Of a stretch of DNA of 62,368 nt, positions 1 to 62,368 are shown piece after piece (position 1 is the stretch's first letter; each line of letters starts with the position of its first letter). A program made the translations under genes and the position numbers. The stretch comes from a bacterium (lineage in GTDB: Bacteria; Bacillota; Clostridia; Lachnospirales; Lachnospiraceae): positions 1 through 62,368 of the forward strand of contig JAUNJY010000023.1 of the NCBI GenBank assembly GCA_030535455.1. Direction: 5' to 3'. The notes beneath the pieces were generated by a model. That model worked only from the letters and a program-made list of their open reading frames with translations. It was not told the DNA's origin and made no database searches.

Positions 1-61
1 CAGGAGCATTAGCATTGTCAGAACCAGATGGAGCTTCAGGAGCATTGGCATTGTCAGAACC
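1..61 (-). repeat. 36-bp in-frame tandem repeat in lipoprotein gene
   Basis: The 36-nt unit at 1-36 recurs from 37 to the last visible base of similarity at 61, with one substitution over the overlap. It encodes the 12-residue unit SDNANAPEAPSG. The array may continue beyond the window edge, so copy number is unknown. Confidence 0.75.
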
Positions 62-355
62 TTGTGGCATGTCCGGTTTTCCGGAAGGCATTGTCTGTCC
101 GTCGCCATTTCCTCTGTTTCCTCTGTCTTTCATAGTTCCTAAGGCTACAGTAATGGTAGAACCATCGATTGCAGTAATCTGACCATAAGTCTTGCTATCG
201 CTTTCTTGGTTGGAAGCATCTGTATTAGTAGTACCTGCAGTTGTCTCCGTATTTGTATTAGAATCAGTGGTAGTAGAGCTAGAGCCGCCACAGCCTGCTA
301 AAAGCATTGCGCTCATAACCCCTATACTAACTAGTTTTAATGTTTTGTGTCTCAT
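1..355 (-). CDS. Secreted lipoprotein, 3' part outside window
   Basis: The reading frame starts at the ATG at 355 and runs off the left edge, so only about 118 residues are visible. The N-terminus MRHKTLKLVSIGVMSAMLLAGCG is a lipoprotein signal: basic start, hydrophobic stretch, lipobox LLAGC. A Ser/Thr/Asn-rich linker follows, then a short segment YGQITAIDGSTITVALG and the start of a Pro/Gly/Asn-rich region. At the window edge a 12-residue unit, SDNANAPEAPSG, begins to repeat. The YGQI..IDGSTITVALG segment is often found in secreted Clostridia proteins of unknown role. A function cannot be given. It is downstream of and codirectional with aroA, with about 97 nt between them. Confidence 0.7.
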   Translation of the reverse strand, partial: MRHKTLKLVSIGVMSAMLLAGCGGSSSTTTDSNTNTETTAGTTNTDASNQESDSKTYGQITAIDGSTITVALGTMKDRGNRGNGDGQTMPSGKPDMPQGSDNANAPEAPSGSDNANAP

Positions 356-452
356 ATGTACACACCCTTTCTCATTGTATTGTCGTAATAATTAATTACA
401 GGAACCATTATTACGGAAAACTGTGAATAGAGTGTGTTCTAACTGTGAAAAT

Positions 453-1730
453 TTATTGGATTAATCGATTTAGATCGTTGTAGAAGGTTGGGTAAGAGAT
501 ATCAACGCATTCACTGCCTTTAATTTCAGTTTCTCCCGTTGCATTGATTCCAGCCACGGCAAATGACATGGCAATTCTGTGATCTAAATGAGAGTCAATC
601 GTTGCTCCATGAAGCGCCAAACCGCCATTAATAATCATTCCGTCATCGGTAGCAGTGATATCGGCACCCATGGCTTTTAAGTTGGTTACCATGACATCGA
701 TGCGGTTGGATTCTTTTACTTTGAGTTCAGCGGCATCTTTGATTACTGTAGTACCAGAAGCAAAGCATGCAAGAACGGCAAGCAGAGGAATCTCATCAAT
801 TAACGTTGGGATTACTTCGCCTTCAATAGTTGTTCCATGTAACTCGCTAGTCTTAACCAGTAGGTCAGCTGTCTCTTCTAATCCCTGAAGACGTTTGTTG
901 AGAAGGGTAACATTTCCCCCCATTGCCTTGACTACACGAAGGATACCGTCTCTAGTCTTATTAATCCCTACATTCTTAATCAAAATTTCAGAATTAGGAG
1001 TAATTAAGCCGGCACCAATAAAGTAGGCAGCAGAAGAGATATCTCCTGGAACATTGATTTTACGACCGTATAGAGCATCGGGAGGAGTAATAGAAGCGGT
1101 TGTTGCTTCACTAACTACATTTGCTCCAAAGTAATTTAACATCAGTTCACTATGATTTCTTGAAACAAATGGTTCCGTTACGGAAGTTGTTCCGTCGGCA
1201 TATAATCCTGCAAGTAGGATGCTTGATTTTACCTGAGCAGAAGCAACTGGGGACTGATAAGCAATTGGAGAAACTTTTGTTCCTCTGATTTTAAGTGGTG
1301 CGCAATTGTTGTCATGAATACTTGTGATATCAGCACCCATCTGACGAAGTGGCGTCATAATTCGTCCCATTGGACGTTTCTGAATGGAAGCGTCTCCAGT
1401 TACGACCACGTCAAAATCAGTAGCAGCAAGGATACCAGACATAAGACGCATGGTGGTGCCGCTGTTTCCTACATCAAGAGTCGTAGAAGGCTTTTTAAGC
1501 CCATGAAGGCCATTACCATGGATAATTACGGTATCAATCTTATTTTCAATCTGTATTCCAAGCTTGCGGAAACAGTCGATGCTGGACAGACAGTCTGCGC
1601 CTTGTAAAAAGTTTGTGACAGTAGTAGTTCCGTTTGCTAAAGCACCAAGCATGATTGCTCTATGGGAGATGGATTTATCGCCAGGGACGTCAATTTCTCC
1701 AACTAAATGAGATACTTTGTTAAATTTCAT
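453..1730 (-). CDS. aroA: 3-phosphoshikimate 1-carboxyvinyltransferase (EPSP synthase), class II type
   Basis: It transfers enolpyruvate from PEP to shikimate 3-phosphate, the sixth step of the shikimate pathway, in the cytoplasm. The 425 residues match full family length. Visible motifs include GDKSISHRA near the N-terminus, GNSGTTMRLMSG (phosphate/PEP loop), RPMGRIMTPL, SAQVK, RNHSE, NKTR and the C-terminal LDHRIAMSFAVAG. The set RxHxE, GDKS, SAQxK and NxTR is the published signature of class II (glyphosate-insensitive) enzymes. The ATG at 1730 follows an AGGAGG with good spacing. It is the third gene of an aroF-tyrA-aroA unit, 52 nt after tyrA, and is presumably controlled from the aroF promoter. 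Confidence 0.96.
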   Translation of the reverse strand: MKFNKVSHLVGEIDVPGDKSISHRAIMLGALANGTTTVTNFLQGADCLSSIDCFRKLGIQIENKIDTVIIHGNGLHGLKKPSTTLDVGNSGTTMRLMSGILAATDFDVVVTGDASIQKRPMGRIMTPLRQMGADITSIHDNNCAPLKIRGTKVSPIAYQSPVASAQVKSSILLAGLYADGTTSVTEPFVSRNHSELMLNYFGANVVSEATTASITPPDALYGRKINVPGDISSAAYFIGAGLITPNSEILIKNVGINKTRDGILRVVKAMGGNVTLLNKRLQGLEETADLLVKTSELHGTTIEGEVIPTLIDEIPLLAVLACFASGTTVIKDAAELKVKESNRIDVMVTNLKAMGADITATDDGMIINGGLALHGATIDSHLDHRIAMSFAVAGINATGETEIKGSECVDISYPTFYNDLNRLIQ

Positions 1731-1782
1731 ATGCTGTTTTTCCTCCTGGTTATCAAAAATATTATTTTATTCTAACATATCT

Positions 1783-2892
1783 CTATCGCTCATAGATAGT
1801 GTAATTGTAATTTCTTAAACATTTTACAGCTTTTATGGCACCTTCTTCAGTATAAAGTTCTAACCGAAGCACACCATTTTCAAATTCTCGATTATGGATA
1901 ATGCCAATATTCTTTATGCTGATATGGTTGGTTGCCAATATTGTGGCAACGGTTGCGATGGCACCCTCTTCATCAATTAAATCCAGATAGAGCTCGTGGA
2001 CTTTTTCAATGAGTCCAACAGACTTATTTGGAATTTGGTCACGATAAGACTTGGCTTCATCAAAGAAGTTTAAAAGCTTGTCTTGATCTTGATTTTCTAC
2101 GTAAGTTTGTATTGCAGTCAGTTTTTCTATGTAGAGATGTAAAAATCGAAGAATGCTGTCCTTATTAGTAAGGCAGATATTCTGCCACATGATTGGAGAG
2201 GAGGAGGAAATCCGTGTGATATCCTTAAATCCGCCTGCTGCCAATAGCCGCATTGTCTCATTTTCGTCATCCTGATCTTTTACCATGTTTACCAGGCTGG
2301 CTGAAATAATATGAGGAACATGGCTGATTGCAGATACAATATCATCATGGTAATCTGCGTCCAATACCACAGGAATTGCTCCAGTAAGGCTTACCAAATC
2401 AATTAGCTTATTTAGGTTGGCTTCAGTAGTAGTTTTGGTTGGAGTAAGCACATAGTAGGCATTCTCAAGGAGAGTAGCCATAGAATGTTCATATCCGGTC
2501 TTTTCTGTCCCAGCCATAGGATGACCGCCAATAAAATGATTATCCAGCCCTAAGGAAGAGACTGCTTTGTGGATGTTGCCTTTGACACTTCCTACATCAG
2601 TTAAGATGCAGCTTGGTTTTAAAAATGGTTTTAATTGAGTAAGATATTTGATGTTATCAAGGACGGGAGCACAAAGAAAAATCATGTCGCACTCATGAAA
2701 TCCATCATTGAAAGAAGTGACGATGCAATCTAACACACCGTCACTCTTTGCAAGCTCAAGACTTGCGTTTATTTTCCCTGCATGATAATTATATGCAATT
2801 AATTTTGTTGCTTTATTTTTAGATTTTAGTGCTCGGGCGATGGAACCACCAATTAGTCCAAAGCCGATAAAGCCGATACAAGTGTCTTCCAT
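1783..2892 (-). CDS. tyrA: Prephenate dehydrogenase with C-terminal ACT domain
   Basis: It oxidatively decarboxylates prephenate to 4-hydroxyphenylpyruvate with NAD, the committed step to tyrosine. The Rossmann fold begins at once with GFGLIGGSIARALK. GGHPMAGTEKTG (about 120) and the histidine-bearing ISHVPH (about 190) form the prephenate site. Residues about 295-369 form an ACT domain (DEEGAIATVATILA...NIGIIHNREFENG), which in this family usually mediates feedback by tyrosine. The 369-residue length is normal for the ACT-fused form. The start at 2892 has TAGGAGG upstream, and aroF ends 11 nt before it, so the two are cotranscribed. Confidence 0.95.
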   Translation of the reverse strand: MEDTCIGFIGFGLIGGSIARALKSKNKATKLIAYNYHAGKINASLELAKSDGVLDCIVTSFNDGFHECDMIFLCAPVLDNIKYLTQLKPFLKPSCILTDVGSVKGNIHKAVSSLGLDNHFIGGHPMAGTEKTGYEHSMATLLENAYYVLTPTKTTTEANLNKLIDLVSLTGAIPVVLDADYHDDIVSAISHVPHIISASLVNMVKDQDDENETMRLLAAGGFKDITRISSSSPIMWQNICLTNKDSILRFLHLYIEKLTAIQTYVENQDQDKLLNFFDEAKSYRDQIPNKSVGLIEKVHELYLDLIDEEGAIATVATILATNHISIKNIGIIHNREFENGVLRLELYTEEGAIKAVKCLRNYNYTIYER

Positions 2893-2903
2893 AACCGTTC
2901 CTC

Positions 2904-3917
2904 CTAAAGTGTCTTTTTAAATAGTGGGGCAATTGTCTTAAGCTCACCCATAAGTTCTTCAAACTGGTCAAAAGTAAGGGATTGAGGGCCGTCAGATAAT
3001 GCAGTCTTTGGATCTGGATGGCTTTCAATCATAAGCCCATCTGCACCAACTGCCAATGATGCTTTAGAAAGTGGAGCTACATAATCTCTGACTCCGGTTG
3101 CATGGCTTGGATCTACGATGATTGGAAGATGGCTCTTTTGCTTGATGACAGGAACCGCACTTAAATCCAAGGTATTACGTGTAGCTGTCTCGAAGGTTCT
3201 AATTCCTCGTTCGCAAAGAACTACGTTAGGATTGCCTTCTGCCATTATATATTCTGCTGCATTTAACCATTCATCAATAGTAGCTGCCATACCACGTTTT
3301 AAAAGAATAGGAAGGCCAGTCTTGCCAGCTTCTTTTAAAAGGTAGAAGTTTTGCATATTACGAGTTCCTATTTGAAGCATATCTACATATTTTACAGCAG
3401 ATTCGATGGCTTCAAGGCTGGTAACTTCACAGACGATGTTAAGCCCGGTTGCATCCTTTGCTTCTTTCATTAACTGTAAGCCGCGTTCTTCAAGACCTTG
3501 GAATGCATATGGGCTTGTTCTTGGCTTATAAGCGCCGCCTCGAAGGATTTGAGCTCCGGCTTTTTTGATTGCAAATGCAGTCTGAAGGATTTGTTCTTCG
3601 CTCTCTACCGAACATGGGCCAGACATAATGGTAAATTCATCTCCGCCAATGATGGTATTCCCTACTTTGATCTTTGAGCTTTCTGGATGGAACTTACGAT
3701 TACTTAATTTGTAGCTTTCTGTTACTGGTACGATTTTATCTACTTCAGGTGCAATTTCAATATTGCCCTGTTCTAATTTTGATTTATCCCCGATTACTCC
3801 GATTACAGTTACTTCTTGACCACTGGAAATATGGGTTTGTAGACCTTTGTTTTCAACGATCTGTTTTACATTCTTTATAGAAGCTTCACTTGCTCCTGGT
3901 TTCATTACTATAATCAT
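2904..3917 (-). CDS. aroF: DAHP synthase, AroF/type I-beta with N-terminal ferredoxin-like regulatory domain
   Basis: It condenses PEP with erythrose 4-phosphate to give DAHP, the first step of aromatic biosynthesis. Residues 1-70 form the small ferredoxin-like domain found in Thermotoga-type enzymes ([10 protein letters not shown]...). The TIM barrel follows: GPCSVES (metal cysteine), [47 protein letters not shown] and SHPDP. I chose the ATG at 3917 because homologues begin MIIV and an AGGAG lies 8 nt upstream. An in-frame ATG at 3935 with its own AAAGGAG would add six residues (MTGDIN), so the two starts are hard to separate. First gene of the aroF-tyrA-aroA unit. Confidence 0.95.
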
Positions 3918-4024
3918 ATTGATATCTCCTGTCATAATTTTTGAACTCCTTTCAAATTTTATGTAGGCAAGATTAGTATTTCCTTGAAAAGAGTATTTAT
4001 GTTCGCTATAATTTTCTTACTTTT

Positions 4025-4053
4025 ATAGTACTCTCTAATAACTAAAATGTCAA
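4025..4053 (-). promoter_or_regulatory. Probable sigma-A promoter of aroF-tyrA-aroA
   Basis: Read on the minus strand, a perfect -35 TTGACA (4053-4048) is followed by 17 nt and a -10 TACTAT (4030-4025). The predicted transcript leaves about 100 nt of leader before aroF. The -35 box directly touches the palindrome at 4054-4089. Confidence 0.75.
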
Positions 4054-4089
4054 TGCTTTAAAGCGTTAAAACTTTAACACTTTAAAGCA
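4054..4089. promoter_or_regulatory. 36-bp palindrome abutting the aroF -35 box
   Basis: Outer arms TGCTTTAAAG and CTTTAAAGCA (10 bp each) are perfectly complementary. The inner GTTAAA and TTTAAC blocks are also symmetric, giving a 36-bp near-perfect palindrome with only two unmatched position pairs. It sits immediately upstream of the aroF -35 and between the divergent aroF and EF-G-like genes. It looks like a binding site for a dimeric or tetrameric regulator. The regulator is unknown. Confidence 0.6.
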
Positions 4090-4227
4090 CGACGTATAAA
4101 CCTAACATATTCGACTTTTTTGACGCATTATTTATATTAATTTGCGTAAATTGCAATGATATTTTTACAATATGATGAAAAATGTTTGACTTTTAATTTG
4201 CCCCCCTATTAATTGTTCATAAAAAGG

Positions 4228-4256
4228 TTGTATACTTAATGGAAAATTAGTACAAT
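4228..4256 (+). promoter_or_regulatory. Probable promoter of the EF-G-like gene
   Basis: TTGTAT (4228-4233), 17 nt, then TACAAT (4251-4256). Transcription would start near 4263, which rules against the upstream in-frame ATG at 4263 as a normal start and supports 4305. Confidence 0.55.
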
Positions 4257-4304
4257 ATTTACATGGATAGTTTATCCATAGTAAATAGTATTGGAGGTAT
4301 TTAT

Positions 4305-6395
4305 ATGGAGACTTACACAACTGAAAATATTCGTAATGTAGTCGTTTTGGGGCACGGTAGCTGTGGCAAGACAACTTTAGTCGAAGCCATGGCTTTTATT
4401 ACCGGTGCAATTAAGCGACAAGGAAAAATCGAAGACGGATCTACGATCAGTGATTACGATAAGGAGGAAGTCAAACGTTTATTCTCTATCAGTACATCGA
4501 TTGTACCAATTGAATGGGAAAAAACCAAGATTAATTTTTTGGATACTCCTGGATATTTTGATTTCGTTGGTGAGACAGAAGAGGCCTTAAGTGCTGCAGA
4601 CGCCGCTGTAATCGTTATTTCAGCCAAAGCTGGTGTAGAAGTTGGAACGATGAAGGCATGGGAGTTTTGTGAAAAATATAAGTTGCCAAGACTATTTTTT
4701 GTTACAGATATGGATGATGACCAAGCCAGTTACCGAGAGGTAGTGGAAAGACTGACCGAGTTATATGGAAAGAAAGTTGCGCCTTTTCATTTGCCAATTC
4801 GTGAAAACGAGAAGTTTGTTGGCTATGTCAACGTGGTAAAGATGAAAGGCAGAAGGTTTACTGAGTTAAGTAAATATGAAGAATGTGAAATTCCGGACTA
4901 TTCCACAAAGAATTTAACGACAGTGCGAGAAGCATTATTGGAAGCAGTCGCTGAAACAAGCGAAGAATTAATGGAAAAATATTTTGCCGGTGAAGCGTTC
5001 ACATATGAGGAAATATCACAAGCACTTCGCGGCAATGTTATAGATGGATCGGTAGTTCCAGTGTTGATGGGTTCTGGAGTTACTGGTAATGGTACAATCA
5101 TGTTATTACAAGTGATTGAAAAATATTTCCCATCACCAGACAAGGTAAAGATATCAGGTACCAATGTTAAGACGAAAGAAGAGTTTGCTGCTGATTATGA
5201 TGTAAGCAAGCCTTTTACAGCAAGGGTATTTAAGACAATTGCAGATCCTTTCATTGGCAAGTTCTCATTAATCAAGATAACGTCAGGAAAGATTAAGACA
5301 GATTCGAACATTTATAATGTGAATACAGAGACAGAGGAGAAGATATCAAGGCTGTACGTTTTTCGGGGCAAGGACCAAATCGAGGTGAAAGAGCTTTGCG
5401 CAGGAGATATTGGTGCTCTAGGCAAACTTAGCAATACGGCAACTGGACACAGCCTTTCTACCAAAGGCACACCGGTCAAGTTTGCTCCAATTGAATGTTC
5501 CAAACCTTATACCTATGTTCGCTTTGAGACAAAGAACAAAGGCGATGATGATAAGGTAAGCCAGGCACTTCAGAAATTAATGGATGAAGACCACACGCTG
5601 AAGGTTGTAAATGACAATGAGAATCATCAGACCTTATTATATGGAATTGGTGAGCAGCAGCTAGATGTTGTAGTAAGCAAGCTGTTATCCAAATATAAAG
5701 TTGAGATTATTACAAGCAAGGCAAGAGTGCCATACAGAGAGACAATCCGTAAGAAAGTGCAAGTTCGTGGAAAACATAAAAAACAATCTGGCGGACACGG
5801 ACAATATGGCGATGTCTTAATGGAATTTGAACCTCTCAATGATGTAGAAAAGTCCTATGAGTTTGAAGAAAAGATCTTTGGTGGCTCGGTTCCTAAAAAC
5901 TACTTCCCAGCAGTTGAGAAGGGGTTACAGGAAAGTGTTTTAAAGGGTCCTTTGGCTGGGTATCCGGTTGTAGGCATCAAGGCAACCTTGGTGGATGGCT
6001 CATACCATCCGGTAGATTCAAGTGAGCAGGCATTTAAGATGGCTACCATTCTGGCATTTAAGCAGGCATTCAGCCAGGCAAACCCAGTTCTTCTTGAGCC
6101 AATTGTTACACTGAAGGTAGTAGTACCAGATAAGTTTACCGGCGATATCATGGGTGATCTTAACAAACGTCGTGGAAGGGTTTTAGGTATGAACCCTATG
6201 GAAGGCGGCAAGCAGGAAATCGTTGCAGATATTCCTTTGGCTGGGATCCATGGATATTCTACCGACTTAAGGTCCATGACCGGTGGCATTGGCGACTTTA
6301 GCTATGAATTCTCCAGATATGAACAAGCACCACATGATATTCAGGAGAAGGTAATTGCAGAAAATGCTAAGGAAGAAGAGAAGGTAGCAAAATAA
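4305..6395 (+). CDS. EF-G-like translational GTPase (EF-G2 / FusA2 type)
   Basis: This 696-residue protein has the five-domain plan of EF-G: a GTPase domain (GHGSCGKTTL P-loop, DTPGYFDF G3), an EF-Tu-like domain II, and C-terminal domains IV-V ending in GGIGDFSYEFSRYEQAP. Switch I lacks the classical GIT motif (FSISTSIVPIEW instead), and the G4 motif is TDMD rather than NKxD. These traits place it with the paralogous EF-G2/FusA2 group, not the housekeeping translocase. Whether it acts in translocation, recycling or something else is not settled for the family. The ATG at 4305 has GGAGG 9 nt upstream. It stands alone between two terminators or promoters. Confidence 0.9.
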   Translation: METYTTENIRNVVVLGHGSCGKTTLVEAMAFITGAIKRQGKIEDGSTISDYDKEEVKRLFSISTSIVPIEWEKTKINFLDTPGYFDFVGETEEALSAADAAVIVISAKAGVEVGTMKAWEFCEKYKLPRLFFVTDMDDDQASYREVVERLTELYGKKVAPFHLPIRENEKFVGYVNVVKMKGRRFTELSKYEECEIPDYSTKNLTTVREALLEAVAETSEELMEKYFAGEAFTYEEISQALRGNVIDGSVVPVLMGSGVTGNGTIMLLQVIEKYFPSPDKVKISGTNVKTKEEFAADYDVSKPFTARVFKTIADPFIGKFSLIKITSGKIKTDSNIYNVNTETEEKISRLYVFRGKDQIEVKELCAGDIGALGKLSNTATGHSLSTKGTPVKFAPIECSKPYTYVRFETKNKGDDDKVSQALQKLMDEDHTLKVVNDNENHQTLLYGIGEQQLDVVVSKLLSKYKVEIITSKARVPYRETIRKKVQVRGKHKKQSGGHGQYGDVLMEFEPLNDVEKSYEFEEKIFGGSVPKNYFPAVEKGLQESVLKGPLAGYPVVGIKATLVDGSYHPVDSSEQAFKMATILAFKQAFSQANPVLLEPIVTLKVVVPDKFTGDIMGDLNKRRGRVLGMNPMEGGKQEIVADIPLAGIHGYSTDLRSMTGGIGDFSYEFSRYEQAPHDIQEKVIAENAKEEEKVAK

Positions 6396-6480
6396 GAGCA
6401 AATAAATGAAAATCAGATATGCAAACTTTCCTCTAATCAGTACGTTGAAGAAAGTGCAAGATTTCATTTGTCTACAGTCT

Positions 6481-6514
6481 GACAGCATGTTTTAAAAACA
6501 TGCTGTCTTTTTTT
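6481..6514 (+). terminator. Rho-independent terminator after EF-G-like gene
   Basis: A GACAGCATGTTTT / AAAACATGCTGTC stem is followed by seven T residues. Confidence 0.85.
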
Positions 6515-6516
6515 GA

Positions 6517-6553
6517 TACATAGGAAACTTCTCTTCGAGAAGCCTCCTATGTA
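6517..6553. repeat. Inverted repeat, hairpin
   Basis: TACATAGG ... CCTATGTA arms enclose an inner CTTCTC/GAGAAG stem. It lies directly after the terminator and before the dispersed repeat. No T-tract follows. Confidence 0.55.
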
Positions 6554-6563
6554 CTAAAAAGGC

Positions 6564-6665
6564 TTTCTAAAAACCAGAAAGCCAAGATGCGCACTTACGC
6601 GGAAGGAGTTTATCACTTCGTGATCGCGTTCGGCGCGGAGTGTTTTGCAAGCAAAACACTTTTTT
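6564..6665 (+). repeat. Dispersed structured repeat, copy A (with terminator)
   Basis: The 92 bp at 6564-6655 recur at 14553-14644 with only two differences. Three hairpins can be drawn: GGCTTTCT/AGAAAGCC (from 6561), ATCAC/GTGAT, and AGTGTTTTGC/GCAAAACACT. In this copy the last is followed by six T residues, making an intact terminator (6639-6665). It is noncoding in any convincing sense. Confidence 0.8.
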
Positions 6666-6725
6666 CTCATTATATAGAAATAATTATATTAGTTTACTGA
6701 ATTTACAAAATTAACCAATAAGCTA

Positions 6726-6754
6726 TTGAAGGTAGAAAAATACATAGATATAAT
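6726..6754 (+). promoter_or_regulatory. Probable sigma-A promoter of the GH5 gene
   Basis: TTGAAG (6726-6731), a 17-nt spacer and a perfect TATAAT (6749-6754). About 60 nt of leader precede the chosen start. Confidence 0.75.
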
Positions 6755-6823
6755 TAGAGAATAAGGGTGTTATACAGTAAATGTGGGGCATTACAGCAAC
6801 AGAAAGAAGGAGGAGAAAGGTAT

Positions 6824-9800
6824 ATGAGAATGCGAATTAAAAGAATTCTCGCAGCATTATTAACACTGATACTAATGATTACTTCAGTCGAACTTTCACC
6901 AACAAGGGTGACGTTTGCAGCAGAACAAACAGAAGCAGTGGCAGAAGAACAAGTTTCGACAGCAAATCCTAAAATACTTAGGACGATTACAGAGACAGAT
7001 TTAATGGGAATTAAGGATTGGAACAAGGCAACAAAAGCGACAGTTTACGTTAAGGTTACAAAAGGGGATAGTAATTCTTTAATCAATGCGCAGTTGTCTT
7101 TGGGCCCTGATGCAATCGGCAAGGTATCAAGTAAATACCTGGTTGGACGAGACAATACGGTAGGAAAGAGCGGTAATGCAATTCAGGATCAGTTAGTTGG
7201 CGATGCAGGGACGGGCATCTATGCATTTCCGGAGTTAAGCCTTACCAAAACGTGCAAGGATACATCACAAAAGTTTGAAGAGTCTTATGCAAACTATATC
7301 ACTATTAAAATTCAGGCCATGTCTGAGAACACAGACTGTGAACTGGTGGGAATTAAGTTTAATAATGGTGTGACTTATCCAGCAGACTTAGTCATACCAA
7401 AATGTGAGGCTACATCCTATGATGTGCAGAAGACCAGTGCACGTGAATTGTTAAGCAGAACGTTAGAGTATTGTAAGACAATGGATGAGTCAAAGTATAA
7501 GCCAGAATCTTATAATGAATTTACAAAAGAATTAGAAGCTGCAAAAACAGTTTATGAAGATGCAGCATCATCAAATGAAACAGTCGAAAAGGCCTTGGCA
7601 TCATTAGAGAAGAAGAAAGCGGCACTACTTTTTACAGATAACACGGAAGCTTCTACACCATCAGTATTTCGAGAGCTGACAGGAGATGAGACCGTATATG
7701 AGATGGGAGCAGGTATTAACTTAGGCAATACCATGGATGGCCATTCCGGATTTACACCAGCAGAAACTTGTTGGCAAAGTGTTGTGACTACCAAACAATA
7801 TATAAAGGCCCTTCATGATGCCGGATATAATACCGTCAGAATACCTGTGACATGGGGAACTATGATTGATGATAAAAATGATTTTGCAATTAACGAGGCA
7901 TGGATGAACCGAGTACAAGATATTGTAGATTATTGTATGTCTCTTGATATGTATGCAATTATCAATGTCCATCATGATGGTGCAGAACAAACCGGATGGC
8001 TTAGAGTTGCATCTGAAGAGATCGACAGCGTATATAATAAGTTTGAATGTGTCTGGAGAAATATTGCTAATAAATTCAAAGATTATGACGAGCATTTGAT
8101 TTTCGAGTCAATGAATGAGATTACGTGTATGGAAGGCAATGATAAGAATAGTGCAGCAGCAATCACAAAGGATACTCCAGTAATCATGAACTTAAATCAG
8201 ATTTTTGTAAATGTAGTTCGTTCTACAGGATCCAACAATGCGAAGAGATGGATTGCCGCTGTAGGACATTATGCTAACACAGGAACCAATACAGAGTTTT
8301 CCCTTCCAGAAGACAGCTATAATACAACGCCAAGAATAATGTTTGGTGCACATATTTACAAATCCTCAACCAATACTTCTTGGACTTACAGCCAAGTATA
8401 CGAAGTAGTGGATGGATTAAAGAAAATGGCAAAGAAGTTTAATGTACCAATGTATCTTGGAGAGTACGGAAATAGAACTTATGAAGTTTCAGGTTCGGCT
8501 ACAGGATACAATGATGTAGAACGTGCTTATTTCTGTGAAATTGTTCAGAAGGCATGTCAGGTTGCCAAAGTAGTCCCTATTGTATGGGATCAAGGGAATG
8601 AATTAACCAATGAGGGAAAAGTAAAGACAGGTTTATTTACCTATTGGGACCGTATAGACTGTAAGCCAGTATTTAAAACAATTACAGATGCCATGATCCG
8701 TGGAACGATGCTGCCAGCATCAGAAAAAAATACAAAGTATGATTTTACGGATATCTCCAGTGGAGTAACAGTAAAAGAGATTACCGACATTGATCTGAAA
8801 AGCACATCCATTCAGATGACTGTTGGACAAAATCAGACACTTACGGCAGTTCCATCTCCAGAAGATACCAACGACGTTGTATTATGGAGCTCTAATAATG
8901 AGGGCGTAGCAACGGTATATCGTGGTATTGTTCAGGCAAGAGGAATTGGGACAACCACCATTTGTGTGTTTTCTCAAAGCGGAAGTGTAGAAAAAACAAT
9001 TAAAGTAATAGTTAAGGCAGATACAAGTAAAGAAAAATCAGAAGTGGTAACGGATCAAGAAGAATATTCCGTAGTATATGGAGGAAATACTCAGATTAAA
9101 GCAACAAGCAAAGCAGCATTAAGCTATAGTTCCTCCAATGAGAATATAGTTTCTGTAAATGCATTTGGAAAATTAGTGGGAAAGAAAGTAGGAACGGCTT
9201 ATGTGACCATTCAATCTGCAGCAGGAACCACGAAAATGGTTAAAGTCACAGTTACTTCTGCAATCAAGTCAACAATCGATGTTGCACTTAATGTCCTTTA
9301 TAATGACAGCAAGTTAAAATATTATGGAACAGAAATTGGAGATAAGATTACGGTTAATGGAGACGATCAGTATACAGTAGACTTTGATCTGTCTAAAGAC
9401 TTAAGTGAAGAAGGGAAAAAAGCTGGTGTGACTTCTATTGCAAACCTGACAGCCATCTATATCAAGGACTATGATGTTGCAGTTGGCAATGTAACAACAA
9501 CACCAGTTTCAAAGGCATCAATTCGATATGACAAAGTGGTAGTCAACGGAAAAGAACTTACCATTACCAATTCAGACTTTATGAATACATTATCTAGTTC
9601 GGGGGTATTTGACTCAGGAAAGCCAATAAATGCATGGGATGGAAATGTTGTTGCAGAGGCATCTTCCAATGATCACGTAGCAAACTTTGTCGGGATAGAC
9701 AAGCCAACGACTATTTCTGTAACATTTACGTTACAAGGCATGGAATTTGTAAAAGATGCTCCAGATAAGACAAATGAAGCAACAGAAATGAAGGCAGTGG

Positions 9801-10981
9801 GCAGTCAGTCTATTCATTTTGACAAGGAAAATGATGCTGCAAAGGTACAGGTACAGCTTACACCGGTAACAACCGATTCTTTTGTAGCCTTTACATCTTC
9901 TGACCAATCAGTAGTACTTGTTTCTAGTGATGCTAAGAAAGCAGATGTAAGTGGGGTGGCAGAGGCTGAACTTATAGCAGCAGGTGCAGGAACAGCAACA
10001 GTTACTGCAAAGACAGAAAATGGACTTACTGTACAGTTTAGAGTTACTGTATCAGGCAGTAGGATTACATATGCTTTAAATGGTGGTACCAATGCCGGTG
10101 ATGCACCTGTGTACGCATCATATGGGGAGGAAGTATCTTTGCTTAATCCAAGCAAAGCAGGATATACCTTTGCCGGATGGTATAGTGATGCTACATACAA
10201 TAACAAAATTACTAAGGTGACGGGAACAGACAAAGACATTACCGTATATGCAAAATGGATCCGTCAGCAATATAAGATTAACTATCATCTCAATGGAGGA
10301 ACCAACAATAAGGCAAATCCGACAGTTATGGCTTCAGGAAGCAAGGTAAGCTTAAAAGCACCAACAAGAAAAGGCTATGAATTTGCAGGCTGGTACAAAG
10401 AAGCATCGTTTAAAAACAAGGTGACTAGTGTGACAGCTGCAAGTGGAACCATTAATCTTTATGCAAAATGGATTAAGGTGACATATAAGATTACATATAA
10501 GTTAAATGCTGGAAGCAACAACAAAGTCAACCTTTCTAAGTATTATGTAACAAGTAAGACAATCAACTTAAAAGCACCAACCAGAAAGGGATATGTATTT
10601 GCAGGCTGGTACAAGGATAGCAAATACAAGAGTAAGATAACATCTATTAAGCAAGGCAGCACAGGGAATGTAATTGTGTATGCGAAATGGAAGAAGGTCA
10701 CCGTTGAGAAAGTAACAATTGGTTCTTTACAAAGAGGGAAGAAGTCGATTACAGTAAAAGTGAAGAAATGTTTGGGAGCAAAGGGATATAAGATCGTGTA
10801 CTCCACGAATAAAAACTTTAGTCATGCAAAAACAGTAATGACGACTTCTACTACCAAGAAACTGAATAACTTAAGCAAAAATAAAAAGTATTATGTCAAA
10901 GTGTGTGCATATAAGTTAGATTCCAAAGGTAAAAATGTTTATGGTCCTTATAGCAAGACGAAGGCAGTGAAAACAAAATAA
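6824..10981 (+). CDS. Secreted multidomain GH5 glycanase (endoglucanase-like)
   Basis: An extracellular beta-glycan hydrolase of 1385 residues. The signal peptide ends near VTFAA. Then come an uncharacterised beta domain (about 40-190), a FIVAR-like helical segment (205-270), and a GH5 catalytic domain (about 284-630) with GAGINLGNTMDG, NVHHDG, the acid/base FESMNE (about 431) and the nucleophile LGEYGN (about 546), most like subfamily GH5_4. Two Big_2 Ig-like domains, a CBM-like domain, another Ig-like domain, three Flg_new/InlB-type repeats (each ending FAGWY...VYAKW or similar) and an Fn3-like C-terminus follow. There is no dockerin or sortase motif. The start at 6824 has AAGGAGG 9 nt upstream. 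Substrate (cellulose, xyloglucan, mannan) cannot be read from sequence. Confidence 0.93.
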   Translation: MRMRIKRILAALLTLILMITSVELSPTRVTFAAEQTEAVAEEQVSTANPKILRTITETDLMGIKDWNKATKATVYVKVTKGDSNSLINAQLSLGPDAIGKVSSKYLVGRDNTVGKSGNAIQDQLVGDAGTGIYAFPELSLTKTCKDTSQKFEESYANYITIKIQAMSENTDCELVGIKFNNGVTYPADLVIPKCEATSYDVQKTSARELLSRTLEYCKTMDESKYKPESYNEFTKELEAAKTVYEDAASSNETVEKALASLEKKKAALLFTDNTEASTPSVFRELTGDETVYEMGAGINLGNTMDGHSGFTPAETCWQSVVTTKQYIKALHDAGYNTVRIPVTWGTMIDDKNDFAINEAWMNRVQDIVDYCMSLDMYAIINVHHDGAEQTGWLRVASEEIDSVYNKFECVWRNIANKFKDYDEHLIFESMNEITCMEGNDKNSAAAITKDTPVIMNLNQIFVNVVRSTGSNNAKRWIAAVGHYANTGTNTEFSLPEDSYNTTPRIMFGAHIYKSSTNTSWTYSQVYEVVDGLKKMAKKFNVPMYLGEYGNRTYEVSGSATGYNDVERAYFCEIVQKACQVAKVVPIVWDQGNELTNEGKVKTGLFTYWDRIDCKPVFKTITDAMIRGTMLPASEKNTKYDFTDISSGVTVKEITDIDLKSTSIQMTVGQNQTLTAVPSPEDTNDVVLWSSNNEGVATVYRGIVQARGIGTTTICVFSQSGSVEKTIKVIVKADTSKEKSEVVTDQEEYSVVYGGNTQIKATSKAALSYSSSNENIVSVNAFGKLVGKKVGTAYVTIQSAAGTTKMVKVTVTSAIKSTIDVALNVLYNDSKLKYYGTEIGDKITVNGDDQYTVDFDLSKDLSEEGKKAGVTSIANLTAIYIKDYDVAVGNVTTTPVSKASIRYDKVVVNGKELTITNSDFMNTLSSSGVFDSGKPINAWDGNVVAEASSNDHVANFVGIDKPTTISVTFTLQGMEFVKDAPDKTNEATEMKAVGSQSIHFDKENDAAKVQVQLTPVTTDSFVAFTSSDQSVVLVSSDAKKADVSGVAEAELIAAGAGTATVTAKTENGLTVQFRVTVSGSRITYALNGGTNAGDAPVYASYGEEVSLLNPSKAGYTFAGWYSDATYNNKITKVTGTDKDITVYAKWIRQQYKINYHLNGGTNNKANPTVMASGSKVSLKAPTRKGYEFAGWYKEASFKNKVTSVTAASGTINLYAKWIKVTYKITYKLNAGSNNKVNLSKYYVTSKTINLKAPTRKGYVFAGWYKDSKYKSKITSIKQGSTGNVIVYAKWKKVTVEKVTIGSLQRGKKSITVKVKKCLGAKGYKIVYSTNKNFSHAKTVMTTSTTKKLNNLSKNKKYYVKVCAYKLDSKGKNVYGPYSKTKAVKTK

Positions 10982-10997
10982 TTCATAAGGATAACGA

Positions 10998-11038
10998 AAG
11001 GCAAGCCGTTCATATGCAATGGCTTGCCTTGTTATATT
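10998..11038. terminator. Terminator between convergent GH5 and relQ genes
   Basis: A perfect 10-bp stem AAGGCAAGCC / GGCTTGCCTT lies between two converging genes. The T-tract on the plus side is interrupted (GTTATATTTC). Confidence 0.6.
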
Positions 11039-11043
11039 TCGTA

Positions 11044-11664
11044 TTAACATTTCGTCATCTCGTAACCACACATCTCTTTGCATTCATGTTCTATTTCATC
11101 AAGCAGGGCAGTATACCTTCTAAAGTGAGAAGAATTAGAGGAAGAAAAGCTTTGTTCCTTTTTATAGCAGATACGATGCTCCATGCTTGCCCATAAATCC
11201 ATGGTAAGTGTGCGGATTTGCAGCTCTACAGGGTAGTACTGTAGGCCTTCTATATTATAAACTGGGATGCCAAGTACTAGATGATAGCTACGATACCCGT
11301 TTTCTTTTGGTTCCTTGATATAGTCGGTCTCCTTGATTAGTATAAGATCTGTTTGCTTTTTCATCTGACTGACCAGGTGGTAGACGTCTTCTGTAAAATA
11401 GCAGATGACACGGATGCCGGCAATGTCGGTAAGTTCGTCCCTTGCAATCTGAGCTGTAATTGGAAGTCCGCGTTTTTTAAGTTTGTTTTCTATGCTTGTC
11501 TTTGCCTTGATTCGCTGTTGGATATGGTGGATCGGATAATTTTGATACATTTTGAGATAATCCGCATTTAGTCCATCAAGACGAAGCTGTATGGTGAAAA
11601 GCGCGTCCCGATATGGACGGATCAGAAAATCATAATCAATTTGCGAAAGTCTATTTTTTCCCAC
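11044..11664 (-). CDS. relQ: Small alarmone synthetase (RelQ/YjbM-type (p)ppGpp synthetase)
   Basis: It makes (p)ppGpp from ATP and GDP/GTP and has no hydrolase domain. The 206 residues hold a single RelA/SpoT synthetase fold: DIAGIRVICYF, the G-loop KEPKENGYRSYHLVL and the catalytic VELQIRTLTMDLWASMEHRI. The length fits the stand-alone SAS class rather than the full Rel enzyme. It starts at a GTG (11664) with AAGGAGG 10 nt upstream. It is divergent from uppP and convergent with the GH5 gene, so it is monocistronic. RelQ versus the RelP type is assigned by overall resemblance only. Confidence 0.88.
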   Translation of the reverse strand: MGKNRLSQIDYDFLIRPYRDALFTIQLRLDGLNADYLKMYQNYPIHHIQQRIKAKTSIENKLKKRGLPITAQIARDELTDIAGIRVICYFTEDVYHLVSQMKKQTDLILIKETDYIKEPKENGYRSYHLVLGIPVYNIEGLQYYPVELQIRTLTMDLWASMEHRICYKKEQSFSSSNSSHFRRYTALLDEIEHECKEMCGYEMTKC

Positions 11665-11870
11665 TAGTAGTAAGCCTCCTTTATAAGAAAAAATGTTTTT
11701 TTAACGTTCTTGAAACAAGCATAACATCTGTTTGTGTATATTTTCTGAATATTCTGTGAAAGTTCTTAAGATTGCTGTGGAAACAGGGACAAACGGTGAA
11801 AGTACTTGAATTTACAAATTGTTTTCGATAGAATAGGCATAGTATATGAAAAAAAGGAGAAAGATTAGTT

Positions 11871-12695
11871 ATGAGTTTACATGAACTTTTAGTTACCCTA
11901 CTATTTGGTTTGGTAGAAGGTATTACAGAGTGGCTGCCAATTAGTAGTACAGGACACATGATCTTAGTTGAAAAATTCATTACGCTTTCCAGTAATGATG
12001 CTTTTATGGAAATGTTTCGTGTAGTAATTCAATTAGGTGCTATTATGGCCGTTGTCGTATTATATTGGAATAAAATTTTCCCATTTAAGAAGAAAGCAAA
12101 AGGAATCGAGTTGGATATGGGGATTATGAACTTATGGTTTAGAATTCTTGTTGCCAGCGTTCCAGCAGCAATTATTGGGTTGTTATTTGATGACTGGATC
12201 GATGCACATTTTTATAATTTCCAAACAGTATCTATGACATTGATCATTTATGGTGTGTTATTTATTGTTATTGAAATGTGGAATAAGGGACGTTCTCCTA
12301 GAGTGAGTTCACTAAAGGATATCACATATAATACTGCATTGATTATCGGGGTATTTCAGGTGTTAGCATTAATTCCTGGTACATCTAGATCAGGTGCAAC
12401 AATTGTAGGTGCTTTATTAATCGGCGTAAGCAGAACTGTTGCAGCTGAATTTACATTCTACTTAGCAATCCCTGTTATGTTTGGTGCAAGTTTCTTAAAA
12501 TTACTTCGTTTCGGCTTGAATTTCACAGCTGGAGAAGCTTGTATCTTAGCAGTTGGTATGATTTCAGCATTCTTAGTATCCGTTTTTGCAATTAAATTCT
12601 TAATGGGATACATTAAAAAGCATGATTTTAAAGTATTTGGTTATTATAGAATTGTATTAGGTTTTATTTTAATCGCGTATATGTTTGCACACTAG
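11871..12695 (+). CDS. uppP: Undecaprenyl-diphosphatase, UppP/BacA
   Basis: This integral membrane enzyme dephosphorylates undecaprenyl diphosphate to recycle the lipid carrier for peptidoglycan and teichoic acid synthesis, and gives bacitracin tolerance when abundant. The 274 residues carry both family motifs, EGITEWLPISSTGHM (with the catalytic glutamate) and PGTSRSGATIVGALL, plus about eight hydrophobic segments. The ATG at 11871 is preceded by AAAAAGGAG. yqeG and aroK follow on the same strand with short gaps (19 and 32 nt), so they may be cotranscribed. Confidence 0.96.
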   Translation: MSLHELLVTLLFGLVEGITEWLPISSTGHMILVEKFITLSSNDAFMEMFRVVIQLGAIMAVVVLYWNKIFPFKKKAKGIELDMGIMNLWFRILVASVPAAIIGLLFDDWIDAHFYNFQTVSMTLIIYGVLFIVIEMWNKGRSPRVSSLKDITYNTALIIGVFQVLALIPGTSRSGATIVGALLIGVSRTVAAEFTFYLAIPVMFGASFLKLLRFGLNFTAGEACILAVGMISAFLVSVFAIKFLMGYIKKHDFKVFGYYRIVLGFILIAYMFAH

Positions 12696-12714
12696 TTAGT
12701 TTAAGGAGTTAGTT

Positions 12715-13212
12715 ATGTTACAAAAGTTTTATCCAGAAAAATGGGTAACATCTACGTATTCCATTGACTTTGCAAAGTTGTATAAAGAGGGCTATCGAGG
12801 CCTTCTTTTTGATATAGATAATACTCTTGTAAAGCATGGAGAAGATGCAACCGAAGAAGCTGTAAGATTATTTAAAAGGTTAAAAGACATGGGATTTGAA
12901 GTTTGTCTGATTTCAAATAATCAGATTGAACGAGTGGAACGTTTTAACAAAGAAATCAAAGTGAATTATATTTATAATGCACACAAGCCAAGCAGAAAGA
13001 ATTACTTAAAGGCGATGGAGCTGATGCATACGGACCTTACCAACACGATGTTTATCGGAGATCAGTTATTTACGGATGTCTACGGAGCAAAGCGTTGTGG
13101 CATGCATCATATCTTGGTAGAGCCAATTGATAAAAATGAAGAAATACAAATTGTGTTAAAACGTTATCTTGAACGAATTGTATTACATTTTTACAAGAAG
13201 ACGTTAAAGTAA
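12715..13212 (+). CDS. yqeG: YqeG family HAD-superfamily phosphatase
   Basis: A cytoplasmic HAD-IIIA protein of 165 residues. FDIDNTLV (about 34) carries the nucleophile and general acid aspartates, SNN the motif II serine, and GDQLFTDVYGAKRCG the motif III/IV acids. The family is conserved in Firmicutes and commonly sits in clusters with aroE or aroK and yqeH. The substrate is not established. Here it sits 19 nt after uppP and 32 nt before aroK, in keeping with that neighbourhood. Confidence 0.9.
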   Translation: MLQKFYPEKWVTSTYSIDFAKLYKEGYRGLLFDIDNTLVKHGEDATEEAVRLFKRLKDMGFEVCLISNNQIERVERFNKEIKVNYIYNAHKPSRKNYLKAMELMHTDLTNTMFIGDQLFTDVYGAKRCGMHHILVEPIDKNEEIQIVLKRYLERIVLHFYKKTLK

Positions 13213-13244
13213 ACAAAAGATAATTTGCGAGCAGGAGGCATAGG

Positions 13245-13766
13245 ATGAAAGAAAATATTATTTTAATAGGTTTCATGGGGTCTGGAAAGACTACAGTAGG
13301 GAAGAAGATTGCAACAAGCTTAGGCTATTCCTTTCTTGATACGGATGAATTAATCGTTAAAAGAGCCGGCATGGAAATTACAGATATTTTTGAAACACAA
13401 GGTGAAACAGCATTTCGCAAGATGGAATCAGAACTTCTTAAGGAGCTCAATGCCACGGTAACACATGCTGTGATCTCAACTGGAGGCGGCCTTCCATTAC
13501 GTAAGGAGAATGCTCAGTTACTAAGAACTCTTGGACTCGTAAATTATCTAAAGGTTACAAAGGAAGTCGTTTTAAAACGATTAAAGGGCGATACGTCTCG
13601 TCCTCTTTTAGCCGGAGAAAACGTGGAAGAAAAGATAGAACAACTGTTAACTTCCCGTGACTCTGTTTATCAATCTGTTTGTCATATAGAAATTAATGCA
13701 GAAAATGGTACTCCTGAACAAGTAGCAGAACGAGTAATTTCGAACTTTAATAAGAATATTTTATAA
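13245..13766 (+). CDS. aroK: Shikimate kinase
   Basis: It phosphorylates shikimate at the 3-hydroxyl with ATP, the fifth shikimate-pathway step. The 173 residues match family size. Walker A is GFMGSGKTTVGK (residues 8-19), then FLDTDELI, the shikimate-binding FRKMESE, STGGGLPL and the LID-region SRPLL. RBS GCAGGAGG precedes the ATG. It supplies the substrate of AroA encoded 12 kb away on the other strand. Confidence 0.95.
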   Translation: MKENIILIGFMGSGKTTVGKKIATSLGYSFLDTDELIVKRAGMEITDIFETQGETAFRKMESELLKELNATVTHAVISTGGGLPLRKENAQLLRTLGLVNYLKVTKEVVLKRLKGDTSRPLLAGENVEEKIEQLLTSRDSVYQSVCHIEINAENGTPEQVAERVISNFNKNIL

Positions 13767-13921
13767 AATGTGGAAGAAAATAACGGCGAATCTACATAAA
13801 AAGTATAATATCTTATCAAAAAATGATGAAAAATAAGAGCAGAAGCAAAATAACAGTTGAAAATTTAGTAGTATTATTATAAACTATTGAAAGTGATTTA
13901 TTTTAAGGAGGAATTTTTTGT

Positions 13922-14479
13922 ATGGTATCAGCAGGCGAATTTAGAAATGGCTTAACAATCGAATATGATAACAGCGTATATCAAGTTATCGAATTCCAAC
14001 ATGTTAAACCAGGTAAAGGTGCTGCGTTCGTAAGAACTAAACTTAGAGATATTAAAAACGGTGGTGTTGTGGAAAAAACTTTCAGACCTACTGAAAAATG
14101 TCCACAAGCTCACATCGACAAAAGTGATAAACAATATTTATATTCAGATGGTGAATTATACCACTTCATGGATGTTGAAACATTCGATCAATTTGCTTTA
14201 ACTGAAGAAGCAATCGGCGATTCATTAAAATTCGTTAAGGAAAATGACATGGTTAAAATGTTATCTCACAACAACGAAGTATTCGCTATCGAACCTCCAA
14301 TGTTCGCTGAATTAGAAATCACTGACTGTGAACCAGGCTTAAAAGGTGATACAGCTACAGGTGCTACTAAACCAGCAACAGTTGAAACTGGAGCAACAGT
14401 TTACGTACCATTATTCGTAAACCAAGGCGATAAAATCCAAATTGATACTCGTACTGGCGATTACCTTAAGAGAATCTAG
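13922..14479 (+). CDS. efp: Translation elongation factor P
   Basis: EF-P binds ribosomes stalled at polyproline stretches and promotes peptide bond formation. The 185 residues form the usual three beta-barrel domains. The loop [11 protein letters not shown] places lysine 32 at the tip, the position modified in Bacillus EF-P (lysine type with PGKG, rather than the arginine type). The C-terminus has [16 protein letters not shown], the family signature. A strong AAGGAGGAA lies upstream. Codon use is highly biased, as expected for an abundant protein. A terminator follows at 14504. Confidence 0.97.
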
Positions 14480-14503
14480 TCTGTACCGAGCACGATTATT
14501 AAA

Positions 14504-14539
14504 AAGACCTATGGGCATATGTCCACAGGTCTTTTTTTT
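14504..14539 (+). terminator. Rho-independent terminator after efp
   Basis: AAGACCT / AGGTCTT outer stem with an inner TGG/CCA, then eight T residues. Confidence 0.85.
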
Positions 14540-14552
14540 ATTAATAGGAGGA

Positions 14553-14690
14553 TTTCTAAAAACCAGAAAGCTAAGATGTGCACTTACGCGGAAGGAGTTT
14601 ATCACTTCGTGATCGCGTTCGGCGCGGAGTGTTTTGCAAGCAAACAACGAGCCAAAGTCATGTGAACATGACCTTGTCGACAAAGTCCGC
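14553..14690 (+). repeat. Dispersed structured repeat, copy B (composite)
   Basis: 14553-14644 is nearly identical to the 92-bp element at 6564-6655. From 14643 a second module begins (AACAACGAGCC...GTCATGTGAACATGAC...) that is shared not with copy A but with the element at 59011-59057. The terminator arm present in copy A is lost here. Nothing else is seen between efp and the FAD enzyme. Confidence 0.78.
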
Positions 14691-14838
14691 AAATCTTATG
14701 GGCTTAAAGGTAAAATATAAAATTATTATAAATTCAATAGAGAATGGCAGAACTGTAGTGCAGAGAAAGAAAAAATATGGTAAAATATTATCGCATTTAT
14801 ACATAAAAAATAGAATATAAGAGAAAGTAGGCAAAAAA

Positions 14839-16098
14839 ATGAGTAATTTGAATGAACGAATTTGCATCATTGGAGCTGGCCCAGCAGGATTAACTGCAGC
14901 TATGTATTTAGAACAAAAGGGGTATACAAACTACACGATTCTTGAAAAAGAGGATTATGTAGGCGGTAAATGCTATTCTCCTTATTATAAAGGTAAACGC
15001 TATGAAATGGGTGCTCTAATGGGAGCAGAGTGCTACCATGCAGTAGGTGAAGTTATGGAATACTGTGGAGTGAAACCAGATGGACCAATGCTAGATCGAG
15101 AATTTAGAAATGCCTATACAGGAGAAGTAGAAGAAGCATTTGATCCTTCCGAAGGTCCTAAGGTCATGGCGCAGTTAAAACAACTGGCGATTTTATTAAA
15201 GACAAAATATCCAGATTGTACAAAAAACGGACATATTGGGACTCATCCGGACTTAGCTGTTCCATTTAATGAGTTTTGCGAAAAGAATGGTGTGCCATTG
15301 GTTAAAAAATTATGGTTAAATCCATTTACCTCTTTCGGTTATGGATACTTAGACTTGATACCTGCGGCATATGTATTTAAATACCTTGACTGTGATGAAT
15401 TAGTTTTATTTTTAAAGAAACAGCTTTGGACTTGGAAAGAAGGAGCACAAAGCATTTGGGAACAGTTAAGTTACAAACTTGCAAATAAGCCTAGACTGGC
15501 AACGACAATTAATAAGGTTGTCCGCACAGAAGACAAGGTCTATGTATATACTGACTTTGGAAAAGAAGAATATGATAAAATCATTGTGACTTCCCCACTT
15601 GACCAGATGGAAAAATATTTTGATGTAACTGAAAAGGAACAAAACTATTTTTCTAAAATCATCAGTGAGGACTATAAAGTATTTGCTTGTACAGTAAAGA
15701 ACTATCCAAAAATCAGTGCATATATTCAAGAAAACATGGTTCCTCATCGTGCAGGTCATGCTATGGTTTACTATCACCGTTGGGAAAATGAGCCGGAACA
15801 GATTATTACGGTATATGTTTTAGGCGATAGAAATGAAAAGATTGGCGTGGAAGAATCTAAGCATTTAATCGAAGAAGATATGAAATTATGCGGTTTCGAA
15901 GTTGAAGATATTGTGTTACATAAATCCTGGTACTACTTCCCACATGTTAACAGCTATGAATATGCAAATGGCTGGTATGATGAAGTGGAAAGCTGGCAAG
16001 GAAATTTAAATACTTACTATGCAGGTGAAATTATGAGCTTTGGCGATATGAATGAAGTTGCACAGTATTCAAAAGAATTGATTTCTAGATTCTTTTAG
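14839..16098 (+). CDS. FAD-dependent oxidoreductase, amine oxidase / protoporphyrinogen oxidase-like
   Basis: A 419-residue flavoprotein. The dinucleotide-binding motif GAGPAGLTAAMYLEQKG is at residues 11-27, followed by the glutamate ILEKEDYVGGKCYS typical of the NAD(P)-binding Rossmann/flavin-containing amine oxidase superfamily. Near the C-terminus TYYAGEIMSFGDMNEVAQYS looks like the FAD-closing motif. There is no signal peptide or membrane segment. The substrate cannot be assigned. It stands alone, downstream of repeat copy B, with structured DNA immediately after it. Confidence 0.75.
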   Translation: MSNLNERICIIGAGPAGLTAAMYLEQKGYTNYTILEKEDYVGGKCYSPYYKGKRYEMGALMGAECYHAVGEVMEYCGVKPDGPMLDREFRNAYTGEVEEAFDPSEGPKVMAQLKQLAILLKTKYPDCTKNGHIGTHPDLAVPFNEFCEKNGVPLVKKLWLNPFTSFGYGYLDLIPAAYVFKYLDCDELVLFLKKQLWTWKEGAQSIWEQLSYKLANKPRLATTINKVVRTEDKVYVYTDFGKEEYDKIIVTSPLDQMEKYFDVTEKEQNYFSKIISEDYKVFACTVKNYPKISAYIQENMVPHRAGHAMVYYHRWENEPEQIITVYVLGDRNEKIGVEESKHLIEEDMKLCGFEVEDIVLHKSWYYFPHVNSYEYANGWYDEVESWQGNLNTYYAGEIMSFGDMNEVAQYSKELISRFF

Positions 16099-16101
16099 AG
16101 C

Positions 16102-16483
16102 GGCACCGAGGACGGTGCCTTCGGATGAAATGAGATTTCATCCGGTACTTTAGGTAATGAAAGAGGTAGTGTCACGCGGTTGCGCGACACTACCTCTTTC
16201 CAGTTTTCGCGGAGTAAATCCCCGAAAACTGATTCCAAAGGACACCGATGGTTTCCATACCTTCCCCTGAGAAAGGTCGCTGTAAGAGAGATAAGTGGGA
16301 CTGGGGAGAAAGAACGTGGATGAGTTCCCCGGACCCTTTTTGGAGCGGGAGGAAGTAGGTAATGGACGAGCAAAAGTAAATTTTGCTCTAGCCAGAGGAG
16401 AATGGGTAAGGGCAGGCACGAAGAATAAAAAAGAGCAGAGAAGGTATATACGGTTACAAATATATCTTTTTCTGCTCTTTTTA
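16102..16483 (+). ncRNA. Candidate structured noncoding RNA region with terminator
   Basis: No convincing gene fills 16099-16536. On the plus strand there are successive stems: GGCACCG/CGGTGCC (16102-16119), GGATGAAAT/ATTTCATCC (16123-16143), a perfect 15-bp stem at 16159-16173/16186-16200, and CAGTTTTCG/CGAAAACTG (16201-16231). Then CCATACCTTCC (from about 16255) can pair with GGAAGTAGGTAATGG (from about 16351), enclosing a nested GGG-GGGGA/TCCCC-CCC helix, and GAGCAAAA/TTTTGCTC follows (16368-16388). A terminator closes the unit at 16427-16483. I do not recognise an Rfam family. Some of the hairpins may be dispersed repeats. Confidence 0.45.
16427..16483 (+). terminator. Terminator of the 16.1-16.5 kb structured unit
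   Basis: AAAAAAGAGCAGA...GGTATATA pairs with TATATC...TCTGCTCTTTTT, a long stem with a T-tract. It lies convergent to aroE and may work in both directions. Confidence 0.75.
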
Positions 16484-16536
16484 TAGGATTGATAAGGTGT
16501 TTGGAAAGCCTTCCATATAGGATGCTTGTGGTGTGA

Positions 16537-17310
16537 TTATTTTGTTTTTAGTTCGGCTTCTAGTTGGGCTAGGATTTCGGTAATCTTGCTTTCGGGAAGG
16601 CTGGTATCTAGGAAGTATTGGCATGCGTCTTTGGCTTGAGCGATTAGCATCTCCAGGCCATTGACAGCAATGATGCCTTGTGCTTCGGCTTGGAGTAATA
16701 GCTTTGTCTTAAGTGGGTTATAGATGATATCCACAACGGCAGATAAGTTACCAAAGTGTGATAAATCAATCGGGGATGCATCGGTATTTGGATACATGCC
16801 TACTGGAGTCGTATTTATAATTACCGTTACGTCGTTGTGAGAGTTGATGGCTTCTTCGTAAGATACTACGCCATCTTTTAACGTACGGTTGGCAATGATG
16901 ATCTCAGATGCACCAAGATCTTTTAATACAGCGAGGATTGCCTTACTGGCGCCGCCATAGCCTAGGACTAGGACTTTTTCCTCTTTGATTTTGATATTGT
17001 GTGCTTCAAGTGTGTAAAGAAAGCCAGAATAGTCGGTGTTATAACCGGTTAAAGTGCCATCTTTGTTGACAATTGTATTTACGGCGCCTACGTGGGCAGC
17101 ACTTTTGTCAAGATGGTCAAGATATGGAAGGACATCACATTTATAAGGAATTGTTACATTGATACCAGAGAATTCCTTTCTGCTCATAAAATCGTGAAAT
17201 TCTTCTTTATTAAGTGGAATTAAATCATACGTATAACTTGCAAGCTGCTCGTGAATTACTTTGGAATAGCTGTGGCCAAGGCGTTCACCAATTAAACCAT
17301 ATCGTTTCAT
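16537..17310 (-). CDS. aroE: Shikimate dehydrogenase (NADP+)
   Basis: It reduces 3-dehydroshikimate to shikimate. From the ATG at 17310 it is 257 residues: substrate domain with GLIGERLGHSYSKVIHE (the SxS pair that binds shikimate) and GINVTIPYK (catalytic lysine), then the nucleotide-binding domain with VLGYGGASKAI, ANRT and VNGLEMLIAQA. An upstream in-frame ATG at 17400 would add 30 residues unlike any AroE and has no ribosome site, while 17310 has AAAGGATG. It is divergent from spoIIIAA. Confidence 0.93.
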   Translation of the reverse strand: MKRYGLIGERLGHSYSKVIHEQLASYTYDLIPLNKEEFHDFMSRKEFSGINVTIPYKCDVLPYLDHLDKSAAHVGAVNTIVNKDGTLTGYNTDYSGFLYTLEAHNIKIKEEKVLVLGYGGASKAILAVLKDLGASEIIIANRTLKDGVVSYEEAINSHNDVTVIINTTPVGMYPNTDASPIDLSHFGNLSAVVDIIYNPLKTKLLLQAEAQGIIAVNGLEMLIAQAKDACQYFLDTSLPESKITEILAQLEAELKTK

Positions 17311-17488
17311 ATGCTCATCCTTTCGTTTTTTAAATCCTTTTGCATTATATTTAAGCCATTCTAATACATCCTGTATTGGTTTGTAAAGAATAGATAGCAT
17401 ATTATTTTATTCCGCTCATATATTTAAATAAGATTTTAGGCAGGAGGGCTTGTACCTATCGTAACAAAATAAAGAAAGGTGGAAAACC

Positions 17489-18442
17489 ATGGACAAACGC
17501 GATGAGATCTTAAAGATATTTTCAATTAATCTGAGGAAAGTCATTGGAAATGTGGACTTTGACTATGACCTGCTTCAGGAAATACGTCTTCGTGTAAACA
17601 GTCCTTTAATCGTAATATACAATAATACCGAGTTTTTTATAAGTCGTAATTATGAGTTGTCAGCCAGTCGAAATAACGCATATATTGTAACGCAAAATGA
17701 GGTCCGTGAGACAATGGAGTACATAAGCAACTATTCATTATATGCCTTCGAGGATGAGATCAGACAAGGATTTATTACCATACAAGGAGGGCATAGAGTA
17801 GGGATTGCCGGAAAGACAATCTTGGAGGCTGATCGTATCAAGAATATAAAACATATTTCATTTATAAATATTAGGCTTAGCCATCAGATCAAAGGGTGTG
17901 GCAACAAGGTGATGCCTTATATCGTCCAGGACGACAGTATTTATCACACTCTTATTATTTCTCCGCCAAGGTGTGGAAAGACTACCCTTCTAAGGGATCT
18001 GATAAGGCAGCTGTCCAATGGGCTTAGTACCATTCCTGGCATGACTGTCGGTGTAGTAGACGAACGTAGTGAGATAGGTGCATGCTATATGGGGGTTCCT
18101 CAAAATGAACTGGGCATTCGTACCGATATACTGGATTGCTGTCCAAAGGTAGCCGGCATGATGATGCTGGTCCGCAGCATGTCACCAAGTATTATCGCAG
18201 TTGACGAAGTTGGTTCTAGAGAAGACATTGAAGCCATAGAGTATGTTATAAACTGTGGATGCAAATTGATCGCCACAGTTCATGGAAGCACGATTGATGA
18301 CATTAAGAATAAACCGATTTTAGGACGCTTAGTGCGTGAAAAGATCTTTGAGAGATATATTATTTTAAATAACCAAGGTTGTGTTGGAAACCTGGAAGAA
18401 ATTTATGACGAAAGAGGTACCGTTTTGTATCATGCAGACTAA
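17489..18442 (+). CDS. spoIIIAA: Stage III sporulation protein AA, ATPase
   Basis: First gene of the spoIIIA operon. The family is a secretion-type ATPase in the mother cell that powers the SpoIIIA transenvelope complex needed for forespore development after engulfment. The 317 residues carry Walker A SPPRCGKTTLLRD (about 161-173) and Walker B SIIAVDEVG with a TVHG sensor. The length is near that of Bacillus SpoIIIAA. AAAGGTGG precedes the ATG. In Bacillus the operon is sigma-E dependent; I could not find a convincing sigma-E site here. Confidence 0.96.
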   Translation: MDKRDEILKIFSINLRKVIGNVDFDYDLLQEIRLRVNSPLIVIYNNTEFFISRNYELSASRNNAYIVTQNEVRETMEYISNYSLYAFEDEIRQGFITIQGGHRVGIAGKTILEADRIKNIKHISFINIRLSHQIKGCGNKVMPYIVQDDSIYHTLIISPPRCGKTTLLRDLIRQLSNGLSTIPGMTVGVVDERSEIGACYMGVPQNELGIRTDILDCCPKVAGMMMLVRSMSPSIIAVDEVGSREDIEAIEYVINCGCKLIATVHGSTIDDIKNKPILGRLVREKIFERYIILNNQGCVGNLEEIYDERGTVLYHAD

Positions 18443-18458
18443 ATAAAGGGGTGATGAG

Positions 18459-18977
18459 ATGATTAAGATGATTGGAGTACTCTTAGTAATTGGTTCATCC
18501 ACAGCAATCGGCTTGTATTTTAGTACGATGACAAAAGGGCGTGTAAAAGATTTAAAAGTACTGAAAAAATATATCATACTGCTTCGTGGCGACATTGAAT
18601 ACAGCAGTACACCATTGCCTGAGGCAATTGAAATGTTGTCACGAAGAAGCAATGACCGGTTTAAAGAGTTCTTTGAAAAAGTTGCATCGGAACTAAGGAA
18701 GCTAGATGGGATTCCGTTTACAGAGATTTGGGACAAAGGGATCCGGGAAAATATGAATGAGATATTCTTGACAGAACCGGATAAGGATCTCCTTAGAAAA
18801 CTTGGAGACACGCTTGGATTTATGGATAAGGACATGCAAGTAAAATCCATAGATCTGTATCTGGAACAGTTGGAATTAGAGCTTGCAGAAGCAATTAAGA
18901 CCGAAAAAGAGAAAACCAGACTCTACAATCTGCTAGGAGTACTATGCGGTATTTTTATTACAGTCGTATTAATATAA
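18459..18977 (+). CDS. spoIIIAB: Stage III sporulation protein AB
   Basis: A 172-residue protein with membrane segments at both ends (LLVIGSSTAIGLYFS near the N-terminus, LLGVLCGIFITVVLI at the C-terminus) and a helical middle. In Bacillus, SpoIIIAB resembles type II secretion platform subunits (GspF-like) and partners with the AA ATPase. It lies 16 nt after spoIIIAA with a GGGGTGATGAG ribosome site. Confidence 0.92.
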   Translation: MIKMIGVLLVIGSSTAIGLYFSTMTKGRVKDLKVLKKYIILLRGDIEYSSTPLPEAIEMLSRRSNDRFKEFFEKVASELRKLDGIPFTEIWDKGIRENMNEIFLTEPDKDLLRKLGDTLGFMDKDMQVKSIDLYLEQLELELAEAIKTEKEKTRLYNLLGVLCGIFITVVLI

Positions 18978-19004
18978 GGGCTTTAGAGTGTGAGGAGGAA
19001 GGCA

Positions 19005-19199
19005 ATGGATATTACTCTTATATTTAAAATTGCTGCTGTAGGTATCTTAGTATCTGTAGTCAGTCAAGTACTAAAACATTCAGGCAGGGAGGAGCAGGCA
19101 TTCTTAACCACATTGGCGGGGCTGATCCTTGTTTTGCTTTGGATTGTTCCCTATATTTCGGAGTTATTTGAAACAATAAAGAGTCTGTTCTCATTATAG
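19005..19199 (+). CDS. spoIIIAC: Stage III sporulation protein AC
   Basis: A small membrane protein of 64 residues with two hydrophobic segments (IFKIAAVGILVSVVSQVL and AFLTTLAGLILVLLWIV). The start is the ATG at 19005, 6 nt after GAGGAGGAA; the longer frame from 18990 would translate the ribosome site itself. Family members are 60-68 residues. Part of the spoIIIA operon. Confidence 0.93.
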   Translation: MDITLIFKIAAVGILVSVVSQVLKHSGREEQAFLTTLAGLILVLLWIVPYISELFETIKSLFSL

Positions 19200-19215
19200 A
19201 TTTAAGGAGGCTTCT

Positions 19216-19596
19216 ATGGTCAAAGTCGCTATTATAGGCGTGGTTGCAATTGTTCTTGCGACCCAGTTCAAAAGCCAAAGAGGTGAGTATGGGACCTATA
19301 TTAGTCTGGCAGCATGCATCATAATTCTGTTTTTAGGGACAAGTAAGCTACAGGTCATCGTAGATGGGATTAATCGAATTGAAAGTTATATCAACATTAA
19401 TCCTACCTACCTGAATATCCTGCTGAAAATCGTAGGAATTACCTATATAGCAGAGTTTGCATCAAGTTTGTGCAAGGATGCGGGGCATGGAGCAATAGCG
19501 AGCCAGATTGAACTGGTTGGAAAGCTTACCATTTTATCCATCAGTATGCCGATTTTACTGGCATTGTTAGATCTGATCAATGATTTCTTAGCATAA
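19216..19596 (+). CDS. spoIIIAD: Stage III sporulation protein AD
   Basis: 126 residues and four hydrophobic segments, related to SpoIIIAC by an extended repeat of the same fold (KVAIIGVVAIVLATQF; LAACIIILFLG; LLKIVGITYIAEFASSLC; LTILSISMPILLALLDLI). It lies 16 nt after spoIIIAC with AAGGAGG upstream. It belongs to the mother-cell membrane part of the SpoIIIA complex. Confidence 0.93.
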   Translation: MVKVAIIGVVAIVLATQFKSQRGEYGTYISLAACIIILFLGTSKLQVIVDGINRIESYININPTYLNILLKIVGITYIAEFASSLCKDAGHGAIASQIELVGKLTILSISMPILLALLDLINDFLA

Positions 19597-19608
19597 GTAG
19601 GTGAAACA

Positions 19609-20868
19609 ATGAAAAAACATATCATACTAATCATTTTTGCTAGCTTTCTTGTTTTAACAGTAACGGACACAAAAGCTTATGCTGAGAAATCGGCGTCAAA
19701 TGCAACGAGCAAGCCACAAGTAACAAGCATCCCAAAGACAACAAATAGACCGAAGGCAACAAACAGCCCCAAGACCGAAGCTAAGTCAAAAGAGAATGGT
19801 TCGGATGCTTATGTAGACGATCTGTTAAATGATGTAGATTACTCGGATATCGAGAAAGTGATCGATGAGGTTATGGGAAATGACAAAGAGTTTGATTTCT
19901 CCGGTTATGTATCAAAGCTTGCCAAGGGAGAAGAGGGGCTATCCGTAACCAATGTCTTAAAAGAACTCGCCAGTGCATTTTTTGGCGAAGTATTAACCAA
20001 TAAAGCAGTCTTATTACAGTTGCTTGCAATTGCAGTGCTTGCAGCTGTCTTTACTAATTTTGCAAACATATTTAAGAATAACCAGGTGTCAGAGACTTCG
20101 TTTTATATTACATACCTGTTGATGTTCTCCATACTGACCAGTTCCTTTTATATGGCAACCAAGGTGGCTGCAAATGTGTTAGATGCCCTGTTAAGCTTTA
20201 TGAAGGTGCTGATGCCGACTTACATGCTCTCCATTGCAGTAAGTACAGGGGCTAAGACCTCACTGTTTTATTATGAGGCAACTCTGGCAATCTTTACGGT
20301 AATTGATTTTATCCTGATAAAGATGATTTTGCCATTGATCAATATTTACTTCGTGCTATCATTAGCAAACTATGTTAGTAAAGAGGACATGCTGTCGAAG
20401 CTGGCAGAATTAATTGAGACCATTATAAACTGGACGCTTAAGACTCTATTGGCCTTTGTGATTGGATTTAATGCCATACAAGGCCTGATTGTGCCTATGG
20501 CGGACAAGGTGAAACGGTCGGCATTTATCAAAGGGACCAGCGTAATTCCTGGTGTTGGCAATGCAATTAACGGAGTGACCGAGACAGTGCTTGGTGCCAG
20601 CGTGGTTGTAAAAAATGCAATTGGAGTGGCAGGGCTGGTGGTCATCCTGACGATCTGCATTGTCCCTCTTGTAAAGCTAGCCTGTTTTGCTCTGACGTAC
20701 AAGCTTGGTTCGGCAATCGTCCAGCCAATCTCAGATAAGCGGATCGTAGGTTGCTTAAGCACAGCATCAAATTCGGCAAAACTTTTATTATCCACAGTAT
20801 TTATTGCATTGCTTTTATTTATGCTGTCCATTGCACTCATAGCGGCATCGACCAACTTAAGTATGTAA
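19609..20868 (+). CDS. spoIIIAE: Stage III sporulation protein AE
   Basis: A polytopic membrane protein of 419 residues. A cleavable signal (residues 1-25) is followed by a Ser/Thr/Lys/Pro-rich linker with TSIPKTTNRPKATNSPK-like repetition. A SpoIIIAE core then has about seven membrane spans, including GVGNAINGVTETVLGASVVVKNA. The low-complexity linker is longer than needed and probably extracytoplasmic. It is the largest transmembrane subunit of the SpoIIIA channel. 12 nt after spoIIIAD. Confidence 0.95.
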   Translation: MKKHIILIIFASFLVLTVTDTKAYAEKSASNATSKPQVTSIPKTTNRPKATNSPKTEAKSKENGSDAYVDDLLNDVDYSDIEKVIDEVMGNDKEFDFSGYVSKLAKGEEGLSVTNVLKELASAFFGEVLTNKAVLLQLLAIAVLAAVFTNFANIFKNNQVSETSFYITYLLMFSILTSSFYMATKVAANVLDALLSFMKVLMPTYMLSIAVSTGAKTSLFYYEATLAIFTVIDFILIKMILPLINIYFVLSLANYVSKEDMLSKLAELIETIINWTLKTLLAFVIGFNAIQGLIVPMADKVKRSAFIKGTSVIPGVGNAINGVTETVLGASVVVKNAIGVAGLVVILTICIVPLVKLACFALTYKLGSAIVQPISDKRIVGCLSTASNSAKLLLSTVFIALLLFMLSIALIAASTNLSM

Positions 20869-20880
20869 GGAGATGGCAAG

Positions 20881-21522
20881 GTGGAATATATTTATCAGGC
20901 GGTAAAAAATATAATTATTTTCATGCTGCTGATTACAGTGTTATCTAATTTATTAGGGCAAAGCAGCTATAAGAAATATATCAATATCTTTGTTGGTCTG
21001 GTCCTGATCATTATCGTGGTGACACCAATACTGAAGCTTATTAATTCCAATCAGAAAGTGGACCAGTATTTTAACAAGAATTTATACAAACTCAATGCAT
21101 CGGACATGACCGAACAGCTAAATGGAGCGGATGACAGTTATAAGAAGATCGTGCTTAAGGAGTATAAAGAGACCATAAAAAATCAGATCGAGGATGAATT
21201 AAAATCTCATAATCTCTCTTTGAAACAAGTAGACATAGTAATAAATGAAGATATAGAGGCAGAAGAGTGCGGGCAGGTGGAGTCGTTAAATCTGACCGCC
21301 CAGAAAATAGAAGAAAACAGCAAGGAAAATGACTTAGAGATAAGTGATGTGGACAAAGTTGTGATTGACAAGGTAAATATCAATAACAGTGAAACGGCAT
21401 CTGAGGAAACGGATACCGGAGTGGTAGATAAATATGATACGGTGGAAGAACTTACGGTAAAGGAAGAATTGTCAGCCCTTTATGGCATATCCGAAGATTA
21501 TATCAAAGTCAAGATCAAGTAA
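20881..21522 (+). CDS. spoIIIAF: Stage III sporulation protein AF
   Basis: 213 residues from a GTG start with AAGGAGATGG upstream, 12 nt after spoIIIAE. Two N-terminal membrane spans (KNIIIFMLLITVLSNLLG and NIFVGLVLIIIVVTPIL) precede a soluble domain in the intermembrane space. The C-terminal part ends in a ring-building-motif-like segment (LSALYGISEDYIKVKIK). The acidic insertion between (about 105-185) is low complexity. Confidence 0.92.
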   Translation: MEYIYQAVKNIIIFMLLITVLSNLLGQSSYKKYINIFVGLVLIIIVVTPILKLINSNQKVDQYFNKNLYKLNASDMTEQLNGADDSYKKIVLKEYKETIKNQIEDELKSHNLSLKQVDIVINEDIEAEECGQVESLNLTAQKIEENSKENDLEISDVDKVVIDKVNINNSETASEETDTGVVDKYDTVEELTVKEELSALYGISEDYIKVKIK

Positions 21523-21566
21523 CTAGTACGGTGAGTGCAGCATGACATAGATGGGAGGAAGCTAAG

Positions 21567-22274
21567 ATGTTCGACAGAAAGAAGGAGGACCAAGCAAGCG
21601 ATAAAGTCATGGTGGGAGAAAGAGCAAAGACAAAGACTAGCAGTCTTGGAAAAGAAGAAAAGAATGCAAGGAAAACAGGATTTGACTTCTCATTTGATTT
21701 TACAGATAAACTAAGACAGATCGGTTTGCCAAAGATCATTATCGTGCTTGCAGTTGGAATTATCATTTTGATTGTACTGTCGGACAGCTTAAGCGGGCTA
21801 ACAGGTACAAGCAAAAATACCAAGACGACGACAGGCACGTCCACTCAAAATGTTGAAAATAATAATCAAACAGATGAATATATAGGGACTTTGGAGAATA
21901 GATTAAAGCAGGTACTGATGAAGGTAGAAGATATCGGGCAAGTGGAGGTGATGATTACCGTTAAGTCTTCCAGAGAGTCTGTGGTGTTGAAGGACGAGAA
22001 TAAGGAAGAATCAAAAACAGAAGAAGAGGATAGTGCAGGTGGAAGCCGTAAAAACAGCAGCGCAAGCAGTCAAGATGAAACGGTATTTCAGCAATCTGAG
22101 TCAGGAGTATCTTCGCCTTATATTGTGAAGGAATTAGAACCAGAGATAGAAGGGATCTTAGTAATTGCGGACGGTGGAAATAGTGAAGTAGTAAAAAGCG
22201 AAGTAGTAGCTGCAGTGCAGGTATTATTTAATGTGCCTGCCCATAAGATAAAGGTGATGAAGATGAATGAATAA
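21567..22274 (+). CDS. spoIIIAG: Stage III sporulation protein AG
   Basis: A 235-residue ring-forming subunit. One membrane span (IIIVLAVGIIILIVLS, about 54-69) is followed by a Thr/Asn linker and a ring-building fold: YIGTLENRLKQVLMKVEDIGQVEVMIT ... PEIEGILVIADGGNSEVVKSEVVAAVQVLFNVPAHKIKVMKM. The Bacillus homologue forms a large ring in the mother-cell/forespore intermembrane space. There is an acidic, Ser-rich insertion (about 145-185). The ATG follows GGGAGGAAG. Confidence 0.94.
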   Translation: MFDRKKEDQASDKVMVGERAKTKTSSLGKEEKNARKTGFDFSFDFTDKLRQIGLPKIIIVLAVGIIILIVLSDSLSGLTGTSKNTKTTTGTSTQNVENNNQTDEYIGTLENRLKQVLMKVEDIGQVEVMITVKSSRESVVLKDENKEESKTEEEDSAGGSRKNSSASSQDETVFQQSESGVSSPYIVKELEPEIEGILVIADGGNSEVVKSEVVAAVQVLFNVPAHKIKVMKMNE

Positions 22275-22291
22275 TAATGAGGAGGATCAAC

Positions 22292-23113
22292 ATGAAAAAT
22301 TTGAAGAATATATTCAGAAAAAATCAAGTCATTATCGCAGCATTGGCTATTATGATTATTGTAGCAGGATATTTGAACTTCACAAGAGGAAAGCTGGGAG
22401 ACAACGCAGGAAATGGCGGAGTTGAAGCAAATGCTGAAATTCCGGAAAATGAGTTAGAATTGGAAAATGTCCAGGCAACTGAAAATGGGGATACTTCCGT
22501 CTCTGAGGAAACCTCAAATAAGTCTGAGGCCGGAGAAGCAGTTTTGGCAAATAACAAAATATCTTCGGATTATTTTGTATCCAATAAATTAAAACGTGAA
22601 CAAACCAGGGCAAAGAATGAAGAGTCCTTACAACAGATCATCGACAATGAAAAATTAAAAGACTCTCAGAAACAAGATGCAATCAATCAGATGATCGAAC
22701 TTACTGACATCAAAGAAAAAGAGTCTGTAACAGAGTCCTTGCTAGAAGCAAAAGGCTTCCCAGAATCATTAGTAACCATCAATGATGGAAAAGTAGAAGT
22801 AATCGTAAATGCAAATAATTTGACAGAGCAGCAGATTGCGCAGATCGAAGACGTAGTAAAGAGAAAAACAGGTATCTCCGCAAAGAATATCGTAATCTCT
22901 CCAGTAACTGTTTCTGAGTCAGCTGATGCAACTACAGACGAAGCAACAATCAAAGAGACAACAGATACAGATGCTAAGGATACCACAAGTACGGAAAAGA
23001 ATGCAGATACAAAGAAAGAGACAACAGAATCCAAAGATACAACAAAAGATACAACGACGAAAGACAGCTCTGAAAAAACTTCTAGTGACACAAATTCAAG
23101 TAAGACAGAATAA
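22292..23113 (+). CDS. spoIIIAH: Stage III sporulation protein AH with long Thr-rich tail
   Basis: Last gene of the operon. The ATG at 22292 has AGGAGG 6 nt upstream; the ATG at 22277 would read through that site. One membrane span (QVIIAALAIMIIVAGYL) precedes an acidic linker and the YscJ/FliF-like ring-building fold (NNEKLKDSQKQDAINQ ... VIVNANNLTEQQIAQIEDVVKRKTGISAKNIVISPV). In Bacillus this fold binds SpoIIQ across the intermembrane space. Residues about 205-273 form a tail of Thr, Ser, Lys, Asp and Glu that Bacillus SpoIIIAH lacks. Confidence 0.94.
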   Translation: MKNLKNIFRKNQVIIAALAIMIIVAGYLNFTRGKLGDNAGNGGVEANAEIPENELELENVQATENGDTSVSEETSNKSEAGEAVLANNKISSDYFVSNKLKREQTRAKNEESLQQIIDNEKLKDSQKQDAINQMIELTDIKEKESVTESLLEAKGFPESLVTINDGKVEVIVNANNLTEQQIAQIEDVVKRKTGISAKNIVISPVTVSESADATTDEATIKETTDTDAKDTTSTEKNADTKKETTESKDTTKDTTTKDSSEKTSSDTNSSKTE

Positions 23114-23174
23114 CGCCGGAGAATGATGGCGATACTATATACATACATGAGAGAATGATGGAGAAATAATTTTA

Positions 23175-23203
23175 TTTGCAAATACTTGCAGATTTGATAT
23201 AAT
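23175..23203 (+). promoter_or_regulatory. Possible sigma-A promoter for the asp23 gene
   Basis: A perfect TATAAT (23198-23203) lies 17 nt after a weak -35 TTTGCA (23175-23180). It separates asp23 from the sporulation operon. Confidence 0.45.
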
Positions 23204-23236
23204 AATCCTAGATTAGTAACACAGGAGGTTATGATT

Positions 23237-23626
23237 GTGAGCAAAGAACTAGAGAACAAAGAAAATGTGAAAATATATGAATCTAATAATATTGGAGAAG
23301 TTCAGATCGCTGATGATGTAGTTGCAATCATTGCAGGGCTAGCTGCAACAGATGTAAAAGGTGTGGCATCATTAATCGGTAATGTGACAAACGAAATTAT
23401 TAGTAAGCTCGGTAAGAAAAATCTTGGTAAAGGCATTAAGGTTGAGGTTGTTAACAATGTCGTTACAGTTGATATGAGCTTAGTTTTACAATATGGCTAT
23501 AGCATTCCTAAGACTTGTGAACAAGTACAAGAAAAGGTAAAGAGTGCCATCGAGAACATGACTGGTCTTACAGTTGAAGAAGTCAATGTAAGAATCGCAA
23601 GTGTTACTATGGAAAAGAGCAAATAA
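23237..23626 (+). CDS. Asp23/Gls24 family envelope stress response protein (YqhY-like)
   Basis: A 129-residue cytoplasmic Asp23-fold protein with GEVQIADDVVAIIAGLAATDVKGVASL at its start and an alternating beta/alpha pattern after. The YqhY branch lies next to accBC and nusB in Firmicutes and is linked to fatty acid/envelope homeostasis. I chose the GTG at 23237, 8 nt after AGGAGG; the ATG at 23231 is only 2 nt from that site. nusB follows after a small hairpin. Confidence 0.9.
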   Translation: MSKELENKENVKIYESNNIGEVQIADDVVAIIAGLAATDVKGVASLIGNVTNEIISKLGKKNLGKGIKVEVVNNVVTVDMSLVLQYGYSIPKTCEQVQEKVKSAIENMTGLTVEEVNVRIASVTMEKSK

Positions 23627-23687
23627 CGAAAAACGAATAATTATTAATTTCACACTTTCTAATAGTAATTAAATAGTGTATAATGAT

Positions 23688-23722
23688 AACAACCCTTGAA
23701 TAATTATTATTTAAGGGTTGTT
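23688..23722 (+). terminator. Hairpin between asp23 and nusB
   Basis: AACAACCCTT / AAGGGTTGTT perfect 10-bp stem. The trailing T-run is short, so this may be a weak terminator. A TATAAT at 23679-23684 lies just before it. Confidence 0.55.
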
Positions 23723-23802
23723 TATACGTAAAAGAGTCTTTTGAAAAAGAGCTCGAATTACGTCTTAATGAATAGCAATTCACGCTGGAGGCAGAAAACA
23801 AG

Positions 23803-24204
23803 ATGAGTAGAAGAGAATTAAGAGAACATTTATTCCGTATGTTATTCCGAAAGGAGTTTCACAATCAAACTGAATTAAATGAGCAAATAGATATGTATTT
23901 CAACACTTTGGAACAACCAAAGGAAAGTGATTTAGAATATTTAAGAGCAAAATTTGCAAAGATTATTGAAAAAATCGATGAAATCGATGCTAGTATCGAA
24001 GCAGCAAGTGCGGGCTGGAAATTAAGCCGTTTAGGTAAAGTTGATTTAACAATCCTTAGACTTGCAGTTTATGAAATCGTAGATGACGAAGATATCCCAA
24101 CTGGAGTTGCAATCAACGAAGCTGTTGAACTTGCAAAGAAATTCGGTGAAGACCAATCTCCAAGCTTCATTAACGGTATCTTAGCTAAAGTAGCAAACAA
24201 ATAG
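23803..24204 (+). CDS. nusB: Transcription antitermination protein NusB
   Basis: An all-helical RNA-binding protein of 133 residues that with NusE binds boxA RNA for rRNA antitermination. SRRELREHLFRMLF at the N-terminus and LAVYEIVDDEDIPTGVAINEAVELAKKFG...SFINGILAKVA at the C-terminus are diagnostic. Optimal codons suggest strong expression. xseA follows after 13 nt. Confidence 0.96.
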   Translation: MSRRELREHLFRMLFRKEFHNQTELNEQIDMYFNTLEQPKESDLEYLRAKFAKIIEKIDEIDASIEAASAGWKLSRLGKVDLTILRLAVYEIVDDEDIPTGVAINEAVELAKKFGEDQSPSFINGILAKVANK

Positions 24205-24217
24205 AGGGGTATGTAGT

Positions 24218-25426
24218 ATGGAGAAGGCATATTCTGTTTGGCAGATAAATTCTTATATAAAAAATATGTTTGCTAATGATTACGCCCTTAATAATATCTC
24301 CATGAAAGGCGAAGTTAGCAATCTGAAATATCATACATCCGGTCACATCTACTTTACGTTAAAGGACACAAAGAGCCAGATGGCCTGTGTCATGTTTGCC
24401 GGCAGCCGCAGTGGCTTAAGCTTCCGTATGGAAGAAGGCCATAGCGTGGTTGTTAAGGGAAACATCAGTGTCTACGAACGTGATGGCAAATACCAGATGT
24501 ATGCTAGAGAGATTAGCTTAGATGGGACAGGTCAGCTTTATGAACGTTTTGAACGTATGAAGAAAAAGCTGGATGAAGAAGGCCTGTTTGATGAATCCCA
24601 TAAGAAGCCAATTCCTTATTATGCGAAAAAAGTCGGAATTGTAACCGCTAGTACCGGTGCAGCAATTCAGGATATTATTAATATTAGTACGAGACGTAAT
24701 CCTTATGTGGAACTAATCCTATTTCCAGCCATCGTGCAGGGGGAGCAGGCAAAAAGTTCGATTATTAAAGGGATACAGACGTTAGATGCCATGGATCTGG
24801 ATATAATTATTGTAGGACGTGGCGGTGGTTCCATTGAAGACTTGTGGGGATTTAACGAAGAAGAGGTCGCTAGGGCGATCTATAATTGTAAGACTCCGAT
24901 CATTTCAGCAGTGGGACATGAAACGGATACGACGATTGCTGACTATGTCAGTGATTTACGTGCACCAACACCATCAGCGGCAGCAGAACTGGCTGTATGT
25001 AATATTCTTGATCTGATGAACAGCATTACGGCATACCAGACGGAGCTTACTCGTCTGATGCAGCGTAAGGTGACAGAGTATCGTAATCTTACAGAACGCT
25101 ATAAGCTGCGCTTAGAGTTTAAAAACCCATCCAACCAGATCTTACAAAAACGTCAGTATCTGATGGATATGGAAGACAAATTACAGACGCTTATGTCTAT
25201 GAAGATCAAAGATAACAGACATAAGCTTGCAATTTATATGGAGAAGATGAACGGTCTTTCTCCAATTAACAAGTTAAATAAAGGCTTTGCATATGTATCG
25301 GACGAAAATAAGAAGACCATTACTAAAATTGGACAAGTGAAAGTGAATGACACGATTACCATCCAGGTTGTAGACGGGGATATCTTAGCAACTGTAACCG
25401 ATCTTGCAAAAAGGAGGAGAAACTAA
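24218..25426 (+). CDS. xseA: Exodeoxyribonuclease VII large subunit
   Basis: The catalytic subunit of ExoVII, which degrades single-stranded DNA from both ends. The 402 residues include an N-terminal OB fold (YSVWQINSYIKNMF...VSNLKYHTSGHIYFTLKD), the nuclease core GIVTASTGAAIQDI, DIIIVGRGGGSIEDLWGFNEE and SAVGHETDTTIADYVSDLRAPTPSAAAE, then a coiled helical arm and the C-terminal KGFAYV segment. Its stop overlaps the xseB start by one base (TAATG), implying coupled translation. Confidence 0.97.
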   Translation: MEKAYSVWQINSYIKNMFANDYALNNISMKGEVSNLKYHTSGHIYFTLKDTKSQMACVMFAGSRSGLSFRMEEGHSVVVKGNISVYERDGKYQMYAREISLDGTGQLYERFERMKKKLDEEGLFDESHKKPIPYYAKKVGIVTASTGAAIQDIINISTRRNPYVELILFPAIVQGEQAKSSIIKGIQTLDAMDLDIIIVGRGGGSIEDLWGFNEEEVARAIYNCKTPIISAVGHETDTTIADYVSDLRAPTPSAAAELAVCNILDLMNSITAYQTELTRLMQRKVTEYRNLTERYKLRLEFKNPSNQILQKRQYLMDMEDKLQTLMSMKIKDNRHKLAIYMEKMNGLSPINKLNKGFAYVSDENKKTITKIGQVKVNDTITIQVVDGDILATVTDLAKRRRN

Positions 25427-25638
25427 TGGCAGCAGCAAAGAAAACATTAGAACAATCATTTCACAAACTAGATGAAATTGTATCTCAGTTAGAGAAAGAA
25501 GATATTAGTTTAGAGGAATCCTTTGGGCTATTTAACGATGGAATGAAATTATTAAAAGAATGTAATGATTCAATTGATAAAGTAGAAAAGAAACTGGTTG
25601 TCTTGAATGAGAAGCAAATGTCGGAAGGCAATAAGTAA
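25426..25638 (+). CDS. xseB: Exodeoxyribonuclease VII small subunit
   Basis: A 70-residue helical protein, LEQSFHKLDEIVSQLEKEDISLEESFGLFNDGMKLL, with the XseB signature. Several copies decorate the XseA arm in the holoenzyme. AAGGAGGAG lies inside the end of xseA. Confidence 0.95.
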   Translation: MAAAKKTLEQSFHKLDEIVSQLEKEDISLEESFGLFNDGMKLLKECNDSIDKVEKKLVVLNEKQMSEGNK

Positions 25639-25662
25639 AGTCAAACGGTTACCGGAGGAAGT

Positions 25663-26553
25663 ATGGAACTTTTGAATGAACTAAATGTAAAAAAGAATGA
25701 CATAGAGAAAATTATTTATAGTTATCTTCCGAAGCAAGAAGGATACCAAAAGACAATATTTGAAGCAATGAGTTACAGCGTTGAGGCGGGTGGAAAACGA
25801 CTCCGTCCAATGCTTATGCAAGAAACATATCGTTTATTTGGTGGAACCAAGGAAGCCGTTTTGTACCCATTTATGGCAGCAATGGAGATGATTCACACGT
25901 ACTCTCTTGTACATGATGATCTTCCAGCCATGGACAATGACGAATACCGAAGAGGAAGAAAGACAACTCATATCGTATTCGGTGAGGCAATGGGAATTCT
26001 AGCAGGAGATGCATTGTTAAACTATGCATTTGAAACTGCAACCAAAGCTTTTGAAGACCCTTCAGAGTTAGCTAAGACGGCAAAGGCATTTACCGTGTTA
26101 AGCAAAAAGGCAGGCGTGTTTGGAATGATCGGCGGTCAGGTAGTTGACGTTTTATCAGAAGGACAGCCGCTAACGGAAGAGAAGCTTGAATTTATCCATC
26201 ATTTAAAAACAAGCGCACTAATCGAGGCATCTATGATGATAGGGGCAATCCTTGCAGGGGCGGACGATGCACAGGTTAGCGATATTGAGCAGATTGCAAG
26301 ACATGTCGGATTGGCATTTCAAATTCAAGATGACATCTTAGATGTTACTTCAACCATAGAAGAGCTGGGAAAACCTATCCATAGCGACGAAAAGAACAAT
26401 AAGACGACATACGTTACTTTATTCGGGCTTGAACAAGCAGGTGCAAAAGTAGAAGAGTATACGAACTTAAGTTTAACGTTATTAGAGAAGTATACGGACA
26501 AGGAAGATTTCTTATATCAATTACTAGTCTATTTGATTACAAGAAAACATTAG
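25663..26553 (+). CDS. ispA: Polyprenyl (farnesyl) diphosphate synthase
   Basis: It condenses DMAPP/GPP with IPP to give farnesyl diphosphate, the primer for undecaprenyl lipids and quinones. The 296 residues have the first aspartate-rich motif DDLPAMDND (about 86) and the second QDDILD (about 225), with GGKRLRP upstream of the first. The residue before DDxxD and the two-residue insertion match bacterial FPP synthases. It is directly upstream of dxs, which makes the precursor pathway's first intermediate. Confidence 0.94.
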   Translation: MELLNELNVKKNDIEKIIYSYLPKQEGYQKTIFEAMSYSVEAGGKRLRPMLMQETYRLFGGTKEAVLYPFMAAMEMIHTYSLVHDDLPAMDNDEYRRGRKTTHIVFGEAMGILAGDALLNYAFETATKAFEDPSELAKTAKAFTVLSKKAGVFGMIGGQVVDVLSEGQPLTEEKLEFIHHLKTSALIEASMMIGAILAGADDAQVSDIEQIARHVGLAFQIQDDILDVTSTIEELGKPIHSDEKNNKTTYVTLFGLEQAGAKVEEYTNLSLTLLEKYTDKEDFLYQLLVYLITRKH

Positions 26554-26586
26554 GTTGCACTTGTGATAGAAAGAGAAGGTGTAGTT

Positions 26587-28458
26587 TTGCCAAGGATATT
26601 AGATCAAATTCAAAAAGCAAATGATATCAAAGATATTGATCCGGAAGAATATAGAGCATTAGCGAAGGAAATTCGCAGATTCCTTATTCAGAATATAAGC
26701 AAGACTGGCGGTCATTTGGCATCAAACCTAGGTGTGGTTGAACTTACAATGGCACTTCATCTAGCGCTTAATCTACCAGAAGATAAAATTGTATGGGATG
26801 TTGGACATCAGGCATACACACATAAGATACTTACAGGAAGAAAAGAGAATTTTGCTACCCTTCGTAAATACGAGGGCATGAGCGGCTTCCCTAGAACGGC
26901 CGAAAGCGATTGCGACAGCTTTGATACTGGCCATAGTTCCACTTCCATTTCAGCTGCATTAGGTCTCTGTAAGGCAAGAGACATCCAAGGAGAGGACAAC
27001 ACTGTTGTTGCTGTCATTGGTGATGGAGCACTTTCTGGCGGTATGGCATATGAAGCATTGAATAATGCAGCACGACTTAAAAGCAATATGATCATTATCT
27101 TAAATGACAATAATATGTCGATTGCAGAAAATGTCGGCGGTATGTCCAATTACCTAGGCAAGATCCGTACTAATGGGGCTTATCTTGGAATGAAGGGCGA
27201 AATCGAGAAGACATTGAAGAGCATCCCTAAAGTGGGTGACAGTATTGTAAATCGTGTACGTAAAAGTAAGGAATCCATCAAGCATTTATTTATTCCGGGA
27301 ATGTTATTTGAAGACATGGGAGTCACATATCTTGGACCGGTAGATGGACATAACATAAATGATTTATTGACAGCACTTAAGAGTGCAAAGAAGTTAAATG
27401 GAGCTGTAATCATCCATGCGGTGACCAAAAAAGGGAAAGGCTATCGTTTAGCAGAAGAAAATCCTACAAAATATCATGGAATTGATCCATTTGATGTTAA
27501 GACAGGGGAACTTATTAAAAAGAGCTCTTCCGAGTCATTTACAAGCGTTTATTCCAATACTTTATGCGAATTGGCGTCGGAAAATGAAAAGATCGTAGCA
27601 ATTACGGCGGCAATGCCAACCGGAACAGGACTCACTCAGTTTATGAAAGAGTATCCGGACCGCTGCTTCGATGTAGGAATCGCGGAAGAACATGCAGTAA
27701 CCTTCGCAGCAGGATTAGCGGCTGGAGGTTTAAAGCCATTTGTATCCATTTATTCTACGTTCTTACAACGTGCTTATGATCAGATGATCCACGATGTATG
27801 TATCGGAAACTATCCGGTAGTATTTGCAATCGATCGTGCGGGCATAGTAGGAAATGATGGAGAGACCCACCAAGGAATCTTTGATATTTCTTATCTAAGC
27901 TCTATACCAAATATGACTATTCTTGCTCCTAAGAATAAGCAGGAATTTGCTGATATGTTACACTTCTGTAGCGAGTTTAATGGCCCGATTGCCATTCGTT
28001 ACCCTAGAGGACGTGTCAGCCTATGCTATAATAACGAGAGTACCCCTGTTGAATTTGGAAAGGCAGAAGTCTTATCCAAAAACAGCGGCATCCTGGTACT
28101 GGCATATGGAACCATGGTAGAAATGGCATATCAGGTGGAACAAGAATTAAGCATTCGAAACGTGGCATCCTCTGTTGTAAATGTCCGCTTCGTTAAGCCA
28201 TTTGATATGGAAATGATCGAAGAAATGCTACAGACCCATGACACAGTTGTTACCATGGAAGAAAACGTATATTCCGGAAGCTTCGGAGAAACGATTGGTG
28301 CATATCTTATGGAACATGGACATTCAGATAAGACGTTTATCCCAATTTCCTTAAGCGATGATTTCCTTGAACATGGAGATCCAGATCAGCTAAAGGCAAA
28401 AATCGGATTTACAGCGGAAGCAATCACCAATAAAATTCTTACAAGAATGAAGAAATAA
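26587..28458 (+). CDS. dxs: 1-deoxy-D-xylulose-5-phosphate synthase
   Basis: A TPP enzyme joining pyruvate and glyceraldehyde 3-phosphate, first step of the MEP isoprenoid route. Motifs: DVGHQAYTHKILTGR, the TPP site GDGALSGGMAYEALNNA, GPVDGHN, the transketolase-like AEEHAVTFAAGLAAGG and DRAGIVGNDGETHQG. The start is uncertain. The TTG at 26587 (LPRILDQI) is preceded by AGAAGG at 7 nt, while the in-frame GTG at 26563 lacks a ribosome site and would add 8 residues. From TTG it is 623 residues, normal for the family. Confidence 0.95.
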   Translation: MPRILDQIQKANDIKDIDPEEYRALAKEIRRFLIQNISKTGGHLASNLGVVELTMALHLALNLPEDKIVWDVGHQAYTHKILTGRKENFATLRKYEGMSGFPRTAESDCDSFDTGHSSTSISAALGLCKARDIQGEDNTVVAVIGDGALSGGMAYEALNNAARLKSNMIIILNDNNMSIAENVGGMSNYLGKIRTNGAYLGMKGEIEKTLKSIPKVGDSIVNRVRKSKESIKHLFIPGMLFEDMGVTYLGPVDGHNINDLLTALKSAKKLNGAVIIHAVTKKGKGYRLAEENPTKYHGIDPFDVKTGELIKKSSSESFTSVYSNTLCELASENEKIVAITAAMPTGTGLTQFMKEYPDRCFDVGIAEEHAVTFAAGLAAGGLKPFVSIYSTFLQRAYDQMIHDVCIGNYPVVFAIDRAGIVGNDGETHQGIFDISYLSSIPNMTILAPKNKQEFADMLHFCSEFNGPIAIRYPRGRVSLCYNNESTPVEFGKAEVLSKNSGILVLAYGTMVEMAYQVEQELSIRNVASSVVNVRFVKPFDMEMIEEMLQTHDTVVTMEENVYSGSFGETIGAYLMEHGHSDKTFIPISLSDDFLEHGDPDQLKAKIGFTAEAITNKILTRMKK

Positions 28459-28473
28459 GAGGAAATAGATCAA

Positions 28474-29274
28474 ATGAAACAAAGATTAGATATTCTCCTT
28501 GTAGAACGAAACTTAGCAGAGTCTCGTGAAAAAGCAAAAGCGATTATTATGTCTGGTAACGTTTTTGTAAAAGGACAACGTGAAGACAAAGCAGGCAGCA
28601 TGTTTGACGATAAGGCAGAAATCGAAATTAAAGGGAATACCTTAAAATACGTAAGCCGTGGCGGACTTAAGCTTGAAAAGGCAATTGAACAGTACGACGT
28701 AACGGTAGACGGCAAAGTCTGTATGGACGTTGGTTCTTCCACTGGTGGATTTACGGACTGTATGCTTCAAAACGGAGCTACAAAAGTATATGCAGTAGAC
28801 GTAGGAACCAACCAATTAGCATGGAAATTACGCTCTGATCCAAGAGTAGTATCCATGGAAAAGACAAACATCAGATATCTCTTACCAGAGCATCTTGACG
28901 ATGTAATTGAATTTGCATCCATCGATGTTGCATTTATCTCCTTAACGAAAGTACTTGCAGCCGTACAAGGCGTACTTTCCCCAGACGGAGAAGTAGTTGC
29001 CCTAATCAAGCCTCAGTTTGAAGCAGGCAGAGAGCAAGTTGGTAAGAAAGGTGTTGTTCGTGATAAGAACGTACACATCGAAGTAATCCAGATGGTAATT
29101 GATTATGCGAAGAGTCTAGGCTTCTCTATCCTTAAGCTTGACTTCTCTCCAATCAAAGGACCAGAAGGAAACATCGAATATCTATTACACATCAGAAATG
29201 GCCAAGAGTCAGAAGGTGTAATCGAACATGAAGAAATAGTTGAAATCGTGCAAAAAGCGCATGGTGAACTGTAA
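28474..29274 (+). CDS. tlyA: TlyA family rRNA (cytidine-2'-O)-methyltransferase / hemolysin-like
   Basis: 266 residues: an N-terminal S4 RNA-binding domain (RLDILLVERNLAESREKAKAIIMSG) and a FtsJ-like SAM-dependent methyltransferase domain beginning MDVGSSTGGFTDCMLQNGA. Mycobacterial TlyA 2'-O-methylates 16S and 23S rRNA; the Firmicute proteins (YqxC) share the architecture but their target is less clear. It lies 15 nt after dxs. Confidence 0.92.
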   Translation: MKQRLDILLVERNLAESREKAKAIIMSGNVFVKGQREDKAGSMFDDKAEIEIKGNTLKYVSRGGLKLEKAIEQYDVTVDGKVCMDVGSSTGGFTDCMLQNGATKVYAVDVGTNQLAWKLRSDPRVVSMEKTNIRYLLPEHLDDVIEFASIDVAFISLTKVLAAVQGVLSPDGEVVALIKPQFEAGREQVGKKGVVRDKNVHIEVIQMVIDYAKSLGFSILKLDFSPIKGPEGNIEYLLHIRNGQESEGVIEHEEIVEIVQKAHGEL

Positions 29275-29366
29275 AAAATACAAAAAGTGTTAAAATCGAA
29301 GATCTAATCCGTTACTTAAAATACAAAAGTTTAGGTAACTTGAGCAACTATAATTAGGGGGTTCTG

Positions 29367-30251
29367 ATGGATAAGTTTTGTATAATAACAAATAACGACA
29401 AAGATAAAGATTACAAAGTTTCGAACCAAATAAAGGCCTATTTGGAAAGTCAGAACAAGTCTTGCTATATTGCAAAAGAAGCGAGTAATCATGTGAATGA
29501 ATATGACCCGTACATTGATGCAGATGCAGTGGATGATGATACCGACGTGGCCCTAGTTTTAGGGGGCGACGGAACAATCATCCAGGCTGCCAATGACCTT
29601 GTATACAAGAACATCCCCCTTCTTGGGATAAACTTAGGAACGCTTGGATTTATGGCGGAAGTGGAACAGGGAAATATGATTCCAGTCTTTGAAAAATTAT
29701 TTAAAGATGAATATACGATCAATAAAAGAATGATGCTTCGAGGAAATGTACTCCATTATAATACCGATAGCACTATAGGATATGATGGTCATGCATTAAA
29801 TGATATCGTAATCAGCAAGAGAGGATTATGTCGTATCATCACGGTAAAAGTGTATGTAAATGATCGCCTTGTAGACACATATCTTTGTGATGGATTGGTT
29901 GTTAGTACGCCAACAGGTTCTACGGGTTACAACTTATCCGCAGGCGGCCCAATTGTATCTCCGGAGATTGAGGCTATCATGATTACAGCAATCTGCCCGC
30001 ATACACTAAATAATCGATGCATCATGGTTTCGGCTAAGGACAAGGTAGTCTTGGAATTAGGCAAAAGCAAGACAACTGTCAACGACGAGGCAAATGTCAT
30101 TTTTGATGGACGCCTGGTTCAAAACATTGACAGTGGAGATTGTATAGAAATATGTCGAGCAGAGGAAGTGACGGAAATCGTCAAAGTAACAGATACCAGC
30201 TTCTACGAAGTTGTTCGAGAAAAGATTTTAAAAGGCAGGTGTGAAGGATGA
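29367..30251 (+). CDS. nadK: NAD kinase
   Basis: It phosphorylates NAD to NADP. The 294 residues contain the GGDG motif (VLGGDGTIIQAANDL, about 67), GINLGTLGFMAEVE, the NAD-binding STPTGSTGYNLSAGGPIV and NDEANVIFDG. AGGGGG stands upstream of the ATG. Its end overlaps argR by four bases (ATGA). Confidence 0.96.
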   Translation: MDKFCIITNNDKDKDYKVSNQIKAYLESQNKSCYIAKEASNHVNEYDPYIDADAVDDDTDVALVLGGDGTIIQAANDLVYKNIPLLGINLGTLGFMAEVEQGNMIPVFEKLFKDEYTINKRMMLRGNVLHYNTDSTIGYDGHALNDIVISKRGLCRIITVKVYVNDRLVDTYLCDGLVVSTPTGSTGYNLSAGGPIVSPEIEAIMITAICPHTLNNRCIMVSAKDKVVLELGKSKTTVNDEANVIFDGRLVQNIDSGDCIEICRAEEVTEIVKVTDTSFYEVVREKILKGRCEG

Positions 30252-30706
30252 AAGTAGGAAGACAGTCAAAGATTATTGAATTAATCAATAAATACGATGT
30301 TGAGACACAAGAAGAATTAGCAGATCGTCTGAATGCTGCAGGGTATAACGTGACCCAGGCAACTATCTCTAGAGACATTAGAGAGTTGAAGCTTACGAAA
30401 GTGGCTACCAACGGTGGCAAGCAAAAATATATCGTGCTTCAGACACAAGAATCTGGTCTTTATGATAAATATGTCAGAGTCCTAAGAGATGGTTATATCT
30501 CTATGGATATGGCAATGAACATTATCGTTGTTAAGACAGTGCCAGGTATGGCGATGGCTGTAGCTGCCGCACTTGATCATCTAAACATCAATGGTATTGT
30601 AGGATGTATCGCAGGTGATGATACCATTATGTGCGCAATCAAATCCTTAGAAGATACAGAAATCGTTATGGAAAAAATCACGAAATTAGTAAACAGTCGA
30701 AAATAA
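30248..30706 (+). CDS. argR: Arginine repressor
   Basis: A hexameric arginine-dependent regulator of 152 residues. The N-terminal winged helix (RQSKIIELINKYDVETQEELADRL...VTQATISRDIRELKL) binds ARG boxes. The C-terminal domain has GIVGCIAGDDTIMCA, the arginine-binding and trimerisation loop. It shares an ATGA overlap with nadK. In most relatives recN follows directly; here recN is 26.6 kb away. Confidence 0.95.
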   Translation: MKVGRQSKIIELINKYDVETQEELADRLNAAGYNVTQATISRDIRELKLTKVATNGGKQKYIVLQTQESGLYDKYVRVLRDGYISMDMAMNIIVVKTVPGMAMAVAAALDHLNINGIVGCIAGDDTIMCAIKSLEDTEIVMEKITKLVNSRK

Positions 30707-30741
30707 AAAGAAAAGTATTTTGGGTCAAAATAAGAAGATAC

Positions 30742-30770
30742 TTGTCAATAGGCCAAAATAATGGTAAAAT
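30742..30770 (+). promoter_or_regulatory. Probable sigma-A promoter of yebC
   Basis: TTGTCA (30742-30747), 17-nt spacer, TAAAAT (30765-30770). Confidence 0.65.
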
Positions 30771-30828
30771 ATGAGACGTTTACTGTGAGTATAAACAGTA
30801 AGAATAAAAGAGAGTAAGGAGAATTAGT

Positions 30829-31575
30829 ATGTCAGGACATTCTAAGTTTGCAAATATTAAACATAAAAAAGAAAAAAATGATGCAGCGAAGGGTAAAATC
30901 TTCACTAAGATCGGCCGTGAAATTGCAGTAGCTGTAAAAGAAGGTGGAGCTGACCCTAATAACAACTCCAAATTAAAAGACGTTATTGCGAAAGCAAAAT
31001 CAAATAATATGCCAAATGATACAATTGACAGAAGTATCAAAAAAGCTGCTGGTGCAGACGGCGACGTTAACTACGTAACAGTAACTTACGAAGGTTACGG
31101 TCCAAACGGTATCGCAGTAATCGTTGAAACATTAACAGATAACAAAAACAGAACAGCTAGTAACGTTAAAAATGCCTTCACAAAAGGTAATGGTAACGTA
31201 GGTACTCCTGGATGTGTATCTTTCATGTTCGACAAAAAAGGTCAAATCATCATCGCAAAAGAAGAATGCGAAATGGATGCAGATGACTTAATGATGATCG
31301 CTTTAGACGCTGGCGCAGAAGACTTCAACGAAGAAGACGACAGCTTCGAAGTATTAACAGATCCAAACAACTTCTCAGAAGTTCGTGAAGCTCTTGAAAA
31401 CGAAGGAATCCCAATGGCTCAAGCCGAAGTAACAATGATCCCTCAAACATGGGCTGAACTTACAGACGAAAAAGACATCAAATTCTTCAATAAGACTTTA
31501 GATCTTTTAAATGAAGATGACGATGTTCAAAACGTTTACCACAACTGGGATGAACCAGCTGAGGATGAAGAATAG
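30829..31575 (+). CDS. yebC: YebC/PmpR family protein
   Basis: A 248-residue cytoplasmic protein with the invariant start [22 protein letters not shown] and the three-domain YebC fold. The family was long annotated as transcription regulator. Recent work on bacterial YebC proteins and mitochondrial TACO1 supports a role in translation of proline-rich stretches alongside EF-P. Codon use is strongly biased as in efp. Its last codons (from 31522) and its 3' flank with terminator recur three more times downstream, which is unusual for a single-copy housekeeping gene. Confidence 0.94.
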
Positions 31576-31725
31576 TAGGAAATTCAAGGGTTTCCGAGAT
31601 ACTTTATTCCAAATTCTTCTGAAAAACGTGTCAGTGATGGTATACAAACACTTTTTTAGAAGCTTAAGGTAGAATGTACAAAACCTCTTATACGTATGTC
31701 GCGTATAGGAGGTTTTTTGTATTAC
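31522..31725 (+). repeat. yebC tail repeat, copy 1 (parental)
   Basis: The 3' end of yebC ([17 protein letters not shown]), about 100 nt of 3' flank containing GTGTCAGTGATGGTATAC, and the terminator at 31681-31718. Related copies start at 33180, 34750 and 35682. Confidence 0.85.
31681..31718 (+). terminator. Terminator after yebC
   Basis: AAACCTCTTATACG / CGTATAGGAGGTTT stem (one G-T pair) and a T-tract. The same stem is found at 33315 and 35836. Confidence 0.85.
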
Positions 31726-31863
31726 AATTGGATACATTTCGAATTCTTTACGTCTTGAAAAAGTGCATTATAAGACTTGTAAAATTATATCGAGTTGTGT
31801 AGACTTAATTAAAGTTGATAAAGTAAAGAACTATTAATAAGATAATATGGAGGTGAGTTTTAC

Positions 31864-32532
31864 ATAAGAAGAAAGATGAGATATCCTTTCGGAATGATTA
31901 TTATATGCATAATAGTACTATGCAGCATTAGTATCTCGTTAATAATGAAAGATACAGAATATAGATATGATGTAACTCAACATAGAATGCAATGGTGGTT
32001 ACAAGAAATAAATTGGTCAGAAAAACGAATGAAGTTAGGTAATGAAAAGGTAAAGATAGCAATTATTGACTCTGGTGTAGATGTTTCACATCCTGACTTG
32101 AAGAAAAGTAATATTAAGGAACATATGATTTCATCATTAAATAAAGTAGATAATAATTATGATTATGAACATGGGACATTAGTTGCAGGTATAATATCGG
32201 CTATGCCAAACGATGAGCGTGGTATATTAGGAATTAATCCGGAAGTAGAAGTGATTTCTATTGATGTAACTTCCAATGATTATGTTGCAGATGGAATGAG
32301 TATTACAAATTTATTTGGTGATAGTAATTATTATAGACAGTGGAAAGTTAAACCTGACAAAAACATAAAAGGGCAATCTAGAAAAATTGAACCAGGTATC
32401 TCTGTAGTTAATAGGAACACATCTTACAAATCAGGTGCATTTACAAGTATTAGAGATTGCAAGATAGTTGGAACACTACCTTGGAGTGCTAATGGGTGTG
32501 TAGTTGAAGCAGGACAATATTGGTCATACTAA
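31864..32532 (+). CDS. Truncated subtilisin-like (S8) protein lacking the catalytic serine
   Basis: An N-terminal membrane/signal segment (GMIIICIIVLCSISISLIM) precedes half of an S8 peptidase domain: the Asp motif IAIIDSGVD and the His motif EHGTLVAGIISAMP are present. The sequence then leaves the S8 pattern, with no GTS serine motif, and ends in an unrelated Gly/Ser-rich tail (SYKSGAFTS...GQYWSY). It is therefore probably inactive as a protease or a chimera. GGAGGTGA lies 7 nt before an ATA (31864), not an ATG; the first ATG (31876) is 19 nt away. I place the start at the ATA. First gene of cassette 1. Confidence 0.6.
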   Translation: MRRKMRYPFGMIIICIIVLCSISISLIMKDTEYRYDVTQHRMQWWLQEINWSEKRMKLGNEKVKIAIIDSGVDVSHPDLKKSNIKEHMISSLNKVDNNYDYEHGTLVAGIISAMPNDERGILGINPEVEVISIDVTSNDYVADGMSITNLFGDSNYYRQWKVKPDKNIKGQSRKIEPGISVVNRNTSYKSGAFTSIRDCKIVGTLPWSANGCVVEAGQYWSY

Positions 32533-32547
32533 TTTGAAGGATATATA

Positions 32548-33171
32548 ATGGAAAAAAGAAAAAAGCATATTTTCATAGTAATAACACTGGTAATACTAAT
32601 TATGCAATTATTTAATAACAAAAATTATTTTGCAATGCAAGCAAAGGCTATATCAGAAGATGATAAGATAAATACAGAACCAATTCAGGATTTAATCTGT
32701 GAGGTAATAAAGATAGCAAAGACTAGAAATGAAATATCAAAGGATGCATACGTCCGTTGTGAGATTACCTTTGATTCTGCCTATAATAATCGTTTACTGG
32801 AATTATCTATACTAGATAGAAATGAAGAAAATGAATTAGTTGAATACGTATATACTAAACAGAATGGTGAAACTTTATCAGAAACTCTTCGTGCAGGTAC
32901 AGAGTATGACGAAGAATTTGGAGGAAACTTGTTATTATCAGATTATGAAATATTAATCTCAAATATAAATAGTTTATCTTTAAATCATGATGAAAATGAT
33001 AGTTATTTCTTAACGGTAAGAGATTATAAGCCAGGACGATATTTGCAAGATGAGAATAATCAGGCATTTGAAGTATTAAAAAATGAAATAAGAAAAATTG
33101 ATACATTGGATGAACGTATTGGTATATCAATTAAAGGAAAGAACGAAGTTTCAGTAGTTTTAAAGAAATAG
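32548..33171 (+). CDS. Secreted protein of unknown function, cassette 1
   Basis: Not recognised. The 207 residues open with a signal or anchor (KKHIFIVITLVILIMQLF), then an acidic, Asn-rich soluble domain with ITFDSAYNNRLLELSILDRNEE and YFLTVRDYKPGRYLQDENNQAFE. A decayed paralogue with about 80% identity over about 100 residues is at 36054-36401. It lies 15 nt after the truncated subtilase, so the two are probably coexpressed. Base composition is AT-richer than the core genes, suggesting transfer. Confidence 0.65.
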   Translation: MEKRKKHIFIVITLVILIMQLFNNKNYFAMQAKAISEDDKINTEPIQDLICEVIKIAKTRNEISKDAYVRCEITFDSAYNNRLLELSILDRNEENELVEYVYTKQNGETLSETLRAGTEYDEEFGGNLLLSDYEILISNINSLSLNHDENDSYFLTVRDYKPGRYLQDENNQAFEVLKNEIRKIDTLDERIGISIKGKNEVSVVLKK

Positions 33172-33179
33172 TAAGAAAA

Positions 33180-33353
33180 GGGATGAACCAGCGGAAGACG
33201 AAGAATAGTTGATTTTATGCGGGTTTCCGCAATTTCATTGTTCTGAAATCTCTGAAAAATCGTGCCAGTGATGGTATACGAACACTTTTTTAGAAGCTCA
33301 GTTACGAATGTACAAAACCTCTTATACGTATGTCGCGTATAGGAGGTTTTTTG
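33180..33353 (+). repeat. yebC tail repeat, copy 2
   Basis: Starts with the last nine codons of yebC (WDEPAEDEE and stop, 33180-33208), then the 3' flank and the terminator (33315-33352) closely matching copy 1. It directly follows the stop of the cassette 1 gene. Confidence 0.85.
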
Positions 33354-33631
33354 ACTACTGGCAATGCCGGTGCGTTTCCAGATAGATCTAGCTTTAAGTA
33401 AAATACTCCCTATACGGAAAAAACTCCTATGCCTATAATATTTAAGGATTACTCATCTGTATTTAAAATGCGTGAAGCTGCATAAAGGTAATAAAAAAAT
33501 ACTATATAATCGCGCGAATAACAACGAATTAAAAGATATTATGGTTTTTGTTGACTATATATGAAATATATGGTAAAAAGGGATTAAGAGACGTCTTAAT
33601 TAATAAAATAGACTTAATGGAGAAAATAGTT
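33354..33631 (+). other. Noncoding stretch ahead of cassette 2 with a promoter
   Basis: The start of the stretch reads as a short remnant (TGNAGAFPDRSSFK then stop) that I cannot place. A likely promoter TTGACT (33551-33556), 17 nt, TAAAAA (33574-33579) lies further on. No other gene is seen. Confidence 0.4.
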
Positions 33632-33660
33632 ATGAAAAAAGACTAGGTATTTGTTTAAGC

Positions 33661-34161
33661 ATGATTTGTATTACGCGTAAACCATATGTAAGAGAATCGA
33701 GTTCAAATAGCCCTACGGTTAGTGCAGGATCAGCTGTAGATGCAGTTGTTAAGGCGATACATACAGGGATTAGTAAGACATATGTAACGGATATGTTGAA
33801 AGCAGCAGCGGTTTCGGTTGTAAAGGGTAATATTCAAAAGGCAGTATATCCGCCAAGAACTCAAAAATTTAGCTTTTATTACGGCATTGAAGGATATATT
33901 TATGATACAACTAGAGAAAATGCATATGTTGAGATATTTGAAGAATGGTCTAAGTGTTGGACAGAATTAGGGTTTAATAATGATGGAGAATTAGATTATC
34001 AGCTAAAGTCTTATCCTAATAGTTATCCAATACCTCATTGGGAGAGTAATTTATGCGCTGTAGCTTTTCCAAAAGCGCAAAGAGTACTAGAAATTTATAA
34101 TAATAATCTCAAAGTTTATAAAGTTTGGAAACATGGAAAAGGTAATGGTATCGGATACTAA
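33661..34161 (+). CDS. Unknown small protein, cassette 2; probable N-terminal frameshift
   Basis: Not recognised. The open frame from 33661 gives 166 residues with a small-residue-rich stretch (SAGSAVDAVVKAIHTG) and an aromatic C-terminal half (FSFYYGIEGYIYDTTREN...HWESNL). Just upstream an ATG at 33632 is followed by six A residues and soon a stop (MKKD). Adding one A to that run would give MKKRLGICLSMICITRK, joining this frame as a signal-like N-terminus. So the gene is either disrupted at a homopolymer, phase-variable, or misread there. Confidence 0.5.
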   Translation: MICITRKPYVRESSSNSPTVSAGSAVDAVVKAIHTGISKTYVTDMLKAAAVSVVKGNIQKAVYPPRTQKFSFYYGIEGYIYDTTRENAYVEIFEEWSKCWTELGFNNDGELDYQLKSYPNSYPIPHWESNLCAVAFPKAQRVLEIYNNNLKVYKVWKHGKGNGIGY

Positions 34162-34212
34162 AGCAGAAAGACATTACTACATAAATGAAAGTATAAAAAG
34201 GGGGGGAATGTT

Positions 34213-34710
34213 ATTAATATTAAAAGAAGTAAAAAAGCTCTTGTTACTTTTGCTGCTGTAACAGCATTAATATTGTTTCTCATTGGTATATTTGTAGGTG
34301 TTGGAATACAGAAGTGGAGAGAAAATTCAAAAGAAATAATATTTGAATATATTAGCTCAATACCCATGCTACTTACAATTACGGAAAAAGAAATGAAACA
34401 AAAAGATGAATTGCTTGATTTGTTTAAGAAGTACGGTCAAGATGATCCGGGTTCAGATATAGCGGGGGTACATGTAATACCTAAAGAACAAGAAGAATTG
34501 TTAATGTTGCTTCCTGAAGGAAGCAACATTAAGTTTTGCATGGAAGCTGAGGGAGAGCCGGAAATTTGTTATGACTTGAATGGCATTAACTATCATGTGT
34601 ATTATGGAGAGGGGTATGCTGCAAAGCTTGTTGAGTTCGAATCTAACAATAAACGGTATTATATTTATAATCAAAATAATGAAGAGTTTGAATGTCACAG
34701 AATGAAGTGA
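34213..34710 (+). CDS. Membrane-anchored unknown protein, cassette 2 (paralogue of 37057-37545)
   Basis: Not recognised, but clearly paralogous to the product at 37057: both have an N-terminal membrane span, then ITEKE, LLPE(G/D)S, Y.L.GI.YH and a C-terminal NN.EF.C.R. The body holds a single span (LVTFAAVTALILFLIGIFVGVG) and a soluble acidic domain. Similarity extends back to an ATT at 34213 with a GGGGGGG run 6 nt upstream. The only standard start in frame (TTG 34273) would cut the membrane span. I use 34213. An immunity or lipoprotein-like role is a guess. Confidence 0.5.
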   Translation: MNIKRSKKALVTFAAVTALILFLIGIFVGVGIQKWRENSKEIIFEYISSIPMLLTITEKEMKQKDELLDLFKKYGQDDPGSDIAGVHVIPKEQEELLMLLPEGSNIKFCMEAEGEPEICYDLNGINYHVYYGEGYAAKLVEFESNNKRYYIYNQNNEEFECHRMK

Positions 34711-34749
34711 TATATTCTAAGTTGCAAAAGGTGAAACAGCAGTGGTTAA

Positions 34750-34890
34750 GATGTTCAAAACGTTTACCACAACTGGGATGAATCAAATGAGGATGAAGAA
34801 TAATCTTCAAAGCCTTTATTTATAAGGGTTTTAGCAATCGTAACTAACACGTAATACTCAAAAAAACGTGTCAGTTACGGTGTACGAAAC
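34750..34890 (+). repeat. yebC tail repeat, copy 3
   Basis: 34750-34803 encodes [17 protein letters not shown] and a stop, almost the yebC C-terminus, followed by a diverged 3' flank with AACGTGTCAGTTACGGTGTAC. The standard terminator is replaced by another hairpin at 34913. Confidence 0.8.
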
Positions 34891-34912
34891 AAAATTCAAT
34901 ATAAAATTTAGT

Positions 34913-34970
34913 GACGCACCAATTTGTCTGTATGTCATCACTGACAGCAGATGGAGAGGTGCGTCTTTAT
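34913..34970 (+). terminator. Terminator-like hairpin in cassette 3
   Basis: GACGCACC / GGTGCGTC 8-bp stem with a long loop containing smaller pairings, then CTTTAT. The T-tract is weak. Confidence 0.4.
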
Positions 34971-35116
34971 GTTATTATGGTAAAAATAGGAGAAACAAAA
35001 AACATTGTAACACTGGTGGATTGCAATACTTATTATCGTTCATTTATAAAAAATAAAAAGTTGGATATTATACTCTAAGAGATTATATATATAAGTATAT
35101 AAGAGAGGAAATAATA

Positions 35117-35596
35117 ATGAAATATGCGATAGTTTTTAGTAGTGTAACAGGAAACACAAGAAAATTGGCAGAAGCGATACAGAAACGAGTTAATACATGT
35201 TATTTCGGAGAACCTTCCGAGGCAGCATTAGAAGCAGATTTTATATTTATAGGATTTTGGGCTCAGAAAAACTCATGTGGAGCAGACACGAAAAAGTTTA
35301 TAGAAAGCCTTTCAGGAAAGAAAGTATTTATATTTGGTACCGCCGGATATAATAGCACAAAACAATATTTTGATGAGATTTTAAAAAGTGTAGAAGTATT
35401 AGTTCCAAAATCTAATACAATTGTAGGAACATACATGTGCCAAGGTAAAGTATCTGATGTTATGAAAGATCGAATCAAGCAGGCGAAGCCTGAAATGTAT
35501 GAAGCAATAAAAGATAATCTTGTAGAAGCAGAAAGCCATCCAGATGAAGTCGATATTAGCTCATTAATAACAGAACTTGATAAATTAGCTTTTTAA
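35117..35596 (+). CDS. Flavodoxin family protein, cassette 3
   Basis: A 159-residue FMN-binding electron carrier candidate. SSVTGNTRKLAEAI at residues 8-21 is the phosphate-binding loop; IFIGFWAQKNSCGADTKKF and FIFGTAGYN supply the flavin-flanking loops. It resembles the Flavodoxin_3/BilS-type proteins common in gut Lachnospiraceae. It is intact, with AGAGGAAATAA upstream, and sits alone between yebC tail copies 3 and 4. Its redox partner is not identifiable here. Confidence 0.82.
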   Translation: MKYAIVFSSVTGNTRKLAEAIQKRVNTCYFGEPSEAALEADFIFIGFWAQKNSCGADTKKFIESLSGKKVFIFGTAGYNSTKQYFDEILKSVEVLVPKSNTIVGTYMCQGKVSDVMKDRIKQAKPEMYEAIKDNLVEAESHPDEVDISSLITELDKLAF

Positions 35597-35681
35597 ATCT
35601 GTGTTAGCACCTGTTTTACACAAAAATAAAGAATGACTTCTGAGAACAGTAGCATAAAAGTAGGTATTTTCGATTATGCGG

Positions 35682-35876
35682 AAATATTTAAAACGTTTAC
35701 CACAACTGGAATGAAACAGCTGAGGATGAATATTAGGAATTCAAAGTTTTCACAGATTTCTTAATTCAAAATCATTTGAAAGATCGTGCAAGTGATGGTA
35801 TATGAATAGTTTACAAATAATAAGATAGAATAGACAAAACCTCTTATATGTATGTCGCGTATAAGAGGTTTTTATG
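35682..35876 (+). repeat. yebC tail repeat, copy 4
   Basis: The yebC C-terminal codons are recognisable (NVYHNWNETAEDEY then stop, with the CAA codon before them now TAA), followed by the 3' flank and the terminator stem (35836-35873). Beyond it, 35880-36030 resembles the region after the first terminator (31720-31830), with ATTCTTTACGTCT and AAAGACTTGTA blocks. Confidence 0.8.
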
Positions 35877-36053
35877 TTGTACAATGAGATTTGTTTTATA
35901 TTCTTTACGTCTCGAAGAGGTGAAAACTATATGCCTCCACCACTTTATTCGGCATAAAAAGAGCATTAAAAGACTTGTAGAATTATATTACATTATGTAG
36001 AATTGATTACAGCTGACAAAAAATAAAAGGCCTATATTGGTCATACTAATCGC

Positions 36054-36401
36054 TTGCTGGAATTATCTATACTAGATCGTAATGAAGAAAATGAATTAAT
36101 TGAATACGTATATACGAAGCAGAATGGTGAAACTTTAACAGAAACTCTTCGTGCAGACACAGAGTATGACAAAGAATTGGGAGGAAACTTATTATTATCA
36201 GAGTATGAACTATTAATCTCCAATATAAATAGTTTAGCTTTAAATTGTGATAAAAATGATAGATATTTTTTAACCGTAAGGGATTATAAGCCAGGACAAT
36301 ATTTGCAAGATGAGAATAATCAGGCATTTGAAGTATTAAATGATGAAATAAGGAGAATAGATGAAAGTTTGGACAATACAACCAGTAGAAGTAATGAATA
36401 G
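36054..36401 (+). pseudogene. 5'-truncated paralogue of the cassette 1 secreted protein
   Basis: The open frame of 115 residues matches the middle of the protein at 32548-33171 (LLELSILDRNEENEL, YTKQNGETL, YFLTVRDYKPG, QYLQDENNQAFEVL). Just before it, 36035-36050 carries the last bases of the truncated subtilase gene (TATTGGTCATACTAAT). So an ancestral subtilase plus secreted-protein pair has lost the intervening sequence, joined at a short TAAT homology. The signal peptide is gone. Its 3' end runs into the DUF3841 gene. Confidence 0.75.
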
Positions 36402-36936
36402 TATTCATGACAAAGGATATTTTGCGTGTGATCGAAGAAAAGCCTCATTTAATGATATAGAATCGTTTCAATCAGCATATTTCTGGATGGTTAAGAAGAT
36501 GGATGAAAAAGGTATTATTCATCCAGCAGGGTTAGAGTTTCCAATATGGTGTTGGCATACAAGAAATGGGAAGCATAAAAAACCAGATTTAAGAAATGCA
36601 GCATATGCAGAACGAGGAAGGAAATGTGTTTGTCTTGAATTAGAAGTTCCAGATCAGGAAATACTTTTATCGAATTATGACACTTGGCATATTGTCTTAA
36701 ATCAATGGTGGTTTAATGATAGTAATACTGAAGAGGAATATTATGAACATGAAAAACTGTTCGAGACCTTAGATGAGAATACCAAGAAGGCAGTTATGGA
36801 AGAAAGCTGGGATAAGATATTTAATATAACTAGTAAAGAAGATAGAACTACGATTAACTGTGAATATGTTCAAGGCGTTTTTTGGGTACTAAAAAAAGAA
36901 TATATAAAAAAGGTACAAGAATTTGTAGCTAGATAA
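36361..36936 (+). CDS. DUF3841 domain protein
   Basis: 191 residues: VWTIQPVEVMNSIHDKGYFACDRRK at the start, FPIWCWHTRNGKHKKPDLRN in the middle and DTWHIVLNQWWFND later, the conserved blocks of DUF3841. No biochemical role is established. It overlaps the 3' end of the pseudogene by 41 nt and has AAGGAG 4 nt before the ATG. Confidence 0.8.
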   Translation: MKVWTIQPVEVMNSIHDKGYFACDRRKASFNDIESFQSAYFWMVKKMDEKGIIHPAGLEFPIWCWHTRNGKHKKPDLRNAAYAERGRKCVCLELEVPDQEILLSNYDTWHIVLNQWWFNDSNTEEEYYEHEKLFETLDENTKKAVMEESWDKIFNITSKEDRTTINCEYVQGVFWVLKKEYIKKVQEFVAR

Positions 36937-37056
36937 AATGTTCTTATGTTTGGTGATGATGCTGGAAGTGAAATTAAGACGTCCTAAATTTGCTGTAATC
37001 CCTATCTTTATAAATTGATGGAAAAGTTAAGGTTATTTAGTGAGGAGGAAAGGGTG

Positions 37057-37545
37057 ATGGTTATAAAGACACAAAAGAAAGTATACATAATAGTGTTAGT
37101 GGCATTTGCGTTGGGAATAATTGTAGGAGGAGCTATCCAATATAAACGATTAATAAAAAGTATGGATACAAGGATTCTGTATAGCAATAATTCCCCAACG
37201 ATAATCACAATTACTGAAAAAGAGATAGAAGCAAAGGAGACGCTATATAAACTACTTGCAGAGTATGGAGAAGTTGATAGGAATAATACGGATTTGACTG
37301 TGGAGGAGACATCAAGGAAAGTAAATGATATATTTACAACTCTGCTTCCTGAAGATAGTCAAGTTGAGTATTGTAAAAGGGCTGGTGGAGATATCGAAGT
37401 TTATTATCAACTTGAAGGAATTTTCTATCATCTATTATATCTGGATCAAAAAGTACAAAAGTGTATTACTGTTAACTATAATAATAAAGAATATTGTATT
37501 ATTAATACAGATAATCAGGAGTTTGATTGTACTAGGATAAATTGA
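37057..37545 (+). CDS. Membrane-anchored unknown protein, cassette 4 (paralogue of 34213-34710)
   Basis: A 162-residue protein with one N-terminal span (YIIVLVAFALGIIVGGAIQ) and an acidic domain: TITEKEIEAKETLYKLLAEYG, TTLLPEDSQVEYC, VYYQLEGIFYHLLY, NNKEYCIINTDNQEFDC. It shares this layout with the cassette 2 protein, including a conserved cysteine pair. The ATG at 37057 has GAGGAGG 8 nt upstream. The function is unknown. Confidence 0.65.
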   Translation: MVIKTQKKVYIIVLVAFALGIIVGGAIQYKRLIKSMDTRILYSNNSPTIITITEKEIEAKETLYKLLAEYGEVDRNNTDLTVEETSRKVNDIFTTLLPEDSQVEYCKRAGGDIEVYYQLEGIFYHLLYLDQKVQKCITVNYNNKEYCIINTDNQEFDCTRIN

Positions 37546-37645
37546 GTATAGACGCTTATAGTAAGATGTTTGATTATTGAAAGCCTGGTAATTTATTTAA
37601 AACTTGGCTATAATGGATTTAAAATAGTAATAGGAGAGTGTACAT

Positions 37646-38677
37646 ATGAAAAGTGAATATATTATTTCAACAATAAAAACATTAGTAGAGATTCCAAGTC
37701 CGTCTGGATTTACAAAAGACGTAATGGCTTTCGTGGAGAAGGAAGCTAAAGAAATGGGCTATGATAGTTATTATACCAATCGTGATGGATTGATTATCGA
37801 GGTAAAAGGTAGTTCTTCTAAGACCATTGGACTTTCTGCTCATGTAGATACATTAGGAGCAATGATCCGTTCCATTAATTCCGATGGAACAATTAATTTT
37901 ACTGAAGTTGGCGGCTATACACTGCAGAGTGTGGAAGGATGTTATTGCAAGCTTCATACAAGAGAGGGCAATGTATATACAGGAACTATATTGTGTAAGA
38001 GCCCTAGCGTACATGTTTATGATGATGCCAGAACATTGGAACGAAATGAAAGGAATATGATGATTCGTTTGGATGAAGAGGTTTCTAGTAAAGAGGATGT
38101 AGAGAAACTTGGCATTATGGCGGGAGATTACATTAGTCTTGATCCAAAATTTGAATACACCAAATCGGGATTTGTGAAATCAAGACATCTGGATGATAAG
38201 GCAAGTGTGGCAGTTTTATTAGGACTTTTAAAGGAAATGAAGGAAGAAAATATAATTCCGGAAAACCAGCTTAAAATATTAATTAGCAATTATGAAGAAG
38301 TTGGATTTGGTGCAAGCTATCTTCCAGCGGATATCGAAGAAATGCTTGCTATTGATATGGGAGCGGTTGGAGATGATTTAAATGGTTCAGAAACAAAAGT
38401 GTCTATTTGTGCAAAGGATGCCACTGGACCATACGATTACGAAATGACAAATCGTCTAATTGCCTTATCAAAAGAAAAGGAAATTCCATTTGTGGTGGAT
38501 GTGTTCCCACATTATGGTTCGGATGTTTCTGCTGCACTTCGAGGTGGTAATAATATACGTGGGGCGTTAATTGGACAAGGTGTCAGTGCATCTCATGGTA
38601 TGGAAAGAACTCATGAAAAGGGAATCATGGCAACGCTGGAATTAGTGAAGGCTTACGTAACTTGTAAAGAAAACTAA
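37646..38677 (+). CDS. M42 family metallopeptidase (glutamyl aminopeptidase/endoglucanase-like)
   Basis: A 343-residue di-metal aminopeptidase. Metal ligands and catalytic residues are visible: SAHVDTLG (His and Asp), HLDDKAS (bridging Asp), NYEEVGFG (catalytic Glu, ligand Glu), AIDMGA (Asp) and SHGMERTHEKG (His). It is cytoplasmic, with no signal. It is alone, framed by its own ribosome site (ATAGGAGAG) and a strong terminator. Confidence 0.92.
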   Translation: MKSEYIISTIKTLVEIPSPSGFTKDVMAFVEKEAKEMGYDSYYTNRDGLIIEVKGSSSKTIGLSAHVDTLGAMIRSINSDGTINFTEVGGYTLQSVEGCYCKLHTREGNVYTGTILCKSPSVHVYDDARTLERNERNMMIRLDEEVSSKEDVEKLGIMAGDYISLDPKFEYTKSGFVKSRHLDDKASVAVLLGLLKEMKEENIIPENQLKILISNYEEVGFGASYLPADIEEMLAIDMGAVGDDLNGSETKVSICAKDATGPYDYEMTNRLIALSKEKEIPFVVDVFPHYGSDVSAALRGGNNIRGALIGQGVSASHGMERTHEKGIMATLELVKAYVTCKEN

Positions 38678-38679
38678 GT

Positions 38680-38735
38680 AAAAAGGAGGTATTGCAATAA
38701 CAATTAAATAGTTATTGTGATACCTCCTTTTTCTC
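38680..38735 (+). terminator. Terminator after M42 peptidase
   Basis: AAAAAGGAGGTAT...CAATAAC / GTTATTG...ATACCTCCTTTTT long stem with a T-tract. It may serve both strands because the small minus-strand gene ends nearby. Confidence 0.85.
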
Positions 38736-38764
38736 TATCTTTTTACATGCATATAGCGTGTGCA

Positions 38765-38854
38765 CTATTTATCTTCGTCATTTAAAGCGGTAACTAAATG
38801 AAAAAATCCACCCATTACTGCTAATAATACGGCCATAACTAAAAATTTTACCAT
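38765..38854 (-). CDS. 29-residue single-span membrane protein
   Basis: On the minus strand ATG at 38854 opens a 29-codon frame: MVKFLVMAVLLAVMGG, then FFHLVTALNDEDK. A GAGGGAG lies 10 nt upstream of the ATG. One hydrophobic helix fills residues 3-24 and the tail is acidic. Good ribosome site, clean helix and a shared terminator on its 3' side support a real gene. Function unknown. Confidence 0.6.
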   Translation of the reverse strand: MVKFLVMAVLLAVMGGFFHLVTALNDEDK

Positions 38855-38966
38855 ATGATTTTACTCCCTCTATGTGTAATACAGTGCTATTATAGTCTAA
38901 TTTTGTCTTTTGTTCAAACGATTTTCATTTCCAGTTTATTTTGTAGGGTGGAATGAGACGTGTAAG

Positions 38967-39074
38967 TTAAGAGCTCTGACAGAGAATGATATAGAGACAT
39001 TCAAACAATGGTTATATACACCACATGTAGCAAAATGGTATACACCCCAAGAGTTTACCAACAAGGCTTCTTAA
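38967..39074 (+). pseudogene. GNAT acetyltransferase remnant
   Basis: The frame reads LRALTENDIETFKQWLYTPH and then VAKWYTPQEF before a stop, matching the N-terminus of aminoglycoside 6'-acetyltransferase-like GNAT proteins. There is no start with a ribosome site, the catalytic domain is missing, and only scattered codons follow (to about 39140). It is a gene relic. Confidence 0.65.
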
Positions 39075-39222
39075 AATATGTTATTGACAGCAAGTTTCAT
39101 ATACGAGGAAGTGCAAGATATTTACTATAAGGGTTTGTAGTATACACTGGCATATGATACAATAATAAATCGGTGGTAAGAAGAAAAAGTTTGAGCTATG
39201 TCTCATACAGATAGGAGAAAAT

Positions 39223-40122
39223 ATGGATTTAGAAAAGACATTAGGCAAGAGGATTGCACTTTATATTGGATGTATTTTTGGAACCATGGGATTACTCGTG
39301 GCAGGTCAGCTAATTGGTTCGATCTTGATTGCCATACCACAGCTTATTATATCAACTAGCAGATCCAAAGCAAATATGGATGCTTGGATTACTGGAATTT
39401 CGTATATAAGCTTTATTGGTATATGGATCGTTTCACTAGGATTTTTGTTACTTAGCAAAAAAAATCACTGGATTATTAACGTACTTGGTACAAAAGCAAG
39501 TGGAAACACAGGTATGAAATTTTGGATCGGCATTTTAATTGGATTTTGCCTCAATGGAATTTGTGCATATATTGCTTGGGTAAATCATGACATTAATTTA
39601 AAGTACATAGGATTTTATCCGGTTTCATTTATTCTTATTTTTGTGGGCGTTTTGGTACAATCCTCGGCGGAGGAGTTTGTTTGCAGAGGGTTCTTGTATC
39701 AGAAAGGGTTACAGTATTTTAACAAACCTGTCATTGCGATATTGACAAATTCCCTTTTATTTGCAGTATTACATCTGTTTAATGATGGAGTTACAATGCT
39801 ATCAATCATTAATATTTTCCTGGCAGGTCTGTTGTTTTCCTTGATTGTATATTACACAGATAGTATCTGGTGTGCATTTGGCGTACATACTGCCTGGAAT
39901 TTCACACAAAATATTTTACTTGGATTACCGAATAGTGGAAGCGTAGTTCCATACGCTGTATTCAAGTTGGATGCAAATACAGCAAGGGACAGTTTTGCAT
40001 ATAATGTGAGTTTTGGAATTGAGGGGACAGTGGTTGCAGACATTGTACTGTTACTTGCCTGCATTGCTATTTTTGCATGGGGAAGAAAGTATGGAAAGAA
40101 ACATATCAACCAGCAGTTGTAG
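39223..40122 (+). CDS. CPBP family intramembrane metalloprotease
   Basis: A 299-residue polytopic membrane protein. The Abi/CPBP motifs are EEFVCRGF (EExxxR, about 148), FAVLHLFNDG and GVHTAWNFTQN, giving the glutamate/histidine metal site. About eight spans. Bacterial members act in bacteriocin maturation or self-immunity or have no known substrate. It has AGGAGAAAAT upstream and no close operon partner. Confidence 0.88.
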   Translation: MDLEKTLGKRIALYIGCIFGTMGLLVAGQLIGSILIAIPQLIISTSRSKANMDAWITGISYISFIGIWIVSLGFLLLSKKNHWIINVLGTKASGNTGMKFWIGILIGFCLNGICAYIAWVNHDINLKYIGFYPVSFILIFVGVLVQSSAEEFVCRGFLYQKGLQYFNKPVIAILTNSLLFAVLHLFNDGVTMLSIINIFLAGLLFSLIVYYTDSIWCAFGVHTAWNFTQNILLGLPNSGSVVPYAVFKLDANTARDSFAYNVSFGIEGTVVADIVLLLACIAIFAWGRKYGKKHINQQL

Positions 40123-40188
40123 GTTATCAAATTTCTGCTGTTTGAAACAAAATGTATTTACGTGTATATTATAGACATTGAAAGACAA

Positions 40189-40230
40189 AGGCGTCAGGAA
40201 GATATTTCTTCTCTGGCGCCTCTTTCTTTT
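40189..40230 (+). terminator. Terminator after the CPBP gene
   Basis: AGGCGTCAGGAAG / CTTCTCTGGCGCCT stem with small mismatches and a T-rich tail. Confidence 0.65.
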
Positions 40231-40279
40231 CCCGGGAAGGAACATATAAATAACGTAAATCATAAGGAGGAAATAAATT

Positions 40280-41275
40280 ATGGCAAAATATCCAAAATAT
40301 AAAGTCGCAGCAGTACAGGCTGCTCCAGTTTATCTTGATCTTGATGCAACAGTAGAAAAGTCCGTTAAAATTATTAAGGAGGCAGCAGATAACGGTGCAA
40401 AACTAGTTGGTTTTCCTGAAGGCTTTCTGCCTGGGTATCCATGGTTTGCATTCCTTGGACGAGCATTAGATTATGTTCCAAGGTTCTATCATAAGTTATA
40501 TCTTAATGCGGTAGAGTGTCCAAGCAATGCACTTGCAAAAATCAGTCAGGCAGCCCGTGATAACGATATCTATGTTTGTATCTCCGCATCTGAAAAAGAT
40601 GGTGGTTCGCTATATCTTACACAATTCTGGTTTGATAACAAAGGAAATCTAATGGGTAAACATCGTAAAATGCGTGTTTCTGTTGCAGAACGTCTAATCT
40701 GGGGCGATGGACAGGGAAGCATGATGCCAGTATTTGAAACTGAACTTGGAAATCTCGGTGGCTGCCAATGTTGGGAACATGATGTACCACTTGATATATG
40801 CGCAATGAACGGTCAAAACGAACAAGTCCATGTAGCATCTTGGCCAGGATACTTTGATGACGATATTGCCAGCAGAGCATACGCAATTCAAACACAGACA
40901 TTTGTATTGATGACAAGTTCTGTATATGATGATTATTTATATAACATGCTTTGCACTGATGAAAATGGAAACTTGGAGCAGGATCGCTTGGATTATTTCA
41001 AGACATTAAAACAAGGACATACAGCAATTATTGGACCAGACGGTAATCCAGTCAGTGACTATGTACCATCTGGAGAGGAAGGAATTGCTTATGCAGATAT
41101 TGATCTGGAGGATATCATCCTTTATAAATATCAGATGGATCCAGCAGGACATTATAGCAACCAAAGCCTCAGCATGAACTTCAATCGTAATCCTAACCCT
41201 GTTGTACGTATGTTTGGTGATGGAAAACAGGCTACTATTTCCTATGAGGAAATGCAGCCATGTGTAGAAGAATAA
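40280..41275 (+). CDS. Nitrilase superfamily hydrolase
   Basis: 331 residues of the aliphatic nitrilase/cyanide hydratase branch, which converts nitriles to acids and ammonia. The catalytic triad can be placed: Glu in FPEGFLPGYPW, Lys in KHRKM, Cys in GGCQCWEHD (the CWEH form is typical for true nitrilases). It is cytoplasmic. AAGGAGGAAA upstream. A LysR-type gene follows after a terminator and is a candidate regulator. The natural substrate is unknown. Confidence 0.9.
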   Translation: MAKYPKYKVAAVQAAPVYLDLDATVEKSVKIIKEAADNGAKLVGFPEGFLPGYPWFAFLGRALDYVPRFYHKLYLNAVECPSNALAKISQAARDNDIYVCISASEKDGGSLYLTQFWFDNKGNLMGKHRKMRVSVAERLIWGDGQGSMMPVFETELGNLGGCQCWEHDVPLDICAMNGQNEQVHVASWPGYFDDDIASRAYAIQTQTFVLMTSSVYDDYLYNMLCTDENGNLEQDRLDYFKTLKQGHTAIIGPDGNPVSDYVPSGEEGIAYADIDLEDIILYKYQMDPAGHYSNQSLSMNFNRNPNPVVRMFGDGKQATISYEEMQPCVEE

Positions 41276-41326
41276 TATATTTGACGTCCTCTTGTAAATG
41301 AGTTATAGTATTTACAGAAAATGCAA

Positions 41327-41357
41327 AGAGGCAGTCCATTGTGGCTGCCTCTTTTTG
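41327..41357 (+). terminator. Terminator after nitrilase
   Basis: AGAGGCAG / CTGCCTCT perfect 8-bp stem with a T5 tail. Confidence 0.8.
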
Positions 41358-41377
41358 TGTATGGAAGGGGTCTTAAC

Positions 41378-42262
41378 GTGAATATCAAGGATATGAGTTG
41401 TTTTGTTAAGGTATGTGAGAATAAGAGTATTTCGGCAACGGCAGAGTCATTTTTTATGTCCCCCCAGGGAATCAGTAAAGCAATTAAGCGCATGGAGGAT
41501 GAACTTAAGGCAGAGCTCTTTATTCGAACACAAAACGGCGTGGTGCCAACAGAATATGGAAAGATTTTTTATGAACATGCACTTAATATTATTAAAGAGT
41601 ATGAGGATACCACCAAGGTTATTGTAGATCTTAAGACACAAAATAATGGGCTCATCCGCATGGCATCTGCGTTTGGTATTTTGCGCTTCCTATCCCCTGA
41701 ATTCATTCGTGTATTTATGGACAAATATCCGTTAATTCATTTAGATTATATGGAGTTTCCGGACCGATATATCGAAGAGAATATTTTAAATGATAAATAC
41801 GATGTAGGACTTGTTCCGTATCTAGAGCAGGATCCCAATTTGGAATACATACCTCTTTTTTCTAGAGAAATCTGTTTTGTTACTCATGAGAAGAGCCAGT
41901 TTTATAAGCTTAGTGAAGTTTCCATCCGTGAAATATCATCGGAGCCTATCATAATGGAAAATGAAAACTTCTTGATCCATCATATTATGAAAGATACGGC
42001 TACAATGGAAGGAATTGATTTAGACATTTATTTTAATACAAGTGGGTTCAGTCTTTGCTATAAGCTCTGTACGGAGAATGAGGGAAATACAATTTCCATG
42101 GATTATATATTTGAGGATATGAAAAGTGAGAATTTAAAAATGCTTCCCTTTAAGGAACATCCGGAGTGGAAGGTTGCGCTTATTCGCAAAAAAGGGATTC
42201 CATTGTCTCCAAATATGGAAAGTTTTATTGCGTATGTTAAGGAATGGTGCAAAAGCCTATGA
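41378..42262 (+). CDS. LysR family transcriptional regulator
   Basis: 294 residues. The N-terminal winged helix is NIKDMSCFVKVCENKSISATAESFFMSPQGISKAIKRMEDEL, followed by a LysR substrate-binding domain (IRMASAFGILRFLSPEF...). The start is the GTG at 41378 with GGAAGGGG 7 nt upstream. The longer frame would read through the nitrilase terminator. It may respond to a nitrile or acid linked to the nitrilase; that is inference from position. Confidence 0.88.
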   Translation: MNIKDMSCFVKVCENKSISATAESFFMSPQGISKAIKRMEDELKAELFIRTQNGVVPTEYGKIFYEHALNIIKEYEDTTKVIVDLKTQNNGLIRMASAFGILRFLSPEFIRVFMDKYPLIHLDYMEFPDRYIEENILNDKYDVGLVPYLEQDPNLEYIPLFSREICFVTHEKSQFYKLSEVSIREISSEPIIMENENFLIHHIMKDTATMEGIDLDIYFNTSGFSLCYKLCTENEGNTISMDYIFEDMKSENLKMLPFKEHPEWKVALIRKKGIPLSPNMESFIAYVKEWCKSL

Positions 42263-42310
42263 TGGATAAAAAGCGATAGAAATGAAATAGTCTTAGCTAT
42301 ATTATTTACG

Positions 42311-43378
42311 TTGGTAGTTGTATTTGAAATTTTAAATTGCGTACATAAGTATGGTGAAATTTTTAGCGCTGAAAAACTGAATAATATTTTTACAATAATG
42401 GTAGGATTAGCAACTATTTCGATTGCCATATTTCAAATAGTTCTCAGTAAAATTGATGAACATATTCTCGGAATTTCATTTAAAGGTATCTTTATGAATC
42501 AAAGTATATGGAAATATTTGAATTTCAGTAATTCATCATTTTTATTGATTGAGGCTTTAGTTATTTATAGTATGTTGGAATATTTAAATCCTGCATCTGT
42601 TAATGCTAAGCATATAATATGTATTATATTACTACTGGATGTTATAATTAATATTATTATGCCGCTGAATGAGATTGTACGTGGTAGAAGATCAGAAAAA
42701 AAGGAAAACAAAATAAAAGTAATCTATAAAAAAGTGGGATTAGAAACAATTTTAAGGACTTGCATTGAAATAATAATACTAATTTATTGCTTTAGAAACG
42801 AACCGGATATATTCTATTTAATATACTTGGTACAATTTAGTTGTTTTGTTGGTGTTATATTTTATAGTTGTTGGATTTTGTATTTGGGGCTAATTGCAAT
42901 TCATAAAAATTCAAAGATATATAGTAGAATTATGAAACAGTTAAAAGGAAAAAAATCATATATGACGTCAGATACATACAAAAGAATTATTGATGTAACA
43001 CTTAATAAAGCTCAACTATTTATTAAGAAAAACACGTATAATCAGTATTTATTTGAGGATATTGGTTGTTTGGTATATATGTATAAATATAATGATGACC
43101 TAATTATTATAGATGAACAGGGTGAAACTGTTGAAGGGATAGAGAGCATAGAGAGCAGTATAAAGAGTCATAACAAAGAAATTCTTATTAATATTATCAA
43201 AGAAGTAATTCAGGCAGATATTAGAGATAATGAAGAGCTTCTAACAAAACTAAAGAAAAGAGGCAATGCTCAATTTGGAGAGAACGATAAGGTTTGGAAG
43301 GAAGTTCTAGAGAAAATTAATTCTGAGGAGAGAACAGTGAATTATATCCCATTACCTAATTATTCTAGCACTAGCTAA
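42311..43378 (+). CDS. Polytopic membrane protein of unknown function, start unclear
   Basis: Not recognised. About five hydrophobic segments in the first 200 residues (NIFTIMVGLATISIAIFQI, LIEALVIYSMLEYL, IICIILLLDVIINIIM, ILRTCIEIIILIYCF, VGVIFYSCWILYLGLIAI), then a charged cytoplasmic domain rich in Ile, Lys and Glu. The frame stays open back to 42263 (WIKSDRNEIVLAILFT...) without a standard start or ribosome site, so the TTG at 42311 is only a formal start and the 5' end may be truncated. AT-rich composition differs from its neighbours and suggests recent acquisition. Confidence 0.5.
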   Translation: MVVVFEILNCVHKYGEIFSAEKLNNIFTIMVGLATISIAIFQIVLSKIDEHILGISFKGIFMNQSIWKYLNFSNSSFLLIEALVIYSMLEYLNPASVNAKHIICIILLLDVIINIIMPLNEIVRGRRSEKKENKIKVIYKKVGLETILRTCIEIIILIYCFRNEPDIFYLIYLVQFSCFVGVIFYSCWILYLGLIAIHKNSKIYSRIMKQLKGKKSYMTSDTYKRIIDVTLNKAQLFIKKNTYNQYLFEDIGCLVYMYKYNDDLIIIDEQGETVEGIESIESSIKSHNKEILINIIKEVIQADIRDNEELLTKLKKRGNAQFGENDKVWKEVLEKINSEERTVNYIPLPNYSSTS

Positions 43379-43383
43379 ATATA

Positions 43384-43421
43384 AAGAGTCCTGTTACCAA
43401 TAAAGTTGCAGGGCTCTTTTG
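43384..43421 (+). terminator. Terminator after the unknown membrane gene
   Basis: AAGAGTCCTG / CAGGGCTCTT stem with one mismatch and a TTTT tail. Confidence 0.7.
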
Positions 43422-43499
43422 TATTGCCTTGTTTCGATTCCGATACTATATTTACAGAAATAAACATAAAACGTATAATTAGTAAAGGAGGCGAAAACT

Positions 43500-44363
43500 A
43501 TGATAAAACCACTATTTCCTGATGGAAAAGAAAAATGTATTACATTTAGTTATGATGATGGGGTGACACAGGATCGCAGGTTAGTTGAATTATTTAACAA
43601 ATACCAGATCAAAGGTACGTTTAATTTGAATTCCGGAGCCTTTGGAAAGCATAATCCTGCCAGCGGATTTGATAAGCCGGTAACACACAACAAGATTGAG
43701 GCATCTGAAGTAAATGAGTTGTATGCCGGGCATGAGGTAGCAATACATACATTAACGCACCCACGTTTGCAATATTTATCCAAAGAGACCATTGCCTATG
43801 AAATTAGACAGGATAGAGAGAACCTGGAAGCATTAGTTGGCTATCCGGTAATAGGAATGGCATATCCATTTGGAACATATAACGATATTGTTTTAGAGGA
43901 GTTGAAAGCAGCAGGAATCCGTTATTCAAGAACGGTTAATTCAACCTATACTTTTAGTATGCCACAGGACTTTTTACAATGGCATCCAACCTGTCATTTT
44001 GGAGAAGAGAAGATGCAGGAGGTATTGGAACGTTTCTTAGAAGATGAAAAAGATCAGTGTGAATTTGCAAGGCTGAAGGTGTTGTATATTTGGGGACATG
44101 CCTATGAATTAGATGGAAATGACACGTGGCCATTGATGGAAGAATTATGTGAACGGATTTCTGATCGGAGTGATATATGGTACGCTACAAATGGTGAGAT
44201 TTGTTCCTATAATGACGCTGTAAATGCTCTTGTTTTTTCAGAAAACAAACAGATTGTAAGAAACGAAAGTGCTTTGCCAGTCTGGCTCATGGTAAATGGA
44301 CAAAAGCTTAAAGTGGGTGCAGGCGAATGTATTCGGTTAGATAAAATAAATCAGTTCCAATAA
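43500..44363 (+). CDS. Polysaccharide deacetylase family protein (NodB-type, CE4)
   Basis: 287 residues. CITFSYDDGVTQD holds the two catalytic/metal aspartates, AIHTLTHPRL the metal histidines, and AYPFGTYN the substrate arginine-side loop. There is no signal peptide, so it probably acts on an intracellular sugar or glycan rather than on peptidoglycan outside. The last 35 residues form a small extra beta segment. It has AAAGGAGGCG upstream and precedes the aldo/keto reductase by 97 nt. Confidence 0.88.
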   Translation: MIKPLFPDGKEKCITFSYDDGVTQDRRLVELFNKYQIKGTFNLNSGAFGKHNPASGFDKPVTHNKIEASEVNELYAGHEVAIHTLTHPRLQYLSKETIAYEIRQDRENLEALVGYPVIGMAYPFGTYNDIVLEELKAAGIRYSRTVNSTYTFSMPQDFLQWHPTCHFGEEKMQEVLERFLEDEKDQCEFARLKVLYIWGHAYELDGNDTWPLMEELCERISDRSDIWYATNGEICSYNDAVNALVFSENKQIVRNESALPVWLMVNGQKLKVGAGECIRLDKINQFQ

Positions 44364-44460
44364 AATGGAAGGGAAGTAAGTGAGTGAATAATCGTTCAAT
44401 CATTGAAATAAATCAACAGTGTATAGAGAATCGTATACATGACATATATGGAGGAAATGG

Positions 44461-45465
44461 ATGGAATATAAGAAATTAGGAAATTCAAAGCTAGAGGTAT
44501 CAAGAATTTGTATGGGATGTATGGGATTTGGAAATGCCACAAGCGGCCAGCATAACTGGACATTAGATGAGGAGAATTCCAGAGAAATCATAAAACATGG
44601 ATTGGAGCTTGGTATTAATTTCTTTGATACAGCAATAGCATATCAGAATGGAACCAGTGAGCAGTTTGTCGGACGGGCTCTAAATGATTTTGCTAAACGA
44701 GAAGAGGTAGTGGTGGCAACGAAGTTTCTTCCACGGAGTCAAGAAGAAATTACAAATGGTATAACAGGGCAGAAGCATGTTGAGAACATGATTGATACCA
44801 GCCTTAAAAATCTAGGCATGGATTATGTGGATTTATATATTTACCATATGTGGGATTATCAGACTCCCCTGTTTGAGATTATGGAGGGACTAAATAATGT
44901 TGTGAAGGCCGGTAAGACTCGCTATATTGGTATCTCTAATTGCTTTGCATGGCAGCTTGCTAAGGCAAATGCGTTGGCTGAAAAAGAGGGATTTGCAAAG
45001 TTTGTATCTGTTCAAGGACATTATAATTTGATTTTCCGTGAAGAAGAGCGAGAGATGGTTCCACTATGCAAGGAGGACAATATTGCATTAACTCCATATA
45101 GTGCATTAGCTGGCGGAAGGCTGGCAAAGCATCCAGGAGAGACTTCAAAACGTGCAGAGCAAGATGCTTATGCTAAGTCAAAATATGATGCAACAGCTAA
45201 CCAAGATAATAAGATCATTGAACGGGTAGCAGAGCTTGCAGAAAAGCGTGGTGTTTCCATGACTGAACTGTCACTAGCATGGCTGCTTACGAAGGTTACC
45301 TCTCCAGTTGTAGGAGCAACCAAGTTCCATCATGTGGATGGGGCAGCAAAAGCAACCGAGTTAAAACTGACAGAGGCAGAGATGTTGTATCTGGAGGAGC
45401 CGTATGTTCCTCATAAGCTGGTAGGTGTCATGGCGCAGAATAAATCACCAGTGCTTAATAGATAA
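44461..45465 (+). CDS. Aldo/keto reductase
   Basis: 334 residues of the (beta/alpha)8 NADPH-dependent family. The catalytic tetrad can be read: Asp and Tyr in FFDTAIAYQNG, Lys in VVATKF, His in YIYHMWD. YIGISNCFAWQL and the cofactor segment PVVGATK near 280 match AKR subfamilies 9/11 (YhdN-like). Cytoplasmic. TGGAGGAAA lies upstream. Confidence 0.92.
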   Translation: MEYKKLGNSKLEVSRICMGCMGFGNATSGQHNWTLDEENSREIIKHGLELGINFFDTAIAYQNGTSEQFVGRALNDFAKREEVVVATKFLPRSQEEITNGITGQKHVENMIDTSLKNLGMDYVDLYIYHMWDYQTPLFEIMEGLNNVVKAGKTRYIGISNCFAWQLAKANALAEKEGFAKFVSVQGHYNLIFREEEREMVPLCKEDNIALTPYSALAGGRLAKHPGETSKRAEQDAYAKSKYDATANQDNKIIERVAELAEKRGVSMTELSLAWLLTKVTSPVVGATKFHHVDGAAKATELKLTEAEMLYLEEPYVPHKLVGVMAQNKSPVLNR

Positions 45466-45474
45466 AGCAAAAAA

Positions 45475-45533
45475 ATACTCCCAGCTAGTGGGTGTTTCAG
45501 AAAGTGCTGTAATTAAAAATATATCAAAGTTTT
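45475..45533 (+). pseudogene. Possible helix-turn-helix gene remnant
   Basis: A frame reads KKYSQLVGVSESAVIKN, then ISKF and stop, resembling a recognition helix of an HTH regulator. There is no start, and only about 60 nt remain. Confidence 0.3.
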
Positions 45534-45541
45534 AGTAGAAA

Positions 45542-45577
45542 AAGAGCTTCCTCATAAGAGTGGAGGCTCTTTTTTTG
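45542..45577 (+). terminator. Terminator upstream of the ABC operon
   Basis: AGAGCTTCC / GGAGGCTCT stem with one mismatch and a T7 tail. Confidence 0.8.
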
Positions 45578-45600
45578 AGTTACAGCTAACAATAAACCTA

Positions 45601-45629
45601 TTGACAATCCTGTATATGTACTGTATATC
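45601..45629 (+). promoter_or_regulatory. Sigma-A promoter of the GntR/ABC operon
   Basis: TTGACA (45601-45606), 17 nt, TATATC (45624-45629). The operator at 45610-45653 covers the spacer, the -10 and the start site. Confidence 0.8.
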
Positions 45630-45653
45630 TGTATATATACAGTACATATACAG
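45610..45653. promoter_or_regulatory. Perfect 19-bp inverted repeat, probable GntR operator
   Basis: Arms CTGTATATGTACTGTATAT (45610-45628) and its exact complement (45635-45653) are separated by six bases. The second arm runs into the AGGAGG ribosome site. The operon carries a YtrA-type GntR regulator at 47227, the natural ligand for such a palindrome. Binding would block both polymerase and, as RNA, the folded arm would mask the ribosome site. Confidence 0.8.
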
Positions 45654-45664
45654 GAGGAAATTCA

Positions 45665-46510
45665 ATGATTTGCTTTGAACATGTAAGTAAGCAATTAGGC
45701 CGTTTTCGAATGAATGATATTACATTTTCTCTTCCAAAAGGCTATATCATGGGTGTGGTAGGTCCCAATGGAGCAGGTAAGACCAGTATCTTTCATCTTA
45801 TAACAGGGCTATATACACCGGATAATGGAGCCATTTTAATTAATCAAAGGTCATATAAAGAGAATGAGGCAGCAATCAAAGATGAAATTGGTTTTGTATT
45901 CTCAGAAGGCTTGTTCAATGGAGGGTTAAGCTTAGTGGCAAATGCCAGCCTATATGGAAAATATTATTCCAATTATAGTAAGGAGCTATTTAATACATAT
46001 TGCCGCAGATTTGGGCTGTTAGCAGAAAAGAAATTAAAGAAATGTTCCAAAGGGGAGAAATTAAAGTTTCAGCTTGCATTCGCCCTCTCGCACCAGCCTA
46101 AGCTATTGGTGTTAGATGAGCCTACTGCCAGCTTTGACCCGGAATTTCGAACAGAGTTTTTAAAATGCATCACACAGTTTGTTGCAGATGGAGAACATAG
46201 CGTGATTATGGCAACTCATTTAATGAGCGATTTGGAACGGATTGCAGATTATATTACCTATGTAGACAATGGAAAGATTATATTCTCGATGGAACAGGAA
46301 CGGTTAAAATCCATGTATCGTATGGTATCAGGAGAAGAATATAAGATTAACCTGCTGGAAAAACAGGACATTTTATATAAAGAGTCAGGAAAATATGCAA
46401 CGAAGGCTCTTGTTCGACACCATGGATATTCTTCTTATGACCAGGAAGTAGTGGCAGAGATTCCAACTTTGGAAGAGCTGATGTACTTTATGATGAGGGG
46501 GGAAAAGTAA
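45665..46510 (+). CDS. ABC transporter ATP-binding protein
   Basis: 281 residues. Walker A is GPNGAGKTS (about 36), the signature is degenerate (CSKGEKLKFQLA), and Walker B is LLVLDEPTASFD, followed by the H-loop ATHLMSD. A C-terminal extension (about 220-281) has no assigned role. The context (GntR regulator, two ATPases, two small membrane proteins) resembles YtrBCDEF-type or bacteriocin/antibiotic-response exporters. The permease gene starts one base after its stop. Confidence 0.9.
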   Translation: MICFEHVSKQLGRFRMNDITFSLPKGYIMGVVGPNGAGKTSIFHLITGLYTPDNGAILINQRSYKENEAAIKDEIGFVFSEGLFNGGLSLVANASLYGKYYSNYSKELFNTYCRRFGLLAEKKLKKCSKGEKLKFQLAFALSHQPKLLVLDEPTASFDPEFRTEFLKCITQFVADGEHSVIMATHLMSDLERIADYITYVDNGKIIFSMEQERLKSMYRMVSGEEYKINLLEKQDILYKESGKYATKALVRHHGYSSYDQEVVAEIPTLEELMYFMMRGEK

Positions 46511-46511
46511 A

Positions 46512-47222
46512 ATGATTAAGTTAGTACTAACTGAATATCGTCAGACCATGAAAGAAGGATTTAAAAATTTATTTACGACAGGAAGGGTATTTGTAATCAT
46601 TTATATATTAGTAATGATTGTGCCAGTATATGAGCCTGGACTAGAAAAGCTTATGCTGTATTACTGTGACATCATTCCCTTGGCACTAGCGGTTATGTTT
46701 ACAGGAATGTATCCTAATCGTTTAAGTAAGACTCTGTTTTTATGTCCTATGTCCAAAGAACAAAGAATGAATTATTTAAAAACAGGATTTTGGCTAAGGG
46801 CAGCTGTACCAATTGTTGTCTATTTTATTTTGAATACAATTGCATTGTTGGCAGGAAAGAGTTCATTAATCGGGACGATCGGGATGCTTTTGCCACTTAC
46901 CTCTGCTATCCTTGCACAAAATCTTTGGATACAGACAAAGGGTGAGGATCCAAAAAGAGGACAGAAGTTAGCATTTTCCTACAAAAGATATCAATCCTGT
47001 TATTTATTTGTCACCATACTTGGTATATTGAGCGCAGTCCTTTTTAGCATATTAAGAGCCAATATAGACCACGCCAACCGGAATGAACTAATCTATATAA
47101 TTAGTCTGGTATTAATTCAAATCCTGCTTATGCTATATGAAATGAAAACATATTATAGGAAAGTGATGTCGATCATGTCGGACTATGAAAAGACAGAAGC
47201 ACTGGAAATAAAGGAAGGTTGA
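46512..47222 (+). CDS. ABC transporter permease-like membrane protein
   Basis: 236 residues with about six hydrophobic segments (VFVIIYILVMIVPVY, IIPLALAVMFTG, AVPIVVYFILNTIALLAG, IGMLLPLTSAILAQ, LFVTILGILSAVLFSIL, LIYIISLVLIQILLMLY). It matches no named permease family that I know, but its place between two ATPase genes and the translation-coupling distance mark it as the membrane partner of the first ATPase. Confidence 0.78.
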   Translation: MIKLVLTEYRQTMKEGFKNLFTTGRVFVIIYILVMIVPVYEPGLEKLMLYYCDIIPLALAVMFTGMYPNRLSKTLFLCPMSKEQRMNYLKTGFWLRAAVPIVVYFILNTIALLAGKSSLIGTIGMLLPLTSAILAQNLWIQTKGEDPKRGQKLAFSYKRYQSCYLFVTILGILSAVLFSILRANIDHANRNELIYIISLVLIQILLMLYEMKTYYRKVMSIMSDYEKTEALEIKEG

Positions 47223-47226
47223 GACA

Positions 47227-47601
47227 ATGAAGATTATAATCAAGTCCCAGGGGACTCTTGCTATTTACGAGCAGATTGTAAACCAGCTGAAAAATGCAAT
47301 TGTAACAGGTGAGCTGTCTGTGGGTGAGGCGCTTCCATCTATCCGTTCCTTAGCAAGCAGTCTGGAGGTAAGTGTGATTACTACAAAGCGGGCTTATGAG
47401 GTGCTTGAGAAGGAAGGACTAATTCGTTCTGTTGCGGGAAAAGGCTTTTATGTCTGCGACAATAATAAAGAATATTTAAAAGAAAAACAGCTGTTATCCA
47501 TTGAAGAGCATTTTTCAGAAGTTTTATTGGAATGCAAAAAGATTGGTCTTTCCCAAGAAGAAGTAATCGACATGGTATCCACATTATATAGCGAGAGATA
47601 A
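47227..47601 (+). CDS. GntR family regulator, YtrA subfamily
   Basis: 124 residues: a GntR winged helix (IYEQIVNQLKNAIVTGELSVGEALPSIRSLASSLEVSVITTKRAYEVLEKEGLI) plus only a short C-terminal dimerisation helix pair, the YtrA pattern. Such regulators typically repress their own ABC operon. The perfect palindrome at 45610 is the likely target. Gene order is ATPase, permease, regulator, ATPase, membrane protein, all within a few bases of each other. Confidence 0.92.
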   Translation: MKIIIKSQGTLAIYEQIVNQLKNAIVTGELSVGEALPSIRSLASSLEVSVITTKRAYEVLEKEGLIRSVAGKGFYVCDNNKEYLKEKQLLSIEEHFSEVLLECKKIGLSQEEVIDMVSTLYSER

Positions 47602-47619
47602 TAGAAAGGGGCAGGAAAA

Positions 47620-48282
47620 ATGGCATTGGAATTCAAAGGGGTTACCGGTAAAGAAAAGGTGTTTTACCTGGATGATGTAAATTTTAAGCTGGAACCTGGA
47701 TTTCTTATGGGGATAGCAGGTAAGAATGGAGCAGGTAAGACGACACTGTTAAATTATATGCTGGACAAACAAAAGCTTTATAGCGGTGAAATTTTATATA
47801 ATGACAGGGAAATCCATAAGCACCATTGTGAGTTTTTAGACCAGGTTGGTTTTCTCTCGGATGATCAGATATTTTTTAAAACCCTTACTGCAAGGCAGAA
47901 TGTAGAGCTGCTATCCGGTTTTTATTCCCAATGGGAGATAGAAAGATTTCTAAATGCGATGAGGCAGATGAACGTTTCTCCTGGACTTCATATACGTAAT
48001 ATGTCCAAAGGAGAATTCTTAAAGTTTCAGATGGCATTTGCCATGGGACATAAGGCAAAGCTATATTTGATTGATGAAGCAACCGGAGGAATGGATCTGG
48101 TGTTTCGAAAGGAGTTTTTCCGCTTGTTACGAGAACTTCTTATCGATGAAGAAGTTACAATCTTGATGACAACTCATATTGAGGAAGAACTTAAGAGTCA
48201 AATGGATTATATTGCAATTATGGAAAATGGACAGATGATCTCGTTTCATGAGGCAATAGAAGAGGAGAGTAAAAATGGATGA
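47620..48282 (+). CDS. ABC transporter ATP-binding protein
   Basis: 220 residues. Walker A GKNGAGKTT (about 33), signature MSKGEFLKFQMA, Walker B LYLIDEATGGMDL with Ala in place of the usual Pro, H-loop TTHIEEE. It is closer to the first ATPase (45665) than to general ABC proteins in the KGE.LKFQ.A block, suggesting a duplication. It overlaps the next gene by 8 nt. Confidence 0.9.
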   Translation: MALEFKGVTGKEKVFYLDDVNFKLEPGFLMGIAGKNGAGKTTLLNYMLDKQKLYSGEILYNDREIHKHHCEFLDQVGFLSDDQIFFKTLTARQNVELLSGFYSQWEIERFLNAMRQMNVSPGLHIRNMSKGEFLKFQMAFAMGHKAKLYLIDEATGGMDLVFRKEFFRLLRELLIDEEVTILMTTHIEEELKSQMDYIAIMENGQMISFHEAIEEESKNG

Positions 48283-48754
48283 ATTAGAGCAGGTAAGACA
48301 ATTTGATCGTACATATAAGCAAGTAGAAGATTATCAATTTTTAATGTGCCGAGTAGTTAAATATATATTTTTGCCACTTGGAGTAGGATTAATGCTTTTC
48401 CCATTAGAAAGTGACACTAGGATTTTCTTACTGTACGTCGTGGCAATGCAAAGTATTGCACGAAACTTTCATTTAAAGCCATATATGAAAGTCACTGAGG
48501 ATGGAAAGCTTGTATCAATTTATGAAAAACTTAAGTATCTTCCTATTACTAATGATTCAATATTTAAAGTAAGGAAAGTATATCTGACCTCATTTTGTAT
48601 CAAACTTATGATAGCCAATATAATCTTGCAGCAGATCGGTGCCGCAATAGAAGGAAAATGGACAGTAATAAATCTTATACATCCCCTTGGAGTAAGTATA
48701 TTGGTATATTTATTAGGGTTATATGACATTAAGCCGAAACGAACGGATAAATAG
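48275..48754 (+). CDS. Small membrane protein, probable ABC partner
   Basis: 159 residues with two to four hydrophobic stretches (YIFLPLGVGLMLFPL, IFLLYVVAMQSIA, SFCIKLMIANIILQQIGAAI, LGVSILVYLLGLY). No family is recognised. It overlaps the second ATPase gene by 8 nt, so it is translationally coupled and most likely the permease for it. Confidence 0.72.
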   Translation: MDELEQVRQFDRTYKQVEDYQFLMCRVVKYIFLPLGVGLMLFPLESDTRIFLLYVVAMQSIARNFHLKPYMKVTEDGKLVSIYEKLKYLPITNDSIFKVRKVYLTSFCIKLMIANIILQQIGAAIEGKWTVINLIHPLGVSILVYLLGLYDIKPKRTDK

Positions 48755-48776
48755 TTCACCGTTCAAATAATTAACA

Positions 48777-48806
48777 TTGACAGAAAACACCTATATTCGT
48801 TACAAT
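48777..48806 (+). promoter_or_regulatory. Sigma-A promoter of the FtsW/RodA gene
   Basis: TTGACA (48777-48782), 18 nt, TACAAT (48801-48806). The in-frame ATG at 48805 lies inside the -10 box and so cannot be in this transcript. Confidence 0.65.
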
Positions 48807-48846
48807 GAATAAGATTGGACTGTACAATCGAAAGGATGATTTTTAC

Positions 48847-49989
48847 GTGAAATGGTTAAAGGTTCCTAATTGGCGAAAGATTGATTATCTTAGCCTGTTT
48901 ATAATGGTAGTTTTATTGGGTGTCGGCAGCTTTTGCTTACGACAACAGGACATTTTGTCAGGTGGACAAGATGGTTTATATAAGAAGCAGTTAATTGGTA
49001 TTGCAATTGGCGGAGTTGTAATGATTGCTACCTTATTCGTAGACTATCGATTTATTTGCCAGATGTCGCCGGTGCTATATGCAATCATATTATTGTTATT
49101 AACATATACAATTACGTTTGCAGGTGCCATTAATAACGTTAAGCGTTGGATAAAGATTGGAAGCATTACGATCCAGCCTTCCGAGCTTACAAAAATAGTA
49201 TTGATCTTATTTATTGCATTTTTATGTAATCTGTTAAAAGATCGAATGGATGAGTTTAAGACATTATTTATATTAGGTGCAGCTGTGGCTGTTCCACTTG
49301 TATTAATCTTGTTAGAGCCACATTTAAGTTCTAGTATGGTAATTGTATTTATATTCGTAGTTATGGTGTTTATGGCAGGTATCAGCTATCGACTGATAGG
49401 AATTGTCATGGCTACCATGGTGCCGATCCTGTTATTTATCTTTATTGGTGTTGGTGTTTATAATATTAAGGTTCCATTGATTAATCCATATCAGGTACAA
49501 CGTATTATGACATACTTCTCGGATGACGAGGAAGAGGACACGTCAGGTAAATATCAGCAGAACCAGGCACTTGTTGCAATCGCAACAGGCGGAAAGAATG
49601 GTAAGGCCATTGATGGAGAAAGCAATGTAAGAGCGTATTCAGCAATTTATGCAAATGAAAGTGATTTCATTTTCTCAGCAGTGGGAGAAGAATTTGGATT
49701 TGTCGGTAGTTCGATTATTATTTTCTTATTCTTTATCATGGTTGTAAGATGCTTAAGTATTGCGGCACATGCGCCTGATTTTATGGGAAAACTGGTCTGT
49801 ATGGGAGTGTCAGCCATGCTGCTGTTCCAGTTGTTTGCCAATATCGGGGTAGCAACAAGCATTCTTCCGAATACAGGATTACCACTTCCATTTATTAGTT
49901 CAGGACTTACATCCCTTGTAACTTCTATGTCAGCGTTAGGTATTGTTATTAATGTAGGAATGCATAAAACACCAAATGCTATAATATAA
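48847..49989 (+). CDS. FtsW/RodA/SpoVE family peptidoglycan polymerase
   Basis: A SEDS glycosyltransferase that polymerises lipid II. The 380 residues have about ten membrane spans. KRWIKIGSITIQPSELTKI and the C-terminal NTGLPLPFISSGLTSLV are the family signatures. Sequence alone does not separate RodA (elongation) from SpoVE (cortex) here; no PBP gene is adjacent. The start is the GTG at 48847 with AAAGGATG upstream; the ATG at 48805 overlaps the promoter. Confidence 0.92.
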   Translation: MKWLKVPNWRKIDYLSLFIMVVLLGVGSFCLRQQDILSGGQDGLYKKQLIGIAIGGVVMIATLFVDYRFICQMSPVLYAIILLLLTYTITFAGAINNVKRWIKIGSITIQPSELTKIVLILFIAFLCNLLKDRMDEFKTLFILGAAVAVPLVLILLEPHLSSSMVIVFIFVVMVFMAGISYRLIGIVMATMVPILLFIFIGVGVYNIKVPLINPYQVQRIMTYFSDDEEEDTSGKYQQNQALVAIATGGKNGKAIDGESNVRAYSAIYANESDFIFSAVGEEFGFVGSSIIIFLFFIMVVRCLSIAAHAPDFMGKLVCMGVSAMLLFQLFANIGVATSILPNTGLPLPFISSGLTSLVTSMSALGIVINVGMHKTPNAII

Positions 49990-50054
49990 TGTAAAGGGAA
50001 GAAACTATTCATTTTTCTAAACGGATTTTGTTTGAAAAAGGAGAGATCCTGGAT

Positions 50055-50885
50055 ATGTCAGAATCATTGTATCGCTTTATAAGTTTTGATAGTTTTATCA
50101 ATCTTTTAGTTAGTCAGAAGACAAGATATATCAATCCTTTATTATGGAAAGACAGTTATGAGTCGGTCGTATACAGACAGATGATGGACGAGCAATCGAA
50201 TAAAGAAATGATACGTTACTATTACGAGAAGATGAAGGACCCCAAGAAAGTAGTGGAACTGTATTCTAAGTTATGGTACGAGAAGACTTGTAGTTTTGCA
50301 AAATGCCTGACGAAGACCGATGAAAATGACAGTATGTGGAGGATTTACCGTTATAACAATAAAAGTGTTCGAATAGAGATTACCTATGACGCATTAGAAG
50401 AATGCATTAGACAATATCCTGAGTACATGCTTGTATTACAGGATATTGTTTATGATGAAAAGAATTGTAAGCCAACGAAAGCATGGATTTTAGATACGAT
50501 GAGTTCGGAAAATCAGTCCATTTATAATTTCTGTCATAAAAGAGGATTATTTATGCATGAGAATGAAAAAAGAGTGCTTATTCTGGATAAATCAAGAAGT
50601 TCTGAATTTGAATGTCTTGTAAACACCATAGCACCATGCAAGCCTTGTGAAAATTGTGAGGAAGAAGTTATAACCCAAATCCAGTCATGTATCAAATCCA
50701 TAACAAGCTTTCAGCGGATACAGGAAGAGATTTTTTTACATATCGATCCAAAGCGCTATATCAAGTCAGTATTAGTAAATCCATTTGCAGATGAACATTT
50801 TACTGAGATCGTAAAGACAATGTGCATAAACTTTGGAATTCAAGGGTTTCAAGGAAAATCCAACCTCTATGAGCTGAAGTTTTGA
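50055..50885 (+). CDS. DUF2971 domain protein
   Basis: 276 residues beginning LYRFISFDSFINLLVSQKTRYINPLLWKDSYES, the DUF2971 hallmark, with FAKCLTKTDENDSMWRIYRYNNKSVRIEI further on. A CxxCENCEEE cysteine cluster (about 205) may bind metal. No function is known; DUF2971 proteins often occur in accessory or defence-rich regions. The ATG at 50055 has AAAGGAGA upstream. Confidence 0.8.
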   Translation: MSESLYRFISFDSFINLLVSQKTRYINPLLWKDSYESVVYRQMMDEQSNKEMIRYYYEKMKDPKKVVELYSKLWYEKTCSFAKCLTKTDENDSMWRIYRYNNKSVRIEITYDALEECIRQYPEYMLVLQDIVYDEKNCKPTKAWILDTMSSENQSIYNFCHKRGLFMHENEKRVLILDKSRSSEFECLVNTIAPCKPCENCEEEVITQIQSCIKSITSFQRIQEEIFLHIDPKRYIKSVLVNPFADEHFTEIVKTMCINFGIQGFQGKSNLYELKF

Positions 50886-50917
50886 AGTTTGGTCACAAAA
50901 GCTTCACAATTATAACC

Positions 50918-50978
50918 TCGTTTACGGGTAATACTAACCTAGAAAGTTAGTGTATTGCTTCGGAAAGCGAGGTTTTTT
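50918..50978 (+). promoter_or_regulatory. Structured leader with terminator-like stem over the ribosome site
   Basis: AACCTCG (from about 50914) pairs with CGAGGTT (50967-50973), followed by TTTTT and the start codon of the DUF2680 gene. An inner hairpin AATACTAAC / GTTAGTGTATT lies between. The only Shine-Dalgarno-like bases (GCGAGG) are in the outer stem. It may be a terminator, an attenuator, or a translational switch. Confidence 0.5.
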
Positions 50979-51425
50979 ATGTTTAACAAGAAAATAGCAA
51001 TGGTAGGAATGTCAATGATGATGGCTGTATCAAGCATTGCTCCGGCAACTGTGTTTGCAGCAGGAGAGACAACCACGGAAGCAACTTCAAAAGAAACTTC
51101 CAATAAGCAGAATGGAAAGCCGACAGAGGAAGAGAAGCAGCAGATGAAGGCGAAGATGGAGGCAGCAGTTTCAAAATGGGATAAGCTATCTGCAGAAAAG
51201 AAGGCTGAAGTTTATAAGCTGCTAGAAGAAGAGAAGGCAGTGAAGATCAAGGTATTAGACAAGATGGTATCTCTTGGCGTAATGGATGAAGCTGATGCCA
51301 AGGAAGTCAAGACTAGGATGGAAGAACGATTTGCCAAGATGAAAGAGTCAGGAAAGTTTCCGTTAGGAAGACCATGCCCAAAACATGACAAAAAGGATAG
51401 TAACAAGGAAAAGAACGACGACTAA
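50979..51425 (+). CDS. Secreted DUF2680-like helical protein
   Basis: 148 residues with a signal peptide cleaved near TVFAA (residue 29). A Thr/Glu/Lys-rich linker follows, then two helices (KAEVYKLLEEEKAVKIKVLDKMVSLGVMDEADAKEVKTRMEERFAKMKESGKFP) that match the DUF2680/YckD pattern of a C-terminal KARMDxxFxxMKxxG. The role is unknown. Charged Lys/Asp C-terminus. The ribosome site lies in a hairpin directly before the ATG. Confidence 0.72.
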   Translation: MFNKKIAMVGMSMMMAVSSIAPATVFAAGETTTEATSKETSNKQNGKPTEEEKQQMKAKMEAAVSKWDKLSAEKKAEVYKLLEEEKAVKIKVLDKMVSLGVMDEADAKEVKTRMEERFAKMKESGKFPLGRPCPKHDKKDSNKEKNDD

Positions 51426-51471
51426 TAGACAATGAAGCAACACACTAACTGATAATTAAAGTATGATCACT

Positions 51472-51519
51472 TAATAGGAAGGAGCTGAACCTATATAGAT
51501 AGGCAGCTCCTTTCTATTA
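51472..51519. repeat. Inverted repeat between convergent genes
   Basis: TAATAGGAAGGAGCTG / CAGCTCCTTTCTATTA arms of about 16 bp. No T-tract follows on the plus strand (seven A residues instead), so it is not a standard plus-strand terminator; it sits 20 nt past the end of dpaB. Confidence 0.5.
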
Positions 51520-51539
51520 AAAAAAGTTTCTGTTATCTC

Positions 51540-52136
51540 TTATTTATATTCACGCAACACTGGCTGCATCTGTTTTCTGTCTAACCCCATCTCTAATACA
51601 TCAGGAATTAATTCCATATGGGCAATCAGGGAGTTTGGCTTTTTCACCACATCATCCTGGCCAAATGGAACGAAATAGATATTAGGACTATTTAGCAGTA
51701 ATCCGATGTTTTTCATATTAAACCCAAGTGCGTCGTTCGTTGCAATTGCAAGAACTAAAGGTTTCTCATTTCGTATATGGGCCTTTGCAGCCATTAGCAC
51801 TGGAGAATCAGTCATTCCATAAGCAAGCTTGGCAAGCGTGTTTCCGGTGCAAGGTGCAATAATTAAGATATCCAGATAGCTTTTAGGACCAATAGGCTCC
51901 GCATCTGGAATTGTAAGGATTGGGTCATGGCCGGTAAGCTCTTTTGCTTTCTTTAAGAACTCCTCGGCAGTACCAAATCGAGTGTTAAACGTCTGCGCCT
52001 TATCTGAAAAAATAGTATATACATCGGCACCCATGTTAACAAGGGCTTCGATTTGAGCAAATACCTTTTTGTAAGTGCAGAACGAACCGGTTAAAGCAAC
52101 CCCAATGGTGGTTCCTTCTAATTTCATTTTTTTCAC
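51540..52136 (-). CDS. dpaB: Dipicolinate synthase subunit B
   Basis: SpoVFB/DpaB, a flavoprotein-fold subunit of 198 residues. GVALTGSFCTYKKVFAQIEALVNMGADVY is its start, IIAPCTGNTLAKLAYGMTDSPVLMAAKAHIRNEKPLVLAIATNDALG the middle block. With DpaA it makes dipicolinate from dihydrodipicolinate in the mother cell during sporulation. It follows dpaA by 6 nt. Confidence 0.94.
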   Translation of the reverse strand: MKKMKLEGTTIGVALTGSFCTYKKVFAQIEALVNMGADVYTIFSDKAQTFNTRFGTAEEFLKKAKELTGHDPILTIPDAEPIGPKSYLDILIIAPCTGNTLAKLAYGMTDSPVLMAAKAHIRNEKPLVLAIATNDALGFNMKNIGLLLNSPNIYFVPFGQDDVVKKPNSLIAHMELIPDVLEMGLDRKQMQPVLREYK

Positions 52137-52142
52137 ATCCTT

Positions 52143-53030
52143 CTAGCTCATACAATCATTTAAAATCGCTTCTAGCTGTATTTTGGCTGAGGATTTAGGA
52201 GACATACGGCCAGGAAGACCAAGGTAGAGACCTGCATTAAGGCAATGGTCGCACGTGTAGTTAAAGTCAACTCCTCCTGGATACGTAGCAATATCTATGA
52301 TGACGACATCTTCACTTACATATTTCAATATTTCTTTTGGAAGCACCATGCAAGGGATTGTGTTAAAAATAAAGTCATAACCACCGATATTAGTTTGCAA
52401 TTCATCTATAAGAAATCCATCATAACCGTAAGCAGAAGCGAGAGAGAGTACTTCGTGTCGTCTGACCGAAATACAAACTTCTGCATCTAATGCGGCAAGC
52501 TTTTTTGCTAAGATTTGCCCGCATCGTCCAAATCCTAGAATTAAAATCTTACTTCCCTGTATATTTACCATGCTGTTTTTTATCGCCTCGCAAATGGCCC
52601 CCTCTGCAGTTGCAACTGAATTTTTGAGGGAAACATGTTCCCAATTCATAATGTCTATAAAAGTCAGGCCTAGGTCCTTTGCTTTATTTTGAATGTTTTT
52701 CGGAATTGCACCAGCATAAATCCGTTGATCTTTAGAACAGAGGCTGATAAATTCTGATAACTCAATGCCAACAGTAGAAGAACTGCTGACATACGTAGAA
52801 TCTTTACATAAAGGAGTAGGTCCTATAATATATTTTGAAGTTGTAATGGCTTCTTTAAGGGATGAACAAGCAGTAATTGTTCCATTCATAAAGCAAGGAA
52901 TATATTTTCCAGAAAGTGCACAGGGAGTCAAGCCATAATAACAGACACGAGAATTCTGTTTGGACAAAAGATCAGCCAAGAATAATTGTCTGTTATCTCC
53001 CCCAATTACTGCAAAATCAAATGAATACGT
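52143..53030 (-). CDS. dpaA: Dipicolinate synthase subunit A, apparent non-ATG start
   Basis: SpoVFA/DpaA, an NAD(P)-dependent oxidoreductase subunit. The C-terminal Rossmann domain is clear (ILILGFGRCGQILAKKLAAL). The conserved family start DFAVIGGDNRQLFLADLLS is encoded up to 53018, but no ATG, GTG or TTG precedes it in frame. An AAGGAGGTG (53038-53046) lies 7 nt before an ACG (53030) and 4 nt before an ATC (53033). A TTG at 52979 would cut the conserved first motif. I place the start at the ACG, giving 295 residues, close to Bacillus SpoVFA. Confidence 0.85.
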   Translation of the reverse strand, partial: TYSFDFAVIGGDNRQLFLADLLSKQNSRVCYYGLTPCALSGKYIPCFMNGTITACSSLKEAITTSKYIIGPTPLCKDSTYVSSSSTVGIELSEFISLCSKDQRIYAGAIPKNIQNKAKDLGLTFIDIMNWEHVSLKNSVATAEGAICEAIKNSMVNIQGSKILILGFGRCGQILAKKLAALDAEVCISVRRHEVLSLASAYGYDGFLIDELQTNIGGYDFIFNTIPCMVLPKEILKYVSEDVVIIDIATYPGGVDFNYTCDHCLNAGLYLGLPGRMSPKSSAKIQLEAILNDCMS

Positions 53031-53052
53031 GATAAAACACCTCCTTTTATAT

Positions 53053-53079
53053 TACTATATGTTTGGAAGTTAAGACGGT
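53053..53079 (-). promoter_or_regulatory. Probable sigma-K promoter of dpaAB
   Basis: On the minus strand CATATAGTA (53061-53053) fits the sigma-K -10 consensus CATAnnnTA, with an AC 16 nt upstream (53079-53078) as -35. Transcription would start close to the ribosome site. Sigma-K (mother cell) control of the dipicolinate genes is known in Bacillus. Confidence 0.55.
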
Positions 53080-53251
53080 GACAAGCGAGAGGAGAATAAA
53101 ATTAACATATATCTGCCATTTATTTGTCATAAAAAAGTGCGAAATTTAGGCTCATATTTTGTCCAAATATGACGATATAGTATATAAGGATAAATAGGTC
53201 TATGAATTTAAGTTATTCTCATAATAGATGTGACATATAAGGAGGCGCTTT

Positions 53252-56200
53252 ATGAACGTTCATATAGGGAAGAAAGGGAGAATACTTTTAATTGCAGTGT
53301 TTGCAATTATTATAGGGGGCATTTTTTCATATAAGAATAATGCATTTGCCGAAAATTCAGAATTTTATTTCTTTGTCGATACAGGGGAACCAATCGATAC
53401 ATTGGAAATAACAGAAGATACGACAGTATATATTGCCGGTATTCTGGGATCAGATGAAGTAGCATGGGTAGTTGGAGATGACACGATTATCTCGGCAACT
53501 AATTCCACTGGAGCAAGTGGAAAGTATTCCTTGAATATCAAGTGTAATAAACCAGGTACAACAAAAATTTCAGGTACTGTAGCAAGAAAAGTATACAATG
53601 AAGTAACAGGAACAACAGATGTAAAATATACATCACTTACATTGACAGTTACTGTTAAATTAAAAATCAACAATTATACGAATACACCAAATAACTTAGG
53701 AAAGATCTTTCATTTGTTTGAAGAAAATGAAGCCGATCAAGGTAGTTTAGTCCTAAACGTAGGCGAAACATTTAACTTAAAACTTATGGTTGGTGAAGTT
53801 CACGGAGATGACCTAAGCTGGTATTCGGATTACGATGAAAATACAACAGCTAAAATTGCATCGGTAAGTGATACCGGTAAGGTAACCGCACTTTCGCCAG
53901 GTATTGCAAAGGTTGCAGTAAATACCTATAAGGTATCCAGCGATAACAATCAGACCGTACTGCAGAGTGACTACATTTATGTTGTAGTAAAACCGCAGTT
54001 TACAGATGAAAGTGGAAAAGTGTTAACTAGTTTTAACATTGATGATCCAACAAAGATTTACACAAATGCAAAAGTATCCAAAAACTTATCATGGGTAGTG
54101 AAAGACACAATAACAAATGAAGTTATTTTAGATACGTATGCAGGAATTAAATCAGACAGAGTTACTCTTACAACCAATTCCGGAGACGGTAATGTAGTTA
54201 TTGACTGTAAGGCAGGCTATTATTCAGTAGAAATCTATCCTACGTACTTGTCAGACTCTTCTTTGGATTTGAGAGAAGCAGAAAAATATCCATCCCAAGA
54301 ACTTGAACTAACAGAATATGTTAGCTTTAATTTCACAAACGAAACAGTGTTTGTAGGGAACCAGTTTGATTTATACAAGAATTCCAATGTGTATGACTTA
54401 TCGAAGTTTACCATTCAAGCATTAACAAATGCTTCTGTAGATACTGACACAGGAATTTTTACGTTTACACAAGAAGGATATGCCAATATTAAAATCACTT
54501 CCAATGACAGCTCCCTTCCAATTCCGGATAAATATCTAGAAGGCGGACAAGGAAAATGGTTTGCAGACTTCTTAGTAGTAAGCAGCTCATCAGCATTGAA
54601 TACAATCACTTTAAAAGTGGGAGAGACATACCAATGCAGCATTCAGAACCTTCCATTTGAGTCTAGCCTTACATGGGAGTCATTAGATAAAAAAGTAGCA
54701 ACGGTTACAACGTCCGGTAAAGTTACGGCAGTAGCAACCGGTACTACCACAGTACGCGGTGTGGAAGTGACAAAAGGTGGTATTACAAAATACCATACAT
54801 GGCAGGTAATCGTTTCCCCAGATATTACAGCAACATTAGATAAGACAACAATCGAAATGTCAGTTGGCGAATCTGAAACAATCACAGCAAGCTATAAGCC
54901 AAATAACGCAGATTATATTAAAGTGAAATGGGTAATCTCCAACACAGACAGTCAAATCGTTGAAATTACGTCTGACGTTGAAACACCTGGTTATGTAAAT
55001 ATCAAAGCGTTGGCAGCAGGAACAGTAACATTAATATTACAAGATCAAAACAGCTACCAGTTAGCATTCTGTAATATTACTGTAAAGCAGCCAATTACTG
55101 AAATTACATTGGATCAGACAGATGTTCAAAAGACATTACAAAAGAATACGGCGTTAAACCAATTTACGTTATATGCAAAATTCAAACCAAACAACCCAAC
55201 AGATGAAAGCTTGATTTGGACAAGTTCTGACACAAGTATTGCAACTGTAGTAAACGGAGTTGTTACTTATAAAAAAGCAGGTACGACTACCATCCGTGTA
55301 GCACCAGCAAAACAGTCAAACAGTAGTTCAGTGTATGCAGAATGTAAACTGACTGTATATCAATTATTAGACACAATTACGTTAAGCGATACTACACAAA
55401 CAGTAAATGTGGGGGATGCTGTAAAACTAAGTGTTTCCAAATATTCACCAACTCAATACGTACATGACTCTGATTTAGTCATTACATGGTCAACTTCAAA
55501 CGATACAGTTGTGAAGGTGACTACCAATACAGGACTGACTCCAAAGTTACAAGCAGTAGGCCCTGGTACATGTTATATTACGGCAGAGACTACAAGTGGA
55601 GTGAAGACATCATGTAAAATTACAGTTCTTCAGTACCCAACAAGCATCAAGCTTGACAAGACAAATGTAACAATTGATGTGGGAAGCAGTTATACTCCAC
55701 AAGTTACATTGACTCCAAGTGTGCTTACAAATAGTACATTGACTTGGGAATCAACAAATACAAACTATGTAACTGTTGATAAGACAGGAAAGATTACAGC
55801 AAAAGCAGCAGGAAAGAGTGGAGAAAGTACAGCACAGGTCATCGTAACCACAGCAGACGGAAAACAGCGTGCAACGATCAATGTTACGGTGCGCCAGCGA
55901 GTTACCAGCTTCTCGCTTAACTACTCAAAGAAGACTGTTACAAAAGGCAAAACTTTTACTTTAAAAGCCAATATTGCGCCAAGTAATGCAGAGAATGCTT
56001 CGGTTACATGGAAGACTGCCGATAAGTCAATTGCAACCGTTACATCAAGCGGCGTTGTAAAAGGAATTAAAGGTGGTTCCGTGTTGATTACAGGAACATG
56101 TAATGATACAGGCGAGACAAAATACTGTCTAGTCGTTGTTGAAGAACGCGTTACTACTATTACTCTTAATAAATCTTCCTACATTTTAGGAAAAGGTAAA

Positions 56201-57118
56201 AAGTATAAACTAAAGGCAACAGTAAAGAGTAATTATGCAACCAATCAAAAATTAAAATGGTCTACAAGTAATAAGAAAATTGCAACCGTATCTTCAAATG
56301 GTACAGTAACAGGAAAAGGATATGGCTATGCAACAATTACAGTAAAGGCAACCGATGGTTCGGGGGCTTCTGCGTCATGTAGAGTCCGCGTCGTACGCCC
56401 GGTAACAAAGATCTCATTAAACAAATATAGTTCCAACATGGTTGTTGGCCGTACATTGAAGCTTAAAGCAACTGTGACACCAAAGAATGCTACCATCAAA
56501 ACAATTAAATGGTCTTCTTCTGATGAAAATATTGCTTACGTAGATTCAAGCGGTAAGGTTACAGCGATTGCCCCTGGAAAGTGTAAAATCTATGCTGAAG
56601 CAAAGGATAACAGCGGTGTAAGAGCAATCTGTACGATCTTTGTATCAAAAGAGACACCTGCAACAAGTGTAACGATTGTCAATAAAGATATCACATTGAT
56701 GATTGGTGAGACAGAAACCTTAAACTACATTACGAATCCAGGAAAGACAACTGACTCAGTTAGCTGGTATAGTGATGATTCGAGAATTGTTTCTGTAAAC
56801 AAAAAGACAGGTAAGGTAAAAGCGTTACGTACAGGTACTGCAAATATTACCGTAGCAACGTCAAGTGGTAAATCCTATACGACGACAGTCAAGGTAGTAG
56901 GCCTTAACAGAACGACAATTACAATGGAACAATATGATACGTATCAATTAAAAGTAATCAATGGACGCAGCGTTCAATGGGATGCTTTAAATACGGATAT
57001 CGTTAAAGTCAGCAATAGTGGTAAGATCAGTGCCCGTAAGAAGGGAACAACTTATGTAACTGCTATCGTTAACGGTAGAAAAATCAGTTGTAAAGTTACA
57101 GTTAAGAAGATTAAATAG
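53252..57118 (+). CDS. Secreted giant protein of Big_2 Ig-like repeats
   Basis: 1288 residues. A signal peptide or N-terminal anchor (LLIAVFAIIIGGIFSY, cleavage near NAFAE) is followed by at least ten bacterial Ig-like (Big_2) domains. The recurrent core is a VGxxxxL stretch, then WSSSDxxIATV, then SxGKVTAxxxGxxTI. The first 400 residues are diverged Ig-like modules; the repeats from about residue 620 on are clearer. There is no sortase motif, catalytic domain or C-terminal anchor. It probably serves as a surface or adhesive scaffold. AAGGAGGCGC precedes the ATG. Confidence 0.9.
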   Translation: MNVHIGKKGRILLIAVFAIIIGGIFSYKNNAFAENSEFYFFVDTGEPIDTLEITEDTTVYIAGILGSDEVAWVVGDDTIISATNSTGASGKYSLNIKCNKPGTTKISGTVARKVYNEVTGTTDVKYTSLTLTVTVKLKINNYTNTPNNLGKIFHLFEENEADQGSLVLNVGETFNLKLMVGEVHGDDLSWYSDYDENTTAKIASVSDTGKVTALSPGIAKVAVNTYKVSSDNNQTVLQSDYIYVVVKPQFTDESGKVLTSFNIDDPTKIYTNAKVSKNLSWVVKDTITNEVILDTYAGIKSDRVTLTTNSGDGNVVIDCKAGYYSVEIYPTYLSDSSLDLREAEKYPSQELELTEYVSFNFTNETVFVGNQFDLYKNSNVYDLSKFTIQALTNASVDTDTGIFTFTQEGYANIKITSNDSSLPIPDKYLEGGQGKWFADFLVVSSSSALNTITLKVGETYQCSIQNLPFESSLTWESLDKKVATVTTSGKVTAVATGTTTVRGVEVTKGGITKYHTWQVIVSPDITATLDKTTIEMSVGESETITASYKPNNADYIKVKWVISNTDSQIVEITSDVETPGYVNIKALAAGTVTLILQDQNSYQLAFCNITVKQPITEITLDQTDVQKTLQKNTALNQFTLYAKFKPNNPTDESLIWTSSDTSIATVVNGVVTYKKAGTTTIRVAPAKQSNSSSVYAECKLTVYQLLDTITLSDTTQTVNVGDAVKLSVSKYSPTQYVHDSDLVITWSTSNDTVVKVTTNTGLTPKLQAVGPGTCYITAETTSGVKTSCKITVLQYPTSIKLDKTNVTIDVGSSYTPQVTLTPSVLTNSTLTWESTNTNYVTVDKTGKITAKAAGKSGESTAQVIVTTADGKQRATINVTVRQRVTSFSLNYSKKTVTKGKTFTLKANIAPSNAENASVTWKTADKSIATVTSSGVVKGIKGGSVLITGTCNDTGETKYCLVVVEERVTTITLNKSSYILGKGKKYKLKATVKSNYATNQKLKWSTSNKKIATVSSNGTVTGKGYGYATITVKATDGSGASASCRVRVVRPVTKISLNKYSSNMVVGRTLKLKATVTPKNATIKTIKWSSSDENIAYVDSSGKVTAIAPGKCKIYAEAKDNSGVRAICTIFVSKETPATSVTIVNKDITLMIGETETLNYITNPGKTTDSVSWYSDDSRIVSVNKKTGKVKALRTGTANITVATSSGKSYTTTVKVVGLNRTTITMEQYDTYQLKVINGRSVQWDALNTDIVKVSNSGKISARKKGTTYVTAIVNGRKISCKVTVKKIK

Positions 57119-57162
57119 GCGGAGGCAAGAGGCATTTTGTCTGTTGTAAACGCAAAATTAGT

Positions 57163-57203
57163 AAGCAAGCAGAATTTAATGATGAATTCTGCTTGCTTTT
57201 TTT
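57163..57203 (+). terminator. Terminator after the Ig-like protein
   Basis: A perfect 14-bp stem AAGCAAGCAGAATT / AATTCTGCTTGCTT with a T7 tail. Confidence 0.9.
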
Positions 57204-57263
57204 ATTTTCCTATGATATATTTGAAATCGAACATACGTTTTGTATTGCAGGGAGGGAAAATAA

Positions 57264-58943
57264 TTGTTACTGAATTTACATGTTAAGAATTTTGCGATTA
57301 TAGATGAGATCGATGTTTGTTTTAACGATCATTTAAATATATTGACTGGTGAAACAGGTGCTGGTAAATCCATTATCTTGGGATCCATTAATATCGCGTT
57401 GGGCGGTAAAGTGAATAAGGAGATTATTCGAAAGGGTGCAGATTACGCACTTGTAGAATTAGTATTTCAAATTGATGACTTACATACAGTAGAAGCTCTA
57501 AAGGAACTTGATATTGAAGTGTCAGATCATCAGATTATCATTTCTCGTAAGATTATGAATGGACGAGTTGTCAATAAGATCAACGGTGAGAATGTTCCAG
57601 GAGTCATGCTGAAGAAAGTAGCAGAGTTATTATTAGACATTCATGGCCAGCATGAGCACCAATCCTTGCTATATAAGACAAAACATCTTAGTATAGTAGA
57701 TCAGTTTGGGAAAACGGAAATTAGGCCGTTAAAAAGGGAATTAGCGTTTATATATCGCAAATACCAAGAAGTAGTGAAAGAATTAAATGAGACAAGCATC
57801 AGCGAAGAACAAAAACTTCGCGAGGTCAGCTTTTTAGAATATGAAATAAATGAAATTGAAAGTGCCAATTTAAAACCGGACGAAGATGAGTTATTACAAG
57901 AAGAATATAAACGACTTGCAAATGCAAATACTATATCTGAAAATCTAAGCTCAATCTATGACATGTCTGCACTGAGCAATACGTCAATCAGCGAGAATAT
58001 CAGTCGCTCCATTCGCCTGATACAGCGAGTAAGTGAGTTTGATAAGAGAATGGAACAGTTCTCAAGCCAGCTTCTTGATATCGAAGGCATTGTAACCGAT
58101 TTTAACCGTGATATCAGCGAATATATGTCGGATTTGGAGTATGATCCAAGAGAATTTAATCAGATTGAAGACCGTTTGAATTTAATCAATAATTTAAAAG
58201 CCAAATACGGAAACTCAGTTGCAGAAGTATTAGAATACCTAGAGAATGCAAGAGAGAAGCTAGAAAAGTATACGGCTTATGATGAATATATTGATAGCCT
58301 TCAAAAGCAAAAGAAAGAGATTGAAGAGCAGCTAGAGTATATCAGTGAGAAAATAAGCGTGCTTCGTAAAAAGAACGCCAAAGAGCTTCAGAACCGAATT
58401 ACAGAAGCCCTTCTAGATCTGAATTTTATGAATGTGAATTTCCAGGTGGCTATGAGCCGAGTTCCACGATATACAGAACAGGGATTTGACGAAATTGAAT
58501 TTTTAATTTCCACAAACCTTGGTGAAGATGTGAAGCCACTATCTAAAGTTGCATCTGGTGGTGAGCTATCCAGAGTTATGCTTGCAATCAAGTCAGTGCT
58601 TGCCGACCAAGATAGTGTTGGAACTTTGATCTTTGATGAAATTGATGTCGGTGTCAGTGGAAGAACTGCTCAGAAAGTATCGGAACGAATGGCATTAATA
58701 TCAAAGAAACATCAAGTATTATGCATTACCCATTTACCACAGATTGCATCTATGGCAGATTCTCATTATATTATTGAGAAAACCCAGGATAGTGTCAGAA
58801 CCACAACAAATATTTATCAATTGAATAACGAACAATCGATAGAAGAACTAGCTAGAATGCTTGGCGGCGTTGAAATCACAGAGACTGTGTTGAACAATGC
58901 CAAAGAGATGAAAGATTTGGCAAAGCAAACTAAATTATACTAG
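57264..58943 (+). CDS. recN: DNA repair protein RecN
   Basis: An SMC-like ATPase of 559 residues in double-strand break repair. Walker A GETGAGKSIILGSI (about 31), a long coiled coil (about 150-370), the signature KVASGGELSRVMLAI and Walker B TLIFDEIDVGVSGRTAQKV. The TTG at 57264 has GGGAGGG 8 nt upstream and matches family starts (LLNLHVKNFAIID). In Bacillus and many Clostridia recN follows argR; here it resumes the core after an intervening 26.6 kb. Confidence 0.96.
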   Translation: MLLNLHVKNFAIIDEIDVCFNDHLNILTGETGAGKSIILGSINIALGGKVNKEIIRKGADYALVELVFQIDDLHTVEALKELDIEVSDHQIIISRKIMNGRVVNKINGENVPGVMLKKVAELLLDIHGQHEHQSLLYKTKHLSIVDQFGKTEIRPLKRELAFIYRKYQEVVKELNETSISEEQKLREVSFLEYEINEIESANLKPDEDELLQEEYKRLANANTISENLSSIYDMSALSNTSISENISRSIRLIQRVSEFDKRMEQFSSQLLDIEGIVTDFNRDISEYMSDLEYDPREFNQIEDRLNLINNLKAKYGNSVAEVLEYLENAREKLEKYTAYDEYIDSLQKQKKEIEEQLEYISEKISVLRKKNAKELQNRITEALLDLNFMNVNFQVAMSRVPRYTEQGFDEIEFLISTNLGEDVKPLSKVASGGELSRVMLAIKSVLADQDSVGTLIFDEIDVGVSGRTAQKVSERMALISKKHQVLCITHLPQIASMADSHYIIEKTQDSVRTTTNIYQLNNEQSIEELARMLGGVEITETVLNNAKEMKDLAKQTKLY

Positions 58944-58970
58944 TTTATAAGTATGGTATATACACATAAT

Positions 58971-59008
58971 AACAAGGAGATGCAAAGGTATCTTCTTGTT
59001 TTTTTATT
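58971..59008 (+). terminator. Terminator after recN
   Basis: AACAAGGAGAT / ATCTTCTTGTT stem with a T7 tail. Confidence 0.8.
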
Positions 59009-59010
59009 AC

Positions 59011-59098
59011 GCGAACAACGAGCCGAAGTCATGTGAACATGTCTTGGCGACTGTCGCAATAACCAGAAAAACTCGAAAAGCATGTTTCTTCTGGTTAT
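59011..59098 (+). repeat. Dispersed structured repeat, copy C
   Basis: 59014-59054 shares AACAACGAGCC and GTCATGTGAACATG with 14643-14680. An outer GCGA/TCGC closing pair is visible. A second hairpin follows with ATAACCAGAA arms at 59058-59098. No gene lies here. Confidence 0.7.
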
Positions 59099-59149
59099 AG
59101 AGAGAATTGCTCCACTAAGGAGGCAAACTTAGTATTTTCTATAAAAAAT

Positions 59150-59179
59150 GTATAAGTGTTATAAAAATGATACATGATA
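59150..59179 (+). promoter_or_regulatory. Consensus sigma-G promoter of spoIVB
   Basis: GTATA (59150-59154), exactly 18 nt, CATGATA (59173-59179), matching the Bacillus sigma-G consensus GHATR-N18-CATnMTA at every fixed position. Transcription would start near 59186. Confidence 0.75.
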
Positions 59180-59209
59180 GAAATAATGGAAGAGAAATGG
59201 AGTGGAATG

Positions 59210-60496
59210 ATGAAAAGAAAAGTTGTGTATAAATCATGCTTGATTTTTGCATTTGTGCTATGTTTTTGCGGATTAATATATGTATCATACTCCTATATTG
59301 ATAACCAAGTGCCAAACATCATTCATCTTGTAGTAGGCGAAGAAGAAGAATTTGATTTTAGCCTTCCGATTGAAGCGGATTTGGTAAAAGAGGATTTAAG
59401 CGTAATTAATGTCAATCAAGGGAATAAAGTAAATGCAGAAAATATTCATTTCAATTTTAATGAGCCATTTACAATGGAATCAACAAATCTTGGAGAGTAT
59501 AAGATAGCATTGAAATTATTCGGCTTAATTAATTTTAAGACGATAACCGTTAATGTGATAAATGAAATGGAGGTTATACCGTCAGGTGCCTCTATTGGAG
59601 TATATATAGAAGCAGATGGAGTCATGGTATTAGGGACAAGTCCAATTACCGGCGAGGATGGGCAGAATTATGAGCCAGCATTAAATGTATTAAAGTCCGG
59701 AGACTATATTACAGCAATCAATGGTCAAAAAGTAGAGTATAAAGAGGAATTAATAACTAAAATACAAGAAAATAAAGAAGGAAAACTAACTTTTGATGTT
59801 CGACGCGACAGTCAGAGCATGAAGGTTTCTTTAAATGCAGTTAAAAGTGCAGATGGCGACTACAAGATTGGTACTTGGATTCGTGATAACACCCAAGGAA
59901 TTGGAACGTTAACATATGTAGGCCTAAATGGTAATTTTGGTGCACTAGGACATGGAATTACGGATGTGGATACAAACCTGTTAATGGAAATCGATAAAGG
60001 GACTCTTTATAATGCCAAAGTCCTAGACATTGTCCGCGGACAAAATGGAACGCCTGGTGAAATCGTAGGCATGATCAAGACAGGAAACGGTAATAATATC
60101 GGAGAAATCTTTAAAAATACCAATCAAGGTATATTTGGCACAATAAATAATACAAATTATAATATAAACAATAAAAAGGCAGTTCCAATTGGGCTTAAGC
60201 AGGAGATCGAGCTTGGCAAGGCAACCATCCTTTGTTCGGTTGAAGGCGAGATTAAGGAATATGAGATAGAAATTGAAAAGATTCAGATGAATAATAAAAA
60301 GAAGAACAAAGGCCTTGTAATCAAGATTACTGACGAAAGACTGTTAAATGTTACAAACGGCATAGTCCAAGGAATGAGTGGAAGTCCAATCCTTCAAAAT
60401 GGTAAAATTATTGGTGCGGTTACCCATGTATTTATACAGGACTCAACAAGAGGATATGGCACGTTTATCGAAAATATGTTAAATTCAGCACAATGA
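59210..60496 (+). CDS. spoIVB: SpoIVB serine peptidase
   Basis: A forespore-made S55 protease that signals across the intermembrane space to activate the SpoIVFB-sigma-K pathway. From ATG 59210 it has 428 residues (Bacillus: about 426): a membrane anchor (CLIFAFVLCFCGLIYVSYSY), a PDZ domain (about 120-190, GVYIEADGVMVLGTSPI...GDYITAINGQKV), then the S55 domain with catalytic His in GALGHGITDVD, Ser in GIVQGMSGSPIL and a downstream THVFIQDSTRGYG. Upstream ATGs (59174, 59186) overlap or touch the promoter. GGAG lies 7 nt before 59210. Confidence 0.94.
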   Translation: MKRKVVYKSCLIFAFVLCFCGLIYVSYSYIDNQVPNIIHLVVGEEEEFDFSLPIEADLVKEDLSVINVNQGNKVNAENIHFNFNEPFTMESTNLGEYKIALKLFGLINFKTITVNVINEMEVIPSGASIGVYIEADGVMVLGTSPITGEDGQNYEPALNVLKSGDYITAINGQKVEYKEELITKIQENKEGKLTFDVRRDSQSMKVSLNAVKSADGDYKIGTWIRDNTQGIGTLTYVGLNGNFGALGHGITDVDTNLLMEIDKGTLYNAKVLDIVRGQNGTPGEIVGMIKTGNGNNIGEIFKNTNQGIFGTINNTNYNINNKKAVPIGLKQEIELGKATILCSVEGEIKEYEIEIEKIQMNNKKKNKGLVIKITDERLLNVTNGIVQGMSGSPILQNGKIIGAVTHVFIQDSTRGYGTFIENMLNSAQ

Positions 60497-60696
60497 TTAT
60501 CACAAATTCCAATGCATGCCCTATATCAATATAAAAATTGAAAAAGTTTCGAAATAATTCAAAAAAAGTTATCGACGTAATTATTATTTATTCCAAATAA
60601 ATGGGTTTTTATTAACATGAAAAATTAATTTCAAAACCCATGATTATCATTAAAGACCTTAAATACAACATTTTTGCCAAAATCGCAAAATTTCTG

Positions 60697-60703
60697 TGTC
60701 GAA
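60697..60703 (+). promoter_or_regulatory. 0A-box match upstream of spo0A
   Basis: TGTCGAA is the core Spo0A binding consensus. It lies about 410 nt before the sigma-A promoter. A looser CCTCGAA at 61073 is nearer. Such sites would allow autoregulation. Confidence 0.4.
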
Positions 60704-61105
60704 GTATGCGAAAAAAAACAATTGATATAATGTAAAAATATGGTTATAATTCAAGCATGGTAAATATTTACAAATCTTATAACGTATTAAATAACGTGAT
60801 AAAATAGTAAGCTTATCATAACTATTCACTTGCCGGCATTACAAGGTATTTTTTGTTATAAGCCCGTGAAAATACTTTATTGTGATTAGTTAAGTAGGTT
60901 ACAATGTAATGACAGTGATAGAGCATCGGCAGAATAGTTTTATTGATATATAGAGAAAAAAAGTTATATTGTTTCTGTAAATATTTCTGTGTTTTACATT
61001 TTCATATTAAACGTAAATATGTTTATGCAAATGATGTAATAAGCTATTAAAATGTTGAAAATGATAGAAATACCTCGAAGAATTAACAAAATTTGCTATT
61101 TTACA

Positions 61106-61134
61106 TTGACTACAAAGCAATTTAATTGTATAAT
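61106..61134 (+). promoter_or_regulatory. Sigma-A promoter of spo0A
   Basis: TTGACT (61106-61111), 17 nt, TATAAT (61129-61134). The leader runs about 113 nt to the ATG. No clear sigma-H promoter was found. Confidence 0.75.
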
Positions 61135-61253
61135 TCCCTTAGAAAGGTTGTAAACATTATCTTATGACAACATTTTAAACTTTATCATATGCATAAACTA
61201 TTATTATGTTACTTTTAATATGAGGGTTAAATAATATAACGGGAGGAATTATA

Positions 61254-62054
61254 ATGGCAAAAATTAACGTGGCTATCGTTGATGACAATGAGAGAATGGT
61301 TAATCTACTATCCGATATAATGAAGGAAGATAAAGATATTGAAGTAGTAGGTACTGCTGGCAATGGTATTGATGCGCTATCTATTATTAAGGACAAGACT
61401 CCAGATGTCGTGTTGCTTGATTTGATTATGCCAAAGCTGGATGGATTAGGCGTAATGGAAAAAGTACGTAACAGTGATGAATATAAAAAAGCACCTGCAT
61501 TTATCGTAATAACTGCAATTGGACAGGAAGGCGTAACTGAAAATGCTTTTGAACTTGGTGCAAATTATTACATAATGAAACCTTTTGATAACGAAATGAT
61601 CTTAACAAGAGTGAAACAAATCAAAGGTGAATTACATACGAAACTGGTTGAACCTCTTAAAGCTGCATCTTTTGAAAATAAGCAAATGTACATGGAGCGT
61701 AATTTAGAGTCTGATGTAACCAATATCATTCATGAAATTGGTGTTCCAGCTCATATCAAAGGATATCAATACTTACGTGATGCTATCATGATGTCAGTAA
61801 ATGACAGTGAGATGCTGAACTCAATCACGAAATTACTCTATCCATCTATTGCGAAGAGACATAAAACGACACCAAGCCGTGTTGAAAGAGCAATCAGACA
61901 TGCGATTGAAGTTGCATGGAGCAGAGGCAAGATGGATACGATTGATGATTTATTCGGCTACACAGTAAACAATGGAAAAGGAAAACCTACGAATTCTGAA
62001 TTTGTAGCATTGATTGCTGATAAAATCCGTTTAGAGTATAAGATGAGAGCATAA
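61254..62054 (+). CDS. spo0A: Sporulation master regulator Spo0A
   Basis: A response regulator of 266 residues. Receiver domain: acidic pocket [10 protein letters not shown], phospho-acceptor Asp in [13 protein letters not shown] (about 57), Thr in VITAIG, Lys in MKPFDNE. The C-terminal Spo0A DNA-binding domain (about 150-266) has [24 protein letters not shown] and the recognition helix region [21 protein letters not shown], which is nearly invariant. Phosphorylated Spo0A binds 0A boxes to start sporulation. GGGAGGAATT precedes the ATG. Confidence 0.98.
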
Positions 62055-62244
62055 TCATTTACCATAGTTTAAAATTCTAGGAATGCCTTGCTGGGGTGCA
62101 ACATTGTAATGGGCATTCTTAGAATTCTAAACGATTTGTTTGGAATGCATGCAAATGCAGATTGTATTTGTCGCAAAAGAAGTGACTTCTTATGAAAGTC
62201 TTTTTTTAACCTTGAGACTTAAGTATTGACGCACTTTGAAATAA

Positions 62245-62288
62245 GGCAACATTTGAGATGTTAATGTAAAATATTCTCAAATGTTGCC
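62245..62288. repeat. Perfect 14-bp inverted repeat upstream of glgA
   Basis: GGCAACATTTGAGA / TCTCAAATGTTGCC arms with a 16-nt loop, ending 45 nt before the next start codon. No T-tract follows. It could be an operator or leader hairpin. Confidence 0.55.
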
Positions 62289-62333
62289 GATTAATGTATA
62301 TTGAGATAAAAGAGCTCATTAGGAGGTAACAAA

Positions 62334-62368
62334 ATGAAAAAAATCTTGTTTATAGCTTCAGAATGTGT
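62334..62368 (+). CDS. glgA: Start of glycogen synthase, truncated by window end
   Basis: Only 11 full codons are visible: MKKILFIASEC, with AGGAGGTAAC upstream. The start matches GlgA (MKKxLFxASExxPxxKxGGL), which uses ADP-glucose to extend alpha-1,4-glucan. The identification rests on these few residues. Confidence 0.55.
   Translation, partial: MKKILFIASEC

Follow-up and report, generated by a model that had tools for sequence, protein, structure and literature searches.

A tandem array of yebC 3'-end copies in a Lachnospiraceae genome, very probably the decayed left ends of site-specific integrative elements

In the present study, we analyzed small gene cassettes that lie in tandem behind the yebC gene of a Lachnospiraceae bacterium and are headed by copies of the yebC 3' end. 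This array very probably consists of stacked, decayed left ends, each devoid of an integrase gene, from site-specific integrative elements that attach at the 3' end of yebC. The window, namely, the whole stretch of DNA analyzed, comprises 62,368 nucleotides of contig JAUNJY010000023.1. Its own assembly is designated G000 (4.35 Mb, 94% complete), and the other G- and L-numbers denote comparison genomes and loci. The preliminary description of this DNA left a choice between repeated insertion at the yebC 3' end and unequal crossing-over between tails. Repeated insertion is strongly supported by integrase-bearing relatives with the same site and the same leader DNA. Unequal crossing-over fails for copies 2 and 3, each of which is closer to a different foreign element than to its neighbors.

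Results

The four yebC-tail copies described previously are all real and lie on the forward strand (Table 1); however, tail 2 is limited to the final 29 nt of yebC, and the left 25 nt of the 54-nt tail are missing from it. A search of the 4.35-Mb assembly recovered the three extra copies with E-values of 1.6e-43, 8.6e-38, and 8.3e-17, and the best match outside the array reached only E 0.019. Copies of the target-gene 3' end flank the cassettes, except that the copy at tail 2 is incomplete and no right-hand tail follows the last cassette. A candidate fifth tail near 37590 was examined by eye and not accepted, and the original gene end was not found between the array and the next gene at 37646; therefore, no right end is visible for the last cassette. 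The flank and terminator were also considered to be repeated four times, which holds for copies 1, 2, and 4, but not for copy 3, the flank of which differs (41–45% identity overall). The similarity of copies 3 and 4 extends beyond the terminator stem, to which it might, according to the preliminary description, have been confined. The window yebC shares 91–92% amino acid identity with yebC of G001 and G003.

Table 1. Features of the yebC array and its surroundings (positions in the window).
Feature	Position	Strand	Basis or remark
yebC, intact, 248 aa; target gene, last codons as proposed attachment region	30829..31575	+	ORF
Tail 1, end of intact yebC	31522..31575	+	First 33 bp identical to tail 3
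Leader 1, post-stop DNA, hairpin CCTC..GAGG and T-run	31576..31719	+	Homologous to G193 integrase leader
Cassette 1, subtilase fragment without Ser part	31876..32532	+	Pfam S8 profile positions 2-90 of 288 only
Cassette 1, putative secreted protein (by eye)	32548..33171	+	ORF; 91% DNA identity over 300 bp to 36043-36342
Tail 2, only last 29 nt of yebC	33180..33208	+	Genome-wide match, alignment
Leader 2	33209..33353	+	96% identical to G193 yebC-integrase leader, 139/145 columns
Remnant resembling IS200-family left end, directly after leader 2	33354..33579	+	DNA similarity
Cassette 2, 166-aa protein	33661..34161	+	ORF, no Pfam match
Cassette 2, small membrane protein (by eye)	34273..34710	+	86% aa paralogue at G000:C100
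Tail 3	34750..34803	+	94% to tail 1 over 53 nt, E 8.3e-17 genome-wide
Leader 3	34804..34975	+	88% identical to G001 yebC-integrase leader, 152/173 columns
Cassette 3, flavodoxin	35117..35596	+	Just above NCBIfam BilS cut-off, 156.5 vs 155 bits
Tail 4, decayed, in-frame stop and substitutions (by eye)	35683..35736	+	Genome-wide match, alignment
Leader 4, G193-type	35737..35875	+	78% over 106 columns, 81.5 bits; shuffle maximum 31.0
Cassette 4, decayed copy of cassette 1 secreted-protein gene	36043..36401	+	91% over 300 bp
Cassette 4, DUF3841 protein	36361..36936	+	Pfam E 1.5e-28
Cassette 4, membrane protein (by eye)	37015..37545	+	Paralogue of 34273-34710, 34-35% aa identity
M42 aminopeptidase gene, first past array	37646..38677	+	Pfam Peptidase_M42 E 4e-75; homologue in G002

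The gene sets of the cassettes are as previously assigned, with the S8 fragment, flavodoxin, and DUF3841 protein being confirmed by Pfam. The proposed paralogy was also borne out, at 91% over 300 bp between cassettes 1 and 4 and at 34–35% amino acid identity between the membrane proteins encoded in cassettes 2 and 4. However, the duplication and subsequent divergence of whole modules is consistent only with cassettes 1 and 4, given their common cargo. Cassettes 1 and 4, too, could represent two insertions of related elements. The membrane-protein gene of cassette 2 has a further copy at G000:C100, there without a yebC tail. Over 98 bp, the IS200-like remnant is 84% identical to DNA at G000:C40 where a Y1_Tnp gene, encoding an IS200-like transposase, starts, and its part at 33447–33579 is 78% identical to G000:C100.

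The window was considered to lack an integrase, which was borne out for 31501–37700, but does not apply to the system as a whole, since relatives carry one. In this interval, an integrase remnant was not found with tblastn (best E 0.18, seven residues translated from the leader itself) or blastn (best match 25 bp, E 0.016). The seven cassette proteins scanned with Pfam did not match a relaxase family, and no clade integrase was found in the G000 assembly at E 1e-25. Since the clade integrase was not found in the window or G000, the window holds remnants, not members, of yebC-site elements. No integrase or resolvase gene was recognized in the array; therefore, the movement of its own cassettes cannot be shown. 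The array is probably now immobile in this genome.

In G001, which belongs to the same genus, as well as in other Lachnospiraceae and further Clostridia, the gene directly downstream of yebC encodes a tyrosine recombinase of ~300 aa. Among 84,980 species genomes, yebC was directly upstream of 16 of the 19 integrase homologues with at least 43% identity (seven other loci at 29% or less were left out of this count) and also of all three N-terminal integrase fragments. The 19 clade members formed one supported group (100/99) in the integrase tree, separate from ten background integrases, and the yebC site clustered on this tree (4 label changes vs. 10.0 in shuffles). The relatives' integrase matched Phage_integrase (PF00589, E 1.2e-31). 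Tyrosine recombinases are characterized by the motifs R, H-x-x-R, H, and Y; R148 and H245-x-x-R248 were invariant in a four-row alignment, and H and Y were present in its three untruncated rows. The integrase resembles XerC, XerD, and XerA in that its profile matched XerD (PDB 1a0p, E 1e-26) and the NCBIfam XerA/XerC/XerD models. However, it is located in a mobile element at yebC, and all NCBIfam scores of the G001 integrase, the one scanned, were below curated cut-offs. With 61.2 bits against the integron-integrase model (cut-off 265), the G001 integrase is not IntI-type. In the plasmid collection, the yebC tail had no match. The best integrase match was 36% identical in plasmids and 32% identical among the 20 of 23 phage matches listed; therefore, no close member was found in these collections. 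Two relatives were found among viral contigs: L119 (53%, starting at the contig edge) and L120 (48%, residues 1–86, partial).

In seven elements, the far end is recognizable by a second, displaced yebC tail 6.4–12.3 kb away, with distal repeats of 132 bp in G001, 153 bp in G033, 41 bp in G371, 138 bp in G193, 115 bp in L094, 126 bp in L095, and 53 bp in L101. The integrase starts 172 bp after yebC in G001 (same genus) and 226 bp after it in G033 (other genus), and the second tail lies 9.2 and 6.6 kb further, respectively. A distal tail was not seen in 12 of the 16 yebC-neighboring loci within the flanks searched, and some contigs or flanks end early; one of these loci, L106, is G193, the distal tail of which lies beyond the flank searched. 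The crossover position was not located from differences between proximal and distal tails, in G193 because the two are identical over the last ~53 bp. An empty site is represented by G027, in which the gene directly behind yebC is the gene behind the element in G371, and no leader was visible by eye behind yebC in G003 of the same genus. All seven delimited elements have a small serine recombinase. Their 61 ORFs did not match a relaxase Pfam family at E 0.001, and 25 of the 45 ORFs other than integrases and resolvases had no Pfam match. Integrase-less leader remnants are present behind elements in G001 (E 6e-11 and 3e-15), L101 (E 9e-6), and G371 (by eye).

Same-contig tail duplication at yebC was detected in G000, G001, G033, G193, and G371 among 397 family genomes by a search that was insensitive, recovering two of the four tails in G000; four of these five genomes have the integrase at yebC. 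Tail duplicates in G101 and G414, with both pieces at contig ends, and in G365, with a second match of merely 36% identity, were rejected. A coarse count of GTNTAYCAYAAYTGG in the 397 genomes gave three same-strand matches in G000, G027, and G417. G027 and G417 were not accepted as arrays; among the places listed, the GTNTAYCAYAAYTGG matches are on different contigs in G027 and far apart in G417.

The left-end feature of yebC elements, a tail and hairpin leader right before the integrase start, is present in the window, with leaders 1–4 matching those of G193 or G001 at 81.5–235 bits (shuffle maxima 28–35 bits). Against the G193 leader, leader 1 showed 84% identity over 134 columns by blastn (126 bits, shuffle maximum 34.6) and 72% over the entire leader by MAFFT; the latter value was 69% for leader 4. 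Leader 3 is a second type, intact in G001 and 41–45% identical to leaders 1, 2, and 4. Its G001 counterpart spans the yebC stop to the integrase start, and the match of tail 3 plus leader 3 stops 9 bases inside the G001 integrase gene. Leaders 1 and 2 are 76% (MAFFT), 83% (partial alignment output), or 85% (over 116 nt) identical. The hairpin was previously regarded as the yebC terminator; the hairpin and T-run are real, but in relatives this DNA is also the leader of the integrase gene. The hairpin usually contains the integrase ribosome-binding site (13 of the 15 leaders scorable among 21).

Leaders 2 and 3 were compared with host genes. For G193, leader 2 is 96% identical, whereas the first 684 nt of yebC are 78%, argR is 68%, and the argR–yebC gap is 56% (ungapped) identical. 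The corresponding values for leader 3 and G001 are 88% vs. 81, 71, and 59% (ungapped). Since both leaders are closer to foreign elements than the host yebC and argR genes are, they point to horizontal arrival from two element lineages, and thus to separate insertions of copies 2 and 3 rather than unequal crossing-over alone.

Discussion

An intact element carries, just inside its left end, a gene for a Xer-like tyrosine recombinase, and in front of this gene lie the element's own last yebC codons and a leader, with the hairpin and T-run right before the start codon. The left edges of the shortest repeats suggest an integration core in the codons D-V-Q-x-V-Y-H-N-W. Upon integration, yebC would receive the element's tail and a new terminator, and the old tail would end up at the element's far end. 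A subsequent element could enter at the new junction, and, thus, tails would pile up. The window very probably records at least three, and probably four, such arrivals; in each element, a deletion at or close to the leader end would later have removed the integrase, while small cargo was retained. We infer integration, as well as excision, the crossover position, and the order of events, from the tails, leaders, integrases, and displaced tails observed.

Tandem duplication, in which one module was copied several times by unequal crossing-over between yebC tails and then diverged, may explain the common cargo of cassettes 1 and 4 (91% over 300 bp), which both have G193-type leaders, and recombination would be possible within the 33 bp that are identical in tails 1 and 3. 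However, leader 2 resembles that of another genus (96%) more closely than it resembles leader 1 (76–85%), leader 3 is of another type (41–45% to the others) and 88% identical to the G001 element, and relatives have integrases at the same place. We consider this explanation to be very unlikely for the array, and for copies 2 and 3 it has largely been refuted. It is scarcely credible that yebC-tail-flanked foreign DNA entered by homologous recombination at the conserved gene end without an integrase. Tail repeats of up to 153 bp would aid this process; however, the shortest are 41–53 bp, 16 of the 19 integrase homologues adjoin yebC, and the yebC site is clustered on the integrase tree (4 vs. 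10.0 label changes).

The cassettes may instead be non-autonomous units of tail, leader, and cargo that never had an integrase and were moved in trans by the enzymes of relatives, and, thus, not products of decay. The similarity of the window cassettes to elements ends at the integrase start codon or at most 9 bases past it, and leader remnants lacking an integrase are found repeatedly (G001, L101, and, by eye, G371), which is consistent with such units. However, the IS200-like remnant in cassette 2 occupies the expected place of the integrase, the second leader in L101 is followed by apparent decayed first integrase codons (by eye), tail 4 is decayed, and the clade integrase was not found in G000. 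We regard this possibility as unlikely and favor the decay of elements that arrived with an integrase.

The tandem accretion of decayed islands is a kind of system that is already well described. Consistent with the preliminary description, in which no described system was anchored on yebC, yebC as such an integration site was not found in the literature searched. Pavlovic reportedly described the tandem accretion of cis-mobilizable elements (CIMEs) in 2004. According to parts of two articles (PMC7563491, PMC5704250), CIMEs are known to decay and accumulate in tandem at gene 3' ends, accretion in streptococci involves the 3' ends of genes such as fda, rpsI, and rpmG, and classical CIMEs are 1.2–13 kb with cargo. 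Judged by these parts, the array resembles CIMEs as tandem decayed elements that lack an integrase and carry copies of the target-gene 3' end; no integrase, conjugation, or mobilization gene was found in it (31501–37700; seven proteins scanned). However, its target is yebC, and CIMEs derive from ICEs or IMEs, whereas no relaxase Pfam family was found among the 61 ORFs of the seven parent yebC elements. Since these parents have no recognized relaxase family and 25 of 45 ORFs are without a Pfam match, we describe the array as CIME-like, not as a CIME.

Mobile genomic islands (MGIs), as outlined in part of PMC7563491, have their own integrase and no other signature gene, and those described are 28–38 kb. 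To that extent, yebC elements (6.4–12.3 kb) are similar in having an integrase and cargo with no recognized conjugation signature, but differ in site, size, and the small serine recombinase of all seven delimited elements. Integron arrays also consist of small tandem cassettes, each with a repeated recombination region; however, an integron-type integrase is lacking here, and the yebC repeat is the tail of a protein-coding gene that would be restored at each insertion.

We tentatively speculate, although we consider it doubtful, that a Clostridia-wide island family uses the gene tail plus leader as one movable end. The hairpin would terminate yebC and, by hiding the integrase ribosome-binding site, silence the integrase during yebC read-through, while integrase-less cassettes would stay substrates in trans, making an integron-like dock that swaps the last codons of yebC at each insertion.

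The present results provide a concrete and testable family of islands whose landing site is conserved in Clostridia, among them gut Lachnospiraceae and Christensenella. The yebC elements offer a reason for the differences among relatives in the DNA behind yebC, and the footprints of lost elements are recognizable from the gene tail and integrase leader. They also provide a compact case in which a single hairpin may be both the terminator of a host gene and a lid on the integrase ribosome-binding site.

Origin of the yebC tail array

The window was described preliminarily as carrying four copies of the yebC 3' end on the + strand with different small genes after each, and this arrangement is real. 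Searched against the full 4.35-Mb assembly (G000), the three extra tails had E-values of 1.6e-43, 8.6e-38 and 8.3e-17, and the strongest match beyond the array had E 0.019. Tails 1 and 3 have 33 identical bases in common, tail 2 is reduced to the last 29 nt of yebC, and tail 4 is decayed. The flanks after copies 1, 2 and 4 are of one type, and that after copy 3 is of another (41-45% identity to those). Therefore, the single shared terminator of the preliminary description is valid for three of the four copies and fails for copy 3.

Features of the window array and distal yebC-tail repeats of elements in relatives
Sequence	Feature	Position	Repeat length (bp)
Window	Tail 1	31522-31575	
Window	Tail 2	33180-33208	
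Window	IS200-like remnant behind leader 2	33354-33579	
Window	Stretch with the cassette 2 membrane-protein gene	34153-34738	
Window	Tail 3	34750-34803	
Window	Cassette 3 flavodoxin gene	35117-35596	
Window	Tail 4	35683-35736	
Window	M42 gene	37646	
G000:C100	Copy of the cassette 2 membrane-protein gene	4842-5426	
G001	Distal repeat		132
G033	Distal repeat		153
G371	Distal repeat		41
G193	Distal repeat		138
L094	Distal repeat		115
L095	Distal repeat		126
L101	Distal repeat		53

In relatives, yebC is followed by a leader that ends at an integrase start, and each window tail is followed by its counterpart. Leader 2 matches the yebC-integrase stretch of G193 (another genus) in 139 of 145 columns, and leader 3 matches that of G001 (same genus) in 152 of 173, with the similarity of tail 3 and leader 3 stopping 9 bases inside the G001 integrase gene. 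Leaders 1 and 4 scored 126 and 81.5 bits, respectively, against G193; with 300 shuffles each, the top scores were 28-35 bits. Judged from these alignments, the window cassettes belong to a family of elements found at yebC.

Host genes are less similar: between the window and G193 or G001, identity is 78 or 81% for yebC, 68 or 71% for argR, and 56 or 59% (ungapped) for the argR-yebC gap. Since the non-coding leaders are closer than the adjacent coding genes, copies 2 and 3 point to two horizontal arrivals from different element lineages. Unequal crossing-over between tails, also considered preliminarily, cannot as the sole origin yield leaders 2 and 3 that are nearer to G193 and G001 than the host genes are. 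Cassettes 1 and 4, which have cargo in common, may stem from the insertion of the same type of element twice or from duplication. The identity of leaders 1, 2 and 4 among themselves depends on the aligner (leaders 1 and 2: 76%, 83%, or 85% over 116 nt).

Integrases and elements behind yebC

A yebC search of relatives revealed that in G001 and G033 (another genus) yebC is immediately followed by a gene for a ~300-aa tyrosine recombinase; a second tail of yebC lies 9.2 kb (G001) and 6.6 kb (G033) beyond. Of 397 family genomes, five (G001, G033, G371, G193 and G229) have such an integrase at 51% identity or more; the next-best matches had 32% identity. Four of the five integrases sit behind yebC and that of G229 behind an Hsp90 gene (htpG); the gene is broken by frameshifts in G193 and cut short in G371. 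A wider scan, relying on just two peptide patterns in 84,980 species genomes, identified 29 loci: 19 with at least 43% identity, three N-terminal fragments, and seven with no more than 29%, which were left out of the neighbor counts. yebC lies directly upstream in 16 of the 19 loci and in all three fragments. The hosts include Lachnospiraceae, Clostridium, Inconstantimicrobium, Christensenella, Sedimentibacter, Anaeromonas, Terrisporobacter and Cellulosilyticum. Among the loci without yebC upstream, L092 is the Hsp90 case (the G229 locus), at L105 the 3' end of an acetolactate synthase small-subunit gene is repeated over 106 bp, and L093 begins at a contig edge in what, by eye, resembles the end of a Clostridium yebC. 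L092 and L105, with clade integrases at other genes, suggest target switches. A tree of the 19 clade members and ten background integrases set the clade apart with support of 100/99; the yebC label changed 4 times (at least 3 forced) versus 10.0 in shuffles, with contig-edge rows scored as not yebC.

The seven yebC elements with a recognizable distal tail span 6.4-12.3 kb. Of 18 yebC loci (16 of the wider scan, G001 and G371), the other 11 showed no distal tail, partly owing to flanks or contigs that stop there. A nearly common start, at codons D-V-Q-x-V-Y-H-N-W or a few bases before, is seen in the shortest of the repeats and in window tails 3 and 4; from this, these codons were taken as the putative recombination core. 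At an empty site in G027, the gene found behind the G371 element adjoins yebC directly, a caveat being that G371 retains ~2 kb more past the distal tail. At a second empty site, in G003 (same genus), other, leader-free DNA, as judged by eye, follows yebC to the contig end 124 bp on.

Seven delimited elements contain 61 ORFs: 9 integrases or integrase pieces, 7 small serine recombinases (190-224 aa; one each in L043, L044, L077, L078, L094, L095 and L101) and 45 others. Within the DNA covered, the integrase is followed downstream by a resolvase-like gene in 10 of 21 loci and preceded by one in none, upstream DNA being short in several and the search model having been built from seven of the 21. 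A Pfam scan of the 45 other ORFs found no relaxase family at E 0.001, and 25 matched no Pfam family. The G193 element (L078) carries a type I restriction-modification set and TIR, RelA/SpoT and DndB domain proteins, and one of the proteins scanned gave a hit to the PADLOC spbK model. Among the other elements, that of G371 has HNH cargo, L094 and L095 have SprT-like cargo, and G001 and L101 encode ResIII-helicase proteins. The cassette 3 flavodoxin barely exceeds the NCBIfam cut-off (156.5 vs 155 bits) for BilS, a flavodoxin that PMC10769871 names together with bilirubin reductase; other Flavodoxin_3 genes occur on G000:C82 and in G001 and G002.

Surroundings of the array

The window is collinear with G001 from ~16.5 kb up to yebC and again from 50955 (G001 649.9 kb). 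No window ORF of at least 130 aa between yebC and 50955 matched G001 590-707 kb at E 1e-8, and the window's original yebC end was not found. In G002, a yebC tail occurs in decayed form (79% over 56 bp), as does an M42 gene resembling that of the window. A short M42-gene fragment and a full M42 gene lie on different G002 contigs (L082 and L133; C203 and C240), and a leader-type hairpin (36 bp at 94%) lies directly behind the full gene, so that another remnant may be present in G002.

Probable loss of the integrase

As first described, the window has no integrase: searches of 31501-37700 for a remnant were negative (best tblastn hit at E 0.18; best blastn hit, of 25 bp, at E 0.016), and no integrase of this clade was detected at E 1e-25 in the assembly (94% complete, 7.7% contaminated). 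The remnant behind leader 2 resembles an IS200-family left end (98 bp are 84% identical to DNA where a Y1_Tnp gene begins on G000:C40). A copy of the cassette 2 membrane-protein gene, 91% identical in DNA, lies on another contig; it adjoins another IS200-like stretch and has no yebC-tail match. Integrase-less leaders also lie behind other elements: G001 has two, of 38 bp (95% identity) and 51 bp (92%), L101 has one of 62 bp (76%), and G371, as judged by eye, has one.

In the elements, a hairpin and T-run directly precede the integrase start. A rule-based search found a Shine-Dalgarno match in 15 of 21 leaders; six (L094, L095, L097, L098, L111 and G371) contained no motif that the rule recognized, partly through misplaced starts, and were left unscored. 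At least 80% of the Shine-Dalgarno pairs with upstream bases in 13 of the 15, versus 63 of 220 mechanically called control ORFs; L096 (75%) and G001 (50%) fall below. We hypothesize that the hairpin terminates yebC transcripts and silences the integrase.

Islands that decay and accrete in tandem at the 3' ends of genes have been described for streptococci (PMC7563491, PMC5704250). Consistent with the preliminary statement that no described system was known to be anchored on yebC, a search covering few subscription journals found no paper that connects yebC to integrative elements, integration sites, integrases or phage. Thus, the kind is already known, namely, tandem accretion of decayed islands, and the yebC site and the integrase clade are those for which no description was found. 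The array was not classed as a formal CIME, since no relaxase genes turned up in the parent elements. A simple explanation for the missing integrase would be its deletion while the cassette adjoined yebC, at a time when selection preserved the gene tail and terminator.
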